Below, piece by piece: positions 1 to 64,000 of a DNA stretch of 64,000 nt. Source of the stretch: Gymnodinialimonas sp. 202GB13-11 (GTDB lineage Bacteria > Pseudomonadota > Alphaproteobacteria > Rhodobacterales > Rhodobacteraceae); contig NZ_JBFRBH010000001.1 of NCBI RefSeq assembly GCF_040932485.1, forward strand, positions 1 through 64,000, read 5' to 3'. The position numbers and the translations under genes are program-made. The notes under the pieces are model-generated. The model ran no database searches and had not been told where the DNA came from. It saw only the letters and a program-made list of their open reading frames with translations. How positions within the stretch are numbered: the stretch's first letter is position 1; the number at the start of each line of letters is the position of its first letter.

Positions 1-504
1 GCACCGGCGTTGGAAACACGTTGGCGTGTATCGCCAGTGTTAGACCCAATACGTCAGCGCTTCATTTGCAGTCGCCGATTGGTCCGTAAACAAACATCCA
101 TAGTGTGAAGATGGTAGCGGAGGGGCGCTACCGTCAATCCCCCCGAGGCAGTGAGCAGACATTTTGTCTTGCGTTGCGCAGTGGCTCAACCTAATCAGAG
201 CGGGTCACCTTTTCGGACAAAATAGCATCTCGTGAGCGCTAGTTTCGTGTATTATCCAAAGGTGTTGTCCTGGATGAAGTGCGTGGCACACCAAGGTTGA
301 GACGCATACAGCTCATGCAAAAAAGATCACCACAGTTCCGTTAGACGTTACGCCTTAGTCGGAGAGGTGGAGCGAAACTGACGGTATTGCGTCGACCCTT
401 TTGATCTGAAATTCGGTATGACATGATTTGCAGCGGGTAGCTCCCACGACACCAGCGTGTTAGATCAGAGCCGAGGCCTACGCTGTTTCTTTCGGCCCTA
501 AGCG
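1..504. other. Region without a recognisable gene
   Basis: I find no convincing coding sequence here on either strand. The only structure I noted is a small hairpin at 113-132, with arms GGTAGCG and CGCTACC around a six-base loop. It has no T-run and no gene beside it, so I give it no function. The stretch lies directly upstream of a degraded IS110 element and is probably old intergenic or decayed DNA. Confidence 0.5.
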
Positions 505-1840
505 GATGAGGTGGATGGCTCCTGCTACATCGGCATCGAACGTACCAATGCGCAGTTGTTATCGACTGTTAGGAATGGAGCCACCCAATGACAGTAAAGA
601 CTGTGGGCCTGGATTTAGCCAAAGACGTTTTTCAACTTCACTACGTTTCTGCCACGGGACGCAAGATCATCAGCAAGAAGTTAAAGCGCGCAAAGCTGAT
701 CTCCTTCTTCGAAACTTTCCGCGTTGTATGGTCGGGATGGAGGCTTGTGGATCGTCGCATCATTGGGGCCGTAGATTGCGTGAACTCGGGCATGACCTCC
801 GACGCATGCCATTAGCCTATGTCAAACCATATGTGACGCGCGGCAACACGGATGCTGCTGATACGGAGGCGATCTGCGAAACGGTGCGCCGAACGACCAT
901 GCACTTCGTTGAGATCAAATCCGAAGACCAGCAAGCCGTACTTGCTATACACTGAGCCCGGGATCTGGTCGTCCGACAACGTACCCAGATCGTGAACATG
1001 ATCCGAAGCGTCCTGCGAGAGTTCGGGCACATTCTGCCAACCGGCATTGAGGCGGTGTCCAGGTTCGCTCGAGAGTACGGCACTGTAGAGCAATCGGAAA
1101 TGCCTGAGATTGCAGACGGCGTTCTCGGTGTGATGTGCCATCAGCCCAACGGCCTCAATGCTCGGATCGATGGACTGACGAAGCTGATCGAGCAGCACGC
1201 TTGGCTGGATGTCGATGCGAGGAGATTGTTACCCATGCATGGTGTCGGTCCGATCATTGCTTTGGCGATTCTCGCCGCCAATGGCGATGCGAAACAGTTC
1301 GAGACCGGGCGCGACCTGGGAGTTTGGCTGGGTCTCACTCCACTCGACAAATCCAGTGGCGGAAAGGAACGGCTGGGCCGGATCACAAAGAAGGGTGACC
1401 GCTACATGCGAAAACTGCTGATTGTCGGAAAGACGTCTTGCGCGCTCATGGCCAAGAACAGCTCAGAGAAAGCAGACACCTGGACTGCCAAGCTTTTAGA
1501 CGAGAAGCCCTTCCGGCTGGCGACAGTCGCCATGGCCAACAAATCAGCCCGGATCATCTGAGCGCTACTGACGAAACAGGAAGAATACCGGCAGCCGATC
1601 GCCTGATCCTGCCATGACATGCAAGACGCTTGATGTGATGATGCGAAACGAAGTCAACCAAGGGTAAGGACACCCCGACGAATGTCGCGGCCCTAAGACG
1701 TCGTTTAGCCGAAAGGAACCTTGTGTGTGGAACTGATCAGGGCCAGTGGCAACCGCCACGTAACCAGGCCGGACACACGACTGTACTGACAGACCATCGT
1801 TATCGCAAAAGTCGCTTGCAAAACAGTAGCCATCTACACA
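505..1840 (+). mobile_element. Degraded IS110-family (IS1111-type) element
   Basis: The left end carries GTGGATGGCTCC at 511-522. The same 12-mer is the left terminal repeat of the intact element near 19.76 kb. The right end has GTAGCCATCTAC at 1826-1837, a 10 of 12 match to the right repeat of the intact copy (GGAGCCATCCAC). Between them lies a broken transposase gene and then a non-coding 3' part that resembles the 3' part of the intact copy, with shared blocks such as ATCAGGGCCAG and CAGGCCG. Subterminal inverted repeats of this kind mark the IS1111 subgroup. The boundaries are approximate. Confidence 0.75.
588..1606 (+). pseudogene. IS110-family transposase, inactivated
   Basis: The start at 588 reads as a normal IS110 N-terminus (VGLDLAKDVFQLHY). 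After FFETF the homology moves to another frame near 713-722 and resumes as PRCMVGMEACGS, then YVKPYVTRG and AEAICE-like sequence. An in-frame TGA at 953-955 interrupts the segment that reads LHQARDL in the intact copy. The C-terminal domain follows, with GVGPIIALAIL and GVWLGLTPLDKSSGGKERLGR. A second TGA at 1559-1561 sits where the intact copy has Trp (ARIVWAVL). The natural stop is then at 1604-1606. With one frameshift and two nonsense codons this is a dead gene. It is clearly related to, but diverged from, the intact transposase at 19.8 kb. Confidence 0.9.
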
Positions 1841-1859
1841 CACCTCTCATCATATTAGG

Positions 1860-1975
1860 TCCCCCCGCAGTGCGGCTTCACCGAACCAGCCATTCGCCGC
1901 ATCCGCGAGATCTATGCGTTGCCCGAGATTCGCTTTGCGGACTTTCTTGCCTTACGGCATGTGGACTTGAAGGTC
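1860..1975 (+). other. Possible coding remnant between IS end and LysR gene
   Basis: One forward frame beginning after a TAG at about 1857 reads FTEPAIRRIREIYALPEIR and then FADFLALRHVDLK, which looks more protein-like than the surrounding DNA. It then runs into the antisense of the LysR gene. I do not recognise the family. It could be the tail of a gene cut by the IS110 insertion or by other rearrangement, or chance. Nothing upstream of the IS continues it visibly. Confidence 0.2.
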
Positions 1976-1977
1976 AG

Positions 1978-2898
1978 CTATTGGCTGAAAACCAAGTCAG
2001 ACCGGTTCGCCAACCTCTCTGCGAGGTGTTCAATGAAACTTGTAAGTTTGATCGGGGCAAACCGTTTCGTCGGATAGACCGCATAGATACCGCGAGACTG
2101 CACTGTGCTTTCGGGGAACAAGTGAACGGCCTTCTTTTCACGGATCAGAGGGAGAGCCAGATTGCTTCCGAGTTGCGCGATACCTGCGCCATGAGCCACC
2201 GATAGGGCGAGAGCTTCGGGGTCGTTCACGATGACGCATGGCAGGATCTCGTGCCGGATAGGATCACGGCCTGTCTCGGGTTCGAATTCCCAGGCAAAGA
2301 CCCGCTGCGACGGATTTGACCTCATCCCGATCAATCGGTGCTGTGACAATTCGTCCAGTATTTCTGGCTGGCCTGCGGTCTTCAGATAGTCAGGAGATGC
2401 ACAGACCATTGGCGTTACAGGCAGAAGCAACCGCGCAATATAGTCGCTGTCGGGGAGGACACCAGCGCGGATTGCTAGATCGAACTCCTCTGCCACCAGG
2501 TCAACGAAACCATCGAAGAGGGAAAGCTCGACAATGAGATCCCGATGCATCGCCTGGAACTCGGTCAAAGCAGGCAAGACATGAGTGCGTCCAAATGAGG
2601 TGGTCGAGGTCACACGCAGTGTGCCCCGAAAGGCGGCATGATCTTCCTGAAGTGCCGTTGCCGCATCGCTGAGTGCCTCGACCGCAGGGGCGCAGCGCAT
2701 AAGGAAACGCTGTCCCTCCGGCGTCAGCTTCACCTGTCGCGTGGTGCGCGCAAACAGCCGTGTCGAAAGTCGATCTTCCAGAGCCTTGATATTCTGGCTG
2801 ACAGCACCCGGCGACACACCAAGCACCTTCGCCGCACCGCTAAAATTTTCACGGCGTGCCGCTTGGATAAAGGTCTCAATGAGCCGCAGGTCAATCAT
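1978..2898 (-). CDS. LysR-family transcriptional regulator
   Basis: This is a 306-residue protein, the usual length for LysR regulators. The N-terminal winged helix-turn-helix is plain: MIDLRLIETFIQAARRENF, then GAAKVLGVSPGAVSQNIKALEDRL. The rest is the type 2 periplasmic-binding-like effector domain, with a typical FDLAIRAG segment. It is divergent from the DUF2798 and aldo/keto reductase genes, with 105 bp between start codons, so those are its likely targets. An A/T-rich inverted repeat just upstream of its start fits autoregulation. The VSQNIK helix and domain order resemble LysR proteins paired with oxidoreductases, but the effector cannot be read from sequence. Confidence 0.93.
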   Translation of the reverse strand: MIDLRLIETFIQAARRENFSGAAKVLGVSPGAVSQNIKALEDRLSTRLFARTTRQVKLTPEGQRFLMRCAPAVEALSDAATALQEDHAAFRGTLRVTSTTSFGRTHVLPALTEFQAMHRDLIVELSLFDGFVDLVAEEFDLAIRAGVLPDSDYIARLLLPVTPMVCASPDYLKTAGQPEILDELSQHRLIGMRSNPSQRVFAWEFEPETGRDPIRHEILPCVIVNDPEALALSVAHGAGIAQLGSNLALPLIREKKAVHLFPESTVQSRGIYAVYPTKRFAPIKLTSFIEHLAERLANRSDLVFSQ

Positions 2899-2936
2899 GA
2901 TTGATTATTTAGCGTGACTAATAAGTAATATCAATC
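2899..2936. promoter_or_regulatory. Probable LysR operator in divergent promoter
   Basis: Just upstream of the LysR start lies an imperfect inverted repeat, TATTTAG (2906-2912) and CTAATAA (2918-2924), with a five-base centre. It is nested within a perfect 7-bp repeat, GATTGAT (2899-2905) and ATCAATC (2930-2936). LysR proteins commonly bind A/T-rich dyads with a T-N11-A core in such divergent regions. The link to this particular regulator is inferred from position. Confidence 0.5.
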
Positions 2937-3003
2937 TGCGACATATTCTAAATTTTTCGGGCGCAGTCCATATCCAGTTCATCAAAACGAAAGGACTGAG
3001 CCC

Positions 3004-3246
3004 ATGACAGTACTGACCCATCACAAACTGCCCAAGTCGGCATCGCCAGTGGTCTTCGCGTTCATCATGTCCGCCAGCCTTGGTGGCGTGATGTCCGCCA
3101 TGATCACCGCAATCAACACCGGCCTCACACCGGGGTTTCTGGACCGTTGGTTGCAAGCTTACGCGTTGGCCTTCGCCCTCGCATTCCCGTCGGTCACCTT
3201 CCTTGCGCCCATCGTGCGGCGCTTGGTGGACCGGATCACCGATTAA
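3004..3246 (+). CDS. DUF2798 family small membrane protein
   Basis: This 80-residue protein has two hydrophobic helices: VVFAFIMSASLGGVMSAMIT at about 16-36, and a second around WLQAYALAFALAFPSVTFLAP. It ends in RRLVDRITD. The pattern (phase-ending Met-Ser segment, then WL..A..LAFP and a C-terminal P..RRL) matches the DUF2798 family of short two-helix inner membrane proteins of unknown function. The start at 3004 follows a short leader behind the LysR promoter. The aldo/keto reductase begins 13 bp after its stop, so the two are probably co-transcribed. Confidence 0.8.
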   Translation: MTVLTHHKLPKSASPVVFAFIMSASLGGVMSAMITAINTGLTPGFLDRWLQAYALAFALAFPSVTFLAPIVRRLVDRITD

Positions 3247-3259
3247 AGTGGAGATAGAA

Positions 3260-4042
3260 ATGTCCAAGACAAACAACACATCCGAAACCTTCGCCATTGG
3301 TGGTGACATGGCCGTTAATCGGATCGGCTATGGTGCAATGCGCCTGACCGGCCAGCCTGGCAACTTTGGCCCGTACGAAGAGTGGGATGCAGGTGTAGAA
3401 CTTCTACGCAGCGCACACGCCCAAGGAGTGACCTTCTTTGATAGCGCCCGGTCCTATGGTCCGGAATGGTCTGACAAGATCCTCGGTGAGGCGCTTGGTG
3501 GCACCGATGCGGTTCTCGCAACGAAGGGTGGTGTCGATAAGCCAGCGCCAGATCGCATCACCGTAGATGGCTCGCCGGACACGTTGCGCCGCCAAGTCGA
3601 AGAGGCCCTTGTGAACTTGCGCCGGAGCAAGATCGATCTCTTCCAACTTCACCGTGTCGACCCGAACACGCGGATTGAAACCTCGATGGAAGCCTTGGCG
3701 CAGCTGCAGTCCGAAGGTTCGATCCGGCACATCGGGCTATCGAATGTGGATCAGTCCCAGCTTGATCGTGCGCTTTCTGTCACCGCAATCGCCTCTGTCC
3801 AGAACCGCTTCAATGCGGCGGAACGTGGCGCGGAACAGATGGTGGATTTCACGGCGCGGGAGGGCATCGCTTTCATCCCCTACGGCCCTCTTGGCGCACA
3901 CCCCATGCAGGCCGGAGCGAAGCTTGATCCCAAGGATGCACTGACGTGGCTTCTGAAGCGGTCACCCAATATCGTTGTGATCCCCGGAACAACCAAAGTG
4001 GCGCATGTTGCCGAGAATTTCTCAACCTGGGCAGGGTTTTGA
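3260..4042 (+). CDS. Aldo/keto reductase
   Basis: I chose the start at 3260 (MSKTNNTSE) because it follows a GTGGAGA-like ribosome site and the N-terminus aligns with family members. It gives 260 residues. The catalytic tetrad is visible: Asp and Tyr in FFDSARSYGP, Lys in LATKGG, and His in LFQLHRVD. The C-terminal NADPH-binding part has VIPGTTKVAHVAEN. Most relatives run on for about 20-30 residues after this EN motif, whereas this one stops at STWAGF, so the tail may be truncated. It belongs to the NADPH-dependent carbonyl reductases. The substrate is unknown. The LysR gene upstream is the likely regulator. Confidence 0.88.
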   Translation: MSKTNNTSETFAIGGDMAVNRIGYGAMRLTGQPGNFGPYEEWDAGVELLRSAHAQGVTFFDSARSYGPEWSDKILGEALGGTDAVLATKGGVDKPAPDRITVDGSPDTLRRQVEEALVNLRRSKIDLFQLHRVDPNTRIETSMEALAQLQSEGSIRHIGLSNVDQSQLDRALSVTAIASVQNRFNAAERGAEQMVDFTAREGIAFIPYGPLGAHPMQAGAKLDPKDALTWLLKRSPNIVVIPGTTKVAHVAENFSTWAGF

Positions 4043-4077
4043 GTGCCCAGGCAATCCAAAGAAGGAGAAGACCCAGA

Positions 4078-4575
4078 GTGCGACGCGTAGAAACCTCTTC
4101 CGCCTCGCCATTGGCGGTGCAGTCCTTACTGCAATGCAGCGGCTGCAAGCCAGGCTTGGGCGCAGGTGGCTCTCCTCCTGCCAATGAACGAACACCGATA
4201 TGCCCGCGCCAACTACATCCCCGACGCGCCGCTGCGTTCGGTTGTTGGCAATGGTAAAGTACTCAACGGTACTGTGGTCTCGACCACCGATGGATCGCCA
4301 GTCGCCGGAGCACGCGTAGAGTTCCGGCTCCATACCACACCCGATGGCGAGATCGCGGTGAGCAAAACCCGGCCAATCGCGGCACCACCTTCACCGACGC
4401 CGACGGTCAATTCCGCATCCAGTCGGACCCACCCTTGCCAGTCTACGACAATTCCGTTCCACATATCCACACCCGGATCACGGCCAATGGGCACACCGAG
4501 TTCTACCACCGCCATGTTCCCGACGATGCGGTGGTAGATGAGGGCGCCGAAGTGATCCTCGAAGCCACAACCTGA
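4078..4575 (+). pseudogene. Intradiol ring-cleavage dioxygenase-like gene, decayed
   Basis: A ribosome site GAAGGAG (4061-4067) precedes a broken gene. One frame gives a Tat-like leader (TRRNLFRLAIGGAVL). A second frame gives YIPDAPLRSVVGNGKVLNG and SPVAGARVEFRLHTTPDG. A third frame from about 4375 gives TTFTDADGQFRIQSDPP, VPHIHTRITANGHTEFYHRH, and a normal-looking end at the TGA of 4573-4575. The order (leader, beta-sandwich repeat, H-IH and Y-HRH metal-site region) matches the secreted protocatechuate-dioxygenase-like family. At least two frameshifts and loss of a clear start make it non-functional. Confidence 0.78.
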
Positions 4576-4648
4576 ATTCGACGGTCCGTTCAGCCGCAAG
4601 GACAGGCCGCACCTCCTCAAAACTCAACACGTCGAAAGGATTGCAGCC

Positions 4649-4870
4649 ATGTCTGCCATCGCTACCTCTTTGCCGCATGATGCTGTTTCATCGGACCAAA
4701 TCTCCAACCGGTTCTGGCCCACACTTCTCACCCTTGCTTTTGGTGCCTTCGTCATCGGCACATCTGAATTCCTGATCATGGGCATCTTGCCCGATGTTGC
4801 AGCCTCCCTCGGCGTCTCCGTAGGCGCAGCCGGTCAACTTGTCACCGCATTCGCATTTGGCATCGCCTTA
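4649..4870 (+). pseudogene. MFS transporter, 5' fragment
   Basis: The first ~74 codons (MSAIATSLP to AFAFGIAL) are a clear start of an AraJ/DHA1-type drug-efflux or inner-membrane MFS protein. They include the first helix (FGAFVIGTSEFLIMGILP), then DVAASLGVSVGAAGQLVTAFAFG. A full protein would be near 400 residues. After about 4870 the open frame continues only as unrelated sequence that resembles intergenic debris and stops at 5104. This is therefore a deletion or rearrangement junction, not a complete gene. Confidence 0.8.
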
Positions 4871-5293
4871 CAGGAGTCAGCTTCGCGGGACATTTCCGAC
4901 ATTGGATTTTGGCGCTTCGCTGACGCAGCGTCCGTTCGCAGGTGCAACACCATTTCCGCCGCGCAACAGCATGTGTCGCTACAGCGGTCATTCAAACGGT
5001 GGCCCGATGGTCCGTTCCAACCGTACTTTCGCCGCACGACCTATGGAGAACTCAGACGCGGCCAAGACGGCCGTCTACAATCCGAGTGCCAATGTCCGCA
5101 GTGAGAGCAAGAGCCGCCCTTTCTGCCGCTAACTGGATTGGTAGCGTTCGAGTTATCGTCGGTGCCTGCTACAGATTTACCGCCCCGAGCCACCTGTCTC
5201 ACACAGGTAAAGATGGCCTACTGCCTGCTTTCTTCGCCGAGCGACGTACTCTGCAATGAGTGGATGACACATCTTTTCTCTCCTAGGCGAGGG
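4871..5293. other. Debris downstream of the MFS fragment
   Basis: Short open frames exist here but none reads like a protein family. The stretch includes AGCGGTCATTC (4983-4993), a short motif that recurs in other gene-free parts of this window. It is best regarded as decayed DNA left by the deletion that removed the rest of the MFS gene. Confidence 0.45.
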
Positions 5294-5755
5294 CTACTTT
5301 GCGTTTGGCTCCCTGCTGCTGACAGCGTTGGGTTGCCATGACGATAAAACGATTTCCGAGTGGGTCTTCTCGATACAGGGCAAAGATTGGAGCTCTTCCA
5401 ACATGAACCGCTCAAAATCGACGATTGAGGCGGCCCTGACCTTTAGCAGGTAACTCCAAGCGCCTGTCACGTGATGGCACTCAAGGATATTAGGCAGTTC
5501 TACGAGTTTGGCATGAAAGGCACCCTGCCGGCCCTCGCGCGTCGAGAAGACATAAACCATGGCCATAACCGGTAGCCCGATCGCCTCGTAGTCCACGTCG
5601 ACCGTCCAACGCCGAATCGTTCCGGACTGCACCATCTTCTTGATTCGCTCCGTTACAGAGGACGTCGCCAGACCCACATCTTGTGCGATCTTCGCATGTG
5701 AGCGTCGAGCATCGCTTTGTAGCAGGTCCACTATTTTTTTATCGATCTTGTCCAT
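5294..5755 (-). CDS. Lrp/AsnC-family transcriptional regulator
   Basis: The protein has 153 residues. The N-terminal helix-turn-helix is standard for Lrp/AsnC (MDKIDKKIVDLLQSDARRSH, then IAQDVGLATSSVTERIKKMVQSGTI). The C-terminal RAM domain follows, with the conserved ECHHVTGAWSYLLKV block where the family usually has E.....G..DYLL.V. Lrp proteins act as dimers or octamers that sense amino acids. It is divergent from the catabolic operon starting at 5850, with 94 bp between, and that gap contains a strong inverted repeat. It probably controls this operon, which encodes an aminotransferase among others. Confidence 0.93.
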   Translation of the reverse strand: MDKIDKKIVDLLQSDARRSHAKIAQDVGLATSSVTERIKKMVQSGTIRRWTVDVDYEAIGLPVMAMVYVFSTREGRQGAFHAKLVELPNILECHHVTGAWSYLLKVRAASIVDFERFMLEELQSLPCIEKTHSEIVLSSWQPNAVSSREPNAK

Positions 5756-5763
5756 TCTTCACT

Positions 5764-5828
5764 CTGACTATTTGTCGGATATTTTATTATATTGACATTA
5801 TTCAGACGGCCTATCAATAAATAGTCAG
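5764..5828. promoter_or_regulatory. Lrp-type operator pair and promoter
   Basis: A perfect 10-bp inverted repeat, CTGACTATTT (5764-5773) and AAATAGTCAG (5819-5828), flanks the forward promoter. The arm centres are 55 bp apart, about five helical turns, which suits two regulator dimers on one DNA face. A TTGACA (5792-5797) with AATAAA (5816-5821) 18 bp on could be the -35 and -10 of the catabolic operon. The promoter hexamers are a reading by eye; the inverted repeat is certain. Confidence 0.65.
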
Positions 5829-5849
5829 TCAAAATACTGGATAAATGCG

Positions 5850-6188
5850 ATGATCACCTGCCATATCACTTATCAGATTGATCCGATGAAAACATCTGAC
5901 TTTGAAGTTTATGCACAAGCCTGGATCCCTCTTGTCGAGCGCTTTGGCGGTACGCACCATGGCTATTTCCTGCCCCACGAAGGGCCAAACGACCTTGCGT
6001 TTGCGGCGTTCTCTTTTCCGTCACTAGCTGCTTATGAGGCCTACCGTAGCGACAGCATGAAAGACGAAGACTGCAAGGCAGCTTATGACTTTGCGGTTCG
6101 GACAAACTGCATTGTGCGTTATGACCGCCACTTCCTGCGCCCCGTTCTGTCGGGGGATCTTAGCGGCATCAAACCCAGCGAGGCGTAA
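5850..6188 (+). CDS. NIPSNAP-family protein
   Basis: This 112-residue protein has a ferredoxin-like NIPSNAP fold. The N-terminal strand is MITCHITYQIDP, followed by FEVYAQAWIPLVERFGGTHHGYFLPHEG, a segment typical of the family (W.P.....GG..HGYFLP). The end is rich in aromatic and charged residues. It is the first gene of the Lrp-flanked operon and is followed only 3 bp later by the cyclase gene. NIPSNAP proteins often accompany catabolic enzymes in bacteria. No specific reaction can be assigned. Confidence 0.85.
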   Translation: MITCHITYQIDPMKTSDFEVYAQAWIPLVERFGGTHHGYFLPHEGPNDLAFAAFSFPSLAAYEAYRSDSMKDEDCKAAYDFAVRTNCIVRYDRHFLRPVLSGDLSGIKPSEA

Positions 6189-6191
6189 GCT

Positions 6192-7025
6192 GTGGTTCAC
6201 CCACTTTGGAAATTGCGCTTTGATCTAGAGCGGGGTCAGTTCGTTGACCTGACACACGCGTTTCATCCCGGAATTCCGCACGGCGCCGGTTTTGATGACG
6301 AAGTCAGAGAGACGTTGTTTGACCACACGCCTGGCGTCGGATCCATAGGTGACGGGTTCTTGGTGCACAAGCACACAATCGTCGGTCAATGGGGCACGCA
6401 TGTTGATCCGCCGATCCACTTTGTAGATGGCGGGCGCGCCCTTGATGACATTCCAGTTTCCGATATGGTTTTGCCGCTCTGCGTGATCGACTGCACAACG
6501 CAGGCGCAACAAGATGCCGACTATACGTTGGCTGTTTCGGACATCCTGAACTGGGAGGCGGAGCACGGACCTCTCCCGGAAGGGGCCTTTGTTGCGATGC
6601 GTACAGGATGGTCCAAACGATGGCCTGACGCTGCGAGAATGCGGCCTCTGGATGCGTCTGGTTGCGCCAGGTTTCCTGGCTGGGGATGCCAGGCCCTCAC
6701 GTTTCTCGCGCAAGAGCGGAACGTCACGGCGATTGGCCATGAGACAACCGACACGGACCCTGGCGTGAAGGCCGGTCGCGGTAACTTCGAAGCTGAGGCG
6801 CTTTGGCTGGCATATGACAAGTATCAGATTGAGCTTCTCGCAGGTCTCGATCTGGTTCCCAATGCCGGCGCTTTGATCTTGCGAGTTTTCCAAAGGTCAA
6901 AGGCGGGTCCGGATTTCCAGCGCGCGCCTTTGCCATTTGCCCAAAGGTATCAACAAAATGACGACGACAAATCTCGCTCAGCGGACAGGCAATTTGAGGC
7001 CAAGCCTGATCCGGGACATCGCTGA
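6192..7025 (+). CDS. Cyclase-family (kynurenine formamidase-like) hydrolase
   Basis: The start is GTG at 6192, 3 bp after the NIPSNAP stop. It gives 277 residues. The cyclase-family metal motif is present as GQWGTHVDPPIHF, a variant of H.GTH.D.P.H in which the first His is Gln. It is followed by DDIPVSDMVLPLCVID and a second block AIGHETTDTDPG. Relatives hydrolyse N-formylkynurenine, isatin or other cyclic or formyl amides. The 3' end overlaps the next gene's start by 68 bp in another frame, longer than usual. The last ~25 residues (QNDDDKSRSADRQ) look unlike the family and may be read-through after an old 3' change. Confidence 0.85.
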   Translation: MVHPLWKLRFDLERGQFVDLTHAFHPGIPHGAGFDDEVRETLFDHTPGVGSIGDGFLVHKHTIVGQWGTHVDPPIHFVDGGRALDDIPVSDMVLPLCVIDCTTQAQQDADYTLAVSDILNWEAEHGPLPEGAFVAMRTGWSKRWPDAARMRPLDASGCARFPGWGCQALTFLAQERNVTAIGHETTDTDPGVKAGRGNFEAEALWLAYDKYQIELLAGLDLVPNAGALILRVFQRSKAGPDFQRAPLPFAQRYQQNDDDKSRSADRQFEAKPDPGHR

Positions 7026-8127
7026 AGAAGGCATGACTATGGAGGGGGTCTTGCCTCTTTGGTTTGGCGAAGGTACCTGGCCCTCCCCAGACCACATTGT
7101 GTCTTCCGCCCAGAGTGCCCTCGCCACTGGCGCACATTTTTACCAACCGAATAGTGGGAATATGGCTCTTAGGGGCGCGGTCTGTGCGTACACGACCGCA
7201 CTATATGGTGGACCATGCCCTCGTGAGCGTATCACTGTGACAGCATCTGGCATGCAAGGGATAGCATTAACCGCGCAAGCCTTGATTTCGCCTGGCGACC
7301 GCGTCGTCACTCTACAACCAGCCTGGCCCAATATTGCCGAAGCATTTCGGATTTCCGGTGCCGAACTGGATTTTGTAGCGCTGGAGGCAAAGGATGGACG
7401 GTGGTCCCTCGATATGGATCGCTTTTTGGCGGCGCTTACACCCCAAACCAAGGCGGTACTGATAAATTCGCCGCACAACCCAACGGGTTGGGCCATGCCG
7501 CAATCGGATCTGCAATTGCTGCTGGAGCATTGTCGGCTGCACGGCATTTGGATTGTTTCAGACGATGTTTATGCCCGGCTCTACCGTGCGGACACCGTTG
7601 CGCCATCGCTTGTCAGCATCGCTGCGCTTGAAGACCGTGTGGTCTCGATCAACAGTTTTTCGGAGGCATGGTCCATGACGGGATGGCGTTTGGGCTGGAT
7701 CAATGCTCCGGCGGAATTGGGGCCCGTCTTCGCCATGCTCACAGAGTTCAATATCGCGGGTCCCGCTGGCTTTGTTCAGGCCGCCGGGGTGACGGCTCTG
7801 TCAGATGGTGAGCGCGATATCAATGATCTGAAAAGCAAATTGGCAAGCAGCTATGCCGTTATGGTCGCGGCATTGGAACGCATCGATGGGATCACGTTCC
7901 TCCAACCGGATGGCGCTTTCTATTGCTTCTTTCGAGTGGACGGGATGCAAGGCAGCCTGAGCACGGCGCGCCATCTCTTGCGCCACGCAAAGCTTGGTGT
8001 CGCGCCAGGTATCGCTTTTGGCGATGCAGGCGAAGGGTTTTTACGACTTTGCTACGCGCAGCCAGCAGATCGTATTGAAGATGCAGTCGACCGCCTTGCA
8101 CGCGGATTACCGCGGGCCATTCAATAA
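6958..8127 (+). CDS. Class I/II aminotransferase with catalytic Lys replaced by Glu
   Basis: I place the start at 6958 (MTTTNLAQR), giving 389 residues. Fold-type I features are all present: PLFGEG-like N-terminal region, NSPHNPTG (cofactor and substrate contact), SDDVYARLY, the MTGWRLGW block, and FLRLCYA, with the C-terminal substrate-binding Arg. The residue that should be the PLP Schiff-base lysine just before this block (SFSK in relatives) is Glu236, codon GAG at 7663-7665. Without the lysine, normal transamination is not expected. AAG to GAG is a single transition, so this is either an inactivating mutation, a sequencing error, or a changed function. The frame is otherwise intact. Confidence 0.9.
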   Translation: MTTTNLAQRTGNLRPSLIRDIAEEGMTMEGVLPLWFGEGTWPSPDHIVSSAQSALATGAHFYQPNSGNMALRGAVCAYTTALYGGPCPRERITVTASGMQGIALTAQALISPGDRVVTLQPAWPNIAEAFRISGAELDFVALEAKDGRWSLDMDRFLAALTPQTKAVLINSPHNPTGWAMPQSDLQLLLEHCRLHGIWIVSDDVYARLYRADTVAPSLVSIAALEDRVVSINSFSEAWSMTGWRLGWINAPAELGPVFAMLTEFNIAGPAGFVQAAGVTALSDGERDINDLKSKLASSYAVMVAALERIDGITFLQPDGAFYCFFRVDGMQGSLSTARHLLRHAKLGVAPGIAFGDAGEGFLRLCYAQPADRIEDAVDRLARGLPRAIQ

Positions 8128-8141
8128 GAAGAGATCGAAAA

Positions 8142-8888
8142 ATGACACAACCAGAAAACAAACACGCCGTCGTCACAGGTGGTGCGCAAGGCCTTGGCCT
8201 TGCTTGCGCCGCCAAATTGGCAGACCAAGGATATGCCCTAAGCCTTTGGGACATCGACCCTGACGCGCTGCGATCCGCTCAGGAGCAGTTTTCTGCGACA
8301 TCGAACGTGACAACCTATCAAGTCGACATTTGTGACGCCGAGAGCGTCGCGCGCGCAGTCTCTGAAGGGGAAACCACAGCTGGGCTCATTTCCGTGTTGG
8401 TTCACAGCGCCGGGATCGCAGGGCCGAATGCACCTGTTGCGGATTATGATTTGGCGGCATGGAAGTCTGTGATTGATATTGACCTGAACGGCAGCTTCAT
8501 CGTGAACAAAGCGGTCGTACCCTCCATGCAGCAAGCGGGCTATGGTCGGATCGTCAATATTGCCTCTGTGGCTGGGAAAGAAGGCAACCCTAATGCGAGC
8601 GCTTATTCCGCAGCAAAAGCGGGGTTGATTGCCCTTACCAAATCTCTCGGCAAAGAGCTTGCGGATCGAAACATAGCTGTCAATTGCGAGACGCCTGCGG
8701 CGGCAAAAACACGGTTGTTCGATCAGATGAGCGAAGAGCACATTGCCTATATGCTGTCCAAGATTCCGCGCGGTCGGTTTCTAGATGTCCAAGAGGCCGC
8801 AGAAATGATCGCTTGGATGGCCTCCCCTGAAAACAGCTTCACAACTGGAGCGGTTTTTGACCTCTCTGGCGGGCGCGCACCCTACTAA
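8142..8888 (+). CDS. Short-chain dehydrogenase/reductase
   Basis: The protein has 248 residues. The nucleotide-binding motif is TGGAQGLG, the acid for NAD specificity is in LWDIDPD, and the catalytic Ser, Tyr and Lys lie in NIASVAG and SAYSAAKAG. The region AVNCETPAAAKT corresponds to the NC.TPA..KT loop of 2-keto-3-deoxy-sugar-acid dehydrogenase relatives, but has Glu where a small aliphatic residue is usual. It lies 14 bp after the aminotransferase and 14 bp before the FAH-family gene. An SDR plus FAH hydrolase pair is typical of diketo-acid steps in sugar-acid catabolism, though here the context is amino-acid-like. Confidence 0.88.
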   Translation: MTQPENKHAVVTGGAQGLGLACAAKLADQGYALSLWDIDPDALRSAQEQFSATSNVTTYQVDICDAESVARAVSEGETTAGLISVLVHSAGIAGPNAPVADYDLAAWKSVIDIDLNGSFIVNKAVVPSMQQAGYGRIVNIASVAGKEGNPNASAYSAAKAGLIALTKSLGKELADRNIAVNCETPAAAKTRLFDQMSEEHIAYMLSKIPRGRFLDVQEAAEMIAWMASPENSFTTGAVFDLSGGRAPY

Positions 8889-8902
8889 CACGAGGCTTCA
8901 CA

Positions 8903-9729
8903 ATGAAATTGATGAGAGTTGGTCCGATTGGATCTGAAAAACCTGGGATCCTCGATGAGGCAGGCAGCATCCGTGATCTGTCCAGCGTGGTCCAAGACAT
9001 TTCCCCGAGCGCGATAGGTCTAGACACACTAGATCGCCTGCGCAGCATTGATCCAAGCACCCTCCCTACATTGAGTCCAGAAGATCGGATTGGCCCTTGC
9101 GTCGGCGATGTTAGGCGGTTCTTTTGTATCGGTCTGAATTACTCCGATCATGCGATTGAGTCAAACCTGCCGATCCCTGACTTTCCAATTGTATTCATGA
9201 AAGTTTGCGACCCCACGGGTCCGAATGATCCTGTTTCAAAGCCTCAAAATGCAACGAAGATGGACTGGGAGGTTGAACTCGGTGTTGTGATTGGCAAAGA
9301 AGCCAAACATGTTTCAGAAGACGATGCGCTGAACTGTGTCGCAGGTTACTGTGTTGTTAACGACCTTTCAGAACGCTCCTTTCAAAACGAGTTTGGCGGC
9401 CAATGGGTCAAGGGCAAGTCCAGCGATGGGTTCGGCCCTATCGCGTCACCGCAGACGAGGTAAGCGATCCACAGAACCTCGAACTGAAACTCAGCGTCAA
9501 TGGTCGGGTTCGGCAGAATGGGTCGACCAAAACTATGATCTTCAAGGTCGCACAGATCATTTCCCATCTCAGCAGCTTCATTTCATTGAAACCCGGCGAT
9601 GTGATCTCGACTGGCACGCCACCCGGTGTCGATATGGGAATGACACCTGCTGTCTACTTGGACGTTGGCGACACGATTGAAGTTAGTATTGCGGGACTGG
9701 GGCGGCAGAAGCATGTAGTGGCCGCTTGA
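8903..9729 (+). pseudogene. Fumarylacetoacetate hydrolase-family gene, frameshifted
   Basis: The first frame from 8903 codes a normal FAH-domain protein: FFCIGLNYSDHAIE, the metal-binding MDWEVELGVVIGKEA, and CVVNDLSERSFQ. At about 9434-9443 the reading frame breaks: it ends PIASPQTR at 9463, while the homologous continuation YRVTADEVSDPQNLELKL lies in another frame and runs to 9729. It carries the usual STGTPPGV block. Family members read FGPIGP before the VTADE segment, so about ten bases seem lost between two copies of GGCCCTATCG. Without frameshifting the enzyme would be truncated and inactive. Confidence 0.87.
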
Positions 9730-9903
9730 TGACGCCAAGTTCGCAACTGGTGCAAGCTAGGTACTTCAGAAACGGGTCAACTGTATCTGTCTTCGCAGAA
9801 CCACTTAGCGATCATTGCAGACATTCGTGCAATTCACAGCATCCAGTAGTTTGGGCTCAGCACTGACCATCGCCGCGCAGCTGACGGGCAGCTGCTTCGA
9901 GAT

Positions 9904-9926
9904 GGCGAACGGCCGGACCGTTCGCC
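9904..9926 (-). terminator. Perfect hairpin at the 3' end of the integrase gene
   Basis: GGCGAACGG (9904-9912) and CCGTTCGCC (9918-9926) form a perfect 9-bp stem with a five-base loop. It lies 8 bp beyond the integrase stop codon in the direction of transcription. There is no T-run after it, so it may be a weak terminator or transcript end, or part of a recombination site. Terminator is the simpler reading. Confidence 0.45.
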
Positions 9927-9934
9927 AAGCTAGC

Positions 9935-10567
9935 TCAGATGTCGATACGCTCAGCGATGCTCAGGGCATCTTCAAGTTCGACGCCACGGTAGCGCACTGT
10001 GCTGTCGACCTTTGTGTGACCAAGCAGCAGTTGGATCGCGCGGAGGTTGCCGGTCTTTCGGTAGATCTTCACTGCCTTTGTCCGACGGAGCAAATGGGTG
10101 CCATATCCACTTGGCTCTAACCCAATCGCCATGACCCAATCACCAACAAGCCGTCCATACTGGCGAGTCGAGATATGCGGGCGGTCATGGAAGCGGCTCG
10201 GGAACATAAACCGACACGCAAGCATCTCAGGTGATTTTTCCCAGGCCAAGACGGTTTCACGCGTGTTTTCCGTCAGTTCAAACCGTACCGGCCGCTTGGT
10301 CTTGCTCTGGATCACTGACACGCGTTCACGAACGCGGTCATCTTTGACAAGGTCAGAAACAGCCAGTTTGACCAGATCACAGCCACGCAGCTTGCTGTCG
10401 ATGGCGACGTTAAACAAAGCCAGATCGCGTAGATAACCCGCCAGTTCGAGCCGCGCTCGGATCGCCCAGACCTGTTTTGGCAACAGGGGCCGCTTCTGAC
10501 CAATAATGCGTCCTTTGTTCCAGGCTTTGCGATTGGGGGTGACCGCAGGAAGTTGGCCTTTTGGCAT
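9935..10567 (-). CDS. Small tyrosine-type site-specific recombinase
   Basis: I start at 10567 (MPKGQLPAV), giving 210 residues; a longer frame adds 12 unlikely residues. All catalytic residues are visible: Arg61 (SKLRGCDLV), Lys89 (SKTKRP), His158 and Arg161 (THLLRR), His184 (LLGHTKV) and Tyr193 (VRYRGVE). The protein lacks a large N-terminal arm- or core-binding domain, so it is one of the short catalytic-domain-like integrases common in alphaproteobacterial accessory DNA. It stands alone between the decayed FAH gene and an orphan kinase. No excisionase or clear att repeats were found nearby. Confidence 0.92.
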   Translation of the reverse strand: MPKGQLPAVTPNRKAWNKGRIIGQKRPLLPKQVWAIRARLELAGYLRDLALFNVAIDSKLRGCDLVKLAVSDLVKDDRVRERVSVIQSKTKRPVRFELTENTRETVLAWEKSPEMLACRFMFPSRFHDRPHISTRQYGRLVGDWVMAIGLEPSGYGTHLLRRTKAVKIYRKTGNLRAIQLLLGHTKVDSTVRYRGVELEDALSIAERIDI

Positions 10568-10843
10568 GATATGCCCTCCGATCCTCCCTCCATACCCAAT
10601 CATCAGCGCCGCGCTGACAGGACAACCTTACAATCTGAAGGAATGGCAGGTGTCAGAGGCGCACAACGTCGGACGTTGCCGCACAAGCATTGGGCCGCTC
10701 TGAGCCCAAACCTCCCCGAGGCAGCGCCCCGAATCAATGTTAAATTCTGTCTTGTCGTATCCAAGCTGGTGGGTAGTCTGTCGGCTGCACAACGCAACAA
10801 CTAGTGTCGCCGCAAGACTATTTCCCAAAGGGTCCGTAGAGAC

Positions 10844-11896
10844 ATGAATTCGCCGGTAGAAATCCACAGTCTCACTTGGAATGTGACCCCTGATCTGTTG
10901 GGTATCTTGGACAATGACGGGGTCTTCATTGAAAGCAATCCATCGTGGCTACACACGCTCGGATGGGAGCCTGAAGAAATCCGAAGCCGAACATTTTTCG
11001 ACTTTCTTCATCCCGATGATGTTGCGAACAATGCGGCTGCATTCGTTGAGATTAAGACAGGTAAGCCAATCCTGGACTTCGAGAACAGGTATCGGCACAA
11101 AGACGGTACCTATCGGTGGCTGTCATGGAATGCCGTTCCTGAAGGCGGAAATTACTTCTGCAGCGCAAGGGATATTTCCGCCGCAAAGAAGAACGCCGCC
11201 TCCTTGCAATCAAGGGAACAAGAAGCTGCTTTGAGAGAGCAGTTCATTGCTGTCTTGGGTCATGATCTTCGCAACCCGCTCACTGCAATTCGCTCAGCCG
11301 CGAACATCATGCAGCGTGAGGAACAATCCGAGCGGACGAGCGACATGATTGCCGCGATTGATGGGTCTGTGGATCGCATGGCCGCGATTATCGCAGATGT
11401 CATGGATTTCGCGAGATCGAAGCTTGGCAGCGGTCTTGATGTCACTGTATCGAACGATGTGCGCCTGGATGACATCGTAAACCAAACGGTTGGTGAAATC
11501 GCTTTGTCTAATCCAGCTAGGGAAATTCACCGCAGAATAGATTTTAGTGGACGTGTTCGGGGTGATAAAACCCGACTATCGCAGTTGATTTCGAACCTTT
11601 TGGGCAACGCAACTACACACGGAGACCCCGCCACACCGATCCGCGTCAGTCTTGGTTGTGAAGGTGAAGAAGTGAAGTTGTGCGTCTCGAACGAAGGCCC
11701 GTGCATCCCAGCGGACAAGTTACAGACGATCTTTGAGCCGTTTTATACAGCCGACCCGGAGGAGCATACGAAGGGTTTGGGTCTTGGCCTCTTTATCGTC
11801 TCGCAAATCGCGAAAGCACACGGCGGCAAAATGGCAGTCACTTCAAAAGACGGCGAAACGTCCTTCGAATTTTCGATGCCGACTATGACCAATTAA
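10844..11896 (+). CDS. PAS-domain sensor histidine kinase
   Basis: The protein has 350 residues and no transmembrane segment, so it should be cytoplasmic. A PAS/PAC domain occupies about residues 10-115 (DLLGILDNDGVFIESNPSW, then the RHKDGTYRWLSW motif). The HisKA domain has the phospho-acceptor His140 in VLGHDLRNPL. The HATPase domain follows, with N-box LISNLLGNATTHG, GLGLGLFI and SFEFSMP. There is no receiver domain and no response-regulator gene beside it, so its partner must lie elsewhere. The signal sensed by the PAS domain is unknown. Confidence 0.92.
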   Translation: MNSPVEIHSLTWNVTPDLLGILDNDGVFIESNPSWLHTLGWEPEEIRSRTFFDFLHPDDVANNAAAFVEIKTGKPILDFENRYRHKDGTYRWLSWNAVPEGGNYFCSARDISAAKKNAASLQSREQEAALREQFIAVLGHDLRNPLTAIRSAANIMQREEQSERTSDMIAAIDGSVDRMAAIIADVMDFARSKLGSGLDVTVSNDVRLDDIVNQTVGEIALSNPAREIHRRIDFSGRVRGDKTRLSQLISNLLGNATTHGDPATPIRVSLGCEGEEVKLCVSNEGPCIPADKLQTIFEPFYTADPEEHTKGLGLGLFIVSQIAKAHGGKMAVTSKDGETSFEFSMPTMTN

Positions 11897-12161
11897 ACCT
11901 TAGACGGCATTTAGCGGGCATTCCGATGGTAAGCGGACATTGGCATTCATGAGCCAAACTGCGGCTTTGTCCCGCGACCTGTGAGTTGCCCTGAAAAACC
12001 TCGCTGCGCGGTGAACGGATGGCAGCTATGCCCGCCGCCTCGCGGATCCTAGACCGAGCACACGCTATCAGGTCAAATGGAGACCAAAACCCGAACAGAG
12101 CTGACCGAAAAACGTGGAAGCTATGCGGAGCAGGACAATTCGAACGCCATTCGCCAGCCAC

Positions 12162-13274
12162 TCAGACGAAGGGAATCTTGCGGATCCGGGCCGCTACGGT
12201 GCCGTAGGGCAGTTCAATCATCACATTCGTGCCCGTCCCGGTATGGGCCAAGGTGACGAGACCAACACCAATCGTCCGACCGACACGCTTTGAATAGGCA
12301 AATTCGCTGACATAGCCGATTTCATCCGACCCACGCAGGACAGGGCAGGGGTGCCCGGGAAAGGCGGGTGTGCCGTCCAGGACAAGCCCCACGCGCTGCC
12401 GCTTCGGGCCGGAATTGTGCGCAGCCTCAAGCGCAGCACGACCGATAAATTCATGCCCCGCCTCAAGGTTCACCAGACCGCCAAGCCCGATCTCATATGG
12501 AGTTGCAGGGTAGTGCTGCCAGCGGATGTCCGCCCCGTAGGAGATGAGCCCGCTTTCCAGCCGCTCGATATCATTGGGCGCGCCTGGCCCGATCCCGAAG
12601 GGCTGCCCGGCCTCCTTCACAACGCCCCACAGCGCGGCACCTTTGGCGCTGTCCCGCAGGTAAAATTCAAAGCCGCTCTGCTTGGACCATCCCGATTTTG
12701 CCAGTACGAGGGGAATGCCATTCAGAGTCGTTTCGATGAATCCGAAATTTTTGAGGTCGTACACCATGGTCCCGAAGAGCCGCTCTGCAACATCAATCGC
12801 TTTCGGCCCTTGGATGGCCATGGGTGAGACGTCTGGCTCAGTTACGCGAACATCCCACCCCCGCTCCTGCGCGATGGCCGCGGCCCAAAGGTGAATGTCG
12901 CTGTCGGCCACCGACAGCCAATACGTCTCCTCCGACAGCTTCAAGAGCACTGGGTCGTTGATCAGCCAGCCCTGATGATCGCAGAGCGGCACGTAGCGGC
13001 CTTGTCCCACCTTGGTTTTCGTCAGATCCCGCGGTGTCAGATATTGCGCCAGCTTGCCCGCGTCAGTGCCTTGCATCTGCACCTGTCGTTGCGCGGCAAC
13101 ATCCCATTGCGCGACGCTGTTCAATAAACGATCATATTCACCCTCGGGATCGCCGAAATGGCCCGGGATCAGCATGTGGTTGTAGACCGAAAAACTCTGC
13201 ACCCCGTCGCGGAGGGTGGAGTCAAAATAGGCCGATTTGCGGATGTTCGGGCCGATACCGATGGTAAGTGACAT
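12162..13274 (-). CDS. DmdA-like GcvT-family tetrahydrofolate-dependent demethylase
   Basis: I start at 13274 (MSLTIGIGPNIRKS), which has a GAAGGA ribosome site and gives 370 residues, the normal size; a longer frame begins at 13340. The sequence runs through the family's blocks: FSVYNHMLIPG, QWDVAAQRQVQMQG, YWLSVADSDIHLW, EPDVSPMAIQGP, LAKSGWSKQSGFE and NDIERLESGLISYG. These correspond to GcvT-type folate enzymes and most closely to DMSP demethylase DmdA of marine alphaproteobacteria. It is not identical to the best-known DmdA sequences I recall, so a related methyl-transfer substrate is possible. It appears to be transcribed alone. Confidence 0.82.
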   Translation of the reverse strand: MSLTIGIGPNIRKSAYFDSTLRDGVQSFSVYNHMLIPGHFGDPEGEYDRLLNSVAQWDVAAQRQVQMQGTDAGKLAQYLTPRDLTKTKVGQGRYVPLCDHQGWLINDPVLLKLSEETYWLSVADSDIHLWAAAIAQERGWDVRVTEPDVSPMAIQGPKAIDVAERLFGTMVYDLKNFGFIETTLNGIPLVLAKSGWSKQSGFEFYLRDSAKGAALWGVVKEAGQPFGIGPGAPNDIERLESGLISYGADIRWQHYPATPYEIGLGGLVNLEAGHEFIGRAALEAAHNSGPKRQRVGLVLDGTPAFPGHPCPVLRGSDEIGYVSEFAYSKRVGRTIGVGLVTLAHTGTGTNVMIELPYGTVAARIRKIPFV

Positions 13275-13403
13275 AAGGTCCTTCGAGATATTGATCGTTT
13301 CGTTGCGCCTCAGACTGCCTTCGGGTTCTTGCAACTGCACCCGTGCGACACAGCAGCCGAGGGCCCTGTCCAGAGGCCGGTACTTGCGAATCCTTTACGC
13401 GCT

Positions 13404-13523
13404 TTACTCAACCAGATCGAGTGGTTGGGGCTTGAGCATCCGCAGGTGGCTTTCGAATTCCTCGCGGTTGAGACAGTAGCCTGCCATGTGGCGCTGGCCC
13501 TCAAACGCCTTTTGGCCGTGCAT
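13404..13523 (-). CDS. Possible 39-residue protein
   Basis: This small frame starts MHGQKAFEGQRHMAGYCLN and ends PQPLDLVE. It has no stop-free extension upstream, because a TAA lies 15 bp before the ATG. It reads more protein-like than the neighbouring frames, with a distant look of the LigA-like F.G.R...GY.LN pattern, but that resemblance is too weak to name it. It could be a remnant of a larger gene. It lies between the DmdA-like and creatininase-like genes on the same strand. Confidence 0.25.
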   Translation of the reverse strand: MHGQKAFEGQRHMAGYCLNREEFESHLRMLKPQPLDLVE

Positions 13524-13692
13524 CAAACCTGCGCACGGTTACCGAAATGAGCCAGGATCAGTTGGATCTGCAACCGAAGCCGATTGCCAAATGTTAGGCG
13601 CCCGCGTCGGTCAATTCGTCCGATCTAAGGCCAACAGTGTTGAAATCGCGGCAAGGCCAAGCGCCCAAGGACGAATAGCACCGTGCTCAAAC

Positions 13693-14379
13693 CTAAAGAC
13701 CGAAGGTTTGCACCACAGTTTGCGAAACTGCGGTCGCGCCAGCTTCTAAAAGCAACTCCCCTTTCTGCGATGAGGCGTTCTTCGTAATCCCATTGACGCC
13801 CGTTTCGGAGAGTTGGTCGTAGGGTATGAATGAGTACACGTCACGGTTCTTTGCGGCACCGAACGCTTTGTTGGGGGCATTCAACATCGCATCTTTGTCG
13901 ATGTGTTCTTCGGCAAGCACCAGCATCATCGAGGTTTCCGCTTCACCTGCATGCAAGACGCCTTGCTGATCTTCCAGAATCTCCGAATATTTTTCGGCGC
14001 TATCGGAAAGGGTGCAATAAGTAAGCGCTCGCACAGGGTGCATCAGATCGCGGGTCAGTTTGCCAACTATGATCCGCAGCGCATCAACGTTACCCCCATG
14101 ACCGTTGACGATCATGATCCGTGTGAACCCATGTCGCTGGATCGCTTCACACACATCCCGCAAAAGCGCCAAAAAAGTCTCGAACCGAACCGAGATCTTT
14201 CCTGGATAGGCCATATGGTGTTCTGAAAGACCGCACCAGACTGTTGGTGCCACTACAACCGCATGCTGTGAAGCTAGTTTTCTGGCTGTACGTATACATA
14301 TCTCTTCGGCGAGCCGACTGTCCGTTTCAACGGATAGGTGAGGCCCATGCTGTTCGGTTGAGCCAACCGGAAGCAACAC
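13693..14379 (-). CDS. Creatininase-family amidohydrolase, N-terminus possibly truncated
   Basis: The open frame has 228 residues from a GTG at 14379. The metal-binding motifs are intact: GSTEQHGPHL, HHMAYPG, VNGHGGN and HAGEAETSMM, placing it with creatinine amidohydrolases and related lactam or formamide hydrolases. Homologous-looking sequence (RNLRSPQLGELVQKNAI) continues upstream in frame to a TAG at about 14431-14433 without a clear start. So about ten residues of the usual N-terminus are missing, or the TAG is a nonsense mutation. The core may still fold from the GTG. Confidence 0.78.
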   Translation of the reverse strand: MLLPVGSTEQHGPHLSVETDSRLAEEICIRTARKLASQHAVVVAPTVWCGLSEHHMAYPGKISVRFETFLALLRDVCEAIQRHGFTRIMIVNGHGGNVDALRIIVGKLTRDLMHPVRALTYCTLSDSAEKYSEILEDQQGVLHAGEAETSMMLVLAEEHIDKDAMLNAPNKAFGAAKNRDVYSFIPYDQLSETGVNGITKNASSQKGELLLEAGATAVSQTVVQTFGL

Positions 14380-14759
14380 AATAGCGTTCTTCTGGACAAG
14401 TTCTCCGAGTTGCGGTGATCGAAGATTGCGCTAGTGCAAAAAATGATATCTCCTCACAACACGCTCCCGTTCGGTACCGGCAATGTGCCATGCTCATATG
14501 CAGGTGTTCACTCTTTGTTCGTAGGCAAAAGTAATGCCCGAGTCAACAAAAGTGAACATTCAGATAAGGCTCAGCATCGGTCAACAAGGGCGCGAAGGGG
14601 ACCGATGCGTACACAGAAGTGCAGTGCTTGGCTTTTGTTGCACAAACCAGCGGTTGCGCCGGGGCCTCCTCGGCAGCTGTGCGGGACAAGTTGGATGTTC
14701 GCAAATAGTCAGTGAATGGCCGCTTCGGCACATGGTCATAGGGCTTTGGAGTATGCTCT
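14380..14759. other. Gene-free stretch
   Basis: Apart from the upstream homologous tail of the creatininase-like gene (to about 14433) I see no gene. There is an inverted repeat GTTCACT (14506-14512) and AGTGAAC (14551-14557) of unknown meaning. No recognisable promoter or RNA was noted. Confidence 0.4.
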
Positions 14760-15197
14760 CTAGTCTTGGTTGCTCAGGAGATGTTGTCCTGCCTTGGCTG
14801 AGGCCTGTAGACCTTTCGCATGCTTGGGGAGCGCGTCTTGTCGTTCGATCCATGGTAATCGTTTTGACCAGAAAATATGTGCAGTCGGCTGATACACAGA
14901 TGGGTCAACCAGAGTTGCAGCATATAGATGCGTTTCGCTGGGAAAGACTTTTGTCTCGAACGACAGTGGTGATCCGCAATCTCCGCAAAAGCTCCGTTCC
15001 ACATTCGGCGATGAACGATAAGTTTTGCGAGGCCCTGTCCATATGACATGATCCCGCTCTACGCCAAACCAACTGACATAATCAGATGATGATGCTCTTC
15101 GACAGTCCTCACAGTGACAAAGAGCCGCCCACAGAATTGTATCAGCGGCCCTCCAAGAGACCGAGCCGCAAAGGCAGTGCCCCGATAAACTTTTCAT
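14760..15197 (-). CDS. GFA-family (glutathione-dependent formaldehyde-activating-like) protein
   Basis: I start at 15197 (MKSLSGHCLCG), giving 145 residues; a longer frame upstream has no family resemblance. The zinc-binding cysteines are all present: GHCLCGSV, CHCEDCRRA and FCGDCGSPL. This is the Mss4-like beta fold of the GFA family. The YVSWFGVE and SSPNVERSFCG segments are also characteristic. Members bind zinc; most have no proven substrate, and glutathione/formaldehyde chemistry is inferred only from the founding member. No operon partner is evident. Confidence 0.9.
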   Translation of the reverse strand: MKSLSGHCLCGSVSWRAADTILWAALCHCEDCRRASSSDYVSWFGVERDHVIWTGPRKTYRSSPNVERSFCGDCGSPLSFETKVFPSETHLYAATLVDPSVYQPTAHIFWSKRLPWIERQDALPKHAKGLQASAKAGQHLLSNQD

Positions 15198-15603
15198 GTT
15201 TTCGATCTCCCATAGCCGTGAAGCTTCCCGTCCTCGTTCTAGCGTGTCTTTGTTCGGTACATCCGACTCGTCAACGCGCGACAAAAACCATACCTGACCC
15301 GACCCCATTTTCGGAGATTGCAGTAGTTCACGGGTCTTGCACAATCCGGTAGAATGGGGTCGCTCAGGGTTTTAGCTGCAGGGCGCATCAGGAGCAGTTA
15401 CGCGGGACGAAGCTGACTTTCGCTGCGACTGCACCATTGGCAGCTTTGGGCAAACGGGGCAGGTCAAAAACGGTCGTTTTCGCCGGTGACAGAAACGGTT
15501 GAGTTTTGGCATCCTTGGCCGTGCCAAGACGCCCGCTAAAGGTGTCCGCAGGAGCACTTTGAATTGCTAGACGAGCTAGTTTTCTGACGGAGAATCGAGC
15601 TTT
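15198..15603. other. Gene-free stretch with a palindromic 16-mer
   Basis: No gene is evident. CAAAAACGGTCGTTTT at 15465-15480 is a near-palindromic 16-mer that occurs again at 18104-18119, on the other side of the TetR/hydrolase/NmrA module. The DNA resembles decayed intergenic sequence seen elsewhere in the window. Confidence 0.45.
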
Positions 15604-16221
15604 CTAGTTTCCATGCACCTGCGCAAGAGCGGCGATTATCAAATCGCATTGCCGCTCGATGGAAGCTTCGGCTGTCTCTCCGACAATCGCAGGAGAGCTT
15701 TGCAGATCAGACAACCCGTGGATGGCCGACCAAGCGAAGAAATGATGCTCAGAACGTGATGATGCGATGACGTCGAACGCCGCCAACTCGTGGAGACATT
15801 TTTTCAGCCAATCGTAGGTTGAAGGTCTGCCCGAGATGGGTGCCGGTGCAAGCCCCTGGGGCCCAAACATCAGCCGCCACAACTCTGTCCGACAGCGTGC
15901 GAATGCGGCGTAGGCAACTGCTAGGCGGGTGAACCTCGCGCGCGCGTCCGCTGCACTTTTGGCGGTGCTTTCGAATGGCACTGCGGCCTCAAAAGTGTCT
16001 GCCAGGGCATCGAATCCCCGCGCTGCTACAGAGCGCATCAGTGCATCCTTGTCGGGAAAGTGGCGGTAGGCGGCTCCTGGAGAGACGCCAAGATCGCGCG
16101 CGGCCTTGCGTACGGATAAATCGGATAAGGTGCCGTCATCTGCCGCAGAAAGTGTATAGGTTACAAGCGCTTCCTTTAGATTTCCGTGGTGATGCGCGTT
16201 GCGGGGCTTGGTCTCTGTCAT
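15604..16221 (-). CDS. TetR/AcrR-family transcriptional regulator
   Basis: I use the ATG at 16221 (MTETKPRNAHHHGN), giving 205 residues. The upstream alternative at 16239 would overlap an operator. The N-terminal TetR helix-turn-helix is clear: ALVTYTLSAADDGTLSDLSVRKAARDLGVSPGAAYRHFPDKDALM (split here for reading as SVRKAARDLGVSP and AAYRHFPDKDAL). A WHG-type C-terminal domain follows. It is divergent from the hydrolase and NmrA genes, with two matching palindromes in between, so it very likely represses both itself and them. The ligand is unknown. Confidence 0.92.
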   Translation of the reverse strand: MTETKPRNAHHHGNLKEALVTYTLSAADDGTLSDLSVRKAARDLGVSPGAAYRHFPDKDALMRSVAARGFDALADTFEAAVPFESTAKSAADARARFTRLAVAYAAFARCRTELWRLMFGPQGLAPAPISGRPSTYDWLKKCLHELAAFDVIASSRSEHHFFAWSAIHGLSDLQSSPAIVGETAEASIERQCDLIIAALAQVHGN

Positions 16222-16230
16222 GACGCCATA

Positions 16231-16283
16231 TATAATCAATGTTTACTTTTGCTGCAAGCCACCTTAAGTAATCAATGATTACT
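16231..16283. promoter_or_regulatory. Two TetR-type operators
   Basis: At 16267-16283 the arms AGTAATCA and TGATTACT form a perfect 8-bp palindrome around one central base. At 16231-16247 a second copy (TATAATCAATGTTTACT) matches it at 14 of 17 positions. The two are 36 bp apart, centre to centre. Placed between the divergent TetR and hydrolase starts, they are almost certainly this regulator's binding sites. The second copy overlaps the region of the upstream TetR start, consistent with autoregulation. Confidence 0.75.
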
Positions 16284-16297
16284 CTTGGAGGCGCACG

Positions 16298-17143
16298 ATG
16301 AATGCCATGACACGAATTGAACCCGCTACGCGTATCTCTCACATGGTCGAGACGGAACTGGGGCGGTTGCACGTTCTGGAAACAGGGACCGGAGACAGAA
16401 TGATCCTGCTCTGGCCGTCCATCTTCACTGATCATCGAATCTATGACGGGATCGTTGACCGTCTGGCCACTTCCTATCGGTTCCTACTGATCGATGGCCC
16501 CGCCCACGGACGGAGCGAGGGAGGCGAAACGGAGTTCTCGATGGAAGCCTGCGCCAATGCGTTGGGCCAGGTCATGGATCATTTCAGTCTTCAGAGCGCC
16601 ATCATCGGCGGGACGTCCTGGGGCGGCATCACAGCCGCGCATCTCACTTTGGCGACACCTGAGCGTGTCGAGGCGCTTATTCTCATGAACACACCCATGG
16701 AGATCGACGCTGCAAAACCCGGTCTTAAGGCGCGCTTTATCGCAAGCGGTGCGCGGTGGATGCTGCCCATGGCCTTCTTTCGGGATGGTGTCGCAAATAG
16801 CTTCTTCACGCCAGAAGTCTTAAAGGCAAATCAGACCTACACGACGTCCTTTCATGCAATGCTAAGAGCCGCGCAACCGTCACATTTGGCCGCTGCAATT
16901 CGATCTGTCATTCTGCGTGGCAAGCCGTTGAAAGATCGCATGGCCGAGTTAAGCGTGCCGACATTCGTGATTGCCGGGAGGGAAGACGAGATGTACCCGA
17001 TCTCGGTCCAAGCCGAGGCCGCTTTGCTCGCGCCAAAGGGCCACTTTGAACCGGTCGGAGGCAAACACATCTCGGTAGTCGAACGGCCCGAAGAGGTATC
17101 CGCCATTCTAAAAACCTTTATTGCGCGGGAGGTCGGCCAATGA
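16298..17143 (+). CDS. Alpha/beta-fold hydrolase
   Basis: The protein has 281 residues and starts 8 bp after a GGAGG site. The alpha/beta-hydrolase triad is visible: nucleophile Ser in GGTSWGG, Asp in GREDEMYP, and His in GGKHISVVERPEEV. The oxyanion region precedes as LLWPSIFTDHRIYD. It looks like a soluble esterase or C-C hydrolase of the MhpC/RutD kind. Its stop overlaps the NmrA-like gene by four bases, so the two are translationally coupled. Regulation by the divergent TetR protein is likely, which suits detoxification of a small ester or lactone. Confidence 0.9.
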   Translation: MNAMTRIEPATRISHMVETELGRLHVLETGTGDRMILLWPSIFTDHRIYDGIVDRLATSYRFLLIDGPAHGRSEGGETEFSMEACANALGQVMDHFSLQSAIIGGTSWGGITAAHLTLATPERVEALILMNTPMEIDAAKPGLKARFIASGARWMLPMAFFRDGVANSFFTPEVLKANQTYTTSFHAMLRAAQPSHLAAAIRSVILRGKPLKDRMAELSVPTFVIAGREDEMYPISVQAEAALLAPKGHFEPVGGKHISVVERPEEVSAILKTFIAREVGQ

Positions 17144-17994
17144 CCTATCTGATTCTCGGTGCAACAGGGCTTCAAGGCGGCGCTGTCGCTCGCGAGTTGC
17201 TGAAGCGGGGCCAACCGATCCGCGTGCTCACCCGCCGGGCCGGATCATCCAAGGCCAAGGCATTGGCGAAGCAGGGCGCGGACGTTGTCGAGGGCGACCT
17301 GTCGCGCCCGGCCACCCTGGAACCGGCGTTCGAAGGTGTTGCAGGGGTCTTTTCGGTTCAGGACTTCTATGCACCCGGCATCGGTCTGGTCGGAGAGTTG
17401 GAGCAGGGCCGGAACGTAATTGCGGCCGCCAAGGCAGCGGGTGTGCGCCACATCGTCCAGTCCAGCATGGGCGATGGTCACACGCCGGGCGGGCCTGAGC
17501 ATTTCGTTTCCAAAGCTCTGTTAGAGCGCGATATCAAACGAAGTGGCCTGGCCTGGACGCTTCTCGGCACTGTTTGGTTCATGGATAATCTTCTGAACCC
17601 CGAGATGAAGCCTCATCTGCTGTTTCCCGTTCTTGCCGGATCGCTCAAGGCCGACACGAAATTTCAGATGCTGGCGATCAAAGACCTCGGCTGGATCGTT
17701 GCCGAAGCTCTCACTGATCTCGACGGGTGGAGTGGTCGCAAGATCAACCTGGCTGGCGACGTGATGACCGTGCCGGAAATGAAACGCGCCTATCGCGAGG
17801 TTACGGGAAAACGCCCCAAGAGTTGGCGGATTCCGGCGGCTATGTTCCGTAAGCTGGTGCCAGAGTTCGCACAGCAACTCGGCTGGCATAACCGGGTGAA
17901 CTTTGCCTTCGGACCGGAAGAGCTTCGTGCCGCAAAGTCGGACACCGTGAGCTTTCGCGTTTTTCTAGAGAGCCATCGGATTGAAAGCATGTAG
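17140..17994 (+). CDS. NmrA-like NAD(P)-binding protein
   Basis: This 284-residue protein overlaps the hydrolase stop by ATGA. It has a Rossmann N-terminus (YLILGATGLQGGAVARELL) with the GATGLQG dinucleotide motif, RVLTRR for the NADP phosphate, and QSSMGDG at the position of the catalytic Ser region. It lacks the YxxxK pair of true SDRs, as usual in the NmrA/HSCARG group of redox sensors and quinone-oxidoreductase-like proteins. The later part includes IKDLGWIVAEAL. It is probably an NADP-binding reductase or sensor working with the hydrolase. Confidence 0.87.
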   Translation: MTYLILGATGLQGGAVARELLKRGQPIRVLTRRAGSSKAKALAKQGADVVEGDLSRPATLEPAFEGVAGVFSVQDFYAPGIGLVGELEQGRNVIAAAKAAGVRHIVQSSMGDGHTPGGPEHFVSKALLERDIKRSGLAWTLLGTVWFMDNLLNPEMKPHLLFPVLAGSLKADTKFQMLAIKDLGWIVAEALTDLDGWSGRKINLAGDVMTVPEMKRAYREVTGKRPKSWRIPAAMFRKLVPEFAQQLGWHNRVNFAFGPEELRAAKSDTVSFRVFLESHRIESM

Positions 17995-18569
17995 CCAGGC
18001 TAGTGCTCCCAAGACCAAATGGAAGGCTTATCTCTGATCTGATAACAACGGGTGCCTGTCTACCCACAGCTCGGACATAAACCCCATGCCAATACCTATG
18101 CGCCAAAAACGGTCGTTTTTGTTATGGGCGGCGATGCGCTTACAAACGTAAGAAAAATTCTGTGCTACAAACCTTTGGCAGAACTCGGATTGATTTTGGC
18201 GCGTTTTTGGTCGACTTCCGGTGGAGCGGACATTGGTGCACCGTGCAGCATCGATTACACTGAGCTCTGAGCCGACCTAGGATGCAGCGCAGCACCCACG
18301 CGGTTGAACGTCCCACGCACCGCATTAGCGGCCCAATGTATGTACCGGCTGTTGTTCGCAAATGATTTCTGGCATGTTCTCGGAAGTCGCTCATATGTAT
18401 CCGGCCTGTTGGTCGGCACGCGGGCCGTGGCCTTGTTGGGGTTACGCACGCACCGTGATCTAATTGCCGGCAAGATCCATGATGACCGTTTGGGCCGTTA
18501 GACTCTGGGGGCGTAATTGTTCTGTTCCATGCTTTCTATCTATCGCGAACTCCTTTGGGTCGATCCGGC
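17995..18569. other. Gene-free stretch
   Basis: I see no gene. CAAAAACG (18104-18111) and CGTTTTTG (18114-18121) form a perfect inverted repeat. Its first 16 bases are identical to those at 15465. AGCGGACATTGG at 18225-18236 repeats exactly a 12-mer found at 11932-11943. Both are probably short dispersed elements or decayed DNA. Confidence 0.45.
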
Positions 18570-19627
18570 TTAGACGCCGATGGCGATCTCGTCCCTTGGC
18601 GCATCAAACGCCGTTCTGTGTCTTAAAATACTCCAGGCCATGCGCGCCAATTTGTTGGCCAAGGCAACGGCAGCTTGTTTCGGTTCATCCGCTCTGCGGC
18701 CTTGATCAACCAATCGCCAAAGCTGAAGTCCGGCCATCGATTGGTCCGCATCAAGATAACCTTGGCAGCTTGGACGAAGAGCATTCGCAAATATCGACTG
18801 CCGTGTTTGGTGATGCGTTCGAGGACCGTTCATCCTCCGGTGCTGTATTGCCTGGGCACCAATCCCACCCAGGCCGCAAAGTCGCGTCCTCGCCCGAAAG
18901 CTTCGCCTGTCCCGATGGCGGCGACCATCGCGGTTGAGATCATCGGGCCAACGCCAGGCAACGTCATGACATTGATGCAGTTCTCCTCTGTTCGACAGAT
19001 CTGCTCGATCTCTTTGAAAACCGTATCAATCCGATCATCTAACCAAAGCCAATCTCCATACAGGCCGATCAAGATCGTGCGAATGCGCGGTGATATCTCG
19101 TCCTTGCGCTCATCCAAGATCGTTCCGAAGGAATTCTTCAAGGCGCGCAGACCTTTGCGCACCGTGATGCCTTGCTCGATCAAGAAAGCGCGGATCTGAT
19201 TTATCGACGCAGTTCGGCGCAACACAAGGCGCGAGCGAACGCGATGTAACGCCTGCAGGTCGAGCTGCTCTTCGCTTTTCTCTGGAACGACTGGCAGATT
19301 GGGGCTTAACGCTGCCTCAGATATAGCCTCGGCGTCATTGTAATCGTTCTTCTGGCCCTTGATGAACGGCTTCACGTAGATCGCTGGAATGATCCGAGGC
19401 TCGAAGCCCATCTTGCGAAGCGTCCGGCTCACGAAATAGGCGCTCAGGCACGCCTCCATACCCACCACACAACGCGGCAACTTCTCGAAGGTCGCCACAA
19501 GAGCCAACCGCTTGATCCGCTTGCGCATGACCAGGTGACCATCAGGGTCAAATGCCACGATATGGAATGTGTCTTTGCCAATATCGATGCCTATCGACAT
19601 CAGTTCGTCAATCTCACTCTTCGCCAT
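18570..19627 (-). pseudogene. IS110-family transposase of a second subgroup, inactivated
   Basis: The frame from 19627 reads SIGIDIGKDTFHIVAFD, RCVVGMEACLSAYFVSR, YVKPFIKGQKNDYNDAEAI and MTLPGVGPMISTAMVAAIG, all typical of IS110 proteins. It stops at a TGA (18830-18832) directly after RQYSTGG. Homology continues in the same frame (TVLERITKHGSRYLRML) and then shifts frame near AERMNRNK to VALANKLARMAWSIL, ending at 18570. One nonsense codon and one frameshift kill it. It is clearly different from the IS1111-type element beside it, so the site has taken two independent insertions. Confidence 0.9.
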
Positions 19628-19836
19628 GCTACTTCTCCTACCTGCAGGTGAAATAGGCCAAGCCTAACCTGCTGGGTGAAGCAGCCGGTACATCCCATTA
19701 CCTGCCGTTCTGTTTCCTTGCTAGATGCTCCGGTGCGGCCCGCCAAAGCTGATGGGGTGGATGGCTCCTGCTCCACCTGGCGTTGAAATGCGCCATAGTG
19801 CAGATGTCGAAGTCTGCTTATGAGAGGAGCCACCCC

Positions 19837-20898
19837 ATGCAAGTTATTACTATCGGCTTTGATCTGGCGAAGAACGTATTCCAAGTCCGCGGGATCGCCG
19901 CCACGGAGGAAGTGGTGTTCAACAAGCCCCTGAGGCGGGCGCAGTTTTTGCCCTTCTTTGCGAAGTTAGAACCCTGCTTGATTGGCATGGAATCTTGCTG
20001 CAGCGCCCATTGTTGGGTCCGCGAGTTGACCGCCTTGGGCCACGAGGTGCGTTTGATCCCGCCGATGTATGTGAAACCCTACGTCAAGCGAGGAAAGTCA
20101 GACGCAATCGACCCTGACGCAATCTGTGAAGCAGTGACCCGACCGACGATGCGCTTTGTGCCGATCAAGACCGTTGAGCAGCAGTCGCTGTTATCACTGC
20201 ATCAGGCGCGTGATCTTCTTGTTCGCCAAAGGACGCGATTGATCAATGGCTTGCGTGGTCTGGTCACCGACTTTGGCATCTACATCCCCAGAGGGCTGGC
20301 GCGCGTGATTGGTCTTGCTGAGGATATCACCTTGGGCGAATTTCTTGACTCGCCAGACATTGCCAACGAGGTGATCCGCAATCTGTCCGAACAGCTCATG
20401 GCTCTACACGAGCGGGTTCGCCGGTACGAAAATCGCCTGAAGCAGGTCGCCAAAGAAGATGCGCGTGTCCGCTTGTTGCGCACGATCCCTGGCGTTGGCG
20501 AAGTGACGGCATCTGCCATATTCGCCAGCATCGGAGATGGTCATCAGTTCAGGAACGGTCGAGAATTTGCAGCTTGGCTGGGGCTGACACCGGCAAACAA
20601 GTCCAGCCGAGGGAAAGAGAAGCTTGGTCGGATCACCAACATGGGCGATCAGTATCTGCGATCGTTGCTTGTCGTCGGCATGACCTCACTGGTCCGGCAG
20701 ACCCGATCCCATCCGGAACGCGCCAGCAAGTGGCTGACGTCTTTGCACGAACGCAAACCTGCTCGCGTCGCAACTGTCTCGATGGCCAACAAGACAGCCC
20801 GGATCGTCTGGGCCGTCCTCACCCGCAACGAACCTTACAACCCACGCGCTGTCGCCGGAGACGAAAGGAACATCGAGCTAGCAAGACCCGCGAGATGA
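19837..20898 (+). CDS. IS110-family transposase, intact
   Basis: I start at 19837 (MQVITIGFDLAKNVF), behind a GAGAGGAGCC ribosome site, giving 353 residues. The RuvC-like DEDD domain is at the N-terminus: Asp in FDLAKN, Glu in GMESCCSAH, and acidic residues in DAIDPDAICEA. The C-terminal transposase domain has IPGVGEVTASAIF and WLGLTPANKSSRGKEKLGR, which contains the Ser proposed to act in strand cleavage. No stop or frameshift interrupts it, unlike the two other IS110 genes in the window. IS110 enzymes act with an element-encoded guide RNA rather than by a DDE mechanism. Confidence 0.95.
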   Translation: MQVITIGFDLAKNVFQVRGIAATEEVVFNKPLRRAQFLPFFAKLEPCLIGMESCCSAHCWVRELTALGHEVRLIPPMYVKPYVKRGKSDAIDPDAICEAVTRPTMRFVPIKTVEQQSLLSLHQARDLLVRQRTRLINGLRGLVTDFGIYIPRGLARVIGLAEDITLGEFLDSPDIANEVIRNLSEQLMALHERVRRYENRLKQVAKEDARVRLLRTIPGVGEVTASAIFASIGDGHQFRNGREFAAWLGLTPANKSSRGKEKLGRITNMGDQYLRSLLVVGMTSLVRQTRSHPERASKWLTSLHERKPARVATVSMANKTARIVWAVLTRNEPYNPRAVAGDERNIELARPAR

Positions 20899-21086
20899 TG
20901 GTGCAAAAGTCAGCCGCCAAAACCAGAACACCCTACCGAATGTCTCGGGCATCACAGCCCGATAAGCTGTAAGGGGCCTGGTTTGCGGAACCCATCAGGG
21001 CCAGCGGTCAAAACCGCCCAAACAGGCCGAACACATGACTGCTTCTGACCAGCGCACAACTCAGCTCAAAAAAGTCTTGCTATAAA
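20899..21086 (+). ncRNA. Candidate guide (bridge/seek) RNA region of the IS1111-type element
   Basis: This non-coding part between the transposase stop and the right repeat shares blocks with the equivalent region of the dead copy at about 1.61-1.83 kb (for example ATCAGGGCCAG, AACCGCC, CAGGCCG) although the coding parts have diverged. IS110-family elements are known to make a short structured RNA that pairs with target and element ends. In the IS1111 subgroup it is encoded downstream of the transposase. Expression and exact ends are not visible here. Confidence 0.4.
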
Positions 21087-21209
21087 GGAGCCATCCACAC
21101 AAGACTTTAGCTGTTACAGAATAATCAGCGACGCTGCTAACTCACCGGTTGCGGGACAAACTCCACTTTCGCACGAGGGCTATGATGCCGGGTATCAAAC
21201 CCGAGAGCA

Positions 21210-21614
21210 TCAGCGCTCCGAAACCCTTGTTGCGACTTTCAACAGTTTCTGGAAGCGAGTGCAGTCGAAGTGGTTCTCGAAAGGGCAGTTCGACACATGA
21301 CGCAACATACGCGCAAGATTTACCAGTCGCTCCGCTTGCCTCTCCAAGCTGTCGGCCCTGTCTAGCAATGCCTGACGCGGAATGACCGTAGCGCCAGGTC
21401 GCTGTAGCACCGCGCCCACCTCATTGAGCGTGAAACCAGCAGATTTCGCAAGCGTGATCAGTGCAAGCTCTTGCAGAACATCCGGTTCGTATTGTCGGCG
21501 CAGCCCGTTTCGAGCAACAGACGCAATGAGTTTCCTCTTTTCGTAATATCGCAGACCCGACGCACTTAACCCGGAGCGGTCAGCAACTTCGGCTATGTCC
21601 AGAAGTTTTTCCAA
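21210..21614 (-). CDS. MerR-family transcriptional regulator
   Basis: I choose the TTG at 21614 (LEKLLDIAEVADRSG), which has AAGGA eight bases upstream. A longer frame from 21671 would place the operator inside the gene. It gives 134 residues, normal for MerR. The helix-turn-helix reads DIAEVADRSGLSASGLRYYEKRKLI, then GLRRQY (split: IAEVADRSGLSASGLRYYE). A coiled-coil helix follows (DRADSLERQAERLVNLARML) and a C-terminal HVSNCPFENHFDC with two Cys, perhaps a metal or redox site. It is divergent from the MFS gene and sits on its promoter. Confidence 0.9.
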   Translation of the reverse strand: MEKLLDIAEVADRSGLSASGLRYYEKRKLIASVARNGLRRQYEPDVLQELALITLAKSAGFTLNEVGAVLQRPGATVIPRQALLDRADSLERQAERLVNLARMLRHVSNCPFENHFDCTRFQKLLKVATRVSER

Positions 21615-21625
21615 TCGTGGTGTCC

Positions 21626-21656
21626 TTGACTTGAACTGAACTTCAAGTCGTAGGCT
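21626..21656 (+). promoter_or_regulatory. MerR-type promoter with 19-bp spacer
   Basis: TTGACT (21626-21631) and TAGGCT (21651-21656) are separated by 19 bp, longer than the usual 17. An inverted repeat with arms GACTTGAA (21628-21635) and TTCAAGTC (21642-21649) fills the spacer. This is the classic arrangement that MerR activators untwist to fire a divergent gene. It faces the MFS transporter. Confidence 0.8.
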
Positions 21657-21688
21657 CCTCGCTCGACTCATGCAACGGAGAAGTGCGC

Positions 21689-23095
21689 ATGACCATCCGA
21701 ACAGAAACAGACGAAGAAAAAGGTGGAAGGGCGACCCTGATTGGCCCCAGTTTATCAGTTGCTCTAGCGTCCTTGGGGACCAGCACTGCGGCAGTTACGT
21801 TGCCCGAGCTATCGTATGACTTCCGAGGGTCCAGCCTCGACACAACATTCGTTGTCTCGGCTTACATTCTCGCTACGACGGCGTTCATCGTGCCAGTTGG
21901 GCGGGCGGGCGATCTTTTCGGCAAACGGGTAACCCTTGTTTTTGGGTTGTGTCTATTCATGTTTGGTGCGGCACTGGCTTTCTACGCAGCCGCGCTTCCA
22001 GTTCTGGTTGCCAGCCGGTTGATCCAGGGGGCAGGTGCGGCCGCAATGATGGCGATGCCTCTGGCGCAGGTGCGCGATACCGTAGCGACGAGCCAAGTCG
22101 GAAGATGGATGGGGATGATGGGAACGTTGTCGGCCATCGGCACGGCGTCCGGTCCCGCTCTCGGGGGCGCGATAGTCGCCAGCTTTGGGTGGCGCGCCGT
22201 TTTCGTGTTGCAGATACCCGTCGCTGGGATCGCTCTCGCACTGTGCCTGATTTTTCTCAAGGACTGCAAACACGCCGATACCGGCACCAAAATCGATTTT
22301 GGTGGTGCGGGCACTTTGGCCGTGTTCATAGCTGCAATCACCTTCTTCATTTCTGATATGACCGGCGGCTTTGATGCGGTGACCTTCCTGCTTTTGGCAG
22401 TCACGCTCATCGCATACGCGGGGTTTTCGGCTGTCGAGCATCGCACCAGCACGCCAATCCTACCGCTTGAATTGCTGAAGTCGCCGCACCTGCGTCTCAG
22501 TCTCGTGATGAACGCTATCGTGTCTCTGGTCATGATGGGCATCCTTGTCGTCGGCCCGTTCTTCCTGACAGTCGGGCTTGGGTTGACGACCGACCAGATG
22601 GGGTTGGCCATGTCAGTTGGTCCAATCGCCTCCGCGCTGTGTGGCGTACCGGCCGGACGGCTGACCGAAAAAATTGGGTCTGGTCGGGCTGTCATGATTG
22701 GCGGGCTTGCGGTAACTATTGCAGCGGCTGCAATGGCGGGCCTGCCCTTCATGTTCGGGCTTGGTGGGTTCATCGCTGCCTTTATGCTTTTGTCGCCCAG
22801 TTATCAGGTTTTTCTAGCCGCGCTTAACACCTCTGTGATGGAAAACGCATTGGAAAAGGACCGAGGAGTGACCTCCGGTGTCCTCAACCTAAGTCGCAAC
22901 TTCGGTTTCATCTTGGGAGCCAGCGCCATCAGCGGCGTTTTCTGGTCACTTGCAGGTTTGGACGCCGGCATCGCAGACGAAGCGCAGAGGATCAGACTCG
23001 CGATGGCCGGAACGTTCGCCCTTTGCTCTGGCCTGGCGTCTGGCGTTGCACTCCTCGCGATCCTCGCCGCGCGGCTCAAAGCTGACGAGGGTTAG
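21689..23095 (+). CDS. MFS multidrug exporter (DHA2-like)
   Basis: I start at 21689 (MTIRTETDEEKGG), eight bases after GGAG. The 468-residue protein has many hydrophobic helices. Motif A appears as VGRAGDLFGKRVTLVFG, the loop after it as SRLIQGAGAAAMMAMPLAQ, and motif C as GTASGPALGGAI, which marks antiporters that expel substrates. DHA2-type exporters with about 14 helices have this length. It is transcribed from the MerR-controlled promoter, so efflux of the MerR ligand (a drug or redox-active dye) is the natural reading. Confidence 0.92.
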   Translation: MTIRTETDEEKGGRATLIGPSLSVALASLGTSTAAVTLPELSYDFRGSSLDTTFVVSAYILATTAFIVPVGRAGDLFGKRVTLVFGLCLFMFGAALAFYAAALPVLVASRLIQGAGAAAMMAMPLAQVRDTVATSQVGRWMGMMGTLSAIGTASGPALGGAIVASFGWRAVFVLQIPVAGIALALCLIFLKDCKHADTGTKIDFGGAGTLAVFIAAITFFISDMTGGFDAVTFLLLAVTLIAYAGFSAVEHRTSTPILPLELLKSPHLRLSLVMNAIVSLVMMGILVVGPFFLTVGLGLTTDQMGLAMSVGPIASALCGVPAGRLTEKIGSGRAVMIGGLAVTIAAAAMAGLPFMFGLGGFIAAFMLLSPSYQVFLAALNTSVMENALEKDRGVTSGVLNLSRNFGFILGASAISGVFWSLAGLDAGIADEAQRIRLAMAGTFALCSGLASGVALLAILAARLKADEG

Positions 23096-23141
23096 CCGAG
23101 AAACGAGCAACACTCTTGATATTAGGAATGGGAAAAGTCGA

Positions 23142-24146
23142 ATGGATAGAAGCGACATTGTTGCGATGCCAAAGGTTGAATTGCACGTGCATCTCGAAGG
23201 TGCAATCAGACCCGCCACGCTGATGCATCTCGCCGCCAAAAACCGAGTGAACCTACCGCCGAAGACCCTTGAAGAGTTCGACAAATGGTATGAATTCGTT
23301 GACTTCCCGCATTTCGCACAGGTGTTTCAGGCGTCCTCTAGATGCATCCAGTCAGCAGAAGATATTCACCGCATTACCGTTGATTTCCTCGACGGTCAGG
23401 CCGAGCAAAACATTATACATACCGAGGCGACATATACGGCCTTCACACACTACAAAACCGCCGGCATCCCCTTCGACGAACAGATTGGCGCGATCCGCGA
23501 CGCGGCAAACGCTGCTTATTCGCGGCACGGCATAACGTTCGGTGTTATTGTTGATATTGCCCGCGGCATGGTCAGTGACGCGGAGGCTATGCAAACGGCA
23601 CAGTGGGTCGCTGACGCTCACGGCGACGGCTTGGTCATCGCCTTGGGATTGGGAGGGTACGAGAAGCCGCACCCTGCAGAGAACTATGTCACTCCCTTTG
23701 AGTTTGTGCGGGACGCTGGTGTGCCTGCCGTAGTCCATGCTGGCGAAACAGGCGGTCCACAGAGTATTCGCGCAGCTGTCGAACAACTGAATGCCATACG
23801 TGTCGGGCACGGTGTCACGGCACTGGAAGATCCTTCCGTCGTGTCGCTGTTGAAAGAACGTGGCATCGTTCTGGAAGTCTGCCCTACGTCCAACCTATGC
23901 ATCGGGGTCGCGGATCGGATCGAGAACCACGCGTTGCCGCACCTGATTGAGGCGGGCTTGAAGATCACAATCGGAACGGATGACCCTCCGATTTTCAATA
24001 CAACACTTGTGGATGAGTATCAGAAGATCGCTGACGCTTTCGGATACGGGCGAGACCATCTCATTGAGTTCAACCGAGTTGCTGTCGAGGCTGCGCTGGT
24101 ATCAGAGTCCCGTCGCGCTGAGCTTCAGGCTACGCTCGGCGACTGA
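23142..24146 (+). CDS. Adenosine deaminase-family enzyme
   Basis: I start at 23142 (MDRSDIVAMPKVELHVHLEG), giving 334 residues. The zinc-binding HVHLEG is at the N-terminus, with HAGE, RVGHGV and GTDDPP at the catalytic positions, as in the amidohydrolase-fold ADA/adenine deaminase family. The final motif GTDDPPIF replaces the TDDP of classical adenosine deaminase, so adenosine, adenine or a related amino-purine are all possible. The gene starts 46 bp after the MFS stop and may be co-transcribed, although the functions do not obviously belong together. Confidence 0.88.
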   Translation: MDRSDIVAMPKVELHVHLEGAIRPATLMHLAAKNRVNLPPKTLEEFDKWYEFVDFPHFAQVFQASSRCIQSAEDIHRITVDFLDGQAEQNIIHTEATYTAFTHYKTAGIPFDEQIGAIRDAANAAYSRHGITFGVIVDIARGMVSDAEAMQTAQWVADAHGDGLVIALGLGGYEKPHPAENYVTPFEFVRDAGVPAVVHAGETGGPQSIRAAVEQLNAIRVGHGVTALEDPSVVSLLKERGIVLEVCPTSNLCIGVADRIENHALPHLIEAGLKITIGTDDPPIFNTTLVDEYQKIADAFGYGRDHLIEFNRVAVEAALVSESRRAELQATLGD

Positions 24147-25301
24147 AACATAGGCAGGTCCTTCCAGAGAGTTGAAAAAAACTACGTGCTAGCTCCATGA
24201 TCCAGCCGGGGACTCTCCTATTCCATATGACCTTCAATGCCGTGTCGAAAGTCGGTTGTTGCGCGCCGAAAGAGCGTGAAACGAAGACCGCAAGGAAGTC
24301 ACCAAAGTATGGCAACGCAGCAACGCATTTGACCGAGGAGCTATCCGAAGAAGGGGATCTTCTCTTCGCTGTTCACAGACTTGCCTGAAAGCTTGATCTG
24401 GCCCCGCAAGAACGACTGACTGCGGCATCGAACTAGTATCAAGCGCGGTAAATGCTCGACGGACATATCGGATCCGGAGCGATTTTGGGAAAGCGACCGT
24501 TCGGCGACTATGCACAATAGATCAAGTTTGGCTCGTTCCAGACATCGGATGCGGCACAGCATCCAGACAGCCAACTATCTTGGTGACGGTCACTCACGGC
24601 CCCAAGCCGACGTTGATGACTTAGTCATTACTGCGCTGCGGCATTCCCAAAGCAGACGTCGGAGCTGAATATCAGATCTAGGGGTCATTCGGCATCAACC
24701 GCCGGGCGGCAACAGGGTTAAGGAATGGAGCAAAGCCGCCTATCATCAGCCAGAACCACAAGCTGCGCGATAGCTAAAAGTTGAAGAATGTCGGTTCTGA
24801 TCACGCTGGTCAGCTCGCCACTTCAGTCTCACAGAAGGCCGATTTTGGATCGGGCCTATAAATCTGCGGCACAACTAAGATGGAAGACACCTGCTCCTCG
24901 GGGCCGCTGACAGGATTAAGCATAGCATGCGATACTAGCAATTGATTTTTAAATGCGCATGATACGCATCGATCAGCATCCGCCGCTGGAATCTGACCTT
25001 GAATCGTGTCGCCGAACCTGCGCGGATCCAGCTTTCTACGTAGTGATGAGCCGACTTGTGCGAACCTTTCCCCAAACTTCCTGAAAAACCTTGTCCTAGA
25101 TTAGTGCTCTTCGTCACATCTCCGCTCGGCGCGGCGGTAACGTGCAGGCATCGCCATCGTCCTGATGAAGGGACGATGGAACACTACGCTCAATCCCGGT
25201 GATGGAGCGGCGTGTAGGTTAACCCGCGCCAAGGGCCTTGAAGTTGTGGCGGCGGTCCTGCTGCCGTGCCTCGCCCCTGTTGCATAACTAAGGAATACCC
25301 A
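24147..25301. other. Long gene-free stretch
   Basis: About 1.15 kb holds several short open frames on both strands, but none matches a protein family that I recognise and none has a good ribosome site. The composition looks like degraded coding DNA. No rRNA, tRNA or repeat array was seen. It separates the ADA-family gene from the stress block. Confidence 0.5.
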
Positions 25302-26132
25302 ATGACAGTTTCGAACAATCGATTGGCACGGCTTTCGGCCATGGCCCTGCTTGCTAGCGCGGCCACCGCGCTAGCGCTTGCGACTACGGCTTATGCCGAT
25401 GGTCACACCTCTGCGTTCTCTGACATGGAGTTCGATGCCGAGGTTAACCTCAACGCGTCGGAATTGATCGGAAGCCGCGTCTACGTATCCGAAATGGACA
25501 TGAGCGATGGCATGCTGCCCCCGGAGAGCGAGCGTGAATGGGACGATATCGGAGAAATCCATGAGATCGTCCTGACCCGCGCTGGCGAAGTGGGGTCTGT
25601 TATCGTCGACGTGGGTGGTTTCCTGGGTATCGGCGAGCGTGAGGTCGCCATCGACATGTCGCAGCTTCAGTTCGTCTCCGACGGGGAAGATGCGGACGAG
25701 TATTTCATCGTTGTACGCGCAAGCGTGGCGGGCGTTGAAGATGCGCCCGAATACCGTGGTACCAACGTGGACATGGAGGCAGATGCGGATATGCGCGACG
25801 CCGACGACCGCATGAGGTTGACCGCGCCAGCCGTGACGCGCGAAGGCTATGAGCCCGCGGACATTGAGCAGTTGACCTCCGAGATGCTGACGGGTGCCCG
25901 CGTCTATGGTTCGGAAGATGAGGACATCGGCGAAATTGGCGAGCTGCTTCTGACGGATGACGGCATGATCGACCGAGCCGTGATCGATGTGGGTGGCTTT
26001 CTGGGTATAGGCGAACACCACGTGGCCGTGACGATGGAAGAACTGACGATCTTGCAAAGTGATGGCGATGTGCGGGTCTACATCGACGCCACGCAAGAGG
26101 CGCTGGAAGCACAGCCAGAATACGAAGGCTAA
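25302..26132 (+). CDS. Exported protein with two PRC-barrel domains
   Basis: The start at 25302 (MTVSNNRLARLSAM) gives 276 residues with a signal peptide ending near ATTAYADG. Two PRC-barrel repeats follow, at roughly residues 45-135 and 190-270. Both contain VDVGGFLGIGE (IVDVGGFLGIGE and VIDVGGFLGIGE), so they arose by duplication. The linker is strongly acidic. PRC-barrel proteins of this exported kind are common in Rhodobacterales and are thought to bind proteins or help envelope stress responses. A strong terminator follows its stop. Confidence 0.9.
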   Translation: MTVSNNRLARLSAMALLASAATALALATTAYADGHTSAFSDMEFDAEVNLNASELIGSRVYVSEMDMSDGMLPPESEREWDDIGEIHEIVLTRAGEVGSVIVDVGGFLGIGEREVAIDMSQLQFVSDGEDADEYFIVVRASVAGVEDAPEYRGTNVDMEADADMRDADDRMRLTAPAVTREGYEPADIEQLTSEMLTGARVYGSEDEDIGEIGELLLTDDGMIDRAVIDVGGFLGIGEHHVAVTMEELTILQSDGDVRVYIDATQEALEAQPEYEG

Positions 26133-26171
26133 GCGCGCTCCCATCGAAACATGATGGGTATGTCACGAAGT

Positions 26172-26203
26172 GCTGTCGCCGGATGTCTGGCGGCAGCTTT
26201 TTT
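26172..26203 (+). terminator. Rho-independent terminator after the PRC-barrel gene
   Basis: GCTGTCGCC (26172-26180) pairs with GGCGGCAGC (26189-26197), nine pairs including one G-U, and is followed directly by TTTTTT. It lies 39 bp after the PRC-barrel stop. Confidence 0.85.
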
Positions 26204-26270
26204 CATTCCGGCTCGACGTGCCGGATCTCAACTCGCCCAATGGCGGGGCATCTCAAAAGGAATTGCGACA

Positions 26271-26525
26271 ATGACTGGAATAGGTTGGTTCGGAGCGTTG
26301 ATCATCGGCGCGCTGGCAGGCTGGATCGCTGAGAAAATCATGAAATCCGACATGGGTTTGCTGATGAACATCGTGCTCGGGATATCGGGCGCCTTGGTAT
26401 TGAACGGGATTTTGTTCATGGTCATCGGCAACACACTTGGCGGCTCGATCGGTCAGTTGGTTGTTGGCGCCGCCGGGGCGTGCTTGCTGATCTACGTGGT
26501 TCGTCTGATCCGCGGCAGAGCCTAG
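26271..26525 (+). CDS. GlsB/YeaQ/YmgE-family stress membrane protein
   Basis: The start at 26271 (MTGIGWFGALIIGALAGWIAE) gives 84 residues in three hydrophobic helices. The pattern (GWFGALIIGALAGWIAEKIMK, then MNIVLGISGALVLNG, then IGQLVVGAAGACLLIYVVR) is the YeaQ/YmgE family of small inner-membrane proteins induced by general stress (shown here in pieces: LAGWIAEKIMK, NIVLGISGALV). It lies 68 bp after the PRC terminator and is itself followed by a strong terminator, so it is probably monocistronic. Confidence 0.92.
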   Translation: MTGIGWFGALIIGALAGWIAEKIMKSDMGLLMNIVLGISGALVLNGILFMVIGNTLGGSIGQLVVGAAGACLLIYVVRLIRGRA

Positions 26526-26532
26526 CTCGCGA

Positions 26533-26575
26533 CCCGTTAAGCGCCAATCGTGCGCTTAACGGGCTTTCGCTTTTT
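26533..26575 (+). terminator. Strong rho-independent terminator
   Basis: CCCGTTAAGCGC (26533-26544) and GCGCTTAACGGG (26552-26563) form a perfect 12-bp stem with a seven-base loop. CTTTCGCTTTTT follows. It ends the GlsB transcript. The convergent AI-2E gene's last codons overlap the stem, so it may also limit antisense transcription. Confidence 0.88.
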
Positions 26576-27707
26576 CCAACGCGTCCGGATCGTCGTCGTC
26601 AAGGCCGCCCAGGAACCGCCCGACGGTACTCAACGACTCCGTCTCGTCGCAGGCTATCTTGACCACGATCAAGATGGGCAACGCCACCACCATCCCCATA
26701 ACCGACCAGATCCAGGCGAAGAACGCCACCGTCAGGAACACGACGGTGGTGTTCAACCGCATCCGTCGAGAGATAAGCAGAGGCGTAACGAACTGCCCCT
26801 CGATTGAGGTCAGAATGACGTAGGTCGCAAAAACGCCCGCGGCGATCCACGTCCCGTCAAGGCTGACGAAGGCCACAGCCGCGGCGATGCTTGCGCCCAG
26901 AAGCCCGCCGAGGAACGGGACGAAGTTCAGGCAAAATGCCATGAAACCAAAGACGGGGGCGCCCGGCACGCCCCACAATGCCATCGCAATGGCAACGGCG
27001 ATCCCAAGGCCGAAATTGATCACGGTTATCCCGCCGAGGTAGTAGCCAAGACGATCTTCCACCGAATGCAGCACTTCCACAGCGCGGCGCTTGTCGCGGA
27101 AGCGATCAAAGCTCTGCACAGTCTTAGTGAAAAACATGTCGCCAGATGCAATGAGGAAGAACAGCAGTAGAAGGGCGAACATGATGCGGCTCAGAAAGCC
27201 AGGTGCCATGCTGAATAACGTGGCAACCAGCCCTGTATCAGAGACGACCTCAACCGCGACCGTTGCCTGATCCTGATCTGCGATTATCTCTTCAGCGGCG
27301 ACAGTCGCGTCATTGATCGCCTCAAGCGTGCCGCCGGATTCCCGCAACTTTTCCTGTATCTGTTCGATCAGCGACGGCAGATCTTCGATGAACTGGGCGG
27401 CGGGTGCGCTCAATTGAACAAGTAACAACGCGATCATGACGGTCAGGACCGTCGTGAACAAGATGGCCGAGACAAAGGGGGGAATGCCCAATTTCTCCAG
27501 CCAGCGTCTGGGACGGTTCAGGACAAAGTAGCCAAGACAGGCGGTTATGAGTGGGATCAGAAAGTCGCTGGCCCAGACCAGGCCTTGCAGCAGCAAGATG
27601 GCGAAAATGCCGATGATCGGGATCTCGAGCCTGCCCAGTGCCCTTGACGCTCGGTCCTCCGACGCGGCGGCGATCGGTTCCGGTGGAGTTGCCTTGCGGT
27701 CAATCAT
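26556..27707 (-). CDS. AI-2E (PerM/YdiK)-family transporter
   Basis: The protein has 383 residues with about seven to eight hydrophobic helices. The AI-2E family shape is evident: an N-terminal pair of helices (IIGIFAILLLQGLVW), a long amphipathic stretch (IEDLPSLIEQIQEKLRES), then GGITVINFGLGIAVAIAM, LNFVPFLGG and SIEGQFVTPLLISRRMRLN. Members move small solutes or sodium/protons; the autoinducer-2 role applies to only a few. It is 131 bp downstream of BrkB on the same strand. A PTEPS-rich N-terminus and an acidic DDDDPD tail are soluble. Confidence 0.92.
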   Translation of the reverse strand: MIDRKATPPEPIAAASEDRASRALGRLEIPIIGIFAILLLQGLVWASDFLIPLITACLGYFVLNRPRRWLEKLGIPPFVSAILFTTVLTVMIALLLVQLSAPAAQFIEDLPSLIEQIQEKLRESGGTLEAINDATVAAEEIIADQDQATVAVEVVSDTGLVATLFSMAPGFLSRIMFALLLLFFLIASGDMFFTKTVQSFDRFRDKRRAVEVLHSVEDRLGYYLGGITVINFGLGIAVAIAMALWGVPGAPVFGFMAFCLNFVPFLGGLLGASIAAAVAFVSLDGTWIAAGVFATYVILTSIEGQFVTPLLISRRMRLNTTVVFLTVAFFAWIWSVMGMVVALPILIVVKIACDETESLSTVGRFLGGLDDDDPDALEKAKAR

Positions 27708-27837
27708 TTGGTTGTTCCTATTTTGGCCGACCGGCCGGCTTTGGTCGCATGATCGACTGAAGCCGATTTCGCGGAGCGACCTGCCAGACGCAATGAACCG
27801 GGTCTCGGGCCCAACTCGACGGTCGATTGTTCAAGAG

Positions 27838-28788
27838 TTAACCGCTATTTGCCGCCTCACCTAACGTATCGGCCTTGACGGCACCCCGTGCACCCATGGG
27901 TTCGTCCCGGCCCGTGGTTGTATCCCTGCGTGTCTGCGCCTCTAACTCCGCATTCAATTCGGCGCCCAGCAAGATGATGAAAGCCGAAATCCAGAACCAC
28001 ATCAGAAGCACGATGACGCCGGCCAGCGTCCCGAAGCTTTCGTTGTAAGAACCGAAGTTGCTAACATAGAACGCAAAGCCCGCTGACGCGATGATCCAGA
28101 CCAGACAGGCCACAACAGCGCCCACAGAGGCCCATTTCCACTCGGCGTCTTCGCGTGAGGGCGCGTAGCGGTAGAGAACCGACAACCCGCAGATCGTGAG
28201 CGCGAGGAGGGCTGTCCAAAGCACGAGGGTGGCGAGGCCCTCCACAACCGGGCCCAGGTCCAGCAGTGCCAAGGCAGCCGGCAAGGCTAGCATCGCCATC
28301 AGGGCAATCAACAGACCTAACATCAGGAACAAGGTCAGCCCGAAAGTCACAAACTTGAGTTTGATGAAGCCACGGTCTTCGTCTTCATCGTAGGCCACAT
28401 TGATCCCCTGCATCAGGCTCGCCATACCCTTGGATGCGGAATAGAGCGCAATCAGGATGCCCAGAATTGCCGCCAGGCCGAGCCCGCCCTCGCGCGAACC
28501 GGCCACCTCGGTCGCCTGTGCCGTCACGATATTGATGACTTCCTGCGGCAACAGGCCCGCCATGCTTTCAAGCCGCTCAACAATGGCGTTGGGTTCGATC
28601 AAAAGCCCGCCAATAGCCATGATCGCCGTGACAGCGGGGAACAGCGCCAACAGTCCATAAAAGGCCACACCCGCAGCGATCAATCCGATGCGATCTTCGG
28701 AGATTTCGTCCTTCAAACGAAAGGCTATGTCCTTCCATCCCTTTGCGGGGATGTCTCTGGGGGTATCGGCAGTGCGACCGCGTGCCAT
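27838..28788 (-). CDS. YihY/BrkB-family inner membrane protein
   Basis: I use the start at 28788 (MARGRTADTPRDIPAKGWK), giving 316 residues. The longer frame from 28857 would run through a strong hairpin, and the shorter one has AAGG before it. Six hydrophobic helices show the family's features: AAGVAFYGLLALFPAVTAI, a SREGGLGLAAILGILIALYS segment, and the WKWASVGAVVACLVWIIAS block. The function of YihY/BrkB proteins is not settled; early RNase BN naming was mistaken. It ends the run of stress genes that starts with the 22-residue peptide. Confidence 0.92.
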   Translation of the reverse strand: MARGRTADTPRDIPAKGWKDIAFRLKDEISEDRIGLIAAGVAFYGLLALFPAVTAIMAIGGLLIEPNAIVERLESMAGLLPQEVINIVTAQATEVAGSREGGLGLAAILGILIALYSASKGMASLMQGINVAYDEDEDRGFIKLKFVTFGLTLFLMLGLLIALMAMLALPAALALLDLGPVVEGLATLVLWTALLALTICGLSVLYRYAPSREDAEWKWASVGAVVACLVWIIASAGFAFYVSNFGSYNESFGTLAGVIVLLMWFWISAFIILLGAELNAELEAQTRRDTTTGRDEPMGARGAVKADTLGEAANSG

Positions 28789-28813
28789 GGAGTAGACCTT
28801 CCGTTTCTGGTGT

Positions 28814-28847
28814 TCGGAGGGGCGCGCGATAGATGCGCCCCCTCCGA
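28814..28847 (-). terminator. Intercistronic hairpin between DUF3618 and BrkB genes
   Basis: TCGGAGGGGCGC (28814-28825) pairs with GCGCCCCCTCCGA (28835-28847), twelve pairs with one bulged base. No T-run follows, so it may be an attenuator or an RNA-stability hairpin rather than a full terminator. Confidence 0.5.
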
Positions 28848-28853
28848 TATCTT

Positions 28854-29990
28854 TCATGTGTTGGGCTTGCCCAACTTTTCGTCCTTCGCTGCGGTCTCAG
28901 CCGCATCTGCCACCCGGTGGACGGCTGACTTTGCCTTGTCACTCACCGCTTGCGCAGCAGATTTTTCGCCCGGCGCGCCGCTGTCGAGGTCGGATTTGGT
29001 TTCGGACGCAATGTCCTTAGCCTCCTCTTTCACCGATTGACCGACGGCCATGGCCTTCGCCTTCTCTTCCTCGAACACCCGCTCGGCCTCGCTGAAGAGT
29101 GCGTCGCTCTGGGTGCCCATCAGATCATCCTCAACCTTGCTGCGTGGCAACGCCCCACCCAACGCCGCTCCGATAGCGACGGCAAGTGCGCCCACGACCA
29201 GAGGCTGCCGGTCATAGAAATCCGCCGCGGCATCACTGCCTTGCTGGACAGAACGCGCTGTCTGGCGACGAAGTTCCATCGCCTTCTGTCGGGCGGTGAT
29301 CACACGACGGCGGCCGTCCTCGGACAGCGCTTCCGTGCCTTCCGCGATCCGCTGACCTGCGGCTGACAGATTATCGCGGGCGGTACTGGCACTGTCGGCG
29401 AGGCTTGCCTTGGCCGATGCGGCCGCATCGCTCACTTTGCCCACCACGCTCGACGCCGTGTCGGATGCCGATTGCGCTGACGACTTTACGCCTGCTTTGG
29501 CCGCGGCGGCACCTTTCGCCGCTTGGTCCTGCGCGCCGGAGGCGGCATCCGCAACCCGTTCCTTAACCGAGGAGCTGTCGCCCTCATCGTCGCGTGCCCA
29601 TGACGGTATGCTGTCGTACCCTACGCTGCCGCGTGTTGCGAGTGATGCGGGCCGTTCGCGTTGAACCGGGTAGTCAACCAACCGATGATTATCTTGGCCG
29701 TCATGCTCGACCCGCGCAGAGGACCCCACGGACGGACCCTTGCCGCTGCCGAACATCAACCACGCGAGGCCAATTCCCGTGAGCGCCAGTGGCACGGGGT
29801 TTGCCTTGACCTGTTCGCTGATCGACCGGCCCATATCGCCGCCATGTTCGCGGAACTGGTCGCCGATCTGGCGCACGATGGTGTCGATCGAGAACTTGTC
29901 TTGCAAATCTTCGATATTCGACGTCAGGTCCGAGCGCTGCTCTTCGATCTCGCGTTCGATCTCTTCGGGGGAGCGGGTCTCATTTGTCAT
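28854..29990 (-). CDS. DUF3618-domain protein
   Basis: This 378-residue protein starts TNETRSPEEIEREIEEQR, the DUF3618 signature, and the domain runs to about residue 50 (IGDQFREHGGDMGRSISEQ). A hydrophobic segment follows (PVPLALTGIGLAWLMFG). The middle is a long low-complexity Ala/Ser/Asp-rich helix (such as DAASGAQDQAAKGAAAAKAG) that resembles LEA-like or apolipoprotein-like repeats. A second helix near residue 270 (VVGALAVAIGAALGGALP) is hydrophobic. It overlaps the holin-like gene by 11 bp and is followed by BrkB. It is probably membrane-bound and linked to envelope or desiccation stress. Confidence 0.88.
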   Translation of the reverse strand: MTNETRSPEEIEREIEEQRSDLTSNIEDLQDKFSIDTIVRQIGDQFREHGGDMGRSISEQVKANPVPLALTGIGLAWLMFGSGKGPSVGSSARVEHDGQDNHRLVDYPVQRERPASLATRGSVGYDSIPSWARDDEGDSSSVKERVADAASGAQDQAAKGAAAAKAGVKSSAQSASDTASSVVGKVSDAAASAKASLADSASTARDNLSAAGQRIAEGTEALSEDGRRRVITARQKAMELRRQTARSVQQGSDAAADFYDRQPLVVGALAVAIGAALGGALPRSKVEDDLMGTQSDALFSEAERVFEEEKAKAMAVGQSVKEEAKDIASETKSDLDSGAPGEKSAAQAVSDKAKSAVHRVADAAETAAKDEKLGKPNT

Positions 29991-30381
29991 CGTATGCCTC
30001 CTTCACGGCTGCGGCGTCGCGCTTCACGTTCTTCACGGTCCGCGTCGGGGCCAGGCTGGAGAGTTTCAGGTCATTAATGCCCTTGGTGATCAACGCGAAC
30101 GCGATCCCGGCAAGCAGGACGCCGACGATCAATGCCGCCCAACCGCCATCGAGGCCCAGTTCCGTCAACGCGGCGACCAGAGCGGCGGCCAGCACGTTAA
30201 GCGAGACCAACGCGATGATTGCGGCACCGGCGATCAAGCCGATGGCGACACCCGCCTGGGTCAGGTTTTCGCTGATTTCCGCGCGGGCCAGATCAACCTC
30301 ACTCCGGACCAGGCCGCTGATGTTGCCAAGCGCATCGGACAGAAGTCCCCCGGCACTCTTGTGTGTGGTATCATCGCTCAT
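29980..30381 (-). CDS. Phage holin family (superfamily III-like) membrane protein
   Basis: The protein has 133 residues. An amphipathic N-terminus (SDALGNISGLVRSEVDLARAE) precedes two long hydrophobic helices (GLIAGAAIIALVSLNVLAAAL and WAALIVGVLLAGIAFALI, shown in part). The RSEVDLARAEI segment is typical of the family often called phage holin family or DUF1469. Despite the name these are chromosomal membrane proteins of the stress-gene kind, and there is no lysis cassette here. It overlaps both neighbours (1 bp upstream, 11 bp downstream). Confidence 0.88.
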   Translation of the reverse strand: MSDDTTHKSAGGLLSDALGNISGLVRSEVDLARAEISENLTQAGVAIGLIAGAAIIALVSLNVLAAALVAALTELGLDGGWAALIVGVLLAGIAFALITKGINDLKLSSLAPTRTVKNVKRDAAAVKEAYDDK

Positions 30382-30842
30382 CAGACATCTCCGTGCATGT
30401 TGGAATACTGGTCAGGCGCGGGGAGGGAGGCCGTCTCAGGCTCACTCGACGCCTTGGCAAAGCGGGTCGCCGCGAAGCCGATCAACAATGCGCCGCCCAA
30501 AAACACCATTGGGTTGCGACGGGCGAAGGTCGTGACATCGCGCACCAGCTCACCCAGATCCTTTTCGCGCATCGCATCCGACGCGTCGGCCAGCCCCTCC
30601 GCGATCTGTCCGAACGTGCGCTCCTGCGGGGAGCCGCTGCGCAATTCGTCGGCAGCGGTGCGCAACGCAGAGGCGACGCCGGACACTTCGTCGGCCATGG
30701 ATGATTTGGCCGCGTCCGCCTGGCCGCGCGCAGCGTCGGCGGCATCCTTTGCAACGGTACTGGCCGCGATCTTGGCCTGTTCGGCCACGTCAGCTGCGGC
30801 TTGTTTTACCTGCTCGGTGGCAGGCTTCTTGGGGGTCGACAT
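30381..30842 (-). CDS. Nutrient-deprivation-induced-like membrane-anchored helical protein
   Basis: This 153-residue protein has a Lys- and Ala-rich N-terminal half that forms long helices (KQAAADVAEQAKIAASTVAK, then ADAARGQADAAKSSM). A C-terminal hydrophobic segment (RNPMVFLGGALLIGFAATRFA) anchors it. The RNPM-F-GG-L--GFA-TRF pattern matches proteins annotated as nutrient-deprivation-induced in rhizobia. It starts 20 bp after the 22-residue peptide gene behind a GGAGA site and shares one base with the holin-like gene. It is likely part of a stress-induced membrane complex or film. Confidence 0.8.
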   Translation of the reverse strand: MSTPKKPATEQVKQAAADVAEQAKIAASTVAKDAADAARGQADAAKSSMADEVSGVASALRTAADELRSGSPQERTFGQIAEGLADASDAMREKDLGELVRDVTTFARRNPMVFLGGALLIGFAATRFAKASSEPETASLPAPDQYSNMHGDV

Positions 30843-30862
30843 AAGTGATCTCCAATTCAGGG

Positions 30863-30931
30863 TCAGAGGATGAAGCCGACAACGGCCAAAACGACGACGA
30901 TCAATCCGATCAAGTAGAAAACGCTATTCAT
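30863..30931 (-). CDS. 22-residue single-helix membrane peptide
   Basis: The frame begins MNSVFYLIGLI and continues with an almost purely aliphatic stretch to the stop at 30863. It is one transmembrane helix and nothing else. An AAAAGG site lies seven bases before the ATG. It is in the same direction as, and 20 bp upstream of, the stress operon. Peptides of this size and sequence style are recurrent in Rhodobacterales but are often missed. It is too short for normal gene callers. Its role is unknown; it could modulate a partner membrane protein. Confidence 0.7.
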   Translation of the reverse strand: MNSVFYLIGLIVVVLAVVGFIL

Positions 30932-31129
30932 GAGGCACCTTTTCCAGAACCGGGGCACGACGGCGGCCGCCCCGCATGTTCCAACGTAACGGCTCGCTTG
31001 CGTCCTTGCGGGGCGCAGGCGCTAATCTGGTTTAGGGTTTGCCGAGTTATGGCGCCTACTTGCGCGATCAGGCCTATCGGCTGAGGAGTATGTGGGTAGC
31101 GTGGTGGCCTGGCCTTGAAGGGAAACACC

Positions 31130-31627
31130 ATGACCATCGACACATTGGAAGACCTCTACGTCGATCAACTCAAGGACATCTACAGCGCCAACTCGCAAGC
31201 GCTGGATGTCGCCAAAGCGATGGCGGAGGCGGCCACCGATACTGGCCTGAAATACGCGCTGCAGGCGGGCGCAGACGGCATTCAAGCCGGCATTGACGCG
31301 CTGGAAGGGATTGCCGCGCGGCATGACGAACAATCAAGTGGCGAACATTGCAAAGGTATGGAGGGGCTTGTCAAAGAAGCCCGTGCCCACGCGCTGGACG
31401 AGAGTTTCGGCGAGGATGCGACCCGCGACGCCATGATCATCACGCAGTATCAGCGGCTCGTACACTACGCCATTGCGGGCTACGGATGCCTCGCGGCTTT
31501 TGCGGAGCGCCTGGATCTGGCCGAGGACGTGACCGCGCTGAAAGAGTGCCTGGATGCTTCATATGAGGGCGACCGGACGATGACCGATCTGGCCACCGGC
31601 GGCATCAATGAAAAGGCACAGGCATGA
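31130..31627 (+). CDS. DUF892 (YciE-type) ferritin-like protein
   Basis: I use the ATG at 31130 (MTIDTLEDLYVDQLKDIYS), behind GAAGGGAAA, giving 165 residues. The helical bundle shows the DUF892 pattern: L.DLYVDQLKDIYSAN at the N-terminus, the metal-site region around Q.....H..E, and DAMIITQYQRLVHYAIAGYG, which is nearly invariant. These proteins are ferritin-like and stress-induced (YciE/YciF). It lies convergent to the Crp/Fnr gene and divergent from the stress operon. Confidence 0.92.
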   Translation: MTIDTLEDLYVDQLKDIYSANSQALDVAKAMAEAATDTGLKYALQAGADGIQAGIDALEGIAARHDEQSSGEHCKGMEGLVKEARAHALDESFGEDATRDAMIITQYQRLVHYAIAGYGCLAAFAERLDLAEDVTALKECLDASYEGDRTMTDLATGGINEKAQA

Positions 31628-31631
31628 GTCT

Positions 31632-32432
31632 TCAGGTAGGCTCGGCAGTGTCGAGCTTGCCGATGGGCCCCGGCTCAAGCGCGGACGGGAACCAGGTTGT
31701 GTCCATGTCAACGAAGGCGTCCACGAACTCGACGTCCCTCTCCCACTTATCACGGGCCAATAGACGGACGTAAGGCCGCTCGATCTCGATCTCACCGGCA
31801 TTGACGAAGGATCGGAGCAATTTATTAACGTAGATGGAGGTCAGGCCTACGGCCTGCCCGATCTCGACCTGACTGAACGGAACCTGGAACCGATTGCCTA
31901 AACCCACATTGGCCACCTCCAGGCGGGACCGTAACTGCAGCAAGAAGAACTTCAGCTTGTCAGTCGCGTCCATGGCACCAAGGCATCCTGCGTGGTGGCG
32001 AAGCGCAATCTGATCCAGGCTTCCCACTGCCAGCAGCAAGGCTGCCAGTCGGGGATAGTCGGAGAACATCGGGGCCAGGCCTTTGCGAGGGAATGGGCAG
32101 ATAATGCCGTCGGTCTGCATTACGATGCGGTGGTTAGCATGGGAGGATCCAATCTCGGCCAGCCCCATCACTTCGCCCGGTAGGTATACCCGCAAGATCT
32201 GGCTGCGACCATCCGACGTATCGTACTTCACGACCGCCCATCCAGATTTCAGGACCATGATGCCATCGGTCGGATCACCGACACTCACGACGGAGCGGCC
32301 CTTTTGGCGAGGGTGCTCATCCTTTTCCAGCTCGGCAATGAACACACATTCGTGCTCGGTGAGATCAACAAACCGAGACAGGCGGCTGACTAGGCAGCTT
32401 TCATAGGATGACGACATGCTTGAAGGTAACAT
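31632..32432 (-). CDS. Crp/Fnr-family transcriptional regulator
   Basis: The protein has 266 residues, somewhat longer than usual. The N-terminal cNMP-binding-like barrel reads VVSVGDPTDGIMVLKSGWAVV and YLPGEVMGLAEIG. The C-terminal winged helix has FSQVEIGQAVGLTSIYVNKLL (shown in part). It lacks the cysteine cluster of Fnr, so it is not an iron-sulphur oxygen sensor. It ends with a Pro/acid-rich extension (WFPSALEPGPIGKLDTAEPT). It may control the nearby stress genes. No binding site was identified. Confidence 0.9.
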   Translation of the reverse strand: MLPSSMSSSYESCLVSRLSRFVDLTEHECVFIAELEKDEHPRQKGRSVVSVGDPTDGIMVLKSGWAVVKYDTSDGRSQILRVYLPGEVMGLAEIGSSHANHRIVMQTDGIICPFPRKGLAPMFSDYPRLAALLLAVGSLDQIALRHHAGCLGAMDATDKLKFFLLQLRSRLEVANVGLGNRFQVPFSQVEIGQAVGLTSIYVNKLLRSFVNAGEIEIERPYVRLLARDKWERDVEFVDAFVDMDTTWFPSALEPGPIGKLDTAEPT

Positions 32433-32561
32433 GAGGGCGTACTGACAGGCAATTCAAGCTCCTCCACTTTCGTTTCAGGGCGGCGTCTGCACTGTCATCG
32501 GCGTGCTGCTGGTCCTCGACGAGATAACCAAACCCCAATCGGTCAACCGAAAGTCACACTC

Positions 32562-33341
32562 ATGCACCTCAACATCGAAGTTCAGCTCGATTATCAGATC
32601 GACACACCGATCGATCTCATCCTTCAGATTCAGGCGCCCAGCTTCGCGGATCAATCGGTGGTGCACGAAAACCTGGATCTTGGCGACTTGCAGCAGATCG
32701 CCCGGGTTGCCGCCGAGGCCGGAATGGGAGAGCGAAGCTTGCTCAAAACCAGTGGCGACCTGTCGTGCATTTACACCGCAAAGCTCGACGTGAAGCGACC
32801 GGAGCTGGATATCTCGACCTTGCCCGCCGTCGCGGTGCACCACCTTCCCGGCGATGCTGTGCGTTACCTGATGCCGTCCCGTTTCTGCCCTGCCGATCAG
32901 TTGCAGAGCTTCGTCGCGGCGGAGTTCAGTCGATATCATGGGGGCGCCCGGATTGCCGCGATGCGCGATTGGGTCTTTAAACGGTTTCGATACGTCGCCG
33001 GATCCAGCACCGCGCAGACCACCGCCATTTATACCTTCGTTCAGCGGCAGGGGGTATGCCGTGATTTCGCCCACGTGCTGATCACACTCGCCCGGGCATC
33101 GGCGATCCCGGCTCGTTTTGCCAGTGTTTACGCGCCGAGCGTCACGCCGCAGGATTTCCACGCCGTTGTCGAAGTGTTTCTGGACGGGACCTGGCATCTG
33201 GTGGATGCAACGGGCATGGCGCGGGCCGATGAAATCGTGCGGATCGGTGTCGGGCTGGATGCCGCAGAGGTTGCGTTTCTCAGCGGGTTCGGGCCGATGA
33301 CTCTGCGGTCGCAGACCGTCAGTGTCGCTGTTGCCGGCTAA
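32562..33341 (+). CDS. Transglutaminase-like cysteine protease-family protein
   Basis: This 259-residue protein has the transglutaminase-core triad: Cys in GVCRDFAHV, His in QDFHAVVEVFL, and Asp in HLVDATG. The N-terminal part carries a beta-sandwich domain (LNIEVQLDYQIDTPIDLILQ, beginning at residue 2). The family includes putative proteases and amide-forming enzymes of bacteria, often in genes related to circularly permuted ATP-grasp or alpha-E clusters; none of those partners is here. It is probably cytoplasmic, since no signal peptide is seen. Its role in the stress block is unknown. Confidence 0.88.
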   Translation: MHLNIEVQLDYQIDTPIDLILQIQAPSFADQSVVHENLDLGDLQQIARVAAEAGMGERSLLKTSGDLSCIYTAKLDVKRPELDISTLPAVAVHHLPGDAVRYLMPSRFCPADQLQSFVAAEFSRYHGGARIAAMRDWVFKRFRYVAGSSTAQTTAIYTFVQRQGVCRDFAHVLITLARASAIPARFASVYAPSVTPQDFHAVVEVFLDGTWHLVDATGMARADEIVRIGVGLDAAEVAFLSGFGPMTLRSQTVSVAVAG

Positions 33342-33617
33342 CCAGGTAATCGGCCCGCGATTGGTCCTTTGACGCGCGATGATCAGGAGATAGTTATTCT
33401 AGTTTATTGAAACGCGATGCTGCAGGCGCCATGTCATGGTGAGATCATAGATCGCGTCTTACCTGTGATCATGCGGTTGAGATTGGCCAAGCCGCCAAAA
33501 GTGCACTGATGCGCGTGGGCAGTTCGCCGTCACATATCAACTCCTCTACGACCCGAAAGGCAGCGCCGCACGTAGACGGGTGACCGCACGCTGCCCGATA
33601 TCAGAGAAGGAAATCAG

Positions 33618-33815
33618 ATGAATTGGGACCAAGTCGAAGGCAAATGGAAAGAGATGACTGGCAATGTGAAGGCCAAGTGGGGCGATCTGACCGACGATGA
33701 GATTACCGAGATCGATGGCAACCGGCAGGTCCTGGAAGGAAAGATCCAGGCCAAGTACGGCAAGACCAAGGAAGAAGCTCAAAAGGAAGTCGACGACTTC
33801 CTGAATGAGCACTAA
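33618..33815 (+). CDS. CsbD-family stress protein
   Basis: This 65-residue protein begins MNWDQVEGKWKEMTGNVK, the CsbD signature, and continues with KWGDLTDDE and YGKTKEEAQKEVDDFL. CsbD proteins are small, highly charged and made under general stress. The start follows an AGAAGGAAATC ribosome site. A GC-rich hairpin lies 7 bp after the stop. It fits the stress theme of the block. Confidence 0.95.
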   Translation: MNWDQVEGKWKEMTGNVKAKWGDLTDDEITEIDGNRQVLEGKIQAKYGKTKEEAQKEVDDFLNEH

Positions 33816-33822
33816 CTGCATT

Positions 33823-33845
33823 GGAGCCGCCCGCGCGGCGGCTCC
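33823..33845 (+). terminator. GC-rich hairpin after CsbD
   Basis: GGAGCCGCC (33823-33831) and GGCGGCTCC (33837-33845) form a perfect 9-bp stem with a five-base loop, 7 bp after the csbD stop. There is no T-run, so termination may be incomplete. Confidence 0.6.
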
Positions 33846-34238
33846 GACGTTCCGCATCCAGTGCGGCAAAAGCTCCTCGCTTACTGTGAACCACCCAGGT
33901 CAGAATGGTTAACACGCGTAGACTGATGTTGGGGAACGCCCGACCTACCGGCTTCAAATAGACACTCATCCGTTGTCGATGATTGGTAGCAGTTCTCGCG
34001 GCCTCGAAATTCAATAGTAGGTTGCATCGTGATCATCGTGACCGGCCCATTCCGGACCTTGGACACGCGGTCAAGGTGCTGCGGCTGCAGCCCGCTTAGC
34101 GGTCATTCGCTACAAGAATCTGAACCTGAGATCCAGAGGGCTCAACCGAAAACAAATTCAAATGCTTGCGCCAAACCGGTTCCCCATCTCCATCTGCTTC
34201 AGTAGGGTGGCCCCGAGGGGCCTAGAGCAGGGAAGAAC
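33846..34238. other. Boundary stretch upstream of the type IIG-like gene
   Basis: No gene was recognised. AGCGGTCATTCG at 34098-34109 resembles a short motif found in other gene-free stretches here. The base composition becomes more A+T-rich towards 34.15 kb, which suggests the start of a transferred segment. Confidence 0.4.
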
Positions 34239-37200
34239 GTGAGTGAACAGCAAGCTATCAAGAGTATCGTAGAACGACTAGCGGACAGATCGTTCGAGCG
34301 TTCGGAAGCAACCATACAGGCTGACATCCGCCAACTTTTGTTGACGGCTCCTTTTGATATCGAAGAAGACTTTTTGGACGCTCCGCTGGAAGTTCCCGTG
34401 GGTGACGGTCGAAGGATCGATATTGAGATTGGACTCAGCGTTATCGAAGTAAAGAAAGATCTGCGAAGGGAAAGCCTGCGCAAAGAGGCCGTTTCTCAGT
34501 TGGCTGGCTATGTGGCCACGAGAAGCAATGATCTTGGGCAGCGCTACACCGGTATTTTGACTGATGGCATCTTGTGGTCGGGGTTCCACCTGTCGGAAAA
34601 TGCCCAGCTGATCGAAGTTTCCTCCGTTCGACTGGAGAGCAAGCCTGACAGCATAGACCAGTTTGTTTTTTGGCTTGAGGGCTTCTTGGCAACGGCCAAG
34701 AACATTACGCCAAGTCCAACCAACATTAAGTCAAGGCTCGGAGAAAAGAGCTCGGCCCACTCGTTGGATCGATCAAGCATCGCGGATCTTTATTCTCGTC
34801 ACAAAGAGTTACCAACAGTCGCTTTGAAAAGAGAACTATGGGCAAAACTCTTAACGACTGCACTAGGAACGCAGTTTCCCGACACTGATGAGTTGTTTGT
34901 CGAACATACGCTTCTTGTGCTTTCCGCAGAAATCGTTGCACACGCCGTAGTTGGCTTTGATCTATCGAGTCAGAATCCGACATCTATGGTAACTGGAGCG
35001 CTTTTTTCGCAGGCTCAAATTTATGGGGTTGTTGAGGCTGATTTTTTCGACTGGATAATAGAAGTTCCTGGTGGTGACCGCTTTGTTCGATCCTTGGCCC
35101 GACGGCTGTCTAGGTTCAATTGGAGTGATGCCCAACATGATGTGATGAAGGTACTGTACGAGTCTGTAATCAGCCCCGAACAACGCAAAGCGCTTGGAGA
35201 ATACTATACGCCTGACTGGCTTGCGGAACAGGTCGTATCAACTGCGATCGACAGCCCATTGGACCAATCAGTTCTAGACCCGGCCTGCGGGTCGGGAACA
35301 TTTCTATTTCATGCTATTCGGTGTCACCTGCGCGCCGCCAAAGAAGCAGGAATCGGAGATGCTCAGCAAACTTCGAGTGTTGTTGAACACATATTTGGCA
35401 TCGATATTCATCCAGTTGCCGTCACTCTCGCTCGCGTAACTTATTTGCTAGCTCTGGGCACAGAGCGACTAAGGCGTCCAGACAGACCAGCAATTACTAT
35501 CCCTGTATTTCTTGGTGACAGTATGCAATGGGGCGCGTCGGAGGATATCTTCGGACACGACATGCTGACCATCCCTACATCTTCAGGGATGACGCTCATT
35601 CCCGAAGAACTCAAGTTTCCTGATAGGCTACTGGACGATGCTGGTGTGTTCGATCGACTTGTGGCGGAGATGTCCGAACGTGTGCATCAAAGATCGGCGG
35701 GTTCAGCGGTACCGTCGTTGGCTGCCACCTTTCGGCGATATGGTATATCCAGCGAAGATAAAAGTATTTTGTCTGAAACGTTTTCCCTTATGTGCTCACT
35801 GCATGATCAAGGGCGAGACCATATTTGGGGGTACTACGTCCGGAATGTCGCTAGACCCAGGTGGCTAAGCCGGTCAGGGAACAGAGTCGACGTGTTGGTT
35901 GGTAACCCACCTTGGCTTTCTTATCGTTTCATGCCGGAGGAGGTACAAAACGCATTCAAGGAAATGTCGAAAGCACGCGGTTTGTGGCATGGGGCATCAG
36001 TTGCGACCAACCAAGATCTATCATCACTCTTTGTTTGTCGAGTTGCACAACTCTATTTGAGGTCTGCTGGGCGGTTTGGTTTTGTTCTGCCCGAGGCCGC
36101 ACTTACGCGAGCTCAGTTTAAAGGTTTTCGGACCGGCTCCTATCCCAGCCCTCGTGAACCAGTTGGATTAGCCTTTGAAAGGCCATGGTCGCTAAATGCT
36201 GTGAAACCAGCCTTCTTCCCGGTGCCCGCATGCGCGATCTTCGGGACAAGAAACGAAAATGCGCCGACCGGTCTGACAATGCCACCAGATAGGTGGGCTG
36301 GGCGCTTGCCATCAAGCGGGTCGAATTGGTCGGAGGCAGAGGACCACATCAGCGTGGAACCGGGGACCGAGACAAATACTAATGATGCACAACTCAGCCC
36401 TTATCATCCTCGCTTCAATCAAGGCGCATCGCTGGTACCTCGCATGCTGTTTTCGGTTCACGTTTCAAATACAAATCCATTGGGCTCTGGTGCTGGATGG
36501 GTTGCAGTTGAATCTGCAAGATCAAACCAAGAGAAAAAGCCTTGGAAGGAACTCCCCGATCTCGAAGGATCTGTTGAGTCCCAGTTCATCCGCGAGATGC
36601 TACTTGGAGAGTCGATTGCACCTTTTTTAGTTCGGAACTCGCAAACAGTAGTGGTTCCCTTAGAGAACAACACTCTGCTTTCTGCCGATGATGAACGACT
36701 GGATCATTTTCCCGGGATGGCTAAGTGGTGGCGATCTGCAGAGGAAGTTTGGTCTGAAAATCGCGCCAGCGCTCGCCTCAGCCTCAGCGAACAAGCTAAC
36801 TACCGAAACAAGTTGACTGACCAAATCAGTACCGCAAGTACTCGTGTGGTCTACGGTGCCTCTGGCACGTATTTGTCAGCCGCTCGCATCGACGACTCCG
36901 CGATCCTAATTGACACCAAACTTTATTGGTGTGCGACGAATACAAGCAATGAAGCGGAATATCTGGTTACCGTCTTGAATGCCCCGATCACGACTGAACG
37001 GGTTCGACCACTCCAATCGAGGGGCGAACACAATCCCAGAGATTTTCACAAGCATGTTTGGAAACTACCGATCCCTGAATATGATGAGAGCAATAGTTTA
37101 CATAGGGAACTTGTAGAAGTTGGAGGTGAGTGCGCGGTTTTCGTCGCTGGACTTGAACTCCCAAAATCAGTCCGCTTCGAGAGCGTACGTAGGTTTATTC

Positions 37201-37271
37201 GAGACGAACTTGAAGCTGCTGGATACTCGTTGAGACTTAATGATTTGGTTGGAAATCTGCTTGGACGATGA
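34239..37271 (+). CDS. Type IIG-like restriction enzyme: nuclease-methylase fusion
   Basis: This 1010-residue protein starts at GTG 34239. Near the N-terminus a PD-(D/E)xK-type site is visible as Asp61, Glu70 and Lys72 (RIDIEIGLSVIEVKK). A helical region follows. The N6-adenine methylase domain begins with ALGEYYTPDWLAE and has motif I DPACGSGTF (347-355), FGIDIHPVAV after it, and motif IV NPPW (556-559). The C-terminal third is likely the target-recognition part (Eco57I-like). Such proteins cleave and methylate DNA by one polypeptide. The gene is more A+T-rich than its surroundings, consistent with transfer. Alternatively it could be a methylase with a dead nuclease domain. Confidence 0.88.
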   Translation: MSEQQAIKSIVERLADRSFERSEATIQADIRQLLLTAPFDIEEDFLDAPLEVPVGDGRRIDIEIGLSVIEVKKDLRRESLRKEAVSQLAGYVATRSNDLGQRYTGILTDGILWSGFHLSENAQLIEVSSVRLESKPDSIDQFVFWLEGFLATAKNITPSPTNIKSRLGEKSSAHSLDRSSIADLYSRHKELPTVALKRELWAKLLTTALGTQFPDTDELFVEHTLLVLSAEIVAHAVVGFDLSSQNPTSMVTGALFSQAQIYGVVEADFFDWIIEVPGGDRFVRSLARRLSRFNWSDAQHDVMKVLYESVISPEQRKALGEYYTPDWLAEQVVSTAIDSPLDQSVLDPACGSGTFLFHAIRCHLRAAKEAGIGDAQQTSSVVEHIFGIDIHPVAVTLARVTYLLALGTERLRRPDRPAITIPVFLGDSMQWGASEDIFGHDMLTIPTSSGMTLIPEELKFPDRLLDDAGVFDRLVAEMSERVHQRSAGSAVPSLAATFRRYGISSEDKSILSETFSLMCSLHDQGRDHIWGYYVRNVARPRWLSRSGNRVDVLVGNPPWLSYRFMPEEVQNAFKEMSKARGLWHGASVATNQDLSSLFVCRVAQLYLRSAGRFGFVLPEAALTRAQFKGFRTGSYPSPREPVGLAFERPWSLNAVKPAFFPVPACAIFGTRNENAPTGLTMPPDRWAGRLPSSGSNWSEAEDHISVEPGTETNTNDAQLSPYHPRFNQGASLVPRMLFSVHVSNTNPLGSGAGWVAVESARSNQEKKPWKELPDLEGSVESQFIREMLLGESIAPFLVRNSQTVVVPLENNTLLSADDERLDHFPGMAKWWRSAEEVWSENRASARLSLSEQANYRNKLTDQISTASTRVVYGASGTYLSAARIDDSAILIDTKLYWCATNTSNEAEYLVTVLNAPITTERVRPLQSRGEHNPRDFHKHVWKLPIPEYDESNSLHRELVEVGGECAVFVAGLELPKSVRFESVRRFIRDELEAAGYSLRLNDLVGNLLGR

Positions 37272-37410
37272 AGAGACAAAAGCTGGCTTGCACTCACTAC
37301 GCGGTGAGACTGGATAGGACAGGTTCCACATGTTCATGATACGTTCTTTTCACTCAACGGCGTACTTGCTTGTTTTGAGCAATCGTTTGGAGGCCAGTTC
37401 GGACAGATAG

Positions 37411-38187
37411 ATGGCAGAAACCCAGATCGAATGGACCGACGCGACTTGGAATCCTGTTGCGGGATGCAGCATCCAGTCCGCGGGATGCACCCATTGCTAC
37501 GCGATGCAGATGGCCAAACGCCTCGAAGCTATGGGGATGGAGAAGTACGAGGGTCTGACCCGCCGGAGCGGGGATAGGACGGTCTGGACGGGTGTTGTCA
37601 GGCTCGATGAGAAATCTCTCGACGTTCCGCTCAGATGGAAGAAACCGCGGAAAATCTTCGTCAATTCAATGAGTGACCTTTTCCACGAGCAAGTGCCTGA
37701 AAACTTTGTCGGGAAGGTCTGGGATGTGATGCGGCGGACGCCCCAGCATCACTACCAAATTCTGACGAAGCGACCTGATCGCATGGCAGAAATTGTTGAA
37801 CAGATTACGGATGTGCCTCTTTCCAATGTCTGGCTTGGGACCAGCGTAGAAGACCGGGAGGTTATCGGGCGCATTAGCGACCTCAGACGGGTGCCGGCCG
37901 CTATCAGGTTCATATCCTTTGAGCCCCTCATCGGCTCGGTTGGTGGTGTTGATCTAGAAGGCATTCACTGGGCGATTGTTGGCGGTGAAAGTGGCCGCCT
38001 GGCACGACCGATCAAGGAAGCTTGGATTGATGAAATTCACGAACAGTGCGTTGATCAGTCTGTAGCATTCTTCTTCAAGCAGTGGGGCACATGGGGAAAG
38101 GACAACAAAAAACGCTCGAAGAAAGCAAACGGTCGCGAATATCGCGGTCAGGTTTGGGATGAAATGCCGGTAACAGCCGCGCTGTGA
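37411..38187 (+). CDS. DUF5131 (phage Gp37/Gp68-like) three-Cys-motif protein
   Basis: The 258-residue protein carries an N-terminal Cys19-x6-Cys26-x2-Cys29 motif inside WNPVAGCSIQSAGCTHCYA, recalling iron-sulphur-binding radical-SAM-like proteins, though the spacing differs from CxxxCxxC. Other family blocks are ILTKRPDRM, LSNVWLGTSVE, IRFISFEPLIG, AIVGGESG and FFKQWG. Its biochemical function is unknown. It is 139 bp after the type IIG-like gene and 24 bp before its usual partner TcmP. Homologues are found in phages and mobile islands. Confidence 0.92.
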   Translation: MAETQIEWTDATWNPVAGCSIQSAGCTHCYAMQMAKRLEAMGMEKYEGLTRRSGDRTVWTGVVRLDEKSLDVPLRWKKPRKIFVNSMSDLFHEQVPENFVGKVWDVMRRTPQHHYQILTKRPDRMAEIVEQITDVPLSNVWLGTSVEDREVIGRISDLRRVPAAIRFISFEPLIGSVGGVDLEGIHWAIVGGESGRLARPIKEAWIDEIHEQCVDQSVAFFFKQWGTWGKDNKKRSKKANGREYRGQVWDEMPVTAAL

Positions 38188-38211
38188 CCACTTGGGAAAA
38201 CTGGGGCTCGT

Positions 38212-39477
38212 ATGGCCAAGAAAGAATATGATTGGCTTAACGGGGCCGAGTTGCTGGATCACACCAAGCGCAAGCTAAAGATCCTCGACGACTATCTGTT
38301 CGACTACCTTACGATCAGATGCCAGCTGCCACAGCAACAGAAATTCCGTTTAGCGATTGTCGATGGCTTCGCGGGGGGCGGCCGCTATGACTGCGGTTCG
38401 GCGGGATCACCGATCGTCTTCATCCAGGGACTGGAGCGCGCGCTCACCAAGATCAATATTGATCGATTGGTACAAGGCCTCGGCGAGATCGAACTTGAAT
38501 GCCTGCTGATCCTAAACGATCGGGACGGTGAAGTTGTCGAACTCCTGAAGAGAAACTGCGCACCGCTGTTGGCGGCGATCAAGACACAGACACCCAAGCT
38601 GCACGTGCAGCCGGTTTTCATGGTTGAGACCTTCGAGAAGGCTCACCCGGAGATCAAGGCCTTGATCCAACAGGGTCGGTACCGGAACGTGTTGTTCAAT
38701 CTGGACCAGTGTGGCGTGTCACAGATCAATCTCGATACCGTGCTCGACATCATGAATGTTAGCTCGTCAGTCGAGATTTTCTACACGTTCATGGTCAAGT
38801 CACTCCTCGCCTATCTTTCGAAGAACAATCCCACGCGTCTGGCCTCTCAACTGAAAGCACTGGATGTGAGCGCCGGTGAGCAAACAAAACTGCATCAAGG
38901 GACAAGCAACGACGCGTGGATGGGGGCCGCGGAGCGCCTCGTCTTCGAGAATTTTCATCGCTTTGCCCGGTACGTAAGCCCATTCTCAATCAACAATCCT
39001 GATGGTTGGCGATACTGGCTGATCCATTTTTCCAATTCTTACCGTGCCCGACAGGCGTACAACATGGTGCTGCATGACAATGCTTCGGCCCAGGCCCATT
39101 TCGGTCGGTCTGGACTGAATATGCTGAGCTATGATCCAAGAGACGACGAAGGTCAGGCCTATCTGTTTGATACATCCGGCAGAAAGAAAGCCAGAGACCA
39201 ACTGATGTATGACATCCCGCGTCTTGTAACAGATCAGGGTGACGCAATTAGTGTCGAGGCCTTCTATGAGGGCATCTACAACCTCACACCCGCTCACCGA
39301 GATGACATTCACTCTGCAATCGGCAACAACCCAGACCTTGAAGTTTTTACGCCATCAGGCGGCAAACGGCAAAAGTCGACGACAATATCCGCCGGCGATA
39401 CGCTCAAAATGAAAAGCCAGAAGAGTTTTTTCCCTATGTTTCCTCCATTGCCGCCGAAACGAAAAAAGCGCGAGTAG
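38212..39477 (+). CDS. tcmP: Three-Cys-motif partner protein TcmP
   Basis: This 421-residue protein starts 24 bp after the DUF5131 stop. It has FRLAIVDGFAGGGRYDCGS at about 45-63; DGFAGGG (51-57) looks like motif I of a SAM-binding Rossmann fold. The CGVSQINLD region and SYRARQAYNMVLH segment are also typical of the TcmP family. TcmP is defined by its constant association with the three-Cys-motif protein. The activity of the pair is unproven; nucleic acid or protein modification has been a guess. A basic C-terminal tail (PPKRKKRE) is unusual. Confidence 0.88.
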   Translation: MAKKEYDWLNGAELLDHTKRKLKILDDYLFDYLTIRCQLPQQQKFRLAIVDGFAGGGRYDCGSAGSPIVFIQGLERALTKINIDRLVQGLGEIELECLLILNDRDGEVVELLKRNCAPLLAAIKTQTPKLHVQPVFMVETFEKAHPEIKALIQQGRYRNVLFNLDQCGVSQINLDTVLDIMNVSSSVEIFYTFMVKSLLAYLSKNNPTRLASQLKALDVSAGEQTKLHQGTSNDAWMGAAERLVFENFHRFARYVSPFSINNPDGWRYWLIHFSNSYRARQAYNMVLHDNASAQAHFGRSGLNMLSYDPRDDEGQAYLFDTSGRKKARDQLMYDIPRLVTDQGDAISVEAFYEGIYNLTPAHRDDIHSAIGNNPDLEVFTPSGGKRQKSTTISAGDTLKMKSQKSFFPMFPPLPPKRKKRE

Positions 39478-39587
39478 CTCGTAATCTAATTCGTGACTTG
39501 CTAAAGAGTAGACAGATTCAACGTCTGCTTTTTGGGACAGCGAGTCTACTTTCTGCGTAGGCAGCGAAGGTCCGTTTCCCGCCCATG

Positions 39588-41165
39588 CTGTTGAAAAACT
39601 CTGTGTTGCAGTGCGGCAAGCCGTTTGATTCACTCGATTTATCGAGATTGGGAGGATCGGGCGATGATGGGCATGCAAAAGGTTGAAGCGCAGCTGTTTT
39701 ATGAGTTCGATTTAGACGCTCACGTGCCGCCCAATCACGTACTGAGAGAGATTGACCGGTTCCTCGACATGGGCGACATGCGGGCGAAGCTGCAGCCGTT
39801 CTACAGCCATACGGGTCGCCCTTCGATTGATCCCGAGCTCATCGTCCGGATGCTTGTGATTGGTTATGTGATGGGCATTCGTTCTGAGCGTCGCCTTTGT
39901 CAGGAGGTGCATCTCAATTTGGCGTATCGTTGGTTTTGCCGCCTTGGACTGGACGACAAGGTCCCTGACCATTCGTCCTTCTCACGCTACCGCCATGGCA
40001 AGTTCCGTGACAGCGACTTACTGCGTCACATCTTCGAGGCAACTGTGGAGCGCTGCCTGAAGGAAGACCTCGTCTCCGGCGAGGGCTTCGCGGTTGACGC
40101 CAGCCTGATCCCTGCGGATGCCAACAAAGCCCGTTCCATTGCAGCTAAGGATTGGAACGAAGATGTCGCCCGCGACGCAGGCAACCGCGCGGCTCGAGAA
40201 TACTTGGAAACACTTGATGACGCGGCTTTTGGCGCGGCGTCGCCTGTTCAGCCCAAGTTCGTGGCCAAGTCAGATCCGGCGGCCCAGTGGACGCGCGCTG
40301 AGGAAAGCCGCCCCTACTTCGCCTATGCTACGAACTACCTGATCGACACGAAGAGCTCTGTCATCATGGACGTTGAGGCGACGCGTGCGATCCGACAAGC
40401 AGAGGTGGGTGCCTCGCAAACAATGCTGGATCGCACGGAAAGACGCTTCGGTATCAGGCCGGACTGGCTTGCCGCGGACACGGCCTATGGCTCCAGCGAT
40501 AACTTGGGACGGCTGGTCAAGAAGCGTGGCATCATTCCATTCATTCCGGTGATCGATCACTCAAACCGCAAAGACGGCGCATGGACACGGTTCGAGTTTG
40601 AATATGACGAAGCGAACGATCAGTACATCTGCCCGGGAGGCTTCGCGCTCAAGCAGTTCCGCCGGAATTACTCTGATCCCAATCGAGGCAAAGACATCCG
40701 GGGCACTCGAAAATACCGAGCACTCAAGTCCGATTGCGAGCGATGTCCTTCGAAAGAAAAATGCTGCCCTAATGCGAACTGCAGATCTATCAGCCGAGAA
40801 GAGCACGAGGACGCCAGGGACTTCGCACGCTCCAGCCGGAAAACGAAAGCGTACAGAGTCAGCCGCGACAAACGGAAGAAAGTTGAGATGCTCTTTGCGC
40901 ATCTGAAGCGCATCCTGAACCTGACCAGGTTGCGACTACGCGGCTCCAAAGGTGCCAAGGATGAGTTCCTTCTCGCCGCAATCGCACAGAACCTCAGAAA
41001 GCTCGCAAAGCTCAGGCCCAAGAACGTCCAAACGGAGGTTGCGGCATGATCTGAACGATCAAATCTGTACATTTACGTCGCGGCCGGACCAGCGGCCGGG
41101 GCAAACAGCTCACGTAGAAACTCCAGCGGCGATCCCGTCGTCAAATGCGCCGGGTTCTTCAACAG
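39588..41165 (+). mobile_element. IS1182-family element, apparently intact
   Basis: A single intact IS1182-type transposase is flanked by likely terminal repeats: CTGTTGAAAAACTC (39588-39601) and, inverted, GGGTTCTTCAACAG (41152-41165), a 12 of 14 match. The element of about 1.58 kb begins 110 bp after tcmP. Its boundaries are judged by eye. It is tail-to-tail with a second, dead copy. Confidence 0.7.
39664..41049 (+). CDS. IS1182-family transposase
   Basis: I start at 39664 (MMGMQKVEAQLFYEFD), behind GGGAGGA, giving 461 residues. It has the DUF772 N-terminal domain (SHTGRPSIDPELIVRML, GIRSERRLCQEVHLNLAYRW) and the DDE domain: Asp in GFAVDASLIPADANK, Asp in LAADTAYGSS, and a Glu near the C-terminus (KKVEMLFAHLKRI). 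A Cys-rich insertion (CERCPSKEKCCPNANC) is typical of IS1182 and may bind zinc. The frame is uninterrupted. It could be active. Confidence 0.93.
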   Translation: MMGMQKVEAQLFYEFDLDAHVPPNHVLREIDRFLDMGDMRAKLQPFYSHTGRPSIDPELIVRMLVIGYVMGIRSERRLCQEVHLNLAYRWFCRLGLDDKVPDHSSFSRYRHGKFRDSDLLRHIFEATVERCLKEDLVSGEGFAVDASLIPADANKARSIAAKDWNEDVARDAGNRAAREYLETLDDAAFGAASPVQPKFVAKSDPAAQWTRAEESRPYFAYATNYLIDTKSSVIMDVEATRAIRQAEVGASQTMLDRTERRFGIRPDWLAADTAYGSSDNLGRLVKKRGIIPFIPVIDHSNRKDGAWTRFEFEYDEANDQYICPGGFALKQFRRNYSDPNRGKDIRGTRKYRALKSDCERCPSKEKCCPNANCRSISREEHEDARDFARSSRKTKAYRVSRDKRKKVEMLFAHLKRILNLTRLRLRGSKGAKDEFLLAAIAQNLRKLAKLRPKNVQTEVAA

Positions 41166-41177
41166 AACCCACCCATT

Positions 41178-42700
41178 CTGTGGAAAAACAGCGTGTTGCT
41201 GGCGCAGAAAGTGAGCTGGTGAACGCGGCGCAAGCGCCTTTCTTGTCGGGCTTTGCTCGTTTACTGCGGTGCGGGAAAGATCTCGGCTAGTTTGCGGAGG
41301 TTTTGGGCGGTAGCGGCGAGGAGGAATTCGTCGTTCGCGCCGCATGGTCCTCGTAGTCGGAGCCGCCCCAGCCCGAGGATGCGTTTGAGGTGCGCAAAGA
41401 GCATTTCCACTTTCTTCCTGAGCTTCATTGAGATGTCGTATTGGCCGGTTTTGGCGATATCGCGTGCAATATGGCGAGCGTCTTCGTGTTCTTCGCGGGT
41501 TACCTTGCGCGCGTCTACGTTTGAACAGCACTTGGCTTTGGATGAGGAGGCCTGGGACACTTCCTTCAAGGTGCGATAGCGCGCAGTGCCCTTGCCGGTT
41601 GGGCCCCGGTTCGGATCGGAGTAGTTGCGGCGAAACTGCTTGAAGGCGTGTCCTTCGGGACAGATGTACTGGTCGTTCTTGGAATCCCATTCAAAGTCCG
41701 CATGCGTCCATTTCCCATCGCTGCGACCGGACTTGTCGAAGGCAGGTATTTCCGGTGCGATCTTGCGGTCGACCAGCCAGCCTAGCAGGGGCCCAGTTCT
41801 ATACGCCGTGTCCGCAATCAAGCGCTCTGGATGCAAATCAAACTTCTGCTTCACCCGCTTCAGCATCGTCTTAGTCGATCCCACCTCGGCTTGCCGGATC
41901 GAACGGGTCGCTTCGACATCGGCGATCACGCCGTGGTCTGTGTCGATCAGATAATTGTCGGAATTGCTAAAGAATGCAGGACCCTTACGGGCCGCCGTTC
42001 ATTGGCTTGCCCGATCAGAATGAGAGGTGAACTTGGGCTCGACCTCACTTGCCGCGCCGAACGCAGCTTAGTCCAGTGTGTCTAGATACTCGCGAACCGC
42101 GCGAGGTGCATCTTTTGGATCAATGCTTGATGCGTCCCACTCCTCCTTCGGCGTCGAGTTCTGTTTGTTTGCATCAGCCTCGATCAGGCTGGCCTCGATG
42201 GCCATACGCTGACCGCTGACGAGGCCTTCCTCAATGCAGCGTGCCAGGGTCATCTCGAACAGATGACGCAGCAGTTCGTTCTCGCGAAAGCGGCCTTGCC
42301 GGTTCTTCGAGAAGGTGGAGTGGTCGGGAACGCGGTCGGTCGGATCGAGACAGCAGAACCACCGATATGCCAGGTTCAGATGTACCTCTTCGCACAGCCG
42401 CCGCTCAGATCGGATGCCGAAGCGGTAGCCGACAATTAGCATACGGATCAGCAACTCAGGGTCTACCGACGGGCGGCCAGTGTGACTGTAGAACTTTGCG
42501 AGATGCGCGCGGATACTGGTCAAATCAACGAACCGATCAATCGACCGCAACAGGTGGTTTTGAGGCACGTGGTCTTCCAAGGAGAACTCGTAGAACGATG
42601 CCGCCTGCGCTTCCTGCCTCCGTCCCATCATCGCCAATCCCTCCCGACAGGACGAATTGAATCAGCGACTTACGCCCCGATCAAGGAAGAGTTTGTCAAC
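41178..42700 (-). mobile_element. IS1182-family element, dead copy
   Basis: The lower end has CTGTGGAAAAACAG (41178-41191), similar to the left repeat of the intact copy. The upper end has GAGTTTGTCAAC (42689-42700), which read on the minus strand is GTTGACAAACTC. The transposase inside is broken. The copy is a diverged relative, not a recent duplicate, and points toward the intact copy. Confidence 0.6.
41261..42637 (-). pseudogene. IS1182-family transposase with two premature stops
   Basis: All homology is in one frame: MMGRRQEAQAASFYEF, SHTGRPSVDPELLIRML and VPDHSTFSKNR at the 5' part, then a TAA (42068-42070) after YLDTLD, then AAFGAASEVEPKF, then a TGA at the codon for Trp (QWT in the intact copy), then NYLIDTDHGVIADVEATRS to the end at 41261. 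The catalytic blocks (SIRQAEVG, IADTAYR, KKVEMLFAHLKRI) are otherwise preserved. The nonsense mutations are recent compared with frameshift decay. Confidence 0.9.
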
Positions 42701-43158
42701 GAGATACGCCCTTCCTTCCGTAACGTTCATTCACCTTCGTGGCCCAATTGTCGGTAATCGGCGGCGAATAGACCGAGGTTGAAATGCAACGGAACTGCGA
42801 CACTCACGCAGCATTCTTTGGCTACTCCTGCCGCCAAACAGACCAGAGAGTAGCTGGCGAAATCTCGGTGCGCTTGACATGATGCGGACCATTAGCGCTG
42901 TGCCTTTCAAAATTGGCTGCAGAGAGGCTGTACCGCCATTCCCCGCGGCAGACTGGAGGGACTTTCTTTCTCGCGATGTAACTTGGGAAAGGGCACCGCT
43001 GAGCAATCCGTAGCGGGGGAGTGTTTTGCTTGTTATTGGACGCCTGCTCGATTTGAATTAAGGCAATAGAAATAGTGTTTTATCCTGAAACCGGACGGTT
43101 GTGCATTCGCCGTCGTCGTTGCTCAAAACACGTCCAATTCCATTATCCAGCGCGATTG
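42701..43158. other. Gene-poor stretch between IS1182 and the sugar locus
   Basis: I found no gene that I can name. A forward frame near 42876-43013 reads ISAVPFKIGCREAVPPFPAA and WRDFLSRDVTWERAPLSNP and looks faintly protein-like, possibly a remnant. No promoter for the rightward direction was seen; the leftward operon ends at 43159. Confidence 0.35.
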
Positions 43159-43800
43159 TCACTGATCCTTTAACAGTAAATGGTACAGCTCAGAGTATTG
43201 TTCGAGCGCAACTGTCCCGTTTAATTCACGAGACCCTTGTGTTTGAATGAGGTATGTTTTCATCCCAGCTGCCAAGCCGGCGGACGCGCCCGTCACGCTG
43301 TCCTCAATGACAGCACACTCTGCTGGTTCTACATCCAATAAAGAAGCTGCGCGGAGATACGGCTCCGCATTTGGTTTCCCGAGGTGGACGTCATTTCTTG
43401 TGACGCTGATAAAGCCGGGTTTTGTGAGGCGGGTTCGGTCAAGATTGGCGTTTACGATCAGGCGATCCGAGTTGGACACAACCGCTTGTTTGACCCCAAG
43501 AGCAGCGGCAGCATTCCACAGTCTTAGCGCTTCTGTAACGGGAGCCACTGCGTCGATGTCGGCCATGTAGTGGTGAAGCTTCAAGGCTCCCCAATCTGCC
43601 ATTGAGAGTGTCAAGGCGTGACAGGTGCACAACCATTGATAGACGGCGTCAGCGGATTTGCCGATGACCCGAGCGTGCATGTCTTCAGGCGGATCAAGTC
43701 CAACCTCCTGAAGCGCTGCGACCAACGCCCTTTCATGCACAGGCTCGCTATCCACTAGTGTGCCGTCGAGATCCCATAGCAGTGCCTTGATCGTCATCAT
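43159..43800 (-). CDS. HAD-family phosphatase (beta-phosphoglucomutase-like)
   Basis: The protein has 213 residues and the HAD motifs in order: motif I DLDGTLVDSEP, motif II VVSNSD, motif III Lys in HLGKPNAEPY, motif IV VIEDSVTG. The cap type and VHERAL segment resemble the sugar-phosphate phosphatases and beta-phosphoglucomutases. It overlaps the FGGY kinase by four bases (ATGA) and is the last gene of the leftward operon. It probably removes phosphate from a sugar or polyol phosphate, or clears a side product of the kinase. Confidence 0.9.
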   Translation of the reverse strand: MMTIKALLWDLDGTLVDSEPVHERALVAALQEVGLDPPEDMHARVIGKSADAVYQWLCTCHALTLSMADWGALKLHHYMADIDAVAPVTEALRLWNAAAALGVKQAVVSNSDRLIVNANLDRTRLTKPGFISVTRNDVHLGKPNAEPYLRAASLLDVEPAECAVIEDSVTGASAGLAAGMKTYLIQTQGSRELNGTVALEQYSELYHLLLKDQ

Positions 43801-45317
43801 CTTGTATCCGAAATCTTTTGTATGTTTGCCAAGCTCCGATTGATCGGCAACAAGGCTGTTTTGGCGGTTTCGAACAGGCCTATCTGATCGGCGTAGACTT
43901 GTTTCAGGGTCGCATCAGGCACCACATCAGGGCCAAAGGCTGCATAGGCGTTAGTTGCCTGTTGAACCGTGGCAAAGGTGCCGCTTCCGACCTGGGCAAG
44001 GGCGGCGCAGCCCAACAGGCCGCTTTCAGGTTCCGCCGTTGGCCGGATGGCCTGCCCCAGAACACTGGCCTTGATCCTAAGCCAGAGATCGGATTTGCGG
44101 CCCCCGGCTGCTGCGACTATCGGTCCGGTGGGACATCGCGATGCCCAGATGGGCTGGCTGGCAATGTGCATAGCGATGGCCACGCCTTCCATAACGGCTC
44201 TGGCCATGTGTCCTACATCATGTTTCGCACTCAGACCGATGAATGCACCTCGGGAGGCGGCTCCGTCCCCCAGCCGTTCACCGGTGAGGTAGGGGAGAAA
44301 CAACAATCCCTCAGCTCCGGCAGATACGGCCTCGGCGCGCTGGTTGAGGTCTTCGAAGCCGATGCGCTTAGAGCTAATGATCTTGTGTAACCATCTCAGG
44401 GCATCACCGGCGGCATCTACGACCGCGAAGGCACCCCATTGGCCGTCGGCGGTCATCACATTCATAACCATTGGATCAATCACCGGTCTGGGGCCGATGG
44501 CTGTCAGCAAATACGACGTTCCTGTTATGTCGCTAAGGGCACCTTCGCCCACGGCTCCTGATCCTAAGATGGCACAGGGGTAGTCGCCCGCACCGGCAGA
44601 AACAGGCAAACTGACTGGCAGGCCGGAACGCTTACTTGCCTCGGTTCGAACGGACCCGATAATGTCCCACGGCGCCAGAATAGAAGGCAAAAGTGACATG
44701 TCGATTCCGAGAAGGCCGGCGTTTCCAACGGACCAGTGTCGAGTGTCCGGGTCCATCAGGAAACTTGATCCTGCCTCGGTCCAATCCATCGCGGCATTGC
44801 CCGTGAGACGCAGGTTGAGAAAGTCCTTCGGCATCAGGAGTGTTTTGGAGCGGTCCAGCAGCCGCGGGTTATGTTTGGCCAGCCACGCCAGCTTGACGCC
44901 CGGCCATGCTGACGTCGCCGGATTGGCAAATGGACCGTGGCCGCCTAGCCGCGTCAGTTGTTCGTTAAGCTTCTGGGCTGTCTGTTCGCTCCGTTTGTCG
45001 TTCCACAACATGGCGGTTCTTGCGGTCAGTTCTCCGGCCTTATCAACCAGAACTGGCGCGTGCATGTGACCGCAGCAGCACAGGGCGCTGACGGTTTGGT
45101 TTGTGTGTCGCGCGGCCAGTGATCGAGTGGCAGCACACAAAGCTGACCACCAATCCTCCGGGGCCTGCTCAACCCAGCCGTGCTGGGGATATGACGTCTG
45201 GAGCGGGATGCTCTCGCTGTCTCGGATCCGGCCGGTTGGATCAACCAACGCTGCCCGTAGGCTACCGGTTCCCAGGTCAATTGCGACGACATCCCCACCG
45301 CTAGATGCATATTGCAT
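43797..45317 (-). CDS. FGGY-family carbohydrate kinase (xylulokinase-like)
   Basis: The 506-residue protein shows the FGGY fold: N-terminal ATPase motif VAIDLGTGSLRAALVD, the substrate domain with HGWVEQAPEDWW, and the C-terminal LLFLPYLTGERLGDG and AAGGRKSDLW motifs that bind ATP. The HMHAP segment is at the place where xylulokinases have the GQMHG motif, so a ketose is the likely substrate, but specificity is not fixed by sequence. It overlaps its neighbours on both sides. It presumably phosphorylates the sugar imported by the adjacent CUT1 transporter or a product of it. Confidence 0.9.
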   Translation of the reverse strand: MQYASSGGDVVAIDLGTGSLRAALVDPTGRIRDSESIPLQTSYPQHGWVEQAPEDWWSALCAATRSLAARHTNQTVSALCCCGHMHAPVLVDKAGELTARTAMLWNDKRSEQTAQKLNEQLTRLGGHGPFANPATSAWPGVKLAWLAKHNPRLLDRSKTLLMPKDFLNLRLTGNAAMDWTEAGSSFLMDPDTRHWSVGNAGLLGIDMSLLPSILAPWDIIGSVRTEASKRSGLPVSLPVSAGAGDYPCAILGSGAVGEGALSDITGTSYLLTAIGPRPVIDPMVMNVMTADGQWGAFAVVDAAGDALRWLHKIISSKRIGFEDLNQRAEAVSAGAEGLLFLPYLTGERLGDGAASRGAFIGLSAKHDVGHMARAVMEGVAIAMHIASQPIWASRCPTGPIVAAAGGRKSDLWLRIKASVLGQAIRPTAEPESGLLGCAALAQVGSGTFATVQQATNAYAAFGPDVVPDATLKQVYADQIGLFETAKTALLPINRSLANIQKISDTR

Positions 45318-45562
45318 TAGAACGGCTTAAAATGAAGGTGGATGAGGTTGAAAAGGATTAAGATGACCGCTGACCAAAGGATGAATTCCATAGGCCATTT
45401 CACCAGTTTGAAACGGTCGTTCAGCACCTTTCCCACCAGCATGACTACGAGCGCGGGAAGAGACGCGGGATAGTGTTCAAGATTGCCTGCCATGGCAGTA
45501 CAACTGCCCATCAGGACAATAACAATAAGGCCGAGGACAAGCCAGGATCGGGTTCCGGTCAT
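45317..45562 (-). CDS. Small two- to three-helix membrane protein in ABC operon
   Basis: This protein of 81 residues has helices at about 6-27 (WLVLGLIVIVLMGSCTAM), 33-46 (PASLPALVVMLVGKVL) and 57-75 (MEFILWSAVILILFNLIH). I do not recognise its family. It overlaps the ATPase gene by four bases and the kinase by one, so it is translationally coupled to both. A small membrane protein is also found in the glycerol ABC operons of rhizobia (GlpU), but I see no sequence resemblance strong enough to claim homology. It may be an accessory subunit of the transporter. Confidence 0.75.
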   Translation of the reverse strand: MTGTRSWLVLGLIVIVLMGSCTAMAGNLEHYPASLPALVVMLVGKVLNDRFKLVKWPMEFILWSAVILILFNLIHLHFKPF

Positions 45563-46680
45563 GGGGCACCTCGTGTGGGGTCGGTCGCTGCGGCTTGGGC
45601 AGTGGTGTGTCCACTTTTGGCGTCGAAAAGGTAGATTCGTTCTTGATCTGCGCTTAGATGCACAACGCTGCCTGCGGAATTCGCGAAACGATCGGTGTCC
45701 TGTGTTGTCGCGCGCACCTTGAAATCCTGCCCGCCGATATCGAAAGAAAAAAGGTTTTCGGCCCCCATCGTTTCGACGGCTTTGATTTCGGACGGAAAGC
45801 TACCTGAAACAGCTTCCGCATGAATGCTAAGATGTTCGGGCCGTACGCCCAACCTTTGGGGGCCAGAGACCACCTTGTTGTGATCGAGCCAACTCGTATC
45901 GAGATTTGCAGCAAAGCCATCCCCTCGAGCCTTCGCTTGTTGGAGGTCGACACTAAGGATATTCATGTGCGGCTCGCCCACGAAGCCCGCGACAAATTCC
46001 GTTGCTGGCCGATCAAAAATTTCTTGCGGGGACGCGAATTGCAGAACCTGGCCCTCATTGATCACGGCAATGCGGTCGGCCATAGACATAGCCTCCAATT
46101 GGTCATGACTGACAAAAACCGTGGTGCGCGCCAGCTCTTTTTGGAGGTGTCGCAACTCCGTCCGCATATGGGCACGCAATTTGGCATCCAGATGGCTGAT
46201 GGGCTCATCCATCAGAAAAACATCGGCATCGCGCACCAACATTCGCCCAATCGCTACCCTTTGGGCCTGCCCGGCTGACAGCTTGTCCGTGGAGCGGCGC
46301 AGTACGTCCTCGATTTGCAGGAGCGCGGCAACTTCATCGACCTTGGAACGGATCGTGGCTTTGCTCATGCCCCGTACTTTCAGCGGGTAAGCCAAGTTCT
46401 GAAAGACCGAGAGGTGGTGGTAGAGAACGTTGGCCTGAAAAACCATACCGACATTCCGATACCTTGGCTTGAGGTATGTGACATTGCGGTCACCGATTTC
46501 GATTCGTCCGGCGGACGGCATCAGCAGCCCGGCAATCATCCGGAGCGTCGTTGTTTTCCCGCAGCCTGATGGGCCCAGAAAGAAAATAAACTCTCCATCC
46601 TCGATATGGAAGTTGATGTCGTCGACAGCCACGAACTCTCCGAACGTGCGGCGTAATTGTTCGACCTTGATACCAGCCAT
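45559..46680 (-). CDS. CUT1 ABC transporter ATPase, first copy
   Basis: This 373-residue protein is a MalK/UgpC-type ATPase. Walker A is GPSGCGKTTT (36-45), Q-loop in MVFQANVLYHH, Walker B VFLMDEP and the switch His in VSHDQLEAM. The signature motif is LSAGQAQR instead of LSGGQ. A TOBE domain occupies the C-terminal third (GVRPEHLSIHAEAV). It is one bp from the second permease gene. The operon contains another MalK-like ATPase with a canonical signature, so the transporter probably uses a heterodimer. Confidence 0.94.
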   Translation of the reverse strand: MAGIKVEQLRRTFGEFVAVDDINFHIEDGEFIFFLGPSGCGKTTTLRMIAGLLMPSAGRIEIGDRNVTYLKPRYRNVGMVFQANVLYHHLSVFQNLAYPLKVRGMSKATIRSKVDEVAALLQIEDVLRRSTDKLSAGQAQRVAIGRMLVRDADVFLMDEPISHLDAKLRAHMRTELRHLQKELARTTVFVSHDQLEAMSMADRIAVINEGQVLQFASPQEIFDRPATEFVAGFVGEPHMNILSVDLQQAKARGDGFAANLDTSWLDHNKVVSGPQRLGVRPEHLSIHAEAVSGSFPSEIKAVETMGAENLFSFDIGGQDFKVRATTQDTDRFANSAGSVVHLSADQERIYLFDAKSGHTTAQAAATDPTRGAP

Positions 46681-46681
46681 C

Positions 46682-47536
46682 TTAGCGCACCAGTCCCATT
46701 GAAAGCCCGCTGATGAACTGTCGTTGCACTGCGATGACGAAGATCATGATCGGGGCTGTGATAATCAGACACGCAGCACCTAAGACATCCCATGACACCT
46801 CAGCATTGACGGCAAATGTCACGACAGCGGGCGGCAGTGTCTTGGCTTCGGATCCAGTGAGGAAGAACGCAAAGGCGTATTCATTCCAACTCAGAATGAG
46901 CACAAAGATTGCCGTCGCGGTGATTGCGGGAGTCATCATTGGCAAGACAACGCGCCGGAATGCGCCGAGCCAGGTATCCCCGTCGACGAGAGCGATTTCT
47001 TCCAGCTGTCTGGGCACTTCCTCGAAGTATCCTTTCAGCATCCAGACCACGAATGGAAGCTGCATGGCGGTATAGAGAATGATCAGACCGATACGGGTGT
47101 CGAGCAGGTTCACGGTTTGGAAGATAAGGAACATCGGCAGCACGATGGCGACCGCTGGCATCATCCGATTGGTTAGGATCCAGAAAGCGACATCATCTTT
47201 GCCAACGAAGTCGAAACGCGCCAAGGCATAGGCGCAGAACATTCCTAGCGTGACCGAAAGGATTGTGGATGCCACCGCTACGATGGCGGAATTCATCATG
47301 AAGTACAGCATGTCGCGCTCGATGATGAGTTCGCGGAACGCGTCGAGCGTTGGTTGAAAGATCCATTGCGGCGGCATGCTCTGCGCGGTCTCTCGGGACA
47401 TGAACGCGGTCAGCACGATCCAGATCACCGGCAAGCTGGCAATCGCAGAGGCCAAGCCAAGGATCGCATGGACCCACCAGTTGCGTTCTTCTTCCGGGGC
47501 GTCGGGGGAAGTGATGGAGCTCAGGTCTTGTCTCAT
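46682..47536 (-). CDS. CUT1 ABC transporter permease (MalG-like)
   Basis: The protein has 284 residues and about six transmembrane helices, starting with LGLASAIASLPVIWIVLTAF. The EAA loop that contacts the ATPase is present as EIALVDGDTWLGAFRRVVLP, with the expected Gly. The long periplasmic loop after helix 1 and PPQWIFQPTLDAF are typical of MalG-type subunits. It begins 10 bp after the MalF-like gene and ends 1 bp before the ATPase gene. Confidence 0.94.
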   Translation of the reverse strand: MRQDLSSITSPDAPEEERNWWVHAILGLASAIASLPVIWIVLTAFMSRETAQSMPPQWIFQPTLDAFRELIIERDMLYFMMNSAIVAVASTILSVTLGMFCAYALARFDFVGKDDVAFWILTNRMMPAVAIVLPMFLIFQTVNLLDTRIGLIILYTAMQLPFVVWMLKGYFEEVPRQLEEIALVDGDTWLGAFRRVVLPMMTPAITATAIFVLILSWNEYAFAFFLTGSEAKTLPPAVVTFAVNAEVSWDVLGAACLIITAPIMIFVIAVQRQFISGLSMGLVR

Positions 47537-47546
47537 TGTGGCACCT

Positions 47547-48521
47547 TCATTCCCTTTCTTCGATGCTGGTGCGGCTGAGCACCTTCACGAACACGAAGCT
47601 CAGCACCACGATGATCACGAAGATCACCAGCGACAGGGCAGCCGCCTTCGAGACGTTGAAGAACCGAAACCCGAGGTTTGTCAGCCAGATATTCAAGGTT
47701 TCGGTGGAATTGCCCGGCCCACCCGCCGTCAGGACGGCGATTTGGTCATAGGTGCGGAAGGCATCCATGGTCCGAATTACTACAGCGATTAAAATAGCTG
47801 GGCGCAGCATCGGCAGGGTGATGGTCCAGAAAACCCGCCAGGAGGAGGCACCGTCGATTTCAGCCGCCTCGTAGGGTTCGGGTGGGATAGCCGCCAGACC
47901 GGCGGAAAGGATCAGGAACATGAAGGCCGTCCATTGCCAGACGTCGATGAAAATCAGTGTGCGAAGAGCTGATCCTGGCGCCGACAGAAAGGTCGGCGGC
48001 GCAATGTTAAGGAAAGTCGCAATCTCGTTGGAGTAAAACGAGATGAGGCCAGAGTTCGGGAACAGCATGTAGCGCCAGATCAAACCCACGACGAGCGGCG
48101 GGATGACCATCGGCAACAGAAGCAACAGGCGGTAGACTGCTTTTCCGCGGATGTTTCGCTTGAATAGAAGCGCCAGCCCGAGACCGGCCCAGAATTCGAT
48201 GAAAACGGCCGTGATCGTGTAAATGAAAGTGATGCGCAATGCGTTGAAGAACTGCGGATCCTGCATCAAGTCCTGATACTGTTCAAGCCCGAGGAAAAAC
48301 GTGTCGAGTTGCGGGCGAGACAGGATGATGTTCGTGCTGGCCAAATAGATCGAGTAGCCGAACGGAAAAATGCCGACCACAAGCAGGATGATCAGCGTGG
48401 GCGCCATCAGAAGCCAAGGGAAATAGGCACGGTTTTGGATGCTGACTTTGGGAGCAGGAGGAGTAGCCGCATCCCGCGGAGGAGAAGTATTAGATCGACC
48501 ATCAAGGGAAGTGTCTGTCAT
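47547..48521 (-). CDS. CUT1 ABC transporter permease (MalF-like)
   Basis: The start at 48521 (MTDTSLDGRSNTS) has GAGGAG upstream and gives 324 residues. About six hydrophobic helices are seen. The EAA motif reads EAAEIDGASSWRVFWTITLP. A Pro/Ser-rich cytoplasmic N-terminus (TSPPRDAATPPAPK) precedes the first helix (WLLMAPTLIILLVVGIFPFG). It pairs with the next gene to form the membrane channel. Confidence 0.93.
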   Translation of the reverse strand: MTDTSLDGRSNTSPPRDAATPPAPKVSIQNRAYFPWLLMAPTLIILLVVGIFPFGYSIYLASTNIILSRPQLDTFFLGLEQYQDLMQDPQFFNALRITFIYTITAVFIEFWAGLGLALLFKRNIRGKAVYRLLLLLPMVIPPLVVGLIWRYMLFPNSGLISFYSNEIATFLNIAPPTFLSAPGSALRTLIFIDVWQWTAFMFLILSAGLAAIPPEPYEAAEIDGASSWRVFWTITLPMLRPAILIAVVIRTMDAFRTYDQIAVLTAGGPGNSTETLNIWLTNLGFRFFNVSKAAALSLVIFVIIVVLSFVFVKVLSRTSIEERE

Positions 48522-48604
48522 CGTCTGCTCCTCTCTCAATTAAACTTCGGAATAGCGCGCCGCCCGAACGCAGGGCTGGGCGGCGGCGTGGTTGCGTAAC
48601 GGGG

Positions 48605-50026
48605 TCAGCCCCAGTCAGACGGAGACCGATCATAGTAGCTCAGATCCCGCCACAGTTGTGGCGGATTGTTCGCGCCATCGCGGTAGTATCCCCCCCGGCG
48701 GAATGCCGCGCTCATGTCGCGCTCCATGCCGAGCAAGGCTTCTTCTGCCGAGATCTCGTTGCCCCAGGCACGGTTGCCGTAAAGCCCCATCACCTCAGAG
48801 ATTTCAGCCCACTCGGGCACCCGGATCCGCTCATCGGGGTTGGCACGATTGACCATGTAGTCGTACAGATCAAAGCCCCAGGGCTGCGCTTCCTGAACCT
48901 CGGGGTTCTGGAAAGTGGAGTGGCGTACCGCAGGCGCTCCACCGACCGCTGCGCGCGTCAGGCGATCGGCGTGGGTGATCCATTGGATGAAGAACCACGC
49001 GGCCTCTTTTTGTTGAGAGTCGACAGAGATCGAGAGCCCCCAGGACCCAAAGAAGGGATCTGTGCGACCCGACGGCCCGATCGGTGTGTGAAGGGCTACA
49101 TTTTTGCCAGCCACCGGCAGCGCAGGGTCCTCATAGTGCGATCCGATGAAGCCAGAATAGGTGATCGAGCCGCCGGCATTGCCTTGCTGATAAACGGCCA
49201 GCTGTTCGCCGTAGCCATAGTTTAGGTCGTCAGCAGGCGTGAAGTCACGCAGGCCGAGGTAGTACTGTAAGGCGGCAAGATTATTGTCGTTGGCGATGGT
49301 CACTTCCCAATCGGCGTTGACGAATTCATTGCCAACGTTCGAAGCGTCTTGCCAAGCATAGAGGTAGGGCGTGAACATCCAGCCCCAGAACCATCTCTGT
49401 GGCCCCGTAACATAGCCGGCAAGGCCGTCATTGTTCTCCATCAAAGTGCCGCAGATCTCGCGCATGGCTTCGGCAGTGAAGCTACCATCGAAGCGACCGG
49501 GGACAGTCAGCCCCGCGGACTCGATCAAGTCGGAGCGGAACATGTTACCGACGGTGCCACAATCGTAAGGCACATTGTACATGGTGTCGTCATAGACCCC
49601 GGTGCCGGAATAGACGCGCGAGATGAAGTCGTTCACGTCATAATCTTCGGCAGTCAAATCGGGGTTCGACAGATATTGCGAGACGGGCTCCAGGTAGCCT
49701 GCCGCTGCATATTCCGCGAGCCACATGATATCGACGGTGAACAGGTCATAGCGACCCGTGCGTGACGACATGTCCAGAAGCGTCCGCTCACGTGTGTTTT
49801 CGAACGGTGCGAATTCGATGTTCACCGAGATTCCGGTGAGCTCTTCGAATTCCGCGATCTGGTTCCACAGCGGGTCGTGATGCGCGAACTGCACCGCTAG
49901 CATGTTCAGCGTAGTCCCCTCAAACTGCCGCATACGATCGGATTGTGCGCGCACGATGGCGGGCGCAAAGATTGCGGTGCTTCCTAGCAGGGCCGAGAAT
50001 TGCCGTCTGTTGAATTTGGTTTTCAT
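48605..50026 (-). CDS. CUT1 sugar-binding protein with Tat signal
   Basis: This 473-residue extracytoplasmic protein starts MKTKFNRRQFSALLGSTAIF and has the twin-arginine motif RRQF followed by a hydrophobic stretch ending in VRAQS. So it is exported folded by the Tat route. The mature part has the type 1 solute-binding fold (LNMLAVQFAHHDPLWNQIAE, FTVDIMWLAEYAAAGYLEPV, and a TPIGPSGRTDPFFGSWGLS block). It lacks a lipobox, so it is soluble in the periplasm. The substrate is a sugar or polyol by family. It is between the second ATPase and MalF-like genes. Confidence 0.92.
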   Translation of the reverse strand: MKTKFNRRQFSALLGSTAIFAPAIVRAQSDRMRQFEGTTLNMLAVQFAHHDPLWNQIAEFEELTGISVNIEFAPFENTRERTLLDMSSRTGRYDLFTVDIMWLAEYAAAGYLEPVSQYLSNPDLTAEDYDVNDFISRVYSGTGVYDDTMYNVPYDCGTVGNMFRSDLIESAGLTVPGRFDGSFTAEAMREICGTLMENNDGLAGYVTGPQRWFWGWMFTPYLYAWQDASNVGNEFVNADWEVTIANDNNLAALQYYLGLRDFTPADDLNYGYGEQLAVYQQGNAGGSITYSGFIGSHYEDPALPVAGKNVALHTPIGPSGRTDPFFGSWGLSISVDSQQKEAAWFFIQWITHADRLTRAAVGGAPAVRHSTFQNPEVQEAQPWGFDLYDYMVNRANPDERIRVPEWAEISEVMGLYGNRAWGNEISAEEALLGMERDMSAAFRRGGYYRDGANNPPQLWRDLSYYDRSPSDWG

Positions 50027-50076
50027 GGTTTGCTCCTCCGTTGGTCGACATTTTGAATGGGTCGGGTCTGGCGCCT

Positions 50077-51225
50077 TTAGGCAGCCAGGTCGGTGTTGGT
50101 TGAAGCGGTGGCGAGGGTGCGACCGGTCTGTCCGTCGAAAAGGAACAAACCATTGGGATCGACGCGGAAATGGATTGGCCCTCCAATGTTTCCGCGCAGA
50201 TTTTGGTGGGCCGCGCCGCGCGACCAGATGCGCACGATCTGACCATCGATTTCGGCATCATAGACGGTCTCAGAACCAAGGGTTTCAACGGCATAGACCT
50301 TGCCGGTTTCCACGTTCGGTTGGCCTGCCTCCTCTGGACTGGCCAGTGCAATCCGATGAGGGCGAATGCCCAAGATTAGAGCGTTGCCAACATGCGCAGC
50401 CAAATCATGTCGATTGATCCATGTCTCCGGGACAATTACTTCAAATTGCTCACCGCGAACGATCCAATTTCCACCGTCTTGCATCAAGCGACACGGAAGC
50501 GTGTTCATCGACGGTTCGCCCACAAAGGTAGCTACGAACAGGTTCATAGGCCGGTCAAAGATGTCTCGAGGGGTGCCGATCTGTTGCACGACTCCCTTGT
50601 CCAAAACAACAATTTTGTCACCCATAGTCATCGCTTCGAGTTGATCGTGTGAAACATACAAGATGGTCGCGGCTAACTCTTTTTGGAGGCGCTTGAATTC
50701 GACGCGCATGTGCGCCCGAAGTTTTGCATCCAACGCCGAAATCGGTTCATCCATGAGGTAAGCATTTGCGTCACGTACAAGGGCGCGACCGATGGCTACC
50801 CGTTGCTGCTGCCCGCCTGATAATTCGCGGGGGCGGCGGTCTAGAAGAGGTGTGATGTCCAGAATTTCAGCCGTCGTCCCAATCTTTTCGCGCATCGCGC
50901 TGTCTGAAAGGCCACGAAGGCGAAGTGGGTAGGCCATGTTCTCGAAAACGCTCAGGTGCGGATACATGGAGTGTTTGTCGTAGACCATGGCAACGTCTCG
51001 GTCCCGCGGCGCGAGTCCTGCCGCTGGACTTCCGCCAATCAAGATTTGCCCAGACGTCGGCTGATCCAACCCAGCAATTAAGCGCAAGGTAGTGGTTTTT
51101 CCGGCGCCAGACGGGCCCAGAAGGAACACAAATTCCCGGTTTTCGACATCAAATGTCACGTTGTCGAGCGCCGTCAAATCCGGCGCGAAGACCTTGGACA
51201 GCCCTTCGATACAAATCTGAGACAT
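50077..51225 (-). CDS. CUT1 ABC transporter ATPase, second copy
   Basis: I use the start at 51225 (MSQICIEGLSKVFAPD), which follows GAGGGAA, giving 382 residues. Walker A is GPSGAGKTTT, the signature LSGGQQQR is canonical, Walker B precedes MDEPISALD, and the switch is VSHDQLEAM. A TOBE domain follows (GIRPHRIALASPEE). It is the first gene of the leftward operon. Two unlike ATPases in one CUT1 operon also occur in the glycerol transporter of rhizobia (GlpS and GlpT), which suggests a similar architecture. Confidence 0.93.
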   Translation of the reverse strand: MSQICIEGLSKVFAPDLTALDNVTFDVENREFVFLLGPSGAGKTTTLRLIAGLDQPTSGQILIGGSPAAGLAPRDRDVAMVYDKHSMYPHLSVFENMAYPLRLRGLSDSAMREKIGTTAEILDITPLLDRRPRELSGGQQQRVAIGRALVRDANAYLMDEPISALDAKLRAHMRVEFKRLQKELAATILYVSHDQLEAMTMGDKIVVLDKGVVQQIGTPRDIFDRPMNLFVATFVGEPSMNTLPCRLMQDGGNWIVRGEQFEVIVPETWINRHDLAAHVGNALILGIRPHRIALASPEEAGQPNVETGKVYAVETLGSETVYDAEIDGQIVRIWSRGAAHQNLRGNIGGPIHFRVDPNGLFLFDGQTGRTLATASTNTDLAA

Positions 51226-51355
51226 GGTTGCGATTCCCTCTGCAAGCATTTCCGCCCGATGCATCACATAAAGAAAAGAATTTTGTTGCAAGTCAATCAT
51301 TATCGAAATAAATTTCCTACGAGGTCAATGTCTGGCCAGCGTGGAAGGAACTCGA
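51226..51355. promoter_or_regulatory. Divergent promoter with A/T-rich operator-like motifs
   Basis: Between the divergent operons lies CATAAAGAAAAGAATTTTG (51267-51285). It closely resembles CATAAAGAAAGAAATTTT at 52175-52192. GAAATAAATTTC (51305-51316) is a near palindrome whose reverse complement almost matches GAAATTTATTCT at 52150-52161. The shared pattern suggests a common regulator controlling both directions. Confidence 0.55.
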
Positions 51356-52150
51356 ATGGATCTTGGATTGTCAGGGCAACGCGTGCTGGTAACAGCCTCT
51401 TCTGCGGGCATTGGAGAAGCGATCGCCACGTCATTTGCACGAGAGGGCGCGACTGTCATTCTCAATGGTCGAAGCCAGGCGACTGCGGCTGCCGCAAAGG
51501 CGAGAATAGAGGACGCAATCGACGGCGCTAAGGTCGAATTCGTGGTTGCGGATCTGGGATCTGCGGAAGGCTGCGAAGCCGCGATCGACGGCCTTCCAGC
51601 CGGGTCCGTGGATGTACTTGTCAACAACCTAGGCGTTTACGAGCCCATTGATTTCTTCGACACCACGGATGCCCATTGGCAGCGCCTGTTTGAGATCAAC
51701 GTCATGAGCGGTGTTCGGCTCTCGCGCCATTTCCTTGAAGGTATGCTAAAGAAAAAGGCGGGCCGGATCGTTTTCGTGTCGAGCGAAAGTGGTATCAACC
51801 CGGCCCCAGAGATGGCCCACTACTCCGCCACCAAAACCATGCAGATTTCGGTTTCCCGAAATCTGGCCGAGATGACGAAGGGCACGGATGTGACCGTAAA
51901 CTCCGTCCTGCCTGGCCCGGTGAATACTCAGGGGGTTGGCGATTTCATTGCTGCGGTGTTCCCAGAGCTGCCTCGTGAAGAGGCACACGCCAAGTTTATG
52001 AGGGAAAACCGCCCGACGTCGCTGATTGAGCGCCTGTCTCGCCCTGAAGAGATCGCTGATTTCGTCTGCTTTATCGCAAGCGCGCGAGCGTCGGCAGTGA
52101 ACGGCGCTGCGTTGAAGGTTGACGGCGGGATGATACGATCCGTTTTCTAG
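51356..52150 (+). CDS. Short-chain dehydrogenase/reductase
   Basis: I choose the start at 51356 (MDLGLSGQRVLVTASSAGIG), behind GGAAGGAA. The protein has 264 residues. The nucleotide motif is TASSAGIG, in which Ala replaces the first Gly of TGxxxGIG. The catalytic residues lie in VSSESG and HYSATKTM. RIVFVSSES and LKVDGGM are typical of SDRs that act on sugars or 3-oxo acyl compounds. It opens the rightward operon, opposite the CUT1 genes, and probably oxidises an early intermediate. Confidence 0.9.
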   Translation: MDLGLSGQRVLVTASSAGIGEAIATSFAREGATVILNGRSQATAAAAKARIEDAIDGAKVEFVVADLGSAEGCEAAIDGLPAGSVDVLVNNLGVYEPIDFFDTTDAHWQRLFEINVMSGVRLSRHFLEGMLKKKAGRIVFVSSESGINPAPEMAHYSATKTMQISVSRNLAEMTKGTDVTVNSVLPGPVNTQGVGDFIAAVFPELPREEAHAKFMRENRPTSLIERLSRPEEIADFVCFIASARASAVNGAALKVDGGMIRSVF

Positions 52151-52198
52151 AAATTTATTCTTTCTGAATTGAATCATAAAGAAAGAAATTTTATGTTG
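52150..52198. promoter_or_regulatory. Internal operator-like inverted repeat
   Basis: TTCTTTCT (52158-52165) and AGAAAGAA (52180-52187) form a perfect 8-bp inverted repeat around 14 bases, overlapping GAAATTTATTC (52150-52160) and CATAAAGAAAGAAATTTT (52175-52192). It lies in the 84-bp gap before the aldolase gene. It could be an internal operator or a hairpin in the messenger. Confidence 0.5.
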
Positions 52199-52234
52199 AA
52201 GTTAGTGGGATGAAATTCGATTCGGTGAGGCGCT

Positions 52235-52876
52235 ATGATCCAAAACGTTCTTGACCAAGTTGCCAATGCCCGCTTGTTGCCGGTTGTCGTGTTGGGGCGC
52301 GTTGAAGACGCAGTGCCCTTAGGGCGGGCATTGGTCGACGGCGGCTTGCCAGTGGCCGAAATCACATTTCGCTCGGACGCAGCCGAGGCGTCCATTCGAG
52401 CCATCGCAGCCGAAGTTCCTGAAATCCTGCTTGGGGCAGGGACTGTTCTGACTGAAGATCAGGTAAGAGCCGCGGCGGCAGCCGGGGCGCAGTTTCTTGT
52501 GACGCCGGGGTTCAACCCGGCAGTTGTTCGCGCCGCAAAGACCGCCAGCCTGCCGATTGTTCCAGGTGTAAACAACCCAACTGGCGTGGAAATGGCGATG
52601 GCAGAAGGGCTGAACGCAGTGAAGTTCTTTCCGGCCGAGGCCACCGGCGGCGTACCGTTCCTGAAGGCGCTCTCGGGTCCCTACAAGGCCGTCCGGTTCA
52701 TCCCAACTGGCGGCGTGGGCCTGTCCAACTTGTCCCAATATCTGGCCCTACCGTCAGTCTTGGCATGTGGTGGTTCTTGGATGGTGGACTCTAAGCTGAT
52801 CGAGGCTGGGCGTTTTGATGAAATAACGAAACTGACTGCTGCTGCTGTAGCTGCTGCAAAAGACGCTGCAAGTTGA
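52235..52876 (+). CDS. eda: KDPG/KHG-type aldolase
   Basis: This 213-residue class I aldolase carries the family's Glu42 (VAEITFRS), the phosphate-site GAGTV and Schiff-base Lys130 in AVKFFPAEATGG. TPGFNPAVV and GVNNPTGVEMA are standard. Such enzymes split 2-keto-3-deoxy-6-phosphogluconate, or its galactonate analogue, to pyruvate and glyceraldehyde 3-phosphate. Its presence says that the pathway passes through a 2-keto-3-deoxy sugar acid. It is second in the rightward operon. The exact substrate could be a 6-phosphogalactonate or a non-phosphorylated analogue. Confidence 0.9.
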   Translation: MIQNVLDQVANARLLPVVVLGRVEDAVPLGRALVDGGLPVAEITFRSDAAEASIRAIAAEVPEILLGAGTVLTEDQVRAAAAAGAQFLVTPGFNPAVVRAAKTASLPIVPGVNNPTGVEMAMAEGLNAVKFFPAEATGGVPFLKALSGPYKAVRFIPTGGVGLSNLSQYLALPSVLACGGSWMVDSKLIEAGRFDEITKLTAAAVAAAKDAAS

Positions 52877-52907
52877 TTGCCCCTAAGGGCAGGAAAGGAC
52901 CAATGCC

Positions 52908-53744
52908 ATGAATGCAACGAGTGGAAACGATCGAGCGCCGATGACCCTCGAAGGGAAAGTAGCTATCATCACAGGTGCCGCGTCTGGCATTGGTGAAGAG
53001 GTCGCGCGCGTTTATGCGTCCCATGGGTGCAAGGTCGCTATGATCGACTTCGATTCAGAGCGCCTTGACAGGATCGGTGAAGAAGTGGCTGCTGATGGCG
53101 CCGAAATTCTGAAGATCCATGCAGATGTTACCGAAGAAGCCAGTGTTCGTGCCTTCTTCAAGCAGGTCCACAATACATGGGGTCGGATTGACGTACTCGT
53201 CAACTCGGCCGGCCGTGACAGCCTGTCGCCACCCTTGGATGAGGTCACGCTTGATGAATGGAACAAGACACTGGGGCCCAATCTTACGGCCGTGTTCCTG
53301 TGCTGTCGCGAAGCCTTCATCTACATGAAGCCGCAAGGTGGTGGTCGTATCATCAACATGGGCTCTTCGTCGACACGCGTCGCTTCTGGCCCGGGTCACA
53401 GTCCATATCGAGCCTCCAAGCACGGAATGATCGGTTTCTCAAAAAACATCCTTCTGGATGGCGAGAAAATGGGGATCGGTGTGACGGTGCTGAACCCCAG
53501 CCACGTGAAGACACCCATGACCGAGATCATCGACAAGGGACTCTATGATGGCAATCTGCAGGCCTACACCGACGGCTGGCTGGACGAGAAGGAACTGAAA
53601 GAAGGCATTCACGCCTCCTGCATTGATGTGGAGAACGTCGGTTGGCTGGCGCTGTACGTGGCCACACGGACGCCTGATGTGACAATCCCCACCATTTCTC
53701 TCTACCCTACTCACAAGGTCCACCGTTACGGGATGGAGGTTTAA
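52908..53744 (+). CDS. Short-chain dehydrogenase/reductase
   Basis: The 278-residue protein has TGAASGIG for nucleotide binding and SPYRASKHG with the catalytic Tyr and Lys; Ser is in MGSSSTR. The NSAGRDSLSPP loop and the NPSHVKTPM segment are like those of ketose or polyol dehydrogenases. AGGAAAGGA precedes the start. It is four bp from the first zinc dehydrogenase gene. The final segment ISLYPTHKVHRYGMEV is unusual for SDRs and may help oligomerisation. Confidence 0.9.
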   Translation: MNATSGNDRAPMTLEGKVAIITGAASGIGEEVARVYASHGCKVAMIDFDSERLDRIGEEVAADGAEILKIHADVTEEASVRAFFKQVHNTWGRIDVLVNSAGRDSLSPPLDEVTLDEWNKTLGPNLTAVFLCCREAFIYMKPQGGGRIINMGSSSTRVASGPGHSPYRASKHGMIGFSKNILLDGEKMGIGVTVLNPSHVKTPMTEIIDKGLYDGNLQAYTDGWLDEKELKEGIHASCIDVENVGWLALYVATRTPDVTIPTISLYPTHKVHRYGMEV

Positions 53745-53748
53745 TCCC

Positions 53749-54807
53749 ATGAAAGCGGTCGTCTTCAACGGACCTGGAACACTGACGCTTGAGGATCGCG
53801 CACGCCCTGAGATTGGACCAGACGAAATCCTGGTACGGGTTCAGGCAGCCGCGATCTGTGGCACGGATCTGAAAATCTACCGTGGCGGTCATTTCCGGGT
53901 TGGCGAAGGCGACACGCGGGTCTTGGGCCATGAATTGGCGGGCGATATCGTCGAGATTGGCGGCAACGTTTCGTATTGGCGCGTCGGTCAACGTGTGTCG
54001 GTTGTACCTAATATCGGCTGTGGTCACTGCGATATGTGTCGCAAAGGTCTGAACAACATGTGCCCAGACTACGATGCCTTTGGGATAAGCATCGACGGCG
54101 GCTTTGAAGAATACATGGTTGTCACGCCCTCTGCGATTTTTGGCGGCAACCTGTTCGAGGTTCCCGACAGTTTGGACTGGGAAGCTGCCGCTTTGGTTGA
54201 GCCGCTATCATGCTGCTTCAATGCATGGAAAAACCTGAGCGTCTCCCCAGAAGATCGCGTGTTGATTCTCGGAACTGGCCCGATTGCAGGTCTTTTTCTG
54301 ATGCTGGCAAAAGCCTATGGCGCGCGGCAGGTCATCGTTGTCGGGCGTCGCGCCACGCGATTGGAAGAGATCGCGGGTCTTGGCGCGACCGATACGGTGG
54401 ATAGTTCAGAAGTGGCTGTGGTCGACGAGGTTTTGCGCCTAACGGATGGCCACGGTGTTGATGTGGCGCTGACAGCCGCTCCGGCGCCCGAGCTTCAGGT
54501 CCAAGCCATGGCCACGCTGGCCCGCTACGGTCGGATGAACTTCTTCTCGGGCCTGAACAAGGGCACCAAGGTCGAGATCGACACCAACAAGGTGCACTAT
54601 CGGGGGCTAAAGCTTCTGGGAAGTACCGGGTCTTCGATCGAAGATTACGCGCGCTCGCTCAGGCTGGTGGAAAGCGGCCAGATCGACGTGAAGGCCGTTA
54701 TCACCCACCGGTTTGGAATGGATCAGGCGGTTTCCGCCTTCGATCACGCATTGGCGGGTAAGGGGATGAAAACTCTGATCCTGCCCCAAGAAAGGAATGT
54801 CGCATGA
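53749..54807 (+). CDS. Zinc-dependent medium-chain dehydrogenase
   Basis: This 352-residue MDR protein has the catalytic zinc ligands in AICGTDLK and GHELAG, and a structural zinc site in CGHCDMCRKGLNNMC (four Cys). The Rossmann motif is LGTGPIAGL. The fold resembles L-threonine 3-dehydrogenase and sorbitol/L-iditol 2-dehydrogenase, and polyol oxidation fits the context. It starts four bp after the SDR and overlaps the next MDR gene by ATGA. The last residues (LILPQERNVA) are family-like. Confidence 0.9.
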   Translation: MKAVVFNGPGTLTLEDRARPEIGPDEILVRVQAAAICGTDLKIYRGGHFRVGEGDTRVLGHELAGDIVEIGGNVSYWRVGQRVSVVPNIGCGHCDMCRKGLNNMCPDYDAFGISIDGGFEEYMVVTPSAIFGGNLFEVPDSLDWEAAALVEPLSCCFNAWKNLSVSPEDRVLILGTGPIAGLFLMLAKAYGARQVIVVGRRATRLEEIAGLGATDTVDSSEVAVVDEVLRLTDGHGVDVALTAAPAPELQVQAMATLARYGRMNFFSGLNKGTKVEIDTNKVHYRGLKLLGSTGSSIEDYARSLRLVESGQIDVKAVITHRFGMDQAVSAFDHALAGKGMKTLILPQERNVA

Positions 54808-55856
54808 AGGCCGCAGTTCTACATGCACCAGGCGATCTGCGCGTCGAGGACGTGGCGATCCCGGCCGAAATCGCGGCCGATGAAGTTCTGGTAAAAGTAG
54901 CCGCGTGCGGGATCTGCGGTTCGGACATCGGGCGCGTGATGACCACGGGCACCTACAGCTTCCCGACCATCCCGGGCCATGAATTCGCGGGAGAAATCGA
55001 AGCCGTCGGGGAAGACGTGCATCATCTGGCAAAAGGTGACCGTGTGGCGGTTGCGCCGTTGATGCCTTGCTTTGACTGCCTAGAATGTAACCGGGGCCAG
55101 TATTCGCTTTGCGACGATTACAATTTCCTTGGTTCACGCACAGATGGCGCGTTTGCCGAATACCTCCGGGCGCCCGCCAAAAATGTCTTGAAGGTGCCGG
55201 ATCGCGTCAGTCTGGAAGTGGCGGCAACGATCGAACCGGCCGCAATCATTCTGCACGGGATCCACAAGATTGACCTATCGCTCGGTGATGCTGTTGCGGT
55301 GGTCGGATGCGGCGCGCTTGGCTATTTCGCGTTGCAGTTTGCTAAGTTGTCCGGCGCGCACCCATTGATTGCAATCGATGTGGACGAAGACAAATTGGAA
55401 CTGGCGCGTCAGGTTGGGGCGGACATCTGTATCAATCCCGCAAAGGCCGACGCTTTGGCCGCGATCAAGGCCGCAACGGGCGGACGCGGAGTTGCAGTCG
55501 CTTTGGAAGCAGCGGGAAGTGACAAGGGGCGGGATCTGTCAATTCTGGCCTGCGCAAAACAGGGCAAGGTCATTTTGTACGGGACTGCCTATGGTGATGT
55601 CACCTTTGGCGAAGCTGCCTTCGCTAAAATGGTCCGCGAGGAACTTGAGGTGATCGGATCGTGGAACAGTTACTCTGTCCCGTTTCCGGGCAAGGAATGG
55701 TTCGATATAATCGGCTTGCTGGAGGCTGGGCGATTGGCTGTAGAGTCGCTGATCACCCATCGCGCTACATTGGACGAAGCTCCAGAAATCTTTCAGAAAT
55801 TGAAGGATCGGAGCTTCGGTCCCTATCACAAGATTCTGTTCAAGCCGAACGGCTAA
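54804..55856 (+). CDS. Zinc-dependent dehydrogenase, galactitol-1-phosphate 5-dehydrogenase-like
   Basis: The 350-residue protein resembles GatD. Zinc ligands are in GICGSD and GHEFAGEIEAVG, structural cysteines in CFDCLECNRGQYSLC, followed by FLGSRTDGAFAEYL. The REELEVIGSWNSYSVPFPGKEW block is diagnostic of the GatD group. The dinucleotide motif is VGCGALGYF. A phosphorylated or free polyol is thus a plausible substrate. It overlaps the previous gene by four bases and is 22 bp before the GlpK-like gene. Confidence 0.9.
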   Translation: MKAAVLHAPGDLRVEDVAIPAEIAADEVLVKVAACGICGSDIGRVMTTGTYSFPTIPGHEFAGEIEAVGEDVHHLAKGDRVAVAPLMPCFDCLECNRGQYSLCDDYNFLGSRTDGAFAEYLRAPAKNVLKVPDRVSLEVAATIEPAAIILHGIHKIDLSLGDAVAVVGCGALGYFALQFAKLSGAHPLIAIDVDEDKLELARQVGADICINPAKADALAAIKAATGGRGVAVALEAAGSDKGRDLSILACAKQGKVILYGTAYGDVTFGEAAFAKMVREELEVIGSWNSYSVPFPGKEWFDIIGLLEAGRLAVESLITHRATLDEAPEIFQKLKDRSFGPYHKILFKPNG

Positions 55857-55878
55857 GGCACCATTGGGAGGAGCCGTA

Positions 55879-57384
55879 ATGTCCGAGAAAAAATACGTGC
55901 TGGCCCTTGATGAAGGAACATCAAGTGCGCGAGCGATCCTGTTTGACCGCAACGGCGAAATCGCCTCGATCGGGCAGCAGGAATTCCGGCAAATCTATCC
56001 CAATCCCGGTTGGGTAGAGCATGATCCGCAAGAGATATGGACGACCCAGCTTGGCGTCATTCGTGATGCGATGAAGGGTGCCAAAGCCAAGTTTGTTGAA
56101 GTCGCTGCCATCGGGATTACCAACCAGCGCGAAACCGTTGTCGTGTGGGATCGCAAGACTGGACGGCCAATTCACAATGCCCTCGTCTGGCAGGATCGTC
56201 GCACAGCTGAGATATGTGACGCGATGAAAGAACGGGGTTTGGAAGCGCTCATTCGGGAGAAGACAGGTCTTGTCATTGACGCCTACTTCTCCGGTACAAA
56301 GATCGCATGGATTCTCGACAATGTCGAAGGTGCACGAGCGCGGGCGGAAAAGGGTGAATTGGCCGTCGGCACTATCGACAGCTGGCTGATCTGGAATCTG
56401 ACCGGCGGCAAGGTCCATGTGACGGACGTCTCTAACGCGTCACGCACCCAGCTGATGGACATTCGCAGCTGTAAATGGGACCAGCAGCTGATGGATGAAA
56501 TCCGGGTGCCCTGTGCGGTGCTGCCTAAGATCAAGGACACTTCTGAGGTCTACGGCACCACCGACCCTGCGATCTTCGATGGCGAAGAGATACCGGTTGC
56601 CTCCGCAGTTGGCGATCAACAAGGAGCGCTGTTCGGGCAAGCTTGCTTTGAGGCCGGCATGGTCAAAGCGACCTACGGCACCGGCGGCTCGCTGATGATG
56701 AACGTGGGCGACAAACCAAAGTATTCCGACAACGGGCTGCTGACTACGGTCGCCTGCCGGGTGAACGGCAAGGTCGACTACGCCGTTGAAGGGCTGCTAT
56801 TCACAGTCGGTTCGGTCATCCAATGGCTGCGCGATGAGCTTCAGATCATTCATAATGCCGCCGAAAGCGAGTTGTCGGCGAAGGCCGTTCCGGACACCAA
56901 CGGGGTCTACATCGTGCCTGCGTTTACCGGCCTTTCTGCCCCACATTGGGATCAGTACGCGCGCGGCACTATCGTAGGGATCACCCGTGGCACAAATCGC
57001 GACCATATTGTGCGCGCGGCGCTTGAATCTATGGCCTACCAGATCCGCGATGTCATTGATTGCATGCAGAAAGATACAGGGATCGAGCTTGCTGACCTGA
57101 AAGTGGATGGCGGCGCGGCGATGAATGATTTCGTGCTGCAATTCCAGGCCGACCAGTTGAATGTCAGCGTTCTGCGCCCGACGATTGTAGACTCCACGGC
57201 GCGCGGCGCGGCGTTCCTGGCTGGATTGGCTGTTGGGTTTTGGCAAGACAAAAGTGCGCTGCGCGAGACGTTTACGCTCGACGAGCAATTCGACCCCAAA
57301 GTCGATCGTGCAACAGCGGACAAGCTCTATGCCGGGTGGTTGAAGGCCACTGATCGCGCCCGTGATTGGGAGGAGCATGCGTGA
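55879..57384 (+). CDS. glpK: Glycerol kinase-family protein
   Basis: I start at 55879 (MSEKKYVLALDEGTSSARA), directly after GGGAGGAG, giving 501 residues. The FGGY motifs match glycerol kinase well: LDEGTSSARAILFD, AIGITNQRETVVVWDR, YFSGTKIAWILDN, KATYGTGGSLMMN, FTGLSAPHWD and DGGAAMNDFVLQFQADQL. Glycerol is the best guess, but erythritol kinases are close relatives and the presence of a second, xylulokinase-like gene in the locus leaves room for doubt. The stop overlaps the next start by one base (TGATG). Confidence 0.87.
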   Translation: MSEKKYVLALDEGTSSARAILFDRNGEIASIGQQEFRQIYPNPGWVEHDPQEIWTTQLGVIRDAMKGAKAKFVEVAAIGITNQRETVVVWDRKTGRPIHNALVWQDRRTAEICDAMKERGLEALIREKTGLVIDAYFSGTKIAWILDNVEGARARAEKGELAVGTIDSWLIWNLTGGKVHVTDVSNASRTQLMDIRSCKWDQQLMDEIRVPCAVLPKIKDTSEVYGTTDPAIFDGEEIPVASAVGDQQGALFGQACFEAGMVKATYGTGGSLMMNVGDKPKYSDNGLLTTVACRVNGKVDYAVEGLLFTVGSVIQWLRDELQIIHNAAESELSAKAVPDTNGVYIVPAFTGLSAPHWDQYARGTIVGITRGTNRDHIVRAALESMAYQIRDVIDCMQKDTGIELADLKVDGGAAMNDFVLQFQADQLNVSVLRPTIVDSTARGAAFLAGLAVGFWQDKSALRETFTLDEQFDPKVDRATADKLYAGWLKATDRARDWEEHA

Positions 57385-58331
57385 TGGATCTGCAACCCGC
57401 GACGCAACCGACGATGTATTTCTTCGGGGTAACGACGACCAAATCTTCGATCATGAAGGTTTTCCCTGCCTGGGCGGAGCACCTTGGCCTCGACGCTGTC
57501 CTGCAGGGAATAGACTTCCCCCTGAACGATGCACACGCCAATTACCGCGCGGCCGTCGAATTTGTGAAGTCCGATCCGCATTCGCTTGGGGGATTGGTGA
57601 CGTCGCACAAGGTCAATTTGCTCAAGGCGTCGAAGACTCTTTTCGACGAGTTGGACCCTTACGCGAAAACCCTCCACGAGATCAGTTCGATCTCTAAGCG
57701 CGGCTCACGGTTGGTTGGCCACGCGAAGGACCCGATTAGCGTCGGTGTCGCATTGGAAGCAATCGTGGCCGATGGCTATTGGACTGAAAGCGGCGGTACA
57801 CTGTGCATTCTGGGCTCTGGCGGGTCGTCTCTGGCCCTGACACTCTATCTGCACAACAAGAAGGCCGCCGGGGATGATGTGCCGTCGCGGATCGTCGTGA
57901 CCGCGCGACGGGACTCAAGCCTTGAAGAGATGCGCAACGTCCACGCCCAGATCGGGTTCTCGATCCCTATCGACTACGTGCTGACGGCAACGCCGGAGCG
58001 CGCTGACGCGGTTGTCGCGGCCCTTCCTCCAAAATCCATGGTCGCCAATGCGACAGGGCTGGGCAAGGACCGCCCCGGTTCGCCACTGACCAATTCCGTT
58101 GTCTATCCCGAAGGCGCAATCGTCTGGGAATTCAACTACCGCGGCGACCTGATCTTTCTTGATCAGGCCAATGCTCAAAAAGAGGCCCGTGGCCTCACCG
58201 TCCAAGATGGCTGGGTGTATTTCATCCACGGCTGGACCCGCGTCATCGCTGAAGTCTTCGACATCGACATTCCAATGTCCGGTCCCGAATTCGATAAATT
58301 GAGCCGGATCGCGAAAAACGCCACTTCCTGA
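57384..58331 (+). CDS. Shikimate dehydrogenase-like protein
   Basis: The start at 57384 overlaps the kinase stop; the protein has 315 residues. The N-terminal substrate domain carries FFGVTTTKSSIMKVFPAWAE and LGGLVTSHKVNLL, corresponding to the (V/I)T.PHK catalytic block of shikimate dehydrogenases, with Lys present. The NAD(P) domain has CILGSGGSSLALTLYL. However, the usual N-terminal GNPI..S motif is altered and the family is a divergent branch. In a sugar locus it more likely oxidises a cyclic polyol or acid than shikimate. Confidence 0.82.
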   Translation: MDLQPATQPTMYFFGVTTTKSSIMKVFPAWAEHLGLDAVLQGIDFPLNDAHANYRAAVEFVKSDPHSLGGLVTSHKVNLLKASKTLFDELDPYAKTLHEISSISKRGSRLVGHAKDPISVGVALEAIVADGYWTESGGTLCILGSGGSSLALTLYLHNKKAAGDDVPSRIVVTARRDSSLEEMRNVHAQIGFSIPIDYVLTATPERADAVVAALPPKSMVANATGLGKDRPGSPLTNSVVYPEGAIVWEFNYRGDLIFLDQANAQKEARGLTVQDGWVYFIHGWTRVIAEVFDIDIPMSGPEFDKLSRIAKNATS

Positions 58332-58346
58332 CAGGAGAAACCAGAT

Positions 58347-58922
58347 ATGTCAGATATGAGCCCTACCACAATTGACTTTGACACAGTGACCGGCGCTTCG
58401 GAGGCAGCGGATCCGTTGACCCGAACCCTGAAATCGCTGGATGGATACTTTTACGACGCAGACGCGTTCAGCGCTGCAATGGCCGAAGATGACGCACTGA
58501 TCTACGAGTATTTCGACATGGGTGTGCCCGAGACCAGCGGCAACGTCGCTTACGGCACAACGTCGATCAAACCTGGCAAGGTTGGTGATGAGTACTTCAT
58601 GACCAAAGGCCATTTTCACACGGTTCTGGACACGGCAGAGGTCTACTACTGCCTCTCCGGCCATGGCGGCATGATGATGGAAACGCCGGAGGGTAAAGTT
58701 GAATGGCGTGAAATGAAGAAAGGCGATGTCGTCTACGTCCCCGGACGTTGGGCGCACCGTTCGATCAACATTTCTGCCACTGAGCCTTTCGTTATGTTCT
58801 TCGCTTTCCCCGGCCATGCCGGCCACGACTACGGCACCATCGCCACCAAGGGCTTCCGCAAGCTGATGGTCGAGCGGGATGGAAAACCCACGATGGTCGA
58901 CAATCCGCGCTGGAATGGATGA
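58347..58922 (+). CDS. Cupin-type glucose-6-phosphate isomerase family
   Basis: The protein has 191 residues and the archaeal-type phosphoglucose isomerase cupin fold: FMTKGHFHTVLDTAEVYYC, LSGHGGMMMETPEG, GDVVYVPGRWAHRSINIS and EPFVMFFAFPGHAGHDYG. The metal-binding His, His, Glu and a later His are all visible. Metal-dependent aldose/ketose phosphate isomerisation is the family reaction. It lies 15 bp after the SDH-like gene. Cupin PGIs are unusual in bacteria outside catabolic clusters, and it may act on a different hexose or pentose phosphate. Confidence 0.87.
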   Translation: MSDMSPTTIDFDTVTGASEAADPLTRTLKSLDGYFYDADAFSAAMAEDDALIYEYFDMGVPETSGNVAYGTTSIKPGKVGDEYFMTKGHFHTVLDTAEVYYCLSGHGGMMMETPEGKVEWREMKKGDVVYVPGRWAHRSINISATEPFVMFFAFPGHAGHDYGTIATKGFRKLMVERDGKPTMVDNPRWNG

Positions 58923-58945
58923 TCCTCTAATTAGCTGAGGTTATT

Positions 58946-59860
58946 ATGAAAATTGCGATCACGCCGCGTTCGTTATCGAGCGCGGGGCATCCCGCTTTGT
59001 CTGCACTGACGGACCGGGGGTATGAACTTGTGTATCCCGCGCCGGGTCGAACGCCGTCCGAGGCTGAGCTGTTGGCCAGTGTACCGGGCTGTGTCGGATG
59101 GTTGGCGGGTGTCGAACCTGTTGGAAAATCCGTGCTTGAAGCTGCGCGGGACCTCAAGGTCATCAGTCGCAATGGGGTCGGTGTGGACAACATTGATCTT
59201 GGCGTTGCGGATGCCCGTGGCATCCGGATTGAGCGGGCGGTCGGTGCAAACGCACGTGGCGTGGCGGAGCTCGCCATCACCCTGATGATGTCAGCATTTC
59301 GCCATGTGTCCTGGTCCGACGCACGGCTGCACAATGGGGAATGGGCAAGACGGCGCGGGGTGGAAGCTGAGGGGCGCACGCTCGGTGTCATCGGTTGCGG
59401 GGCCATTGGCCGTACAGTGACGGAAATTGCGCTTGGGCTTGGCATGCATGTGATCGGCAATGATCCCAATCCGCCACAGGGTTTTGCGCCAAAGGGATTT
59501 CGGCTCGGCAATTTGGAGGAGTTGTTTGCGGAATCCGACGTGGTCACCTTGCATTGCCCGCCGTCCGAGGCACCCTTAATTGACGCAGCTGCCTTGGCCC
59601 GGATGAGACCCGGCGGCGTGATTGTGAATACCGCTCGGGCAGACCTGATTGATGATATTGCGGTGCTTGACGCATTGGAGGCGGATCATCTGGCGGTATT
59701 GGCCACCGATGTCTTCCATACCGAACCGCCCGAGCCATCTGCCCTGCTATCCCATGATCGCGTTATTCTGACCCCCCATGCTGGCGGTTTCACCGAGGAA
59801 AGCGTGCGCCGGGCGACAGAAGTGGCAGTTGCCAACATACTGAAAGTTTTGGCACCGTGA
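58946..59860 (+). CDS. D-2-hydroxyacid dehydrogenase (3-phosphoglycerate dehydrogenase-like)
   Basis: The protein has 304 residues. The NAD-binding motif is LGVIGCGAIGR; the catalytic Arg, Glu and His are in VNTARADLIDD, VFHTEPPEP and LTPHAGG. The N-terminal half has GVGVDNIDL and NARGVAELAITLMM. It lacks the ACT domain of full SerA. Such enzymes reduce glyoxylate or hydroxypyruvate, or oxidise D-2-hydroxy acids. It is 23 bp after the isomerase gene and overlaps the MBL gene by four bases. Confidence 0.9.
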   Translation: MKIAITPRSLSSAGHPALSALTDRGYELVYPAPGRTPSEAELLASVPGCVGWLAGVEPVGKSVLEAARDLKVISRNGVGVDNIDLGVADARGIRIERAVGANARGVAELAITLMMSAFRHVSWSDARLHNGEWARRRGVEAEGRTLGVIGCGAIGRTVTEIALGLGMHVIGNDPNPPQGFAPKGFRLGNLEELFAESDVVTLHCPPSEAPLIDAAALARMRPGGVIVNTARADLIDDIAVLDALEADHLAVLATDVFHTEPPEPSALLSHDRVILTPHAGGFTEESVRRATEVAVANILKVLAP

Positions 59861-60705
59861 GGCCGAGCCTTGAAAAGCGCCCACTTACATCACCCAATGA
59901 TTTGGCCGTGCCGCAAGGCTGCGTTGCCTTGATCTGGCTCGGGCAAGCGGGTTTTTTGATTGAGGGAGCGGGTCAGCGCATCATAATTGATCCCTATCTG
60001 TCGAATTCCTTGGCCGAAAAGTACTTCGGGAAGAAGTTCCCCCACATCAGAATGACGCCAGCGCCCTTTGTGCCTGCGGAGTTGACGGACATCGACTGGC
60101 TCCTCTGCACCCACGCGCACACGGATCACATGGATCCTGGAACAATCCCGGATCTGGTCGCCACGAACCCAGACATGCGAGTTCTTGTCCCAAGAGCGAC
60201 CCGCACAACGGCGTTGGAGCGAGGCGTGCCGCCAGATCGACTGTTTATGATCGACGCTGGAGAAAGCATGGACATGGGCGATGTGGCTGTCACAGCAACG
60301 CCTGCGGCCCATGAGACTCTTTCCCTGACAACCGACGGGTTGCACCCATTTCTGGGGTTCGTTCTTACCATTGGACGCCTAACCATTTGGCATTCAGGTG
60401 ACACGATTCCCTTCGATGGGCTCGTTCCTGCCGTGCGGAACCTCGGTGTCGACCTTGCGCTACTGCCCATCAACGGGCGCGACGCACTGCGGGCATCAAA
60501 TGGAATTCCAGGCAACCTGACTGTGGAAGAGGCGGTGCATCTGACCAACGCAATCGGCGCGTCTCATATGCTCGGGCACCATTTTAATCTGTTTGAGTTC
60601 AATACAGTAGACCCGTCGGACGCACGGATGCGAATATCGAACATCGACACCGACGTAGACGTTTCCATCGCTGAACGTGGGCAGCTATTCACGCTAAGAA
60701 AATAA
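59857..60705 (+). CDS. MBL-fold hydrolase (UlaG-like lactonase)
   Basis: The start is a GTG at 59857 within GTGA, overlapping the preceding stop; the protein has 282 residues. The metallo-beta-lactamase motif is CTHAHTDHMD, followed by ATPAAHE, WHSGDTIPFDG and GHHFNLFEFN, as in UlaG-type L-ascorbate-6-phosphate lactonases. A lactonase suits a pathway in which a sugar is oxidised to a lactone before the aldolase step. It is the last gene before a gap containing the third operator-like motif. Confidence 0.87.
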   Translation: MRPSLEKRPLTSPNDLAVPQGCVALIWLGQAGFLIEGAGQRIIIDPYLSNSLAEKYFGKKFPHIRMTPAPFVPAELTDIDWLLCTHAHTDHMDPGTIPDLVATNPDMRVLVPRATRTTALERGVPPDRLFMIDAGESMDMGDVAVTATPAAHETLSLTTDGLHPFLGFVLTIGRLTIWHSGDTIPFDGLVPAVRNLGVDLALLPINGRDALRASNGIPGNLTVEEAVHLTNAIGASHMLGHHFNLFEFNTVDPSDARMRISNIDTDVDVSIAERGQLFTLRK

Positions 60706-60724
60706 TTCTCTCCCTGCCAAATAA

Positions 60725-60764
60725 AAAGAAATTCCTTTACATACAGCGAGTGTCGAATTTATTG
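60725..60764. promoter_or_regulatory. Operator-like motifs before the CUT2 importer
   Basis: AAAGAAATTCCTTT (60725-60738) is a near palindrome (12 of 14), and GAATTTATTG (60755-60764) resembles the GAAATTTATT seen at 52150 and, inverted, at 51305. The 123-bp gap before the binding-protein gene also has a very good ribosome site. This suggests a separate, co-regulated promoter for the importer. Confidence 0.5.
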
Positions 60765-60828
60765 TTTTTTGGAGGGCGGGGATTTTTTGACTTGCCCGCG
60801 ATATCCAATGGGTAAGGAGGAGACCCCA

Positions 60829-61869
60829 ATGAAACGACCAGCAGGGTTACTTACAAGCGTTGCACTGATCGTCTTGGCGAGCGCTGCGGGTGCGCAAGAG
60901 TGCACATACGCGGAGCCGGCAGCGCTGAACGAAGGCGCGCAGGCTGAGCTATCGACGATCGTAAACGACGTCGATGGGATCACGATCGCCTATTTGCCGA
61001 TGGGCACCGAATTTAACTACCACATCGCCTTGGGTGAAGGGATTGCCGACATCGCTGAGACGCGTGATGACGTCGATTGGTTCACCTTGTCGCCCTATTC
61101 TGGATCCGACCTGGCGGGTCAGATGGGGATGCTACAAGATGTGACGTCGCGCCCTGACGTGGATGCCATTATCTTGATTTCCTTCGATGAAAGTGCCTTG
61201 GCGCCTTTGGTTGAAGAAGCAGTTAATGCTGGCAAAGCGGTCATCATCATCAATTCCGACATTCCCGATTTCCCGACCCCAGTCCATGGCGTTGTAGGTG
61301 TGAACCAGCGCGCCGTGAACCATGCGCTGGCGGATTGGGCCATCGAACAGGCCGGTGGCGATGCGCGCAATGTCGGCATCCTCGACGGTGAGCCAGGCTA
61401 TCTCGCGACTGAGCGGGCAGGCGGTTTTGTTGACGGCATCGAAGGCACCAATTGGGAAATTGTCAGCCGGATCAATGGCGGTTGGAGTGTCGAGCGTGGC
61501 AACACCGCCGCGATGGATTTGATGCAAGCCCATCCTGACGTCGATGTGATCTATGCCTCCAACGATTACATGGCACTAGGCGCCGTGTTGGCCGCAAGGG
61601 CGCTGGGGCGTAATGATCTCACGATCTTGGGCTATGACGGCGACACGGGCGCGCTGGAAGACATCGCGGCCGGTGGCATGACTGCAACATCCGATACGGC
61701 ACCGGTCATCATGGGCCGTACGGCGGCATGCTTTGTCCTTTCGCTACTCGATGGTGATACAGAAGGTGGCTACGTCAACACACAGACCCGCATCGTTCAC
61801 GCGGGTAACGCGGTCGAGGTGCTGCAAGCGCCGGAGGATCTGTTCCCAGCCCCGTCCCGGGAATACTAA
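60829..61869 (+). CDS. CUT2 sugar-binding protein (RbsB-like)
   Basis: I start at 60829 (MKRPAGLLTSVALIVLASAA), after GGTAAGGAGGAGA; the protein has 346 residues and a Sec signal peptide cleaved near AGAQ. The periplasmic-binding fold is like RbsB/LacI: GITIAYLPMGTEFNYHIALG, DAIILISFDESALAPLVEEA, VDVIYASNDYMALGAVLAAR and TILGYDGDTGALEDIAAGGM. It probably binds a monosaccharide or small polyol. It is followed by ATPase and permease genes of the same importer. Confidence 0.92.
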   Translation: MKRPAGLLTSVALIVLASAAGAQECTYAEPAALNEGAQAELSTIVNDVDGITIAYLPMGTEFNYHIALGEGIADIAETRDDVDWFTLSPYSGSDLAGQMGMLQDVTSRPDVDAIILISFDESALAPLVEEAVNAGKAVIIINSDIPDFPTPVHGVVGVNQRAVNHALADWAIEQAGGDARNVGILDGEPGYLATERAGGFVDGIEGTNWEIVSRINGGWSVERGNTAAMDLMQAHPDVDVIYASNDYMALGAVLAARALGRNDLTILGYDGDTGALEDIAAGGMTATSDTAPVIMGRTAACFVLSLLDGDTEGGYVNTQTRIVHAGNAVEVLQAPEDLFPAPSREY

Positions 61870-61932
61870 TCTCTCACTCTCGGCCAGCGGGGCGGTTCGC
61901 TCCCGTCCCGCTTCTTTCCTTGGAGACGTGAT

Positions 61933-63447
61933 ATGGACAGTCGATCCCCCATCTGGGAGCTCGACGGGATCACCAAAGTGTTTCCCGGAGTGCGCGCCAA
62001 TGACGAAATTTCGATCCGGCTCTTTTCCGGCGAAATCCACGGCCTTCTGGGCGAAAACGGATGCGGGAAATCGACCCTCATCAAGATATTGTCAGGGGTT
62101 CATCAACCCGATGCGGGATCCCTGAAACTGCGCGGTGAAGCCGTTTACTTGAACACTCCTATTCATGCTCGTTCCATGGGTGTGGCAACCGTGTTTCAGG
62201 AGTTTTCATTGGCCCAGACGTTGACCGTCGCCGAAAACATCTTTCTTGGCCGGTATTTGCACCGCGGTCCGTTTGTTGATTGGGCAGGTATGAGGCGCGA
62301 AGCGGCGCGGGTTCTGCATTCTCTAGACATCGAGATCGATCCAACGCGCCTAGTTTCAAACCTCTCGGTTGCGGAACAGCAATTGGTCGAAATCGCCAAG
62401 GCCATTTCGATGGACGCGACTCTTCTTATTCTCGACGAGCCGTCAACAGCGCTGGGCGAACAGGAAATCATTGCCCTCCACGGCCTTCTGCGGCGAATGA
62501 AAGAGCGTGGCGTTGCCATCCTCTATATCTCTCATCGTTTGGACGAAGTGGTTGATCTCGTGGATACGGCGACCATTTTGAAGGACGGCAAGGTTGTGTC
62601 AACGGCGGGGGGGACCGCGTTGAACGTCCACGAGATTGTCTCAAAGATGGTCGGCGAGGACATCGACGAGCATTACCCAAAAGACCGGAATGCGACAGGC
62701 GAGACGTTGCTGGATGTTCGGAACCTACGGTCCGAAAAGGGCGCAAACGGGGCCAGCTTCCAGGTCCGGAAGGGCGAGGTTTTTGGCCTCGGCGGTGTCA
62801 TCGGCTCCGGGCGCACAGAGATCGCGCGCGCTATCTTTGGCGCGGACCCGGCTAGCGCAGGTGAGATTGAGGTCGATGGAAAGTCGTTCCGGCCAAGGCA
62901 TACGCGTGATGCCATCGCAGCCGGGTTGGCCCTAGTGCCAGAGAACCGCAAATTTGACGGCCTGTTTTTCAATTTTAATGGCGGCCCCAACATGACCTCC
63001 GCGGCATTGGACAAGATCCGAAGCAAATTTCTGTTGAGCCATCGTCACGAAGCCACGGTCGCACAGGACTTCATTCGTGATCTGGAGATTTCGCCCGCCG
63101 CAGCCCAGAAATTCGTCAACTTGTTGTCCGGCGGCAATCAGCAAAAGATCGTCATCGCGCGGTGGCTGTTTGCCCAGTCTCGCGTGCTCTTGTTGGATGA
63201 GCCGACGCAAGGCATCGATATCGGGGCCAAAGTTGCCGTCTACAAATTGATCAATGAGCTCACTGCGCGCGGTTGCGCCGTGGTTCTGATCAGCTCTGAC
63301 CATAATGAACTGATCGCGATGAGCGATCGGATCGGCATCGTTCGTGATGGTGCCGTCGTTGAAACGCTGCCCGCCGGAGAGGTCACACCGGCCCATCTGG
63401 TGCAGGCGTCGGCCCATGTCGATGCCGCAGCCTACGCCGCCGCTTGA
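61933..63447 (+). CDS. CUT2 sugar ABC transporter ATPase (RbsA-like)
   Basis: The protein has 504 residues and two fused ATPase domains. The first has Walker A GENGCGKST (40-48), signature LSVAEQQ and Walker B LLILDEPS. The second has the degenerate Walker A GVIGSGRTE, signature LSGGNQQK and LLLDEPTQGIDIGAK, a combination that defines RbsA-type proteins. It is 63 bp after the binding-protein stop and 12 bp before the permease gene. Confidence 0.94.
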   Translation: MDSRSPIWELDGITKVFPGVRANDEISIRLFSGEIHGLLGENGCGKSTLIKILSGVHQPDAGSLKLRGEAVYLNTPIHARSMGVATVFQEFSLAQTLTVAENIFLGRYLHRGPFVDWAGMRREAARVLHSLDIEIDPTRLVSNLSVAEQQLVEIAKAISMDATLLILDEPSTALGEQEIIALHGLLRRMKERGVAILYISHRLDEVVDLVDTATILKDGKVVSTAGGTALNVHEIVSKMVGEDIDEHYPKDRNATGETLLDVRNLRSEKGANGASFQVRKGEVFGLGGVIGSGRTEIARAIFGADPASAGEIEVDGKSFRPRHTRDAIAAGLALVPENRKFDGLFFNFNGGPNMTSAALDKIRSKFLLSHRHEATVAQDFIRDLEISPAAAQKFVNLLSGGNQQKIVIARWLFAQSRVLLLDEPTQGIDIGAKVAVYKLINELTARGCAVVLISSDHNELIAMSDRIGIVRDGAVVETLPAGEVTPAHLVQASAHVDAAAYAAA

Positions 63448-63459
63448 GGAGGAAAGACC

Positions 63460-64000
63460 ATGCCGCAATCCAGTTTCGTTCGGCGCATTGCAGCACAGGA
63501 GTATTTTGGACCGTTGGTCGCGCTCCTTATCATTGTGGCGTTTGTCGCCCTAACCACCCCCAATTTCCTTGAGCCGCAAAACTTCCGCAATATTGCACTC
63601 CAGGTTTCGATCCTCTCAATCGTCGCCATTGGGTCGACGATTGTGATCATCACGGGCGGCATCGATCTGTCCCCCGGATCGATGATTGCGTTCCTATCGA
63701 TGTGTTTGGCCGTGTTTATCAAAAATCAGGGCCTTGATCTTTGGTTGGCGATCCCGCTGACGTTGCTGATCGGTTGCGGCCTCGGCGTCGTGAACGGCAT
63801 CTTGGTGGCCTATGTCGGCATCCCAGCCTTCATTGTAACGCTCGCGGGCTTATCAGCTTTCAAAGGTCTTGCGCTAACCCTCAATGGGGGCACCCCGGCC
63901 TTTTCCTTGTCTCCTCAATTGGGCGAGATCTTCTACGGCACATTCTTGGGGCTGCCGTTGCCATTCTTCTATGTGATTGGCGCCTATTTCTTGTTCACCA
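63460..64000 (+). CDS. CUT2 sugar ABC transporter permease (RbsC-like), partial
   Basis: The start at 63460 (MPQSSFVRRIAAQEYFGP) follows GAGGAGGAAA. The first 180 residues are visible and the gene runs off the end of the window. Family features are TTPNFLEPQNFRNIALQ, the motif IVIITGGIDLSPGSMIAFLS and VNGILVAYVGIPAFIVTLAG, all standard for RbsC-like permeases. It completes the binding-protein, ATPase and permease set. Confidence 0.95.
   Translation, partial: MPQSSFVRRIAAQEYFGPLVALLIIVAFVALTTPNFLEPQNFRNIALQVSILSIVAIGSTIVIITGGIDLSPGSMIAFLSMCLAVFIKNQGLDLWLAIPLTLLIGCGLGVVNGILVAYVGIPAFIVTLAGLSAFKGLALTLNGGTPAFSLSPQLGEIFYGTFLGLPLPFFYVIGAYFLFT

What the first reader, a model, noticed from the sequence alone, without database searches (positions are those of the whole stretch)
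34239..39477. Candidate defence locus: type IIG-like nuclease-methylase with DUF5131 and TcmP
Three same-strand genes sit together with small gaps: a 1010-residue nuclease-methylase fusion (PD-ExK at 61/70/72, DPACGSGTF at 347, NPPW at 556), the three-Cys-motif protein DUF5131, and TcmP. They are more A+T-rich than the flanks and are followed by IS1182 elements. DUF5131 and TcmP are a known but functionally unexplained pair. Linking them to a single-chain restriction enzyme suggests a composite anti-mobile-element module, which I have not seen described.
Basis: partly seen in the sequence, partly recalled or inferred. Interest (0 to 1): 0.78.

Follow-up and report, generated by a model that had tools for sequence, protein, structure and literature searches.

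The report
Restriction gene beside unrelated mobile pair
A stand-alone restriction-modification gene and a separate mobile two-gene pair of enzymes have landed next to each other in a variable spot of a bacterial chromosome; they look like neighbours, not like one new defence machine.

Summary
In detail: an intact 1010-residue type IIG-like nuclease-methylase, DUF5131 and tcmP lie in order on one strand, just inside a stretch where collinearity with congeners ends. The composite module is not supported. DUF5131/TcmP lie near 2 of 80 genome relatives of the nuclease-methylase, 0 of 13 plasmid relatives and 0 of 5 class-survey relatives; 0 of 28 TcmP loci carry it. Two of 80 exceeds a rough random estimate (0.025), but the two arrangements differ. 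Third-position GC differs too (0.48 against 0.61 and 0.64). The pair is tight: within 62 bp in 26 of 28 class loci, tandem or convergent, and already PADLOC candidate PDC-M30. New here: the DUF5131 model is closest to spore photoproduct lyase (weak match), TcmP looks like a class I methyltransferase with an RlmJ-like profile, and two viral TcmPs adjoin other radical SAM proteins. I read the pair as an exchangeable radical-SAM plus methyltransferase unit acting on nucleic acid; its substrate and role are unknown.

The parts
34060..34116 (.). left edge of the variable stretch: congeners G396 and G394 stay collinear up to 34059 and 34116, then diverge
   Evidence: the sequence after the breakpoint in G396 has no match in the window's genome (an empty answer without a positive control)
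34239..37271 (+). type IIG-like restriction endonuclease-methyltransferase, 1010 aa, stand-alone R-M gene
34419..34454 (+). PD-(D/E)xK nuclease motif, residues D61...E70-x-K72
   Evidence: invariant in the 15 aligned sequences; name of the motif recalled
35079..36158 (+). adenine methyltransferase domain, residues about 281-640: DPACGSGTF at 347 and NPPW at 556
   Evidence: in general the best conserved part, 43-57% identity to the 14 relatives
36159..37268 (+). C-terminal region, residues 641-1010, presumed target recognition; less conserved, 31-46%
   Evidence: role inferred from position
37411..38187 (+). DUF5131 protein, radical-SAM-like fold, partner of TcmP
37465..37497 (+). invariant three-Cys cluster C19-x6-C26-x2-C29
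   Evidence: 27 of 27 in A3, 49 of 49 in A5; aligns with the Cys of the radical SAM partner in L288
37981..37995 (+). invariant GGESG, residues 191-195
38212..39477 (+). TcmP, class I methyltransferase-like fold with C-terminal winged helix
38362..38382 (+). TcmP motif I, residues 51-57 (D51 and G55 invariant)
   Evidence: name of the motif recalled
38704..38706 (+). TcmP D165, invariant; aligned with the DPP motif of RlmJ relatives
39127..39360 (+). GMT-like winged helix-turn-helix domain of TcmP, residues 306-383
   Evidence: PF22560 4.3e-8
39625..41049 (+). IS1182-family transposase, intact; longest other match in the genome is 66% identical over 1.2 kb
41261..42637 (-). second copy of the same IS family, broken into two frames

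Best explanation
The locus is two independent cargo units that sit side by side in a variable chromosomal spot. Unit 1 is a stand-alone type IIG-like restriction-modification enzyme: one chain that would methylate adenine in its target (motifs DPACGSGTF and NPPW) and cut unmodified DNA with its N-terminal PD-(D/E)xK domain. Unit 2 is the DUF5131-TcmP mobile pair. DUF5131 is most likely a radical-SAM-type enzyme (three invariant Cys, predicted fold closest to spore photoproduct lyase). TcmP is most likely a class I SAM-methyltransferase fold related to RlmJ with a winged helix that probably binds nucleic acid. Together they most likely modify, or reverse a modification of, a nucleic acid base, probably as a prophage- and plasmid-borne defence or exclusion function. 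Shown: the anatomy, the tight pairing, the loose link to unit 1. Predicted: the folds. Inferred: catalysis, nucleic-acid substrate, defence role. The confidence is for the two-unit reading; for the enzymatic reading of the pair I would put about 0.5, for defence less.
For: Independence of unit 1: of 13 plasmid neighbourhoods of its relatives none holds DUF5131/TcmP by tblastn or profile; 2 of 80 genome relatives do; 0 of 28 TcmP loci hold it. GC3 0.477 versus 0.610 and 0.637. Integrity of unit 2: DUF5131 lies within 62 bp of TcmP in 26 of 28 class loci, 767 bp away in one, and is missing in one where TcmP is at a contig edge; it is within 40 bp in 9 and 596 bp in 1 of the 10 plasmid/phage regions, and within 62 bp in 35 of 35 viral loci that hold both, 18 of them convergent. 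All 29 genomes of 385 with TcmP over the cut-off also have DUF5131. Chemistry: DUF5131 model pLDDT 90, top six Foldseek hits spore photoproduct lyase, best 5.5e-4; TcmP model pLDDT 80, of the 15 hits at E<=0.001 eight are titled methyltransferases, one is SAM-bound Coq5 and three are Rv0187, a methyltransferase as I recall; TcmP versus RlmJ-family profile P 3.9e-6, control TcmP versus SPL 0.48. In L280 and L288 TcmP instead adjoins an SPL-like protein (TIGR04070 1.4e-21; PF20903 8e-17, over its cut-off) and a Radical_SAM protein (PF04055 3e-16, over its cut-off). Defence hint: PADLOC PDC-M30/M41; in Gordonia phage Easley the pair lies between integrase and immunity repressor.
Against: Two of 80 is far above a rough random-placement estimate of 0.025 (P 3e-4; class prevalence and a mean genome of 3.6 Mb assumed for loci of many phyla), and L280/L288 add two TcmPs near methylase-domain relatives among 36 viral loci, so some association exists. 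A broader methylase profile rings near 3 of 73 TcmP loci (1 of 28, 2 of 10, 0 of 35) against 0 of 15 control stretches. The fold matches are weak: DUF5131 to SPL TM 0.44-0.48 by query length, rmsd 6-11; TcmP TM 0.23-0.28 and rmsd 7-12 for its methyltransferase matches at E<=0.001, and the other three of those 15 hits are not methyltransferases (SpeE, an OCCM chain, a vaccinia polymerase complex chain). DUF5131 lacks the canonical CxxxCxxC, has no PF04055 hit and no profile match to SPL (P 0.11); no solved-structure hit by profile. TcmP lacks DPPY. Neighbours of 14 chromosomal TcmP loci are not enriched in PADLOC families over control stretches (6 member hits of 135 ORFs versus 8 of 107), which weakens the defence reading.
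Confidence: 0.75

Rival explanations
1. Composite module: the three proteins work as one anti-mobile-element system, the DUF5131/TcmP pair altering DNA so that the nuclease-methylase discriminates self from foreign.
For: Same strand, small gaps; the association is rarer than a module but above a rough random estimate; TcmP pairs also lie near other large methylase-type genes in L186, L327 and L329, and TcmP in viral L280 and L288.
Against: 2 of 80, 0 of 13, 0 of 5 and 0 of 28 co-occurrence; different arrangements in L076 and L083; different GC3; 139-bp gap.
Confidence: 0.08
2. DUF5131-TcmP is a DNA repair or damage-tolerance pair, not a defence: a photoproduct-lyase-like enzyme guided by a methyltransferase-like DNA-binding partner.
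For: Spore photoproduct lyase is the closest solved fold; an SPL-like protein takes the place of DUF5131 in L280; in L333 the pair adjoins genes annotated DNA polymerase Y family and error-prone DNA polymerase.
Against: Patchy, mobile distribution on plasmids and phages; neighbours with defence-type names in 6 of the 9 plasmid regions read; no UV data.
Confidence: 0.2
3. DUF5131-TcmP modifies RNA (rRNA or tRNA), protecting the translation apparatus from phage or toxin attack.
For: TcmP's profile matches the RlmJ-type family; RlmJ structures are 5 of 8 hits of a weak profile search (best E 0.13, not significant); RlmJ methylates 23S rRNA (recalled).
Against: RlmJ similarity covers 68 columns only; the winged helix fits DNA equally; no RNA data.
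Confidence: 0.2

Closest known systems
PADLOC candidate systems PDC-M30 and PDC-M41 (TcmP-like A plus DUF5131 B)
   Same: Same two families side by side: PDC-M30B/M41B 2e-97 and 4e-104, PDC-M30A 6e-19
   Different: The library gives no mechanism; here the place beside TcmP is seen to be filled by other radical SAM proteins in two viral contigs
Type IIG restriction-modification enzymes (PADLOC REase_MTase_IIG; a 47% identical relative is annotated as BseRI in L035; solved: RM.BsaXI)
   Same: Nuclease motif, adenine methylase and presumed recognition region in one chain
   Different: No tested activity or recognition site; solved structures match only in the methylase part
Spore photoproduct lyase
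   Same: Best six structural matches of the DUF5131 model
   Different: Cys spacing x6/x2 instead of x3/x2; no sequence-profile match; TM below 0.5
RlmJ/RsmJ family methyltransferases (PF04378)
   Same: Profile match to TcmP, P 3.9e-6, through the GSP and DP motifs
   Different: TcmP has D-[PQ]-x-G in nearly all sequences in place of DPP[FY] and, in the window's long form, an added winged helix
Type ISP enzyme beside a DUF5131-TcmP pair on Rhizobium rhizogenes pC6.5b (L327)
   Same: A large R-M gene directly upstream of the pair on the same strand
   Different: Annotated as another R-M type; suggests that the R-M neighbour is not fixed

Membership tests
Type IIG restriction-modification enzyme | PD-(D/E)xK nuclease motif and adenine methylase motifs in one chain | tested here: met
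   D61, E70, K72, D347, CGSG at 350-353 and NPPW invariant in 15 sequences; PDLC03630 3e-78
Type IIG restriction-modification enzyme | works without separate nuclease, specificity or helicase subunits | tested here: inconclusive
   11 annotated plasmid neighbourhoods of relatives, compared by eye, show no constant partner (L033 and L041 have no annotation); enzymology not tested
Type IIG restriction-modification enzyme | cuts DNA near a recognised site and methylates it | not testable with these tools
   needs expression and methylome or cleavage assays
PDC-M30 candidate system | M30A-type and M30B-type genes adjacent | tested here: met
   gap 24 bp
PDC-M30 candidate system | protects against phage | not testable with these tools
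   only a correlation seen in print: predicted in 32 of 100 P. aeruginosa strains, 68.8% of them resistant (PMC10855318, passages)
Radical SAM superfamily (DUF5131) | barrel fold of radical SAM enzymes | tested here: met
   SPL (ranks 1-6), lipoyl synthase, viperin and NifB among the best 24 Foldseek hits of a model with pLDDT 90; a prediction, TM below 0.5, and other barrels are in the same list
Radical SAM superfamily (DUF5131) | CxxxCxxC cluster motif | tested here: not met
   C-x6-C-x2-C, invariant; it aligns with the Cys cluster of the L288 radical SAM partner with a 3-residue insertion, so it may work like one but is not filed as a canonical member
Radical SAM superfamily (DUF5131) | match to PF04055 | tested here: not met
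   no match at E up to 1
RlmJ family (TcmP) | class I methyltransferase fold with RlmJ-like profile | tested here: met
   negative control TcmP versus SPL
RlmJ family (TcmP) | DPP[FY] catalytic motif | tested here: not met
   D-[PQ]-x-G in nearly all TcmPs against DPPF or DPSY in A8
BREX PglX | score over the curated cut-off of a PglX model | tested here: not met
   best 35 bits against a cut-off of 400
Composite three-gene module | the three genes recur together | tested here: not met

The most novel reading that the evidence does not exclude
TcmP is the constant core of a mobile immunity or modification unit whose second slot takes different radical SAM enzymes (DUF5131, an SPL-like protein, or an ordinary Radical_SAM protein): a radical-SAM plus RlmJ-like methyltransferase couple that installs or removes an unusual base modification on phage or host nucleic acid.
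Probability: 0.3. Interest if true: 0.75.

Novelty: new member of a known kind. Interest (0 to 1): 0.36.

Why it matters
It removes a tempting but unsupported three-gene system and points at the part worth testing. DUF5131/TcmP is widespread (DUF5131 in 54 and TcmP over its cut-off in 29 of 385 genomes of the class), and my searches of the held papers showed no mechanism for it. The fold matches and the partner exchange turn 'unknown pair' into a concrete, testable radical-SAM/methyltransferase hypothesis.

Tried and rejected
Composite module: rejected on the co-occurrence counts. Composite transposon: rejected, both IS1182 copies seen lie to the right of the genes and in opposite orientation. 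BREX membership of the first gene: scores far below the curated cut-offs. Defence-island enrichment around chromosomal TcmP: tested with 135 neighbour ORFs of 14 loci against 107 ORFs of 11 control stretches (35 further control ORFs from L345-L347 were dropped to stay under the residue limit; ORFs were picked by length, not by a gene finder): not enriched; of 112 Pfam families in the same 135, the 25 shown are mainly repeats and metabolic families, with phage capsid and portal among them. SPL homology of DUF5131 by profile: no. Promoter and terminator scans of 33900-39750 gave about as many sites as shuffles. Finding the right edge of the variable stretch: failed, because the congeners differ from one another beyond the breakpoint and the kinase to the right has no close relative in the genus. 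Naming the host: not achieved. First genome-contig scan with the single protein found no relative. No tool for predicting a complex was available.
Full report
WHAT IS THERE. The first is a 1010-residue nuclease-methylase: Pfam N6_Mtase and Eco57I, PADLOC REase_MTase_IIG at 3e-78. In an alignment of 15 sequences the nuclease residues D61, E70 and K72 and the core of the methylase motifs are invariant; the C-terminal region, presumably the recognition part, is less conserved than the methylase part. The second is DUF5131 (7e-104) and the third TcmP (TIGR04474, 2.7e-59) with a winged-helix domain. PADLOC names the last two as candidate systems PDC-M30 and PDC-M41. The motif name PD-(D/E)xK and the class of methylase are recalled, not from a call.

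WHERE IT SITS. Two congeners (G396, G394) are 97% and 95% identical to the window over about 9 kb up to 34059 and 34116, and a third (G395) 89% up to 33369; in the 20 kb fetched from each, all three then diverge from the window and from one another. The first gene starts about 120-180 bp after that edge. Two kilobases beyond the breakpoint in G396 have no match in the window's genome (no positive control). So the genes lie at the start of a variable chromosomal stretch. Its right edge could not be set. In the 13 genomes of the genus only the window's has a full-length relative of the first gene; G387 has a 28% identical partial match. GC is 51.5% against 58.9% in the 10 kb to the left and 56.2% to the right; GC3 is 0.477 for the first gene but 0.610 and 0.637 for DUF5131 and TcmP, which suggests different recent histories.

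DO THE THREE BELONG TOGETHER? From the side of the first gene: 17 plasmid records hold a relative over at least 80% of its length. I read 13 of these 17 (not H8, H11, H17, H18); none has DUF5131 or TcmP by tblastn or profile, nor by annotation in the 11 that carry any. A scan of genome contigs, which keeps the best 80 of 543 relatives found, gave 80 loci; 2 hold the pair, L076 and L083; 47 of the 80 score at least 750 bits with the A1 profile and include both. Not all loci have full flanks: 64 of 80 are at least 13 kb long. Of 385 genomes of the class, the protein search gave six clear relatives besides the window; five were held with up to about 8 kb of flank and none has the pair; the sixth (L008) was held with 1.5 kb only. 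One of these genomes, G227, has a relative and a TcmP on different contigs. Of 36 viral loci, 2 (L280, L288) hold a TcmP without DUF5131; many of the 36 match only in the methylase domain. From the side of TcmP: I fetched 28 of the 30 class places over the cut-off (not the window and the partial G364), several cut short by contig ends; none holds a relative of the first gene at E<=1e-5. A broader methylase profile rings in 1 of 28 class, 2 of 10 plasmid/phage and 0 of 35 viral TcmP loci, and in 0 of 15 control stretches. A rough random-placement estimate expects 0.025 pairs in the flanks of the 80 loci (1.2 Mb; class prevalence and a mean genome of 3.6 Mb assumed); two were seen (P 3e-4). Thus the genes meet more often than by blind chance, as genes of shared islands do, but rarely, and in L076 and L083 with different arrangements.

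THE PAIR. DUF5131 lies within 62 bp of TcmP in 26 of 28 class loci and 767 bp away in one; in the last, TcmP is at a contig end and no DUF5131 is held. Arrangements of the 27 are tandem with DUF5131 first (19), tandem with TcmP first (5) and convergent (3). In 35 viral loci that hold both, 18 are convergent, 12 TcmP-first and 5 DUF5131-first; in 10 plasmid/phage regions 7 are DUF5131-first, 2 convergent and 1 divergent. Linkage is therefore kept without co-transcription. Of the 80 viral DUF5131 loci of one scan (best 80 of 595 relatives), 33 have TcmP and 47 do not (some on short contigs); the latter have longer ORFs (median 333 against 260 residues). In the class, DUF5131 occurs in 54 of 385 genomes and TcmP over its cut-off in 29, all 29 within the 54. 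Among 50,697 phage records the window's DUF5131 finds 159 and its TcmP 1, by a single-sequence search that misses distant TcmPs such as Easley's.

WHAT THE PAIR MAY DO. Alignments show C19-x6-C26-x2-C29 and GGESG invariant in DUF5131. The model (pLDDT 90) has spore photoproduct lyase as its first six Foldseek matches (best E 5.5e-4, the only one under 0.001; TM 0.44-0.48), with NifB, lipoyl synthase and viperin further down among other barrels. The TcmP model (pLDDT 80) matches class I methyltransferases, with low TM scores, and its profile matches the RlmJ family over 68 columns with P 3.9e-6 (probability 87%), while TcmP against SPL gives 0.48 and DUF5131 against RlmJ 0.27. RlmJ structures make up 5 of 8 hits of a weak profile search, best E 0.13. 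Most telling, in L280 and L288 the gene overlapping TcmP is not DUF5131 but an SPL-like protein (TIGR04070 1.4e-21 but far below its cut-off; PF20903 8e-17, over its cut-off) and a Radical_SAM protein (PF04055 3e-16, with a DUF5131 hit of 9e-5 below the cut-off); the Cys cluster of the latter aligns with that of DUF5131 (P 1.3e-4, probability 53%). Against this: no PF04055 hit for the window's DUF5131, no SPL profile match (P 0.11), non-canonical Cys spacing, and only two cases of exchange.

IS IT DEFENCE? For: PADLOC listing; PDC-M30 was predicted in 32 of 100 P. aeruginosa strains and 68.8% of these were phage-resistant (PMC10855318, passages), a correlation without a test of the pair. A table in PMC12445080 lists SMa2243 TcmP directly after SMa2245 Hna in S. 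meliloti (one passage). In 6 of 9 plasmid regions that I chose from 55 records the pair has neighbours named AbiEi/AbiEii, DncV-like nucleotidyltransferase with patatin, type ISP, CHAT, methyltransferase/helicase, or caspase with dGTPase; in L326, L332 and L333 I saw none; there is no matched control for these. In Gordonia phage Easley it lies between the integrase and the immunity repressor, where TcmP (annotated methyltransferase, TIGR04474 5.5e-55) runs in the repressor's direction. Against: chromosomal TcmP neighbours are not enriched in PADLOC families. A repair role is also open: in L333 the pair adjoins genes annotated DNA polymerase Y family and error-prone DNA polymerase.

LITERATURE. 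DUF5131: no paper in the library. 'Three-Cys-motif partner': three papers, of which I saw passages of two. PDC-M30: passages of PMC10855318 and PMC11878078, which count it by PADLOC; passages of PMC12988326 on other candidates. PF07505, TIGR04474, TIGR04471, PF22560 and 'radical SAM mobile pair': none. Spore photoproduct lyase with antiphage and radical SAM: one paper, seen in the listing only. The library lacks most subscription journals and all bioRxiv preprints, so this does not show that nothing is in print.

VERDICT. A true observation and an ordinary explanation of the trio: a type IIG-like gene beside a known candidate pair. The pair itself deserves attention.

Noticed in passing
L280:2328-4273 and L288:5035-7079: TcmP beside a radical SAM protein that is not DUF5131 (SPL-like in L280, PF04055 in L288), suggesting an exchangeable partner
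   Followed up: partly
L331 (Gordonia phage Easley 29182-31049): DUF5131 and a convergent TcmP annotated as methyltransferase lie between integrase and immunity repressor of the phage
   Followed up: partly
L327:8666-9442, L328:7267-8166, L333:4137-4961: A second, shorter TcmP near the pair, in L327 next to a DEAD/DEAH helicase
   Followed up: partly
L333 (Burkholderia glumae plasmid p79s2p): Two TcmPs and DUF5131 beside DNA polymerase Y family, error-prone DNA polymerase, a radical SAM protein with B12-type family matches, and dTMP kinase
   Followed up: partly
L196-L275: 47 of 80 viral DUF5131 loci show no TcmP and tend to a longer ORF: perhaps a separate solo phage form of DUF5131 (some contigs are short)
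   Followed up: no
L186:7908-12049: A large methylase-type ORF (about 979 aa) directly convergent with TcmP
   Followed up: no
window 33618-33815: Small gene that I read as CsbD-like (recalled), 81% identical DNA in the congener G387; among the last conserved features before the variable stretch
   Followed up: no
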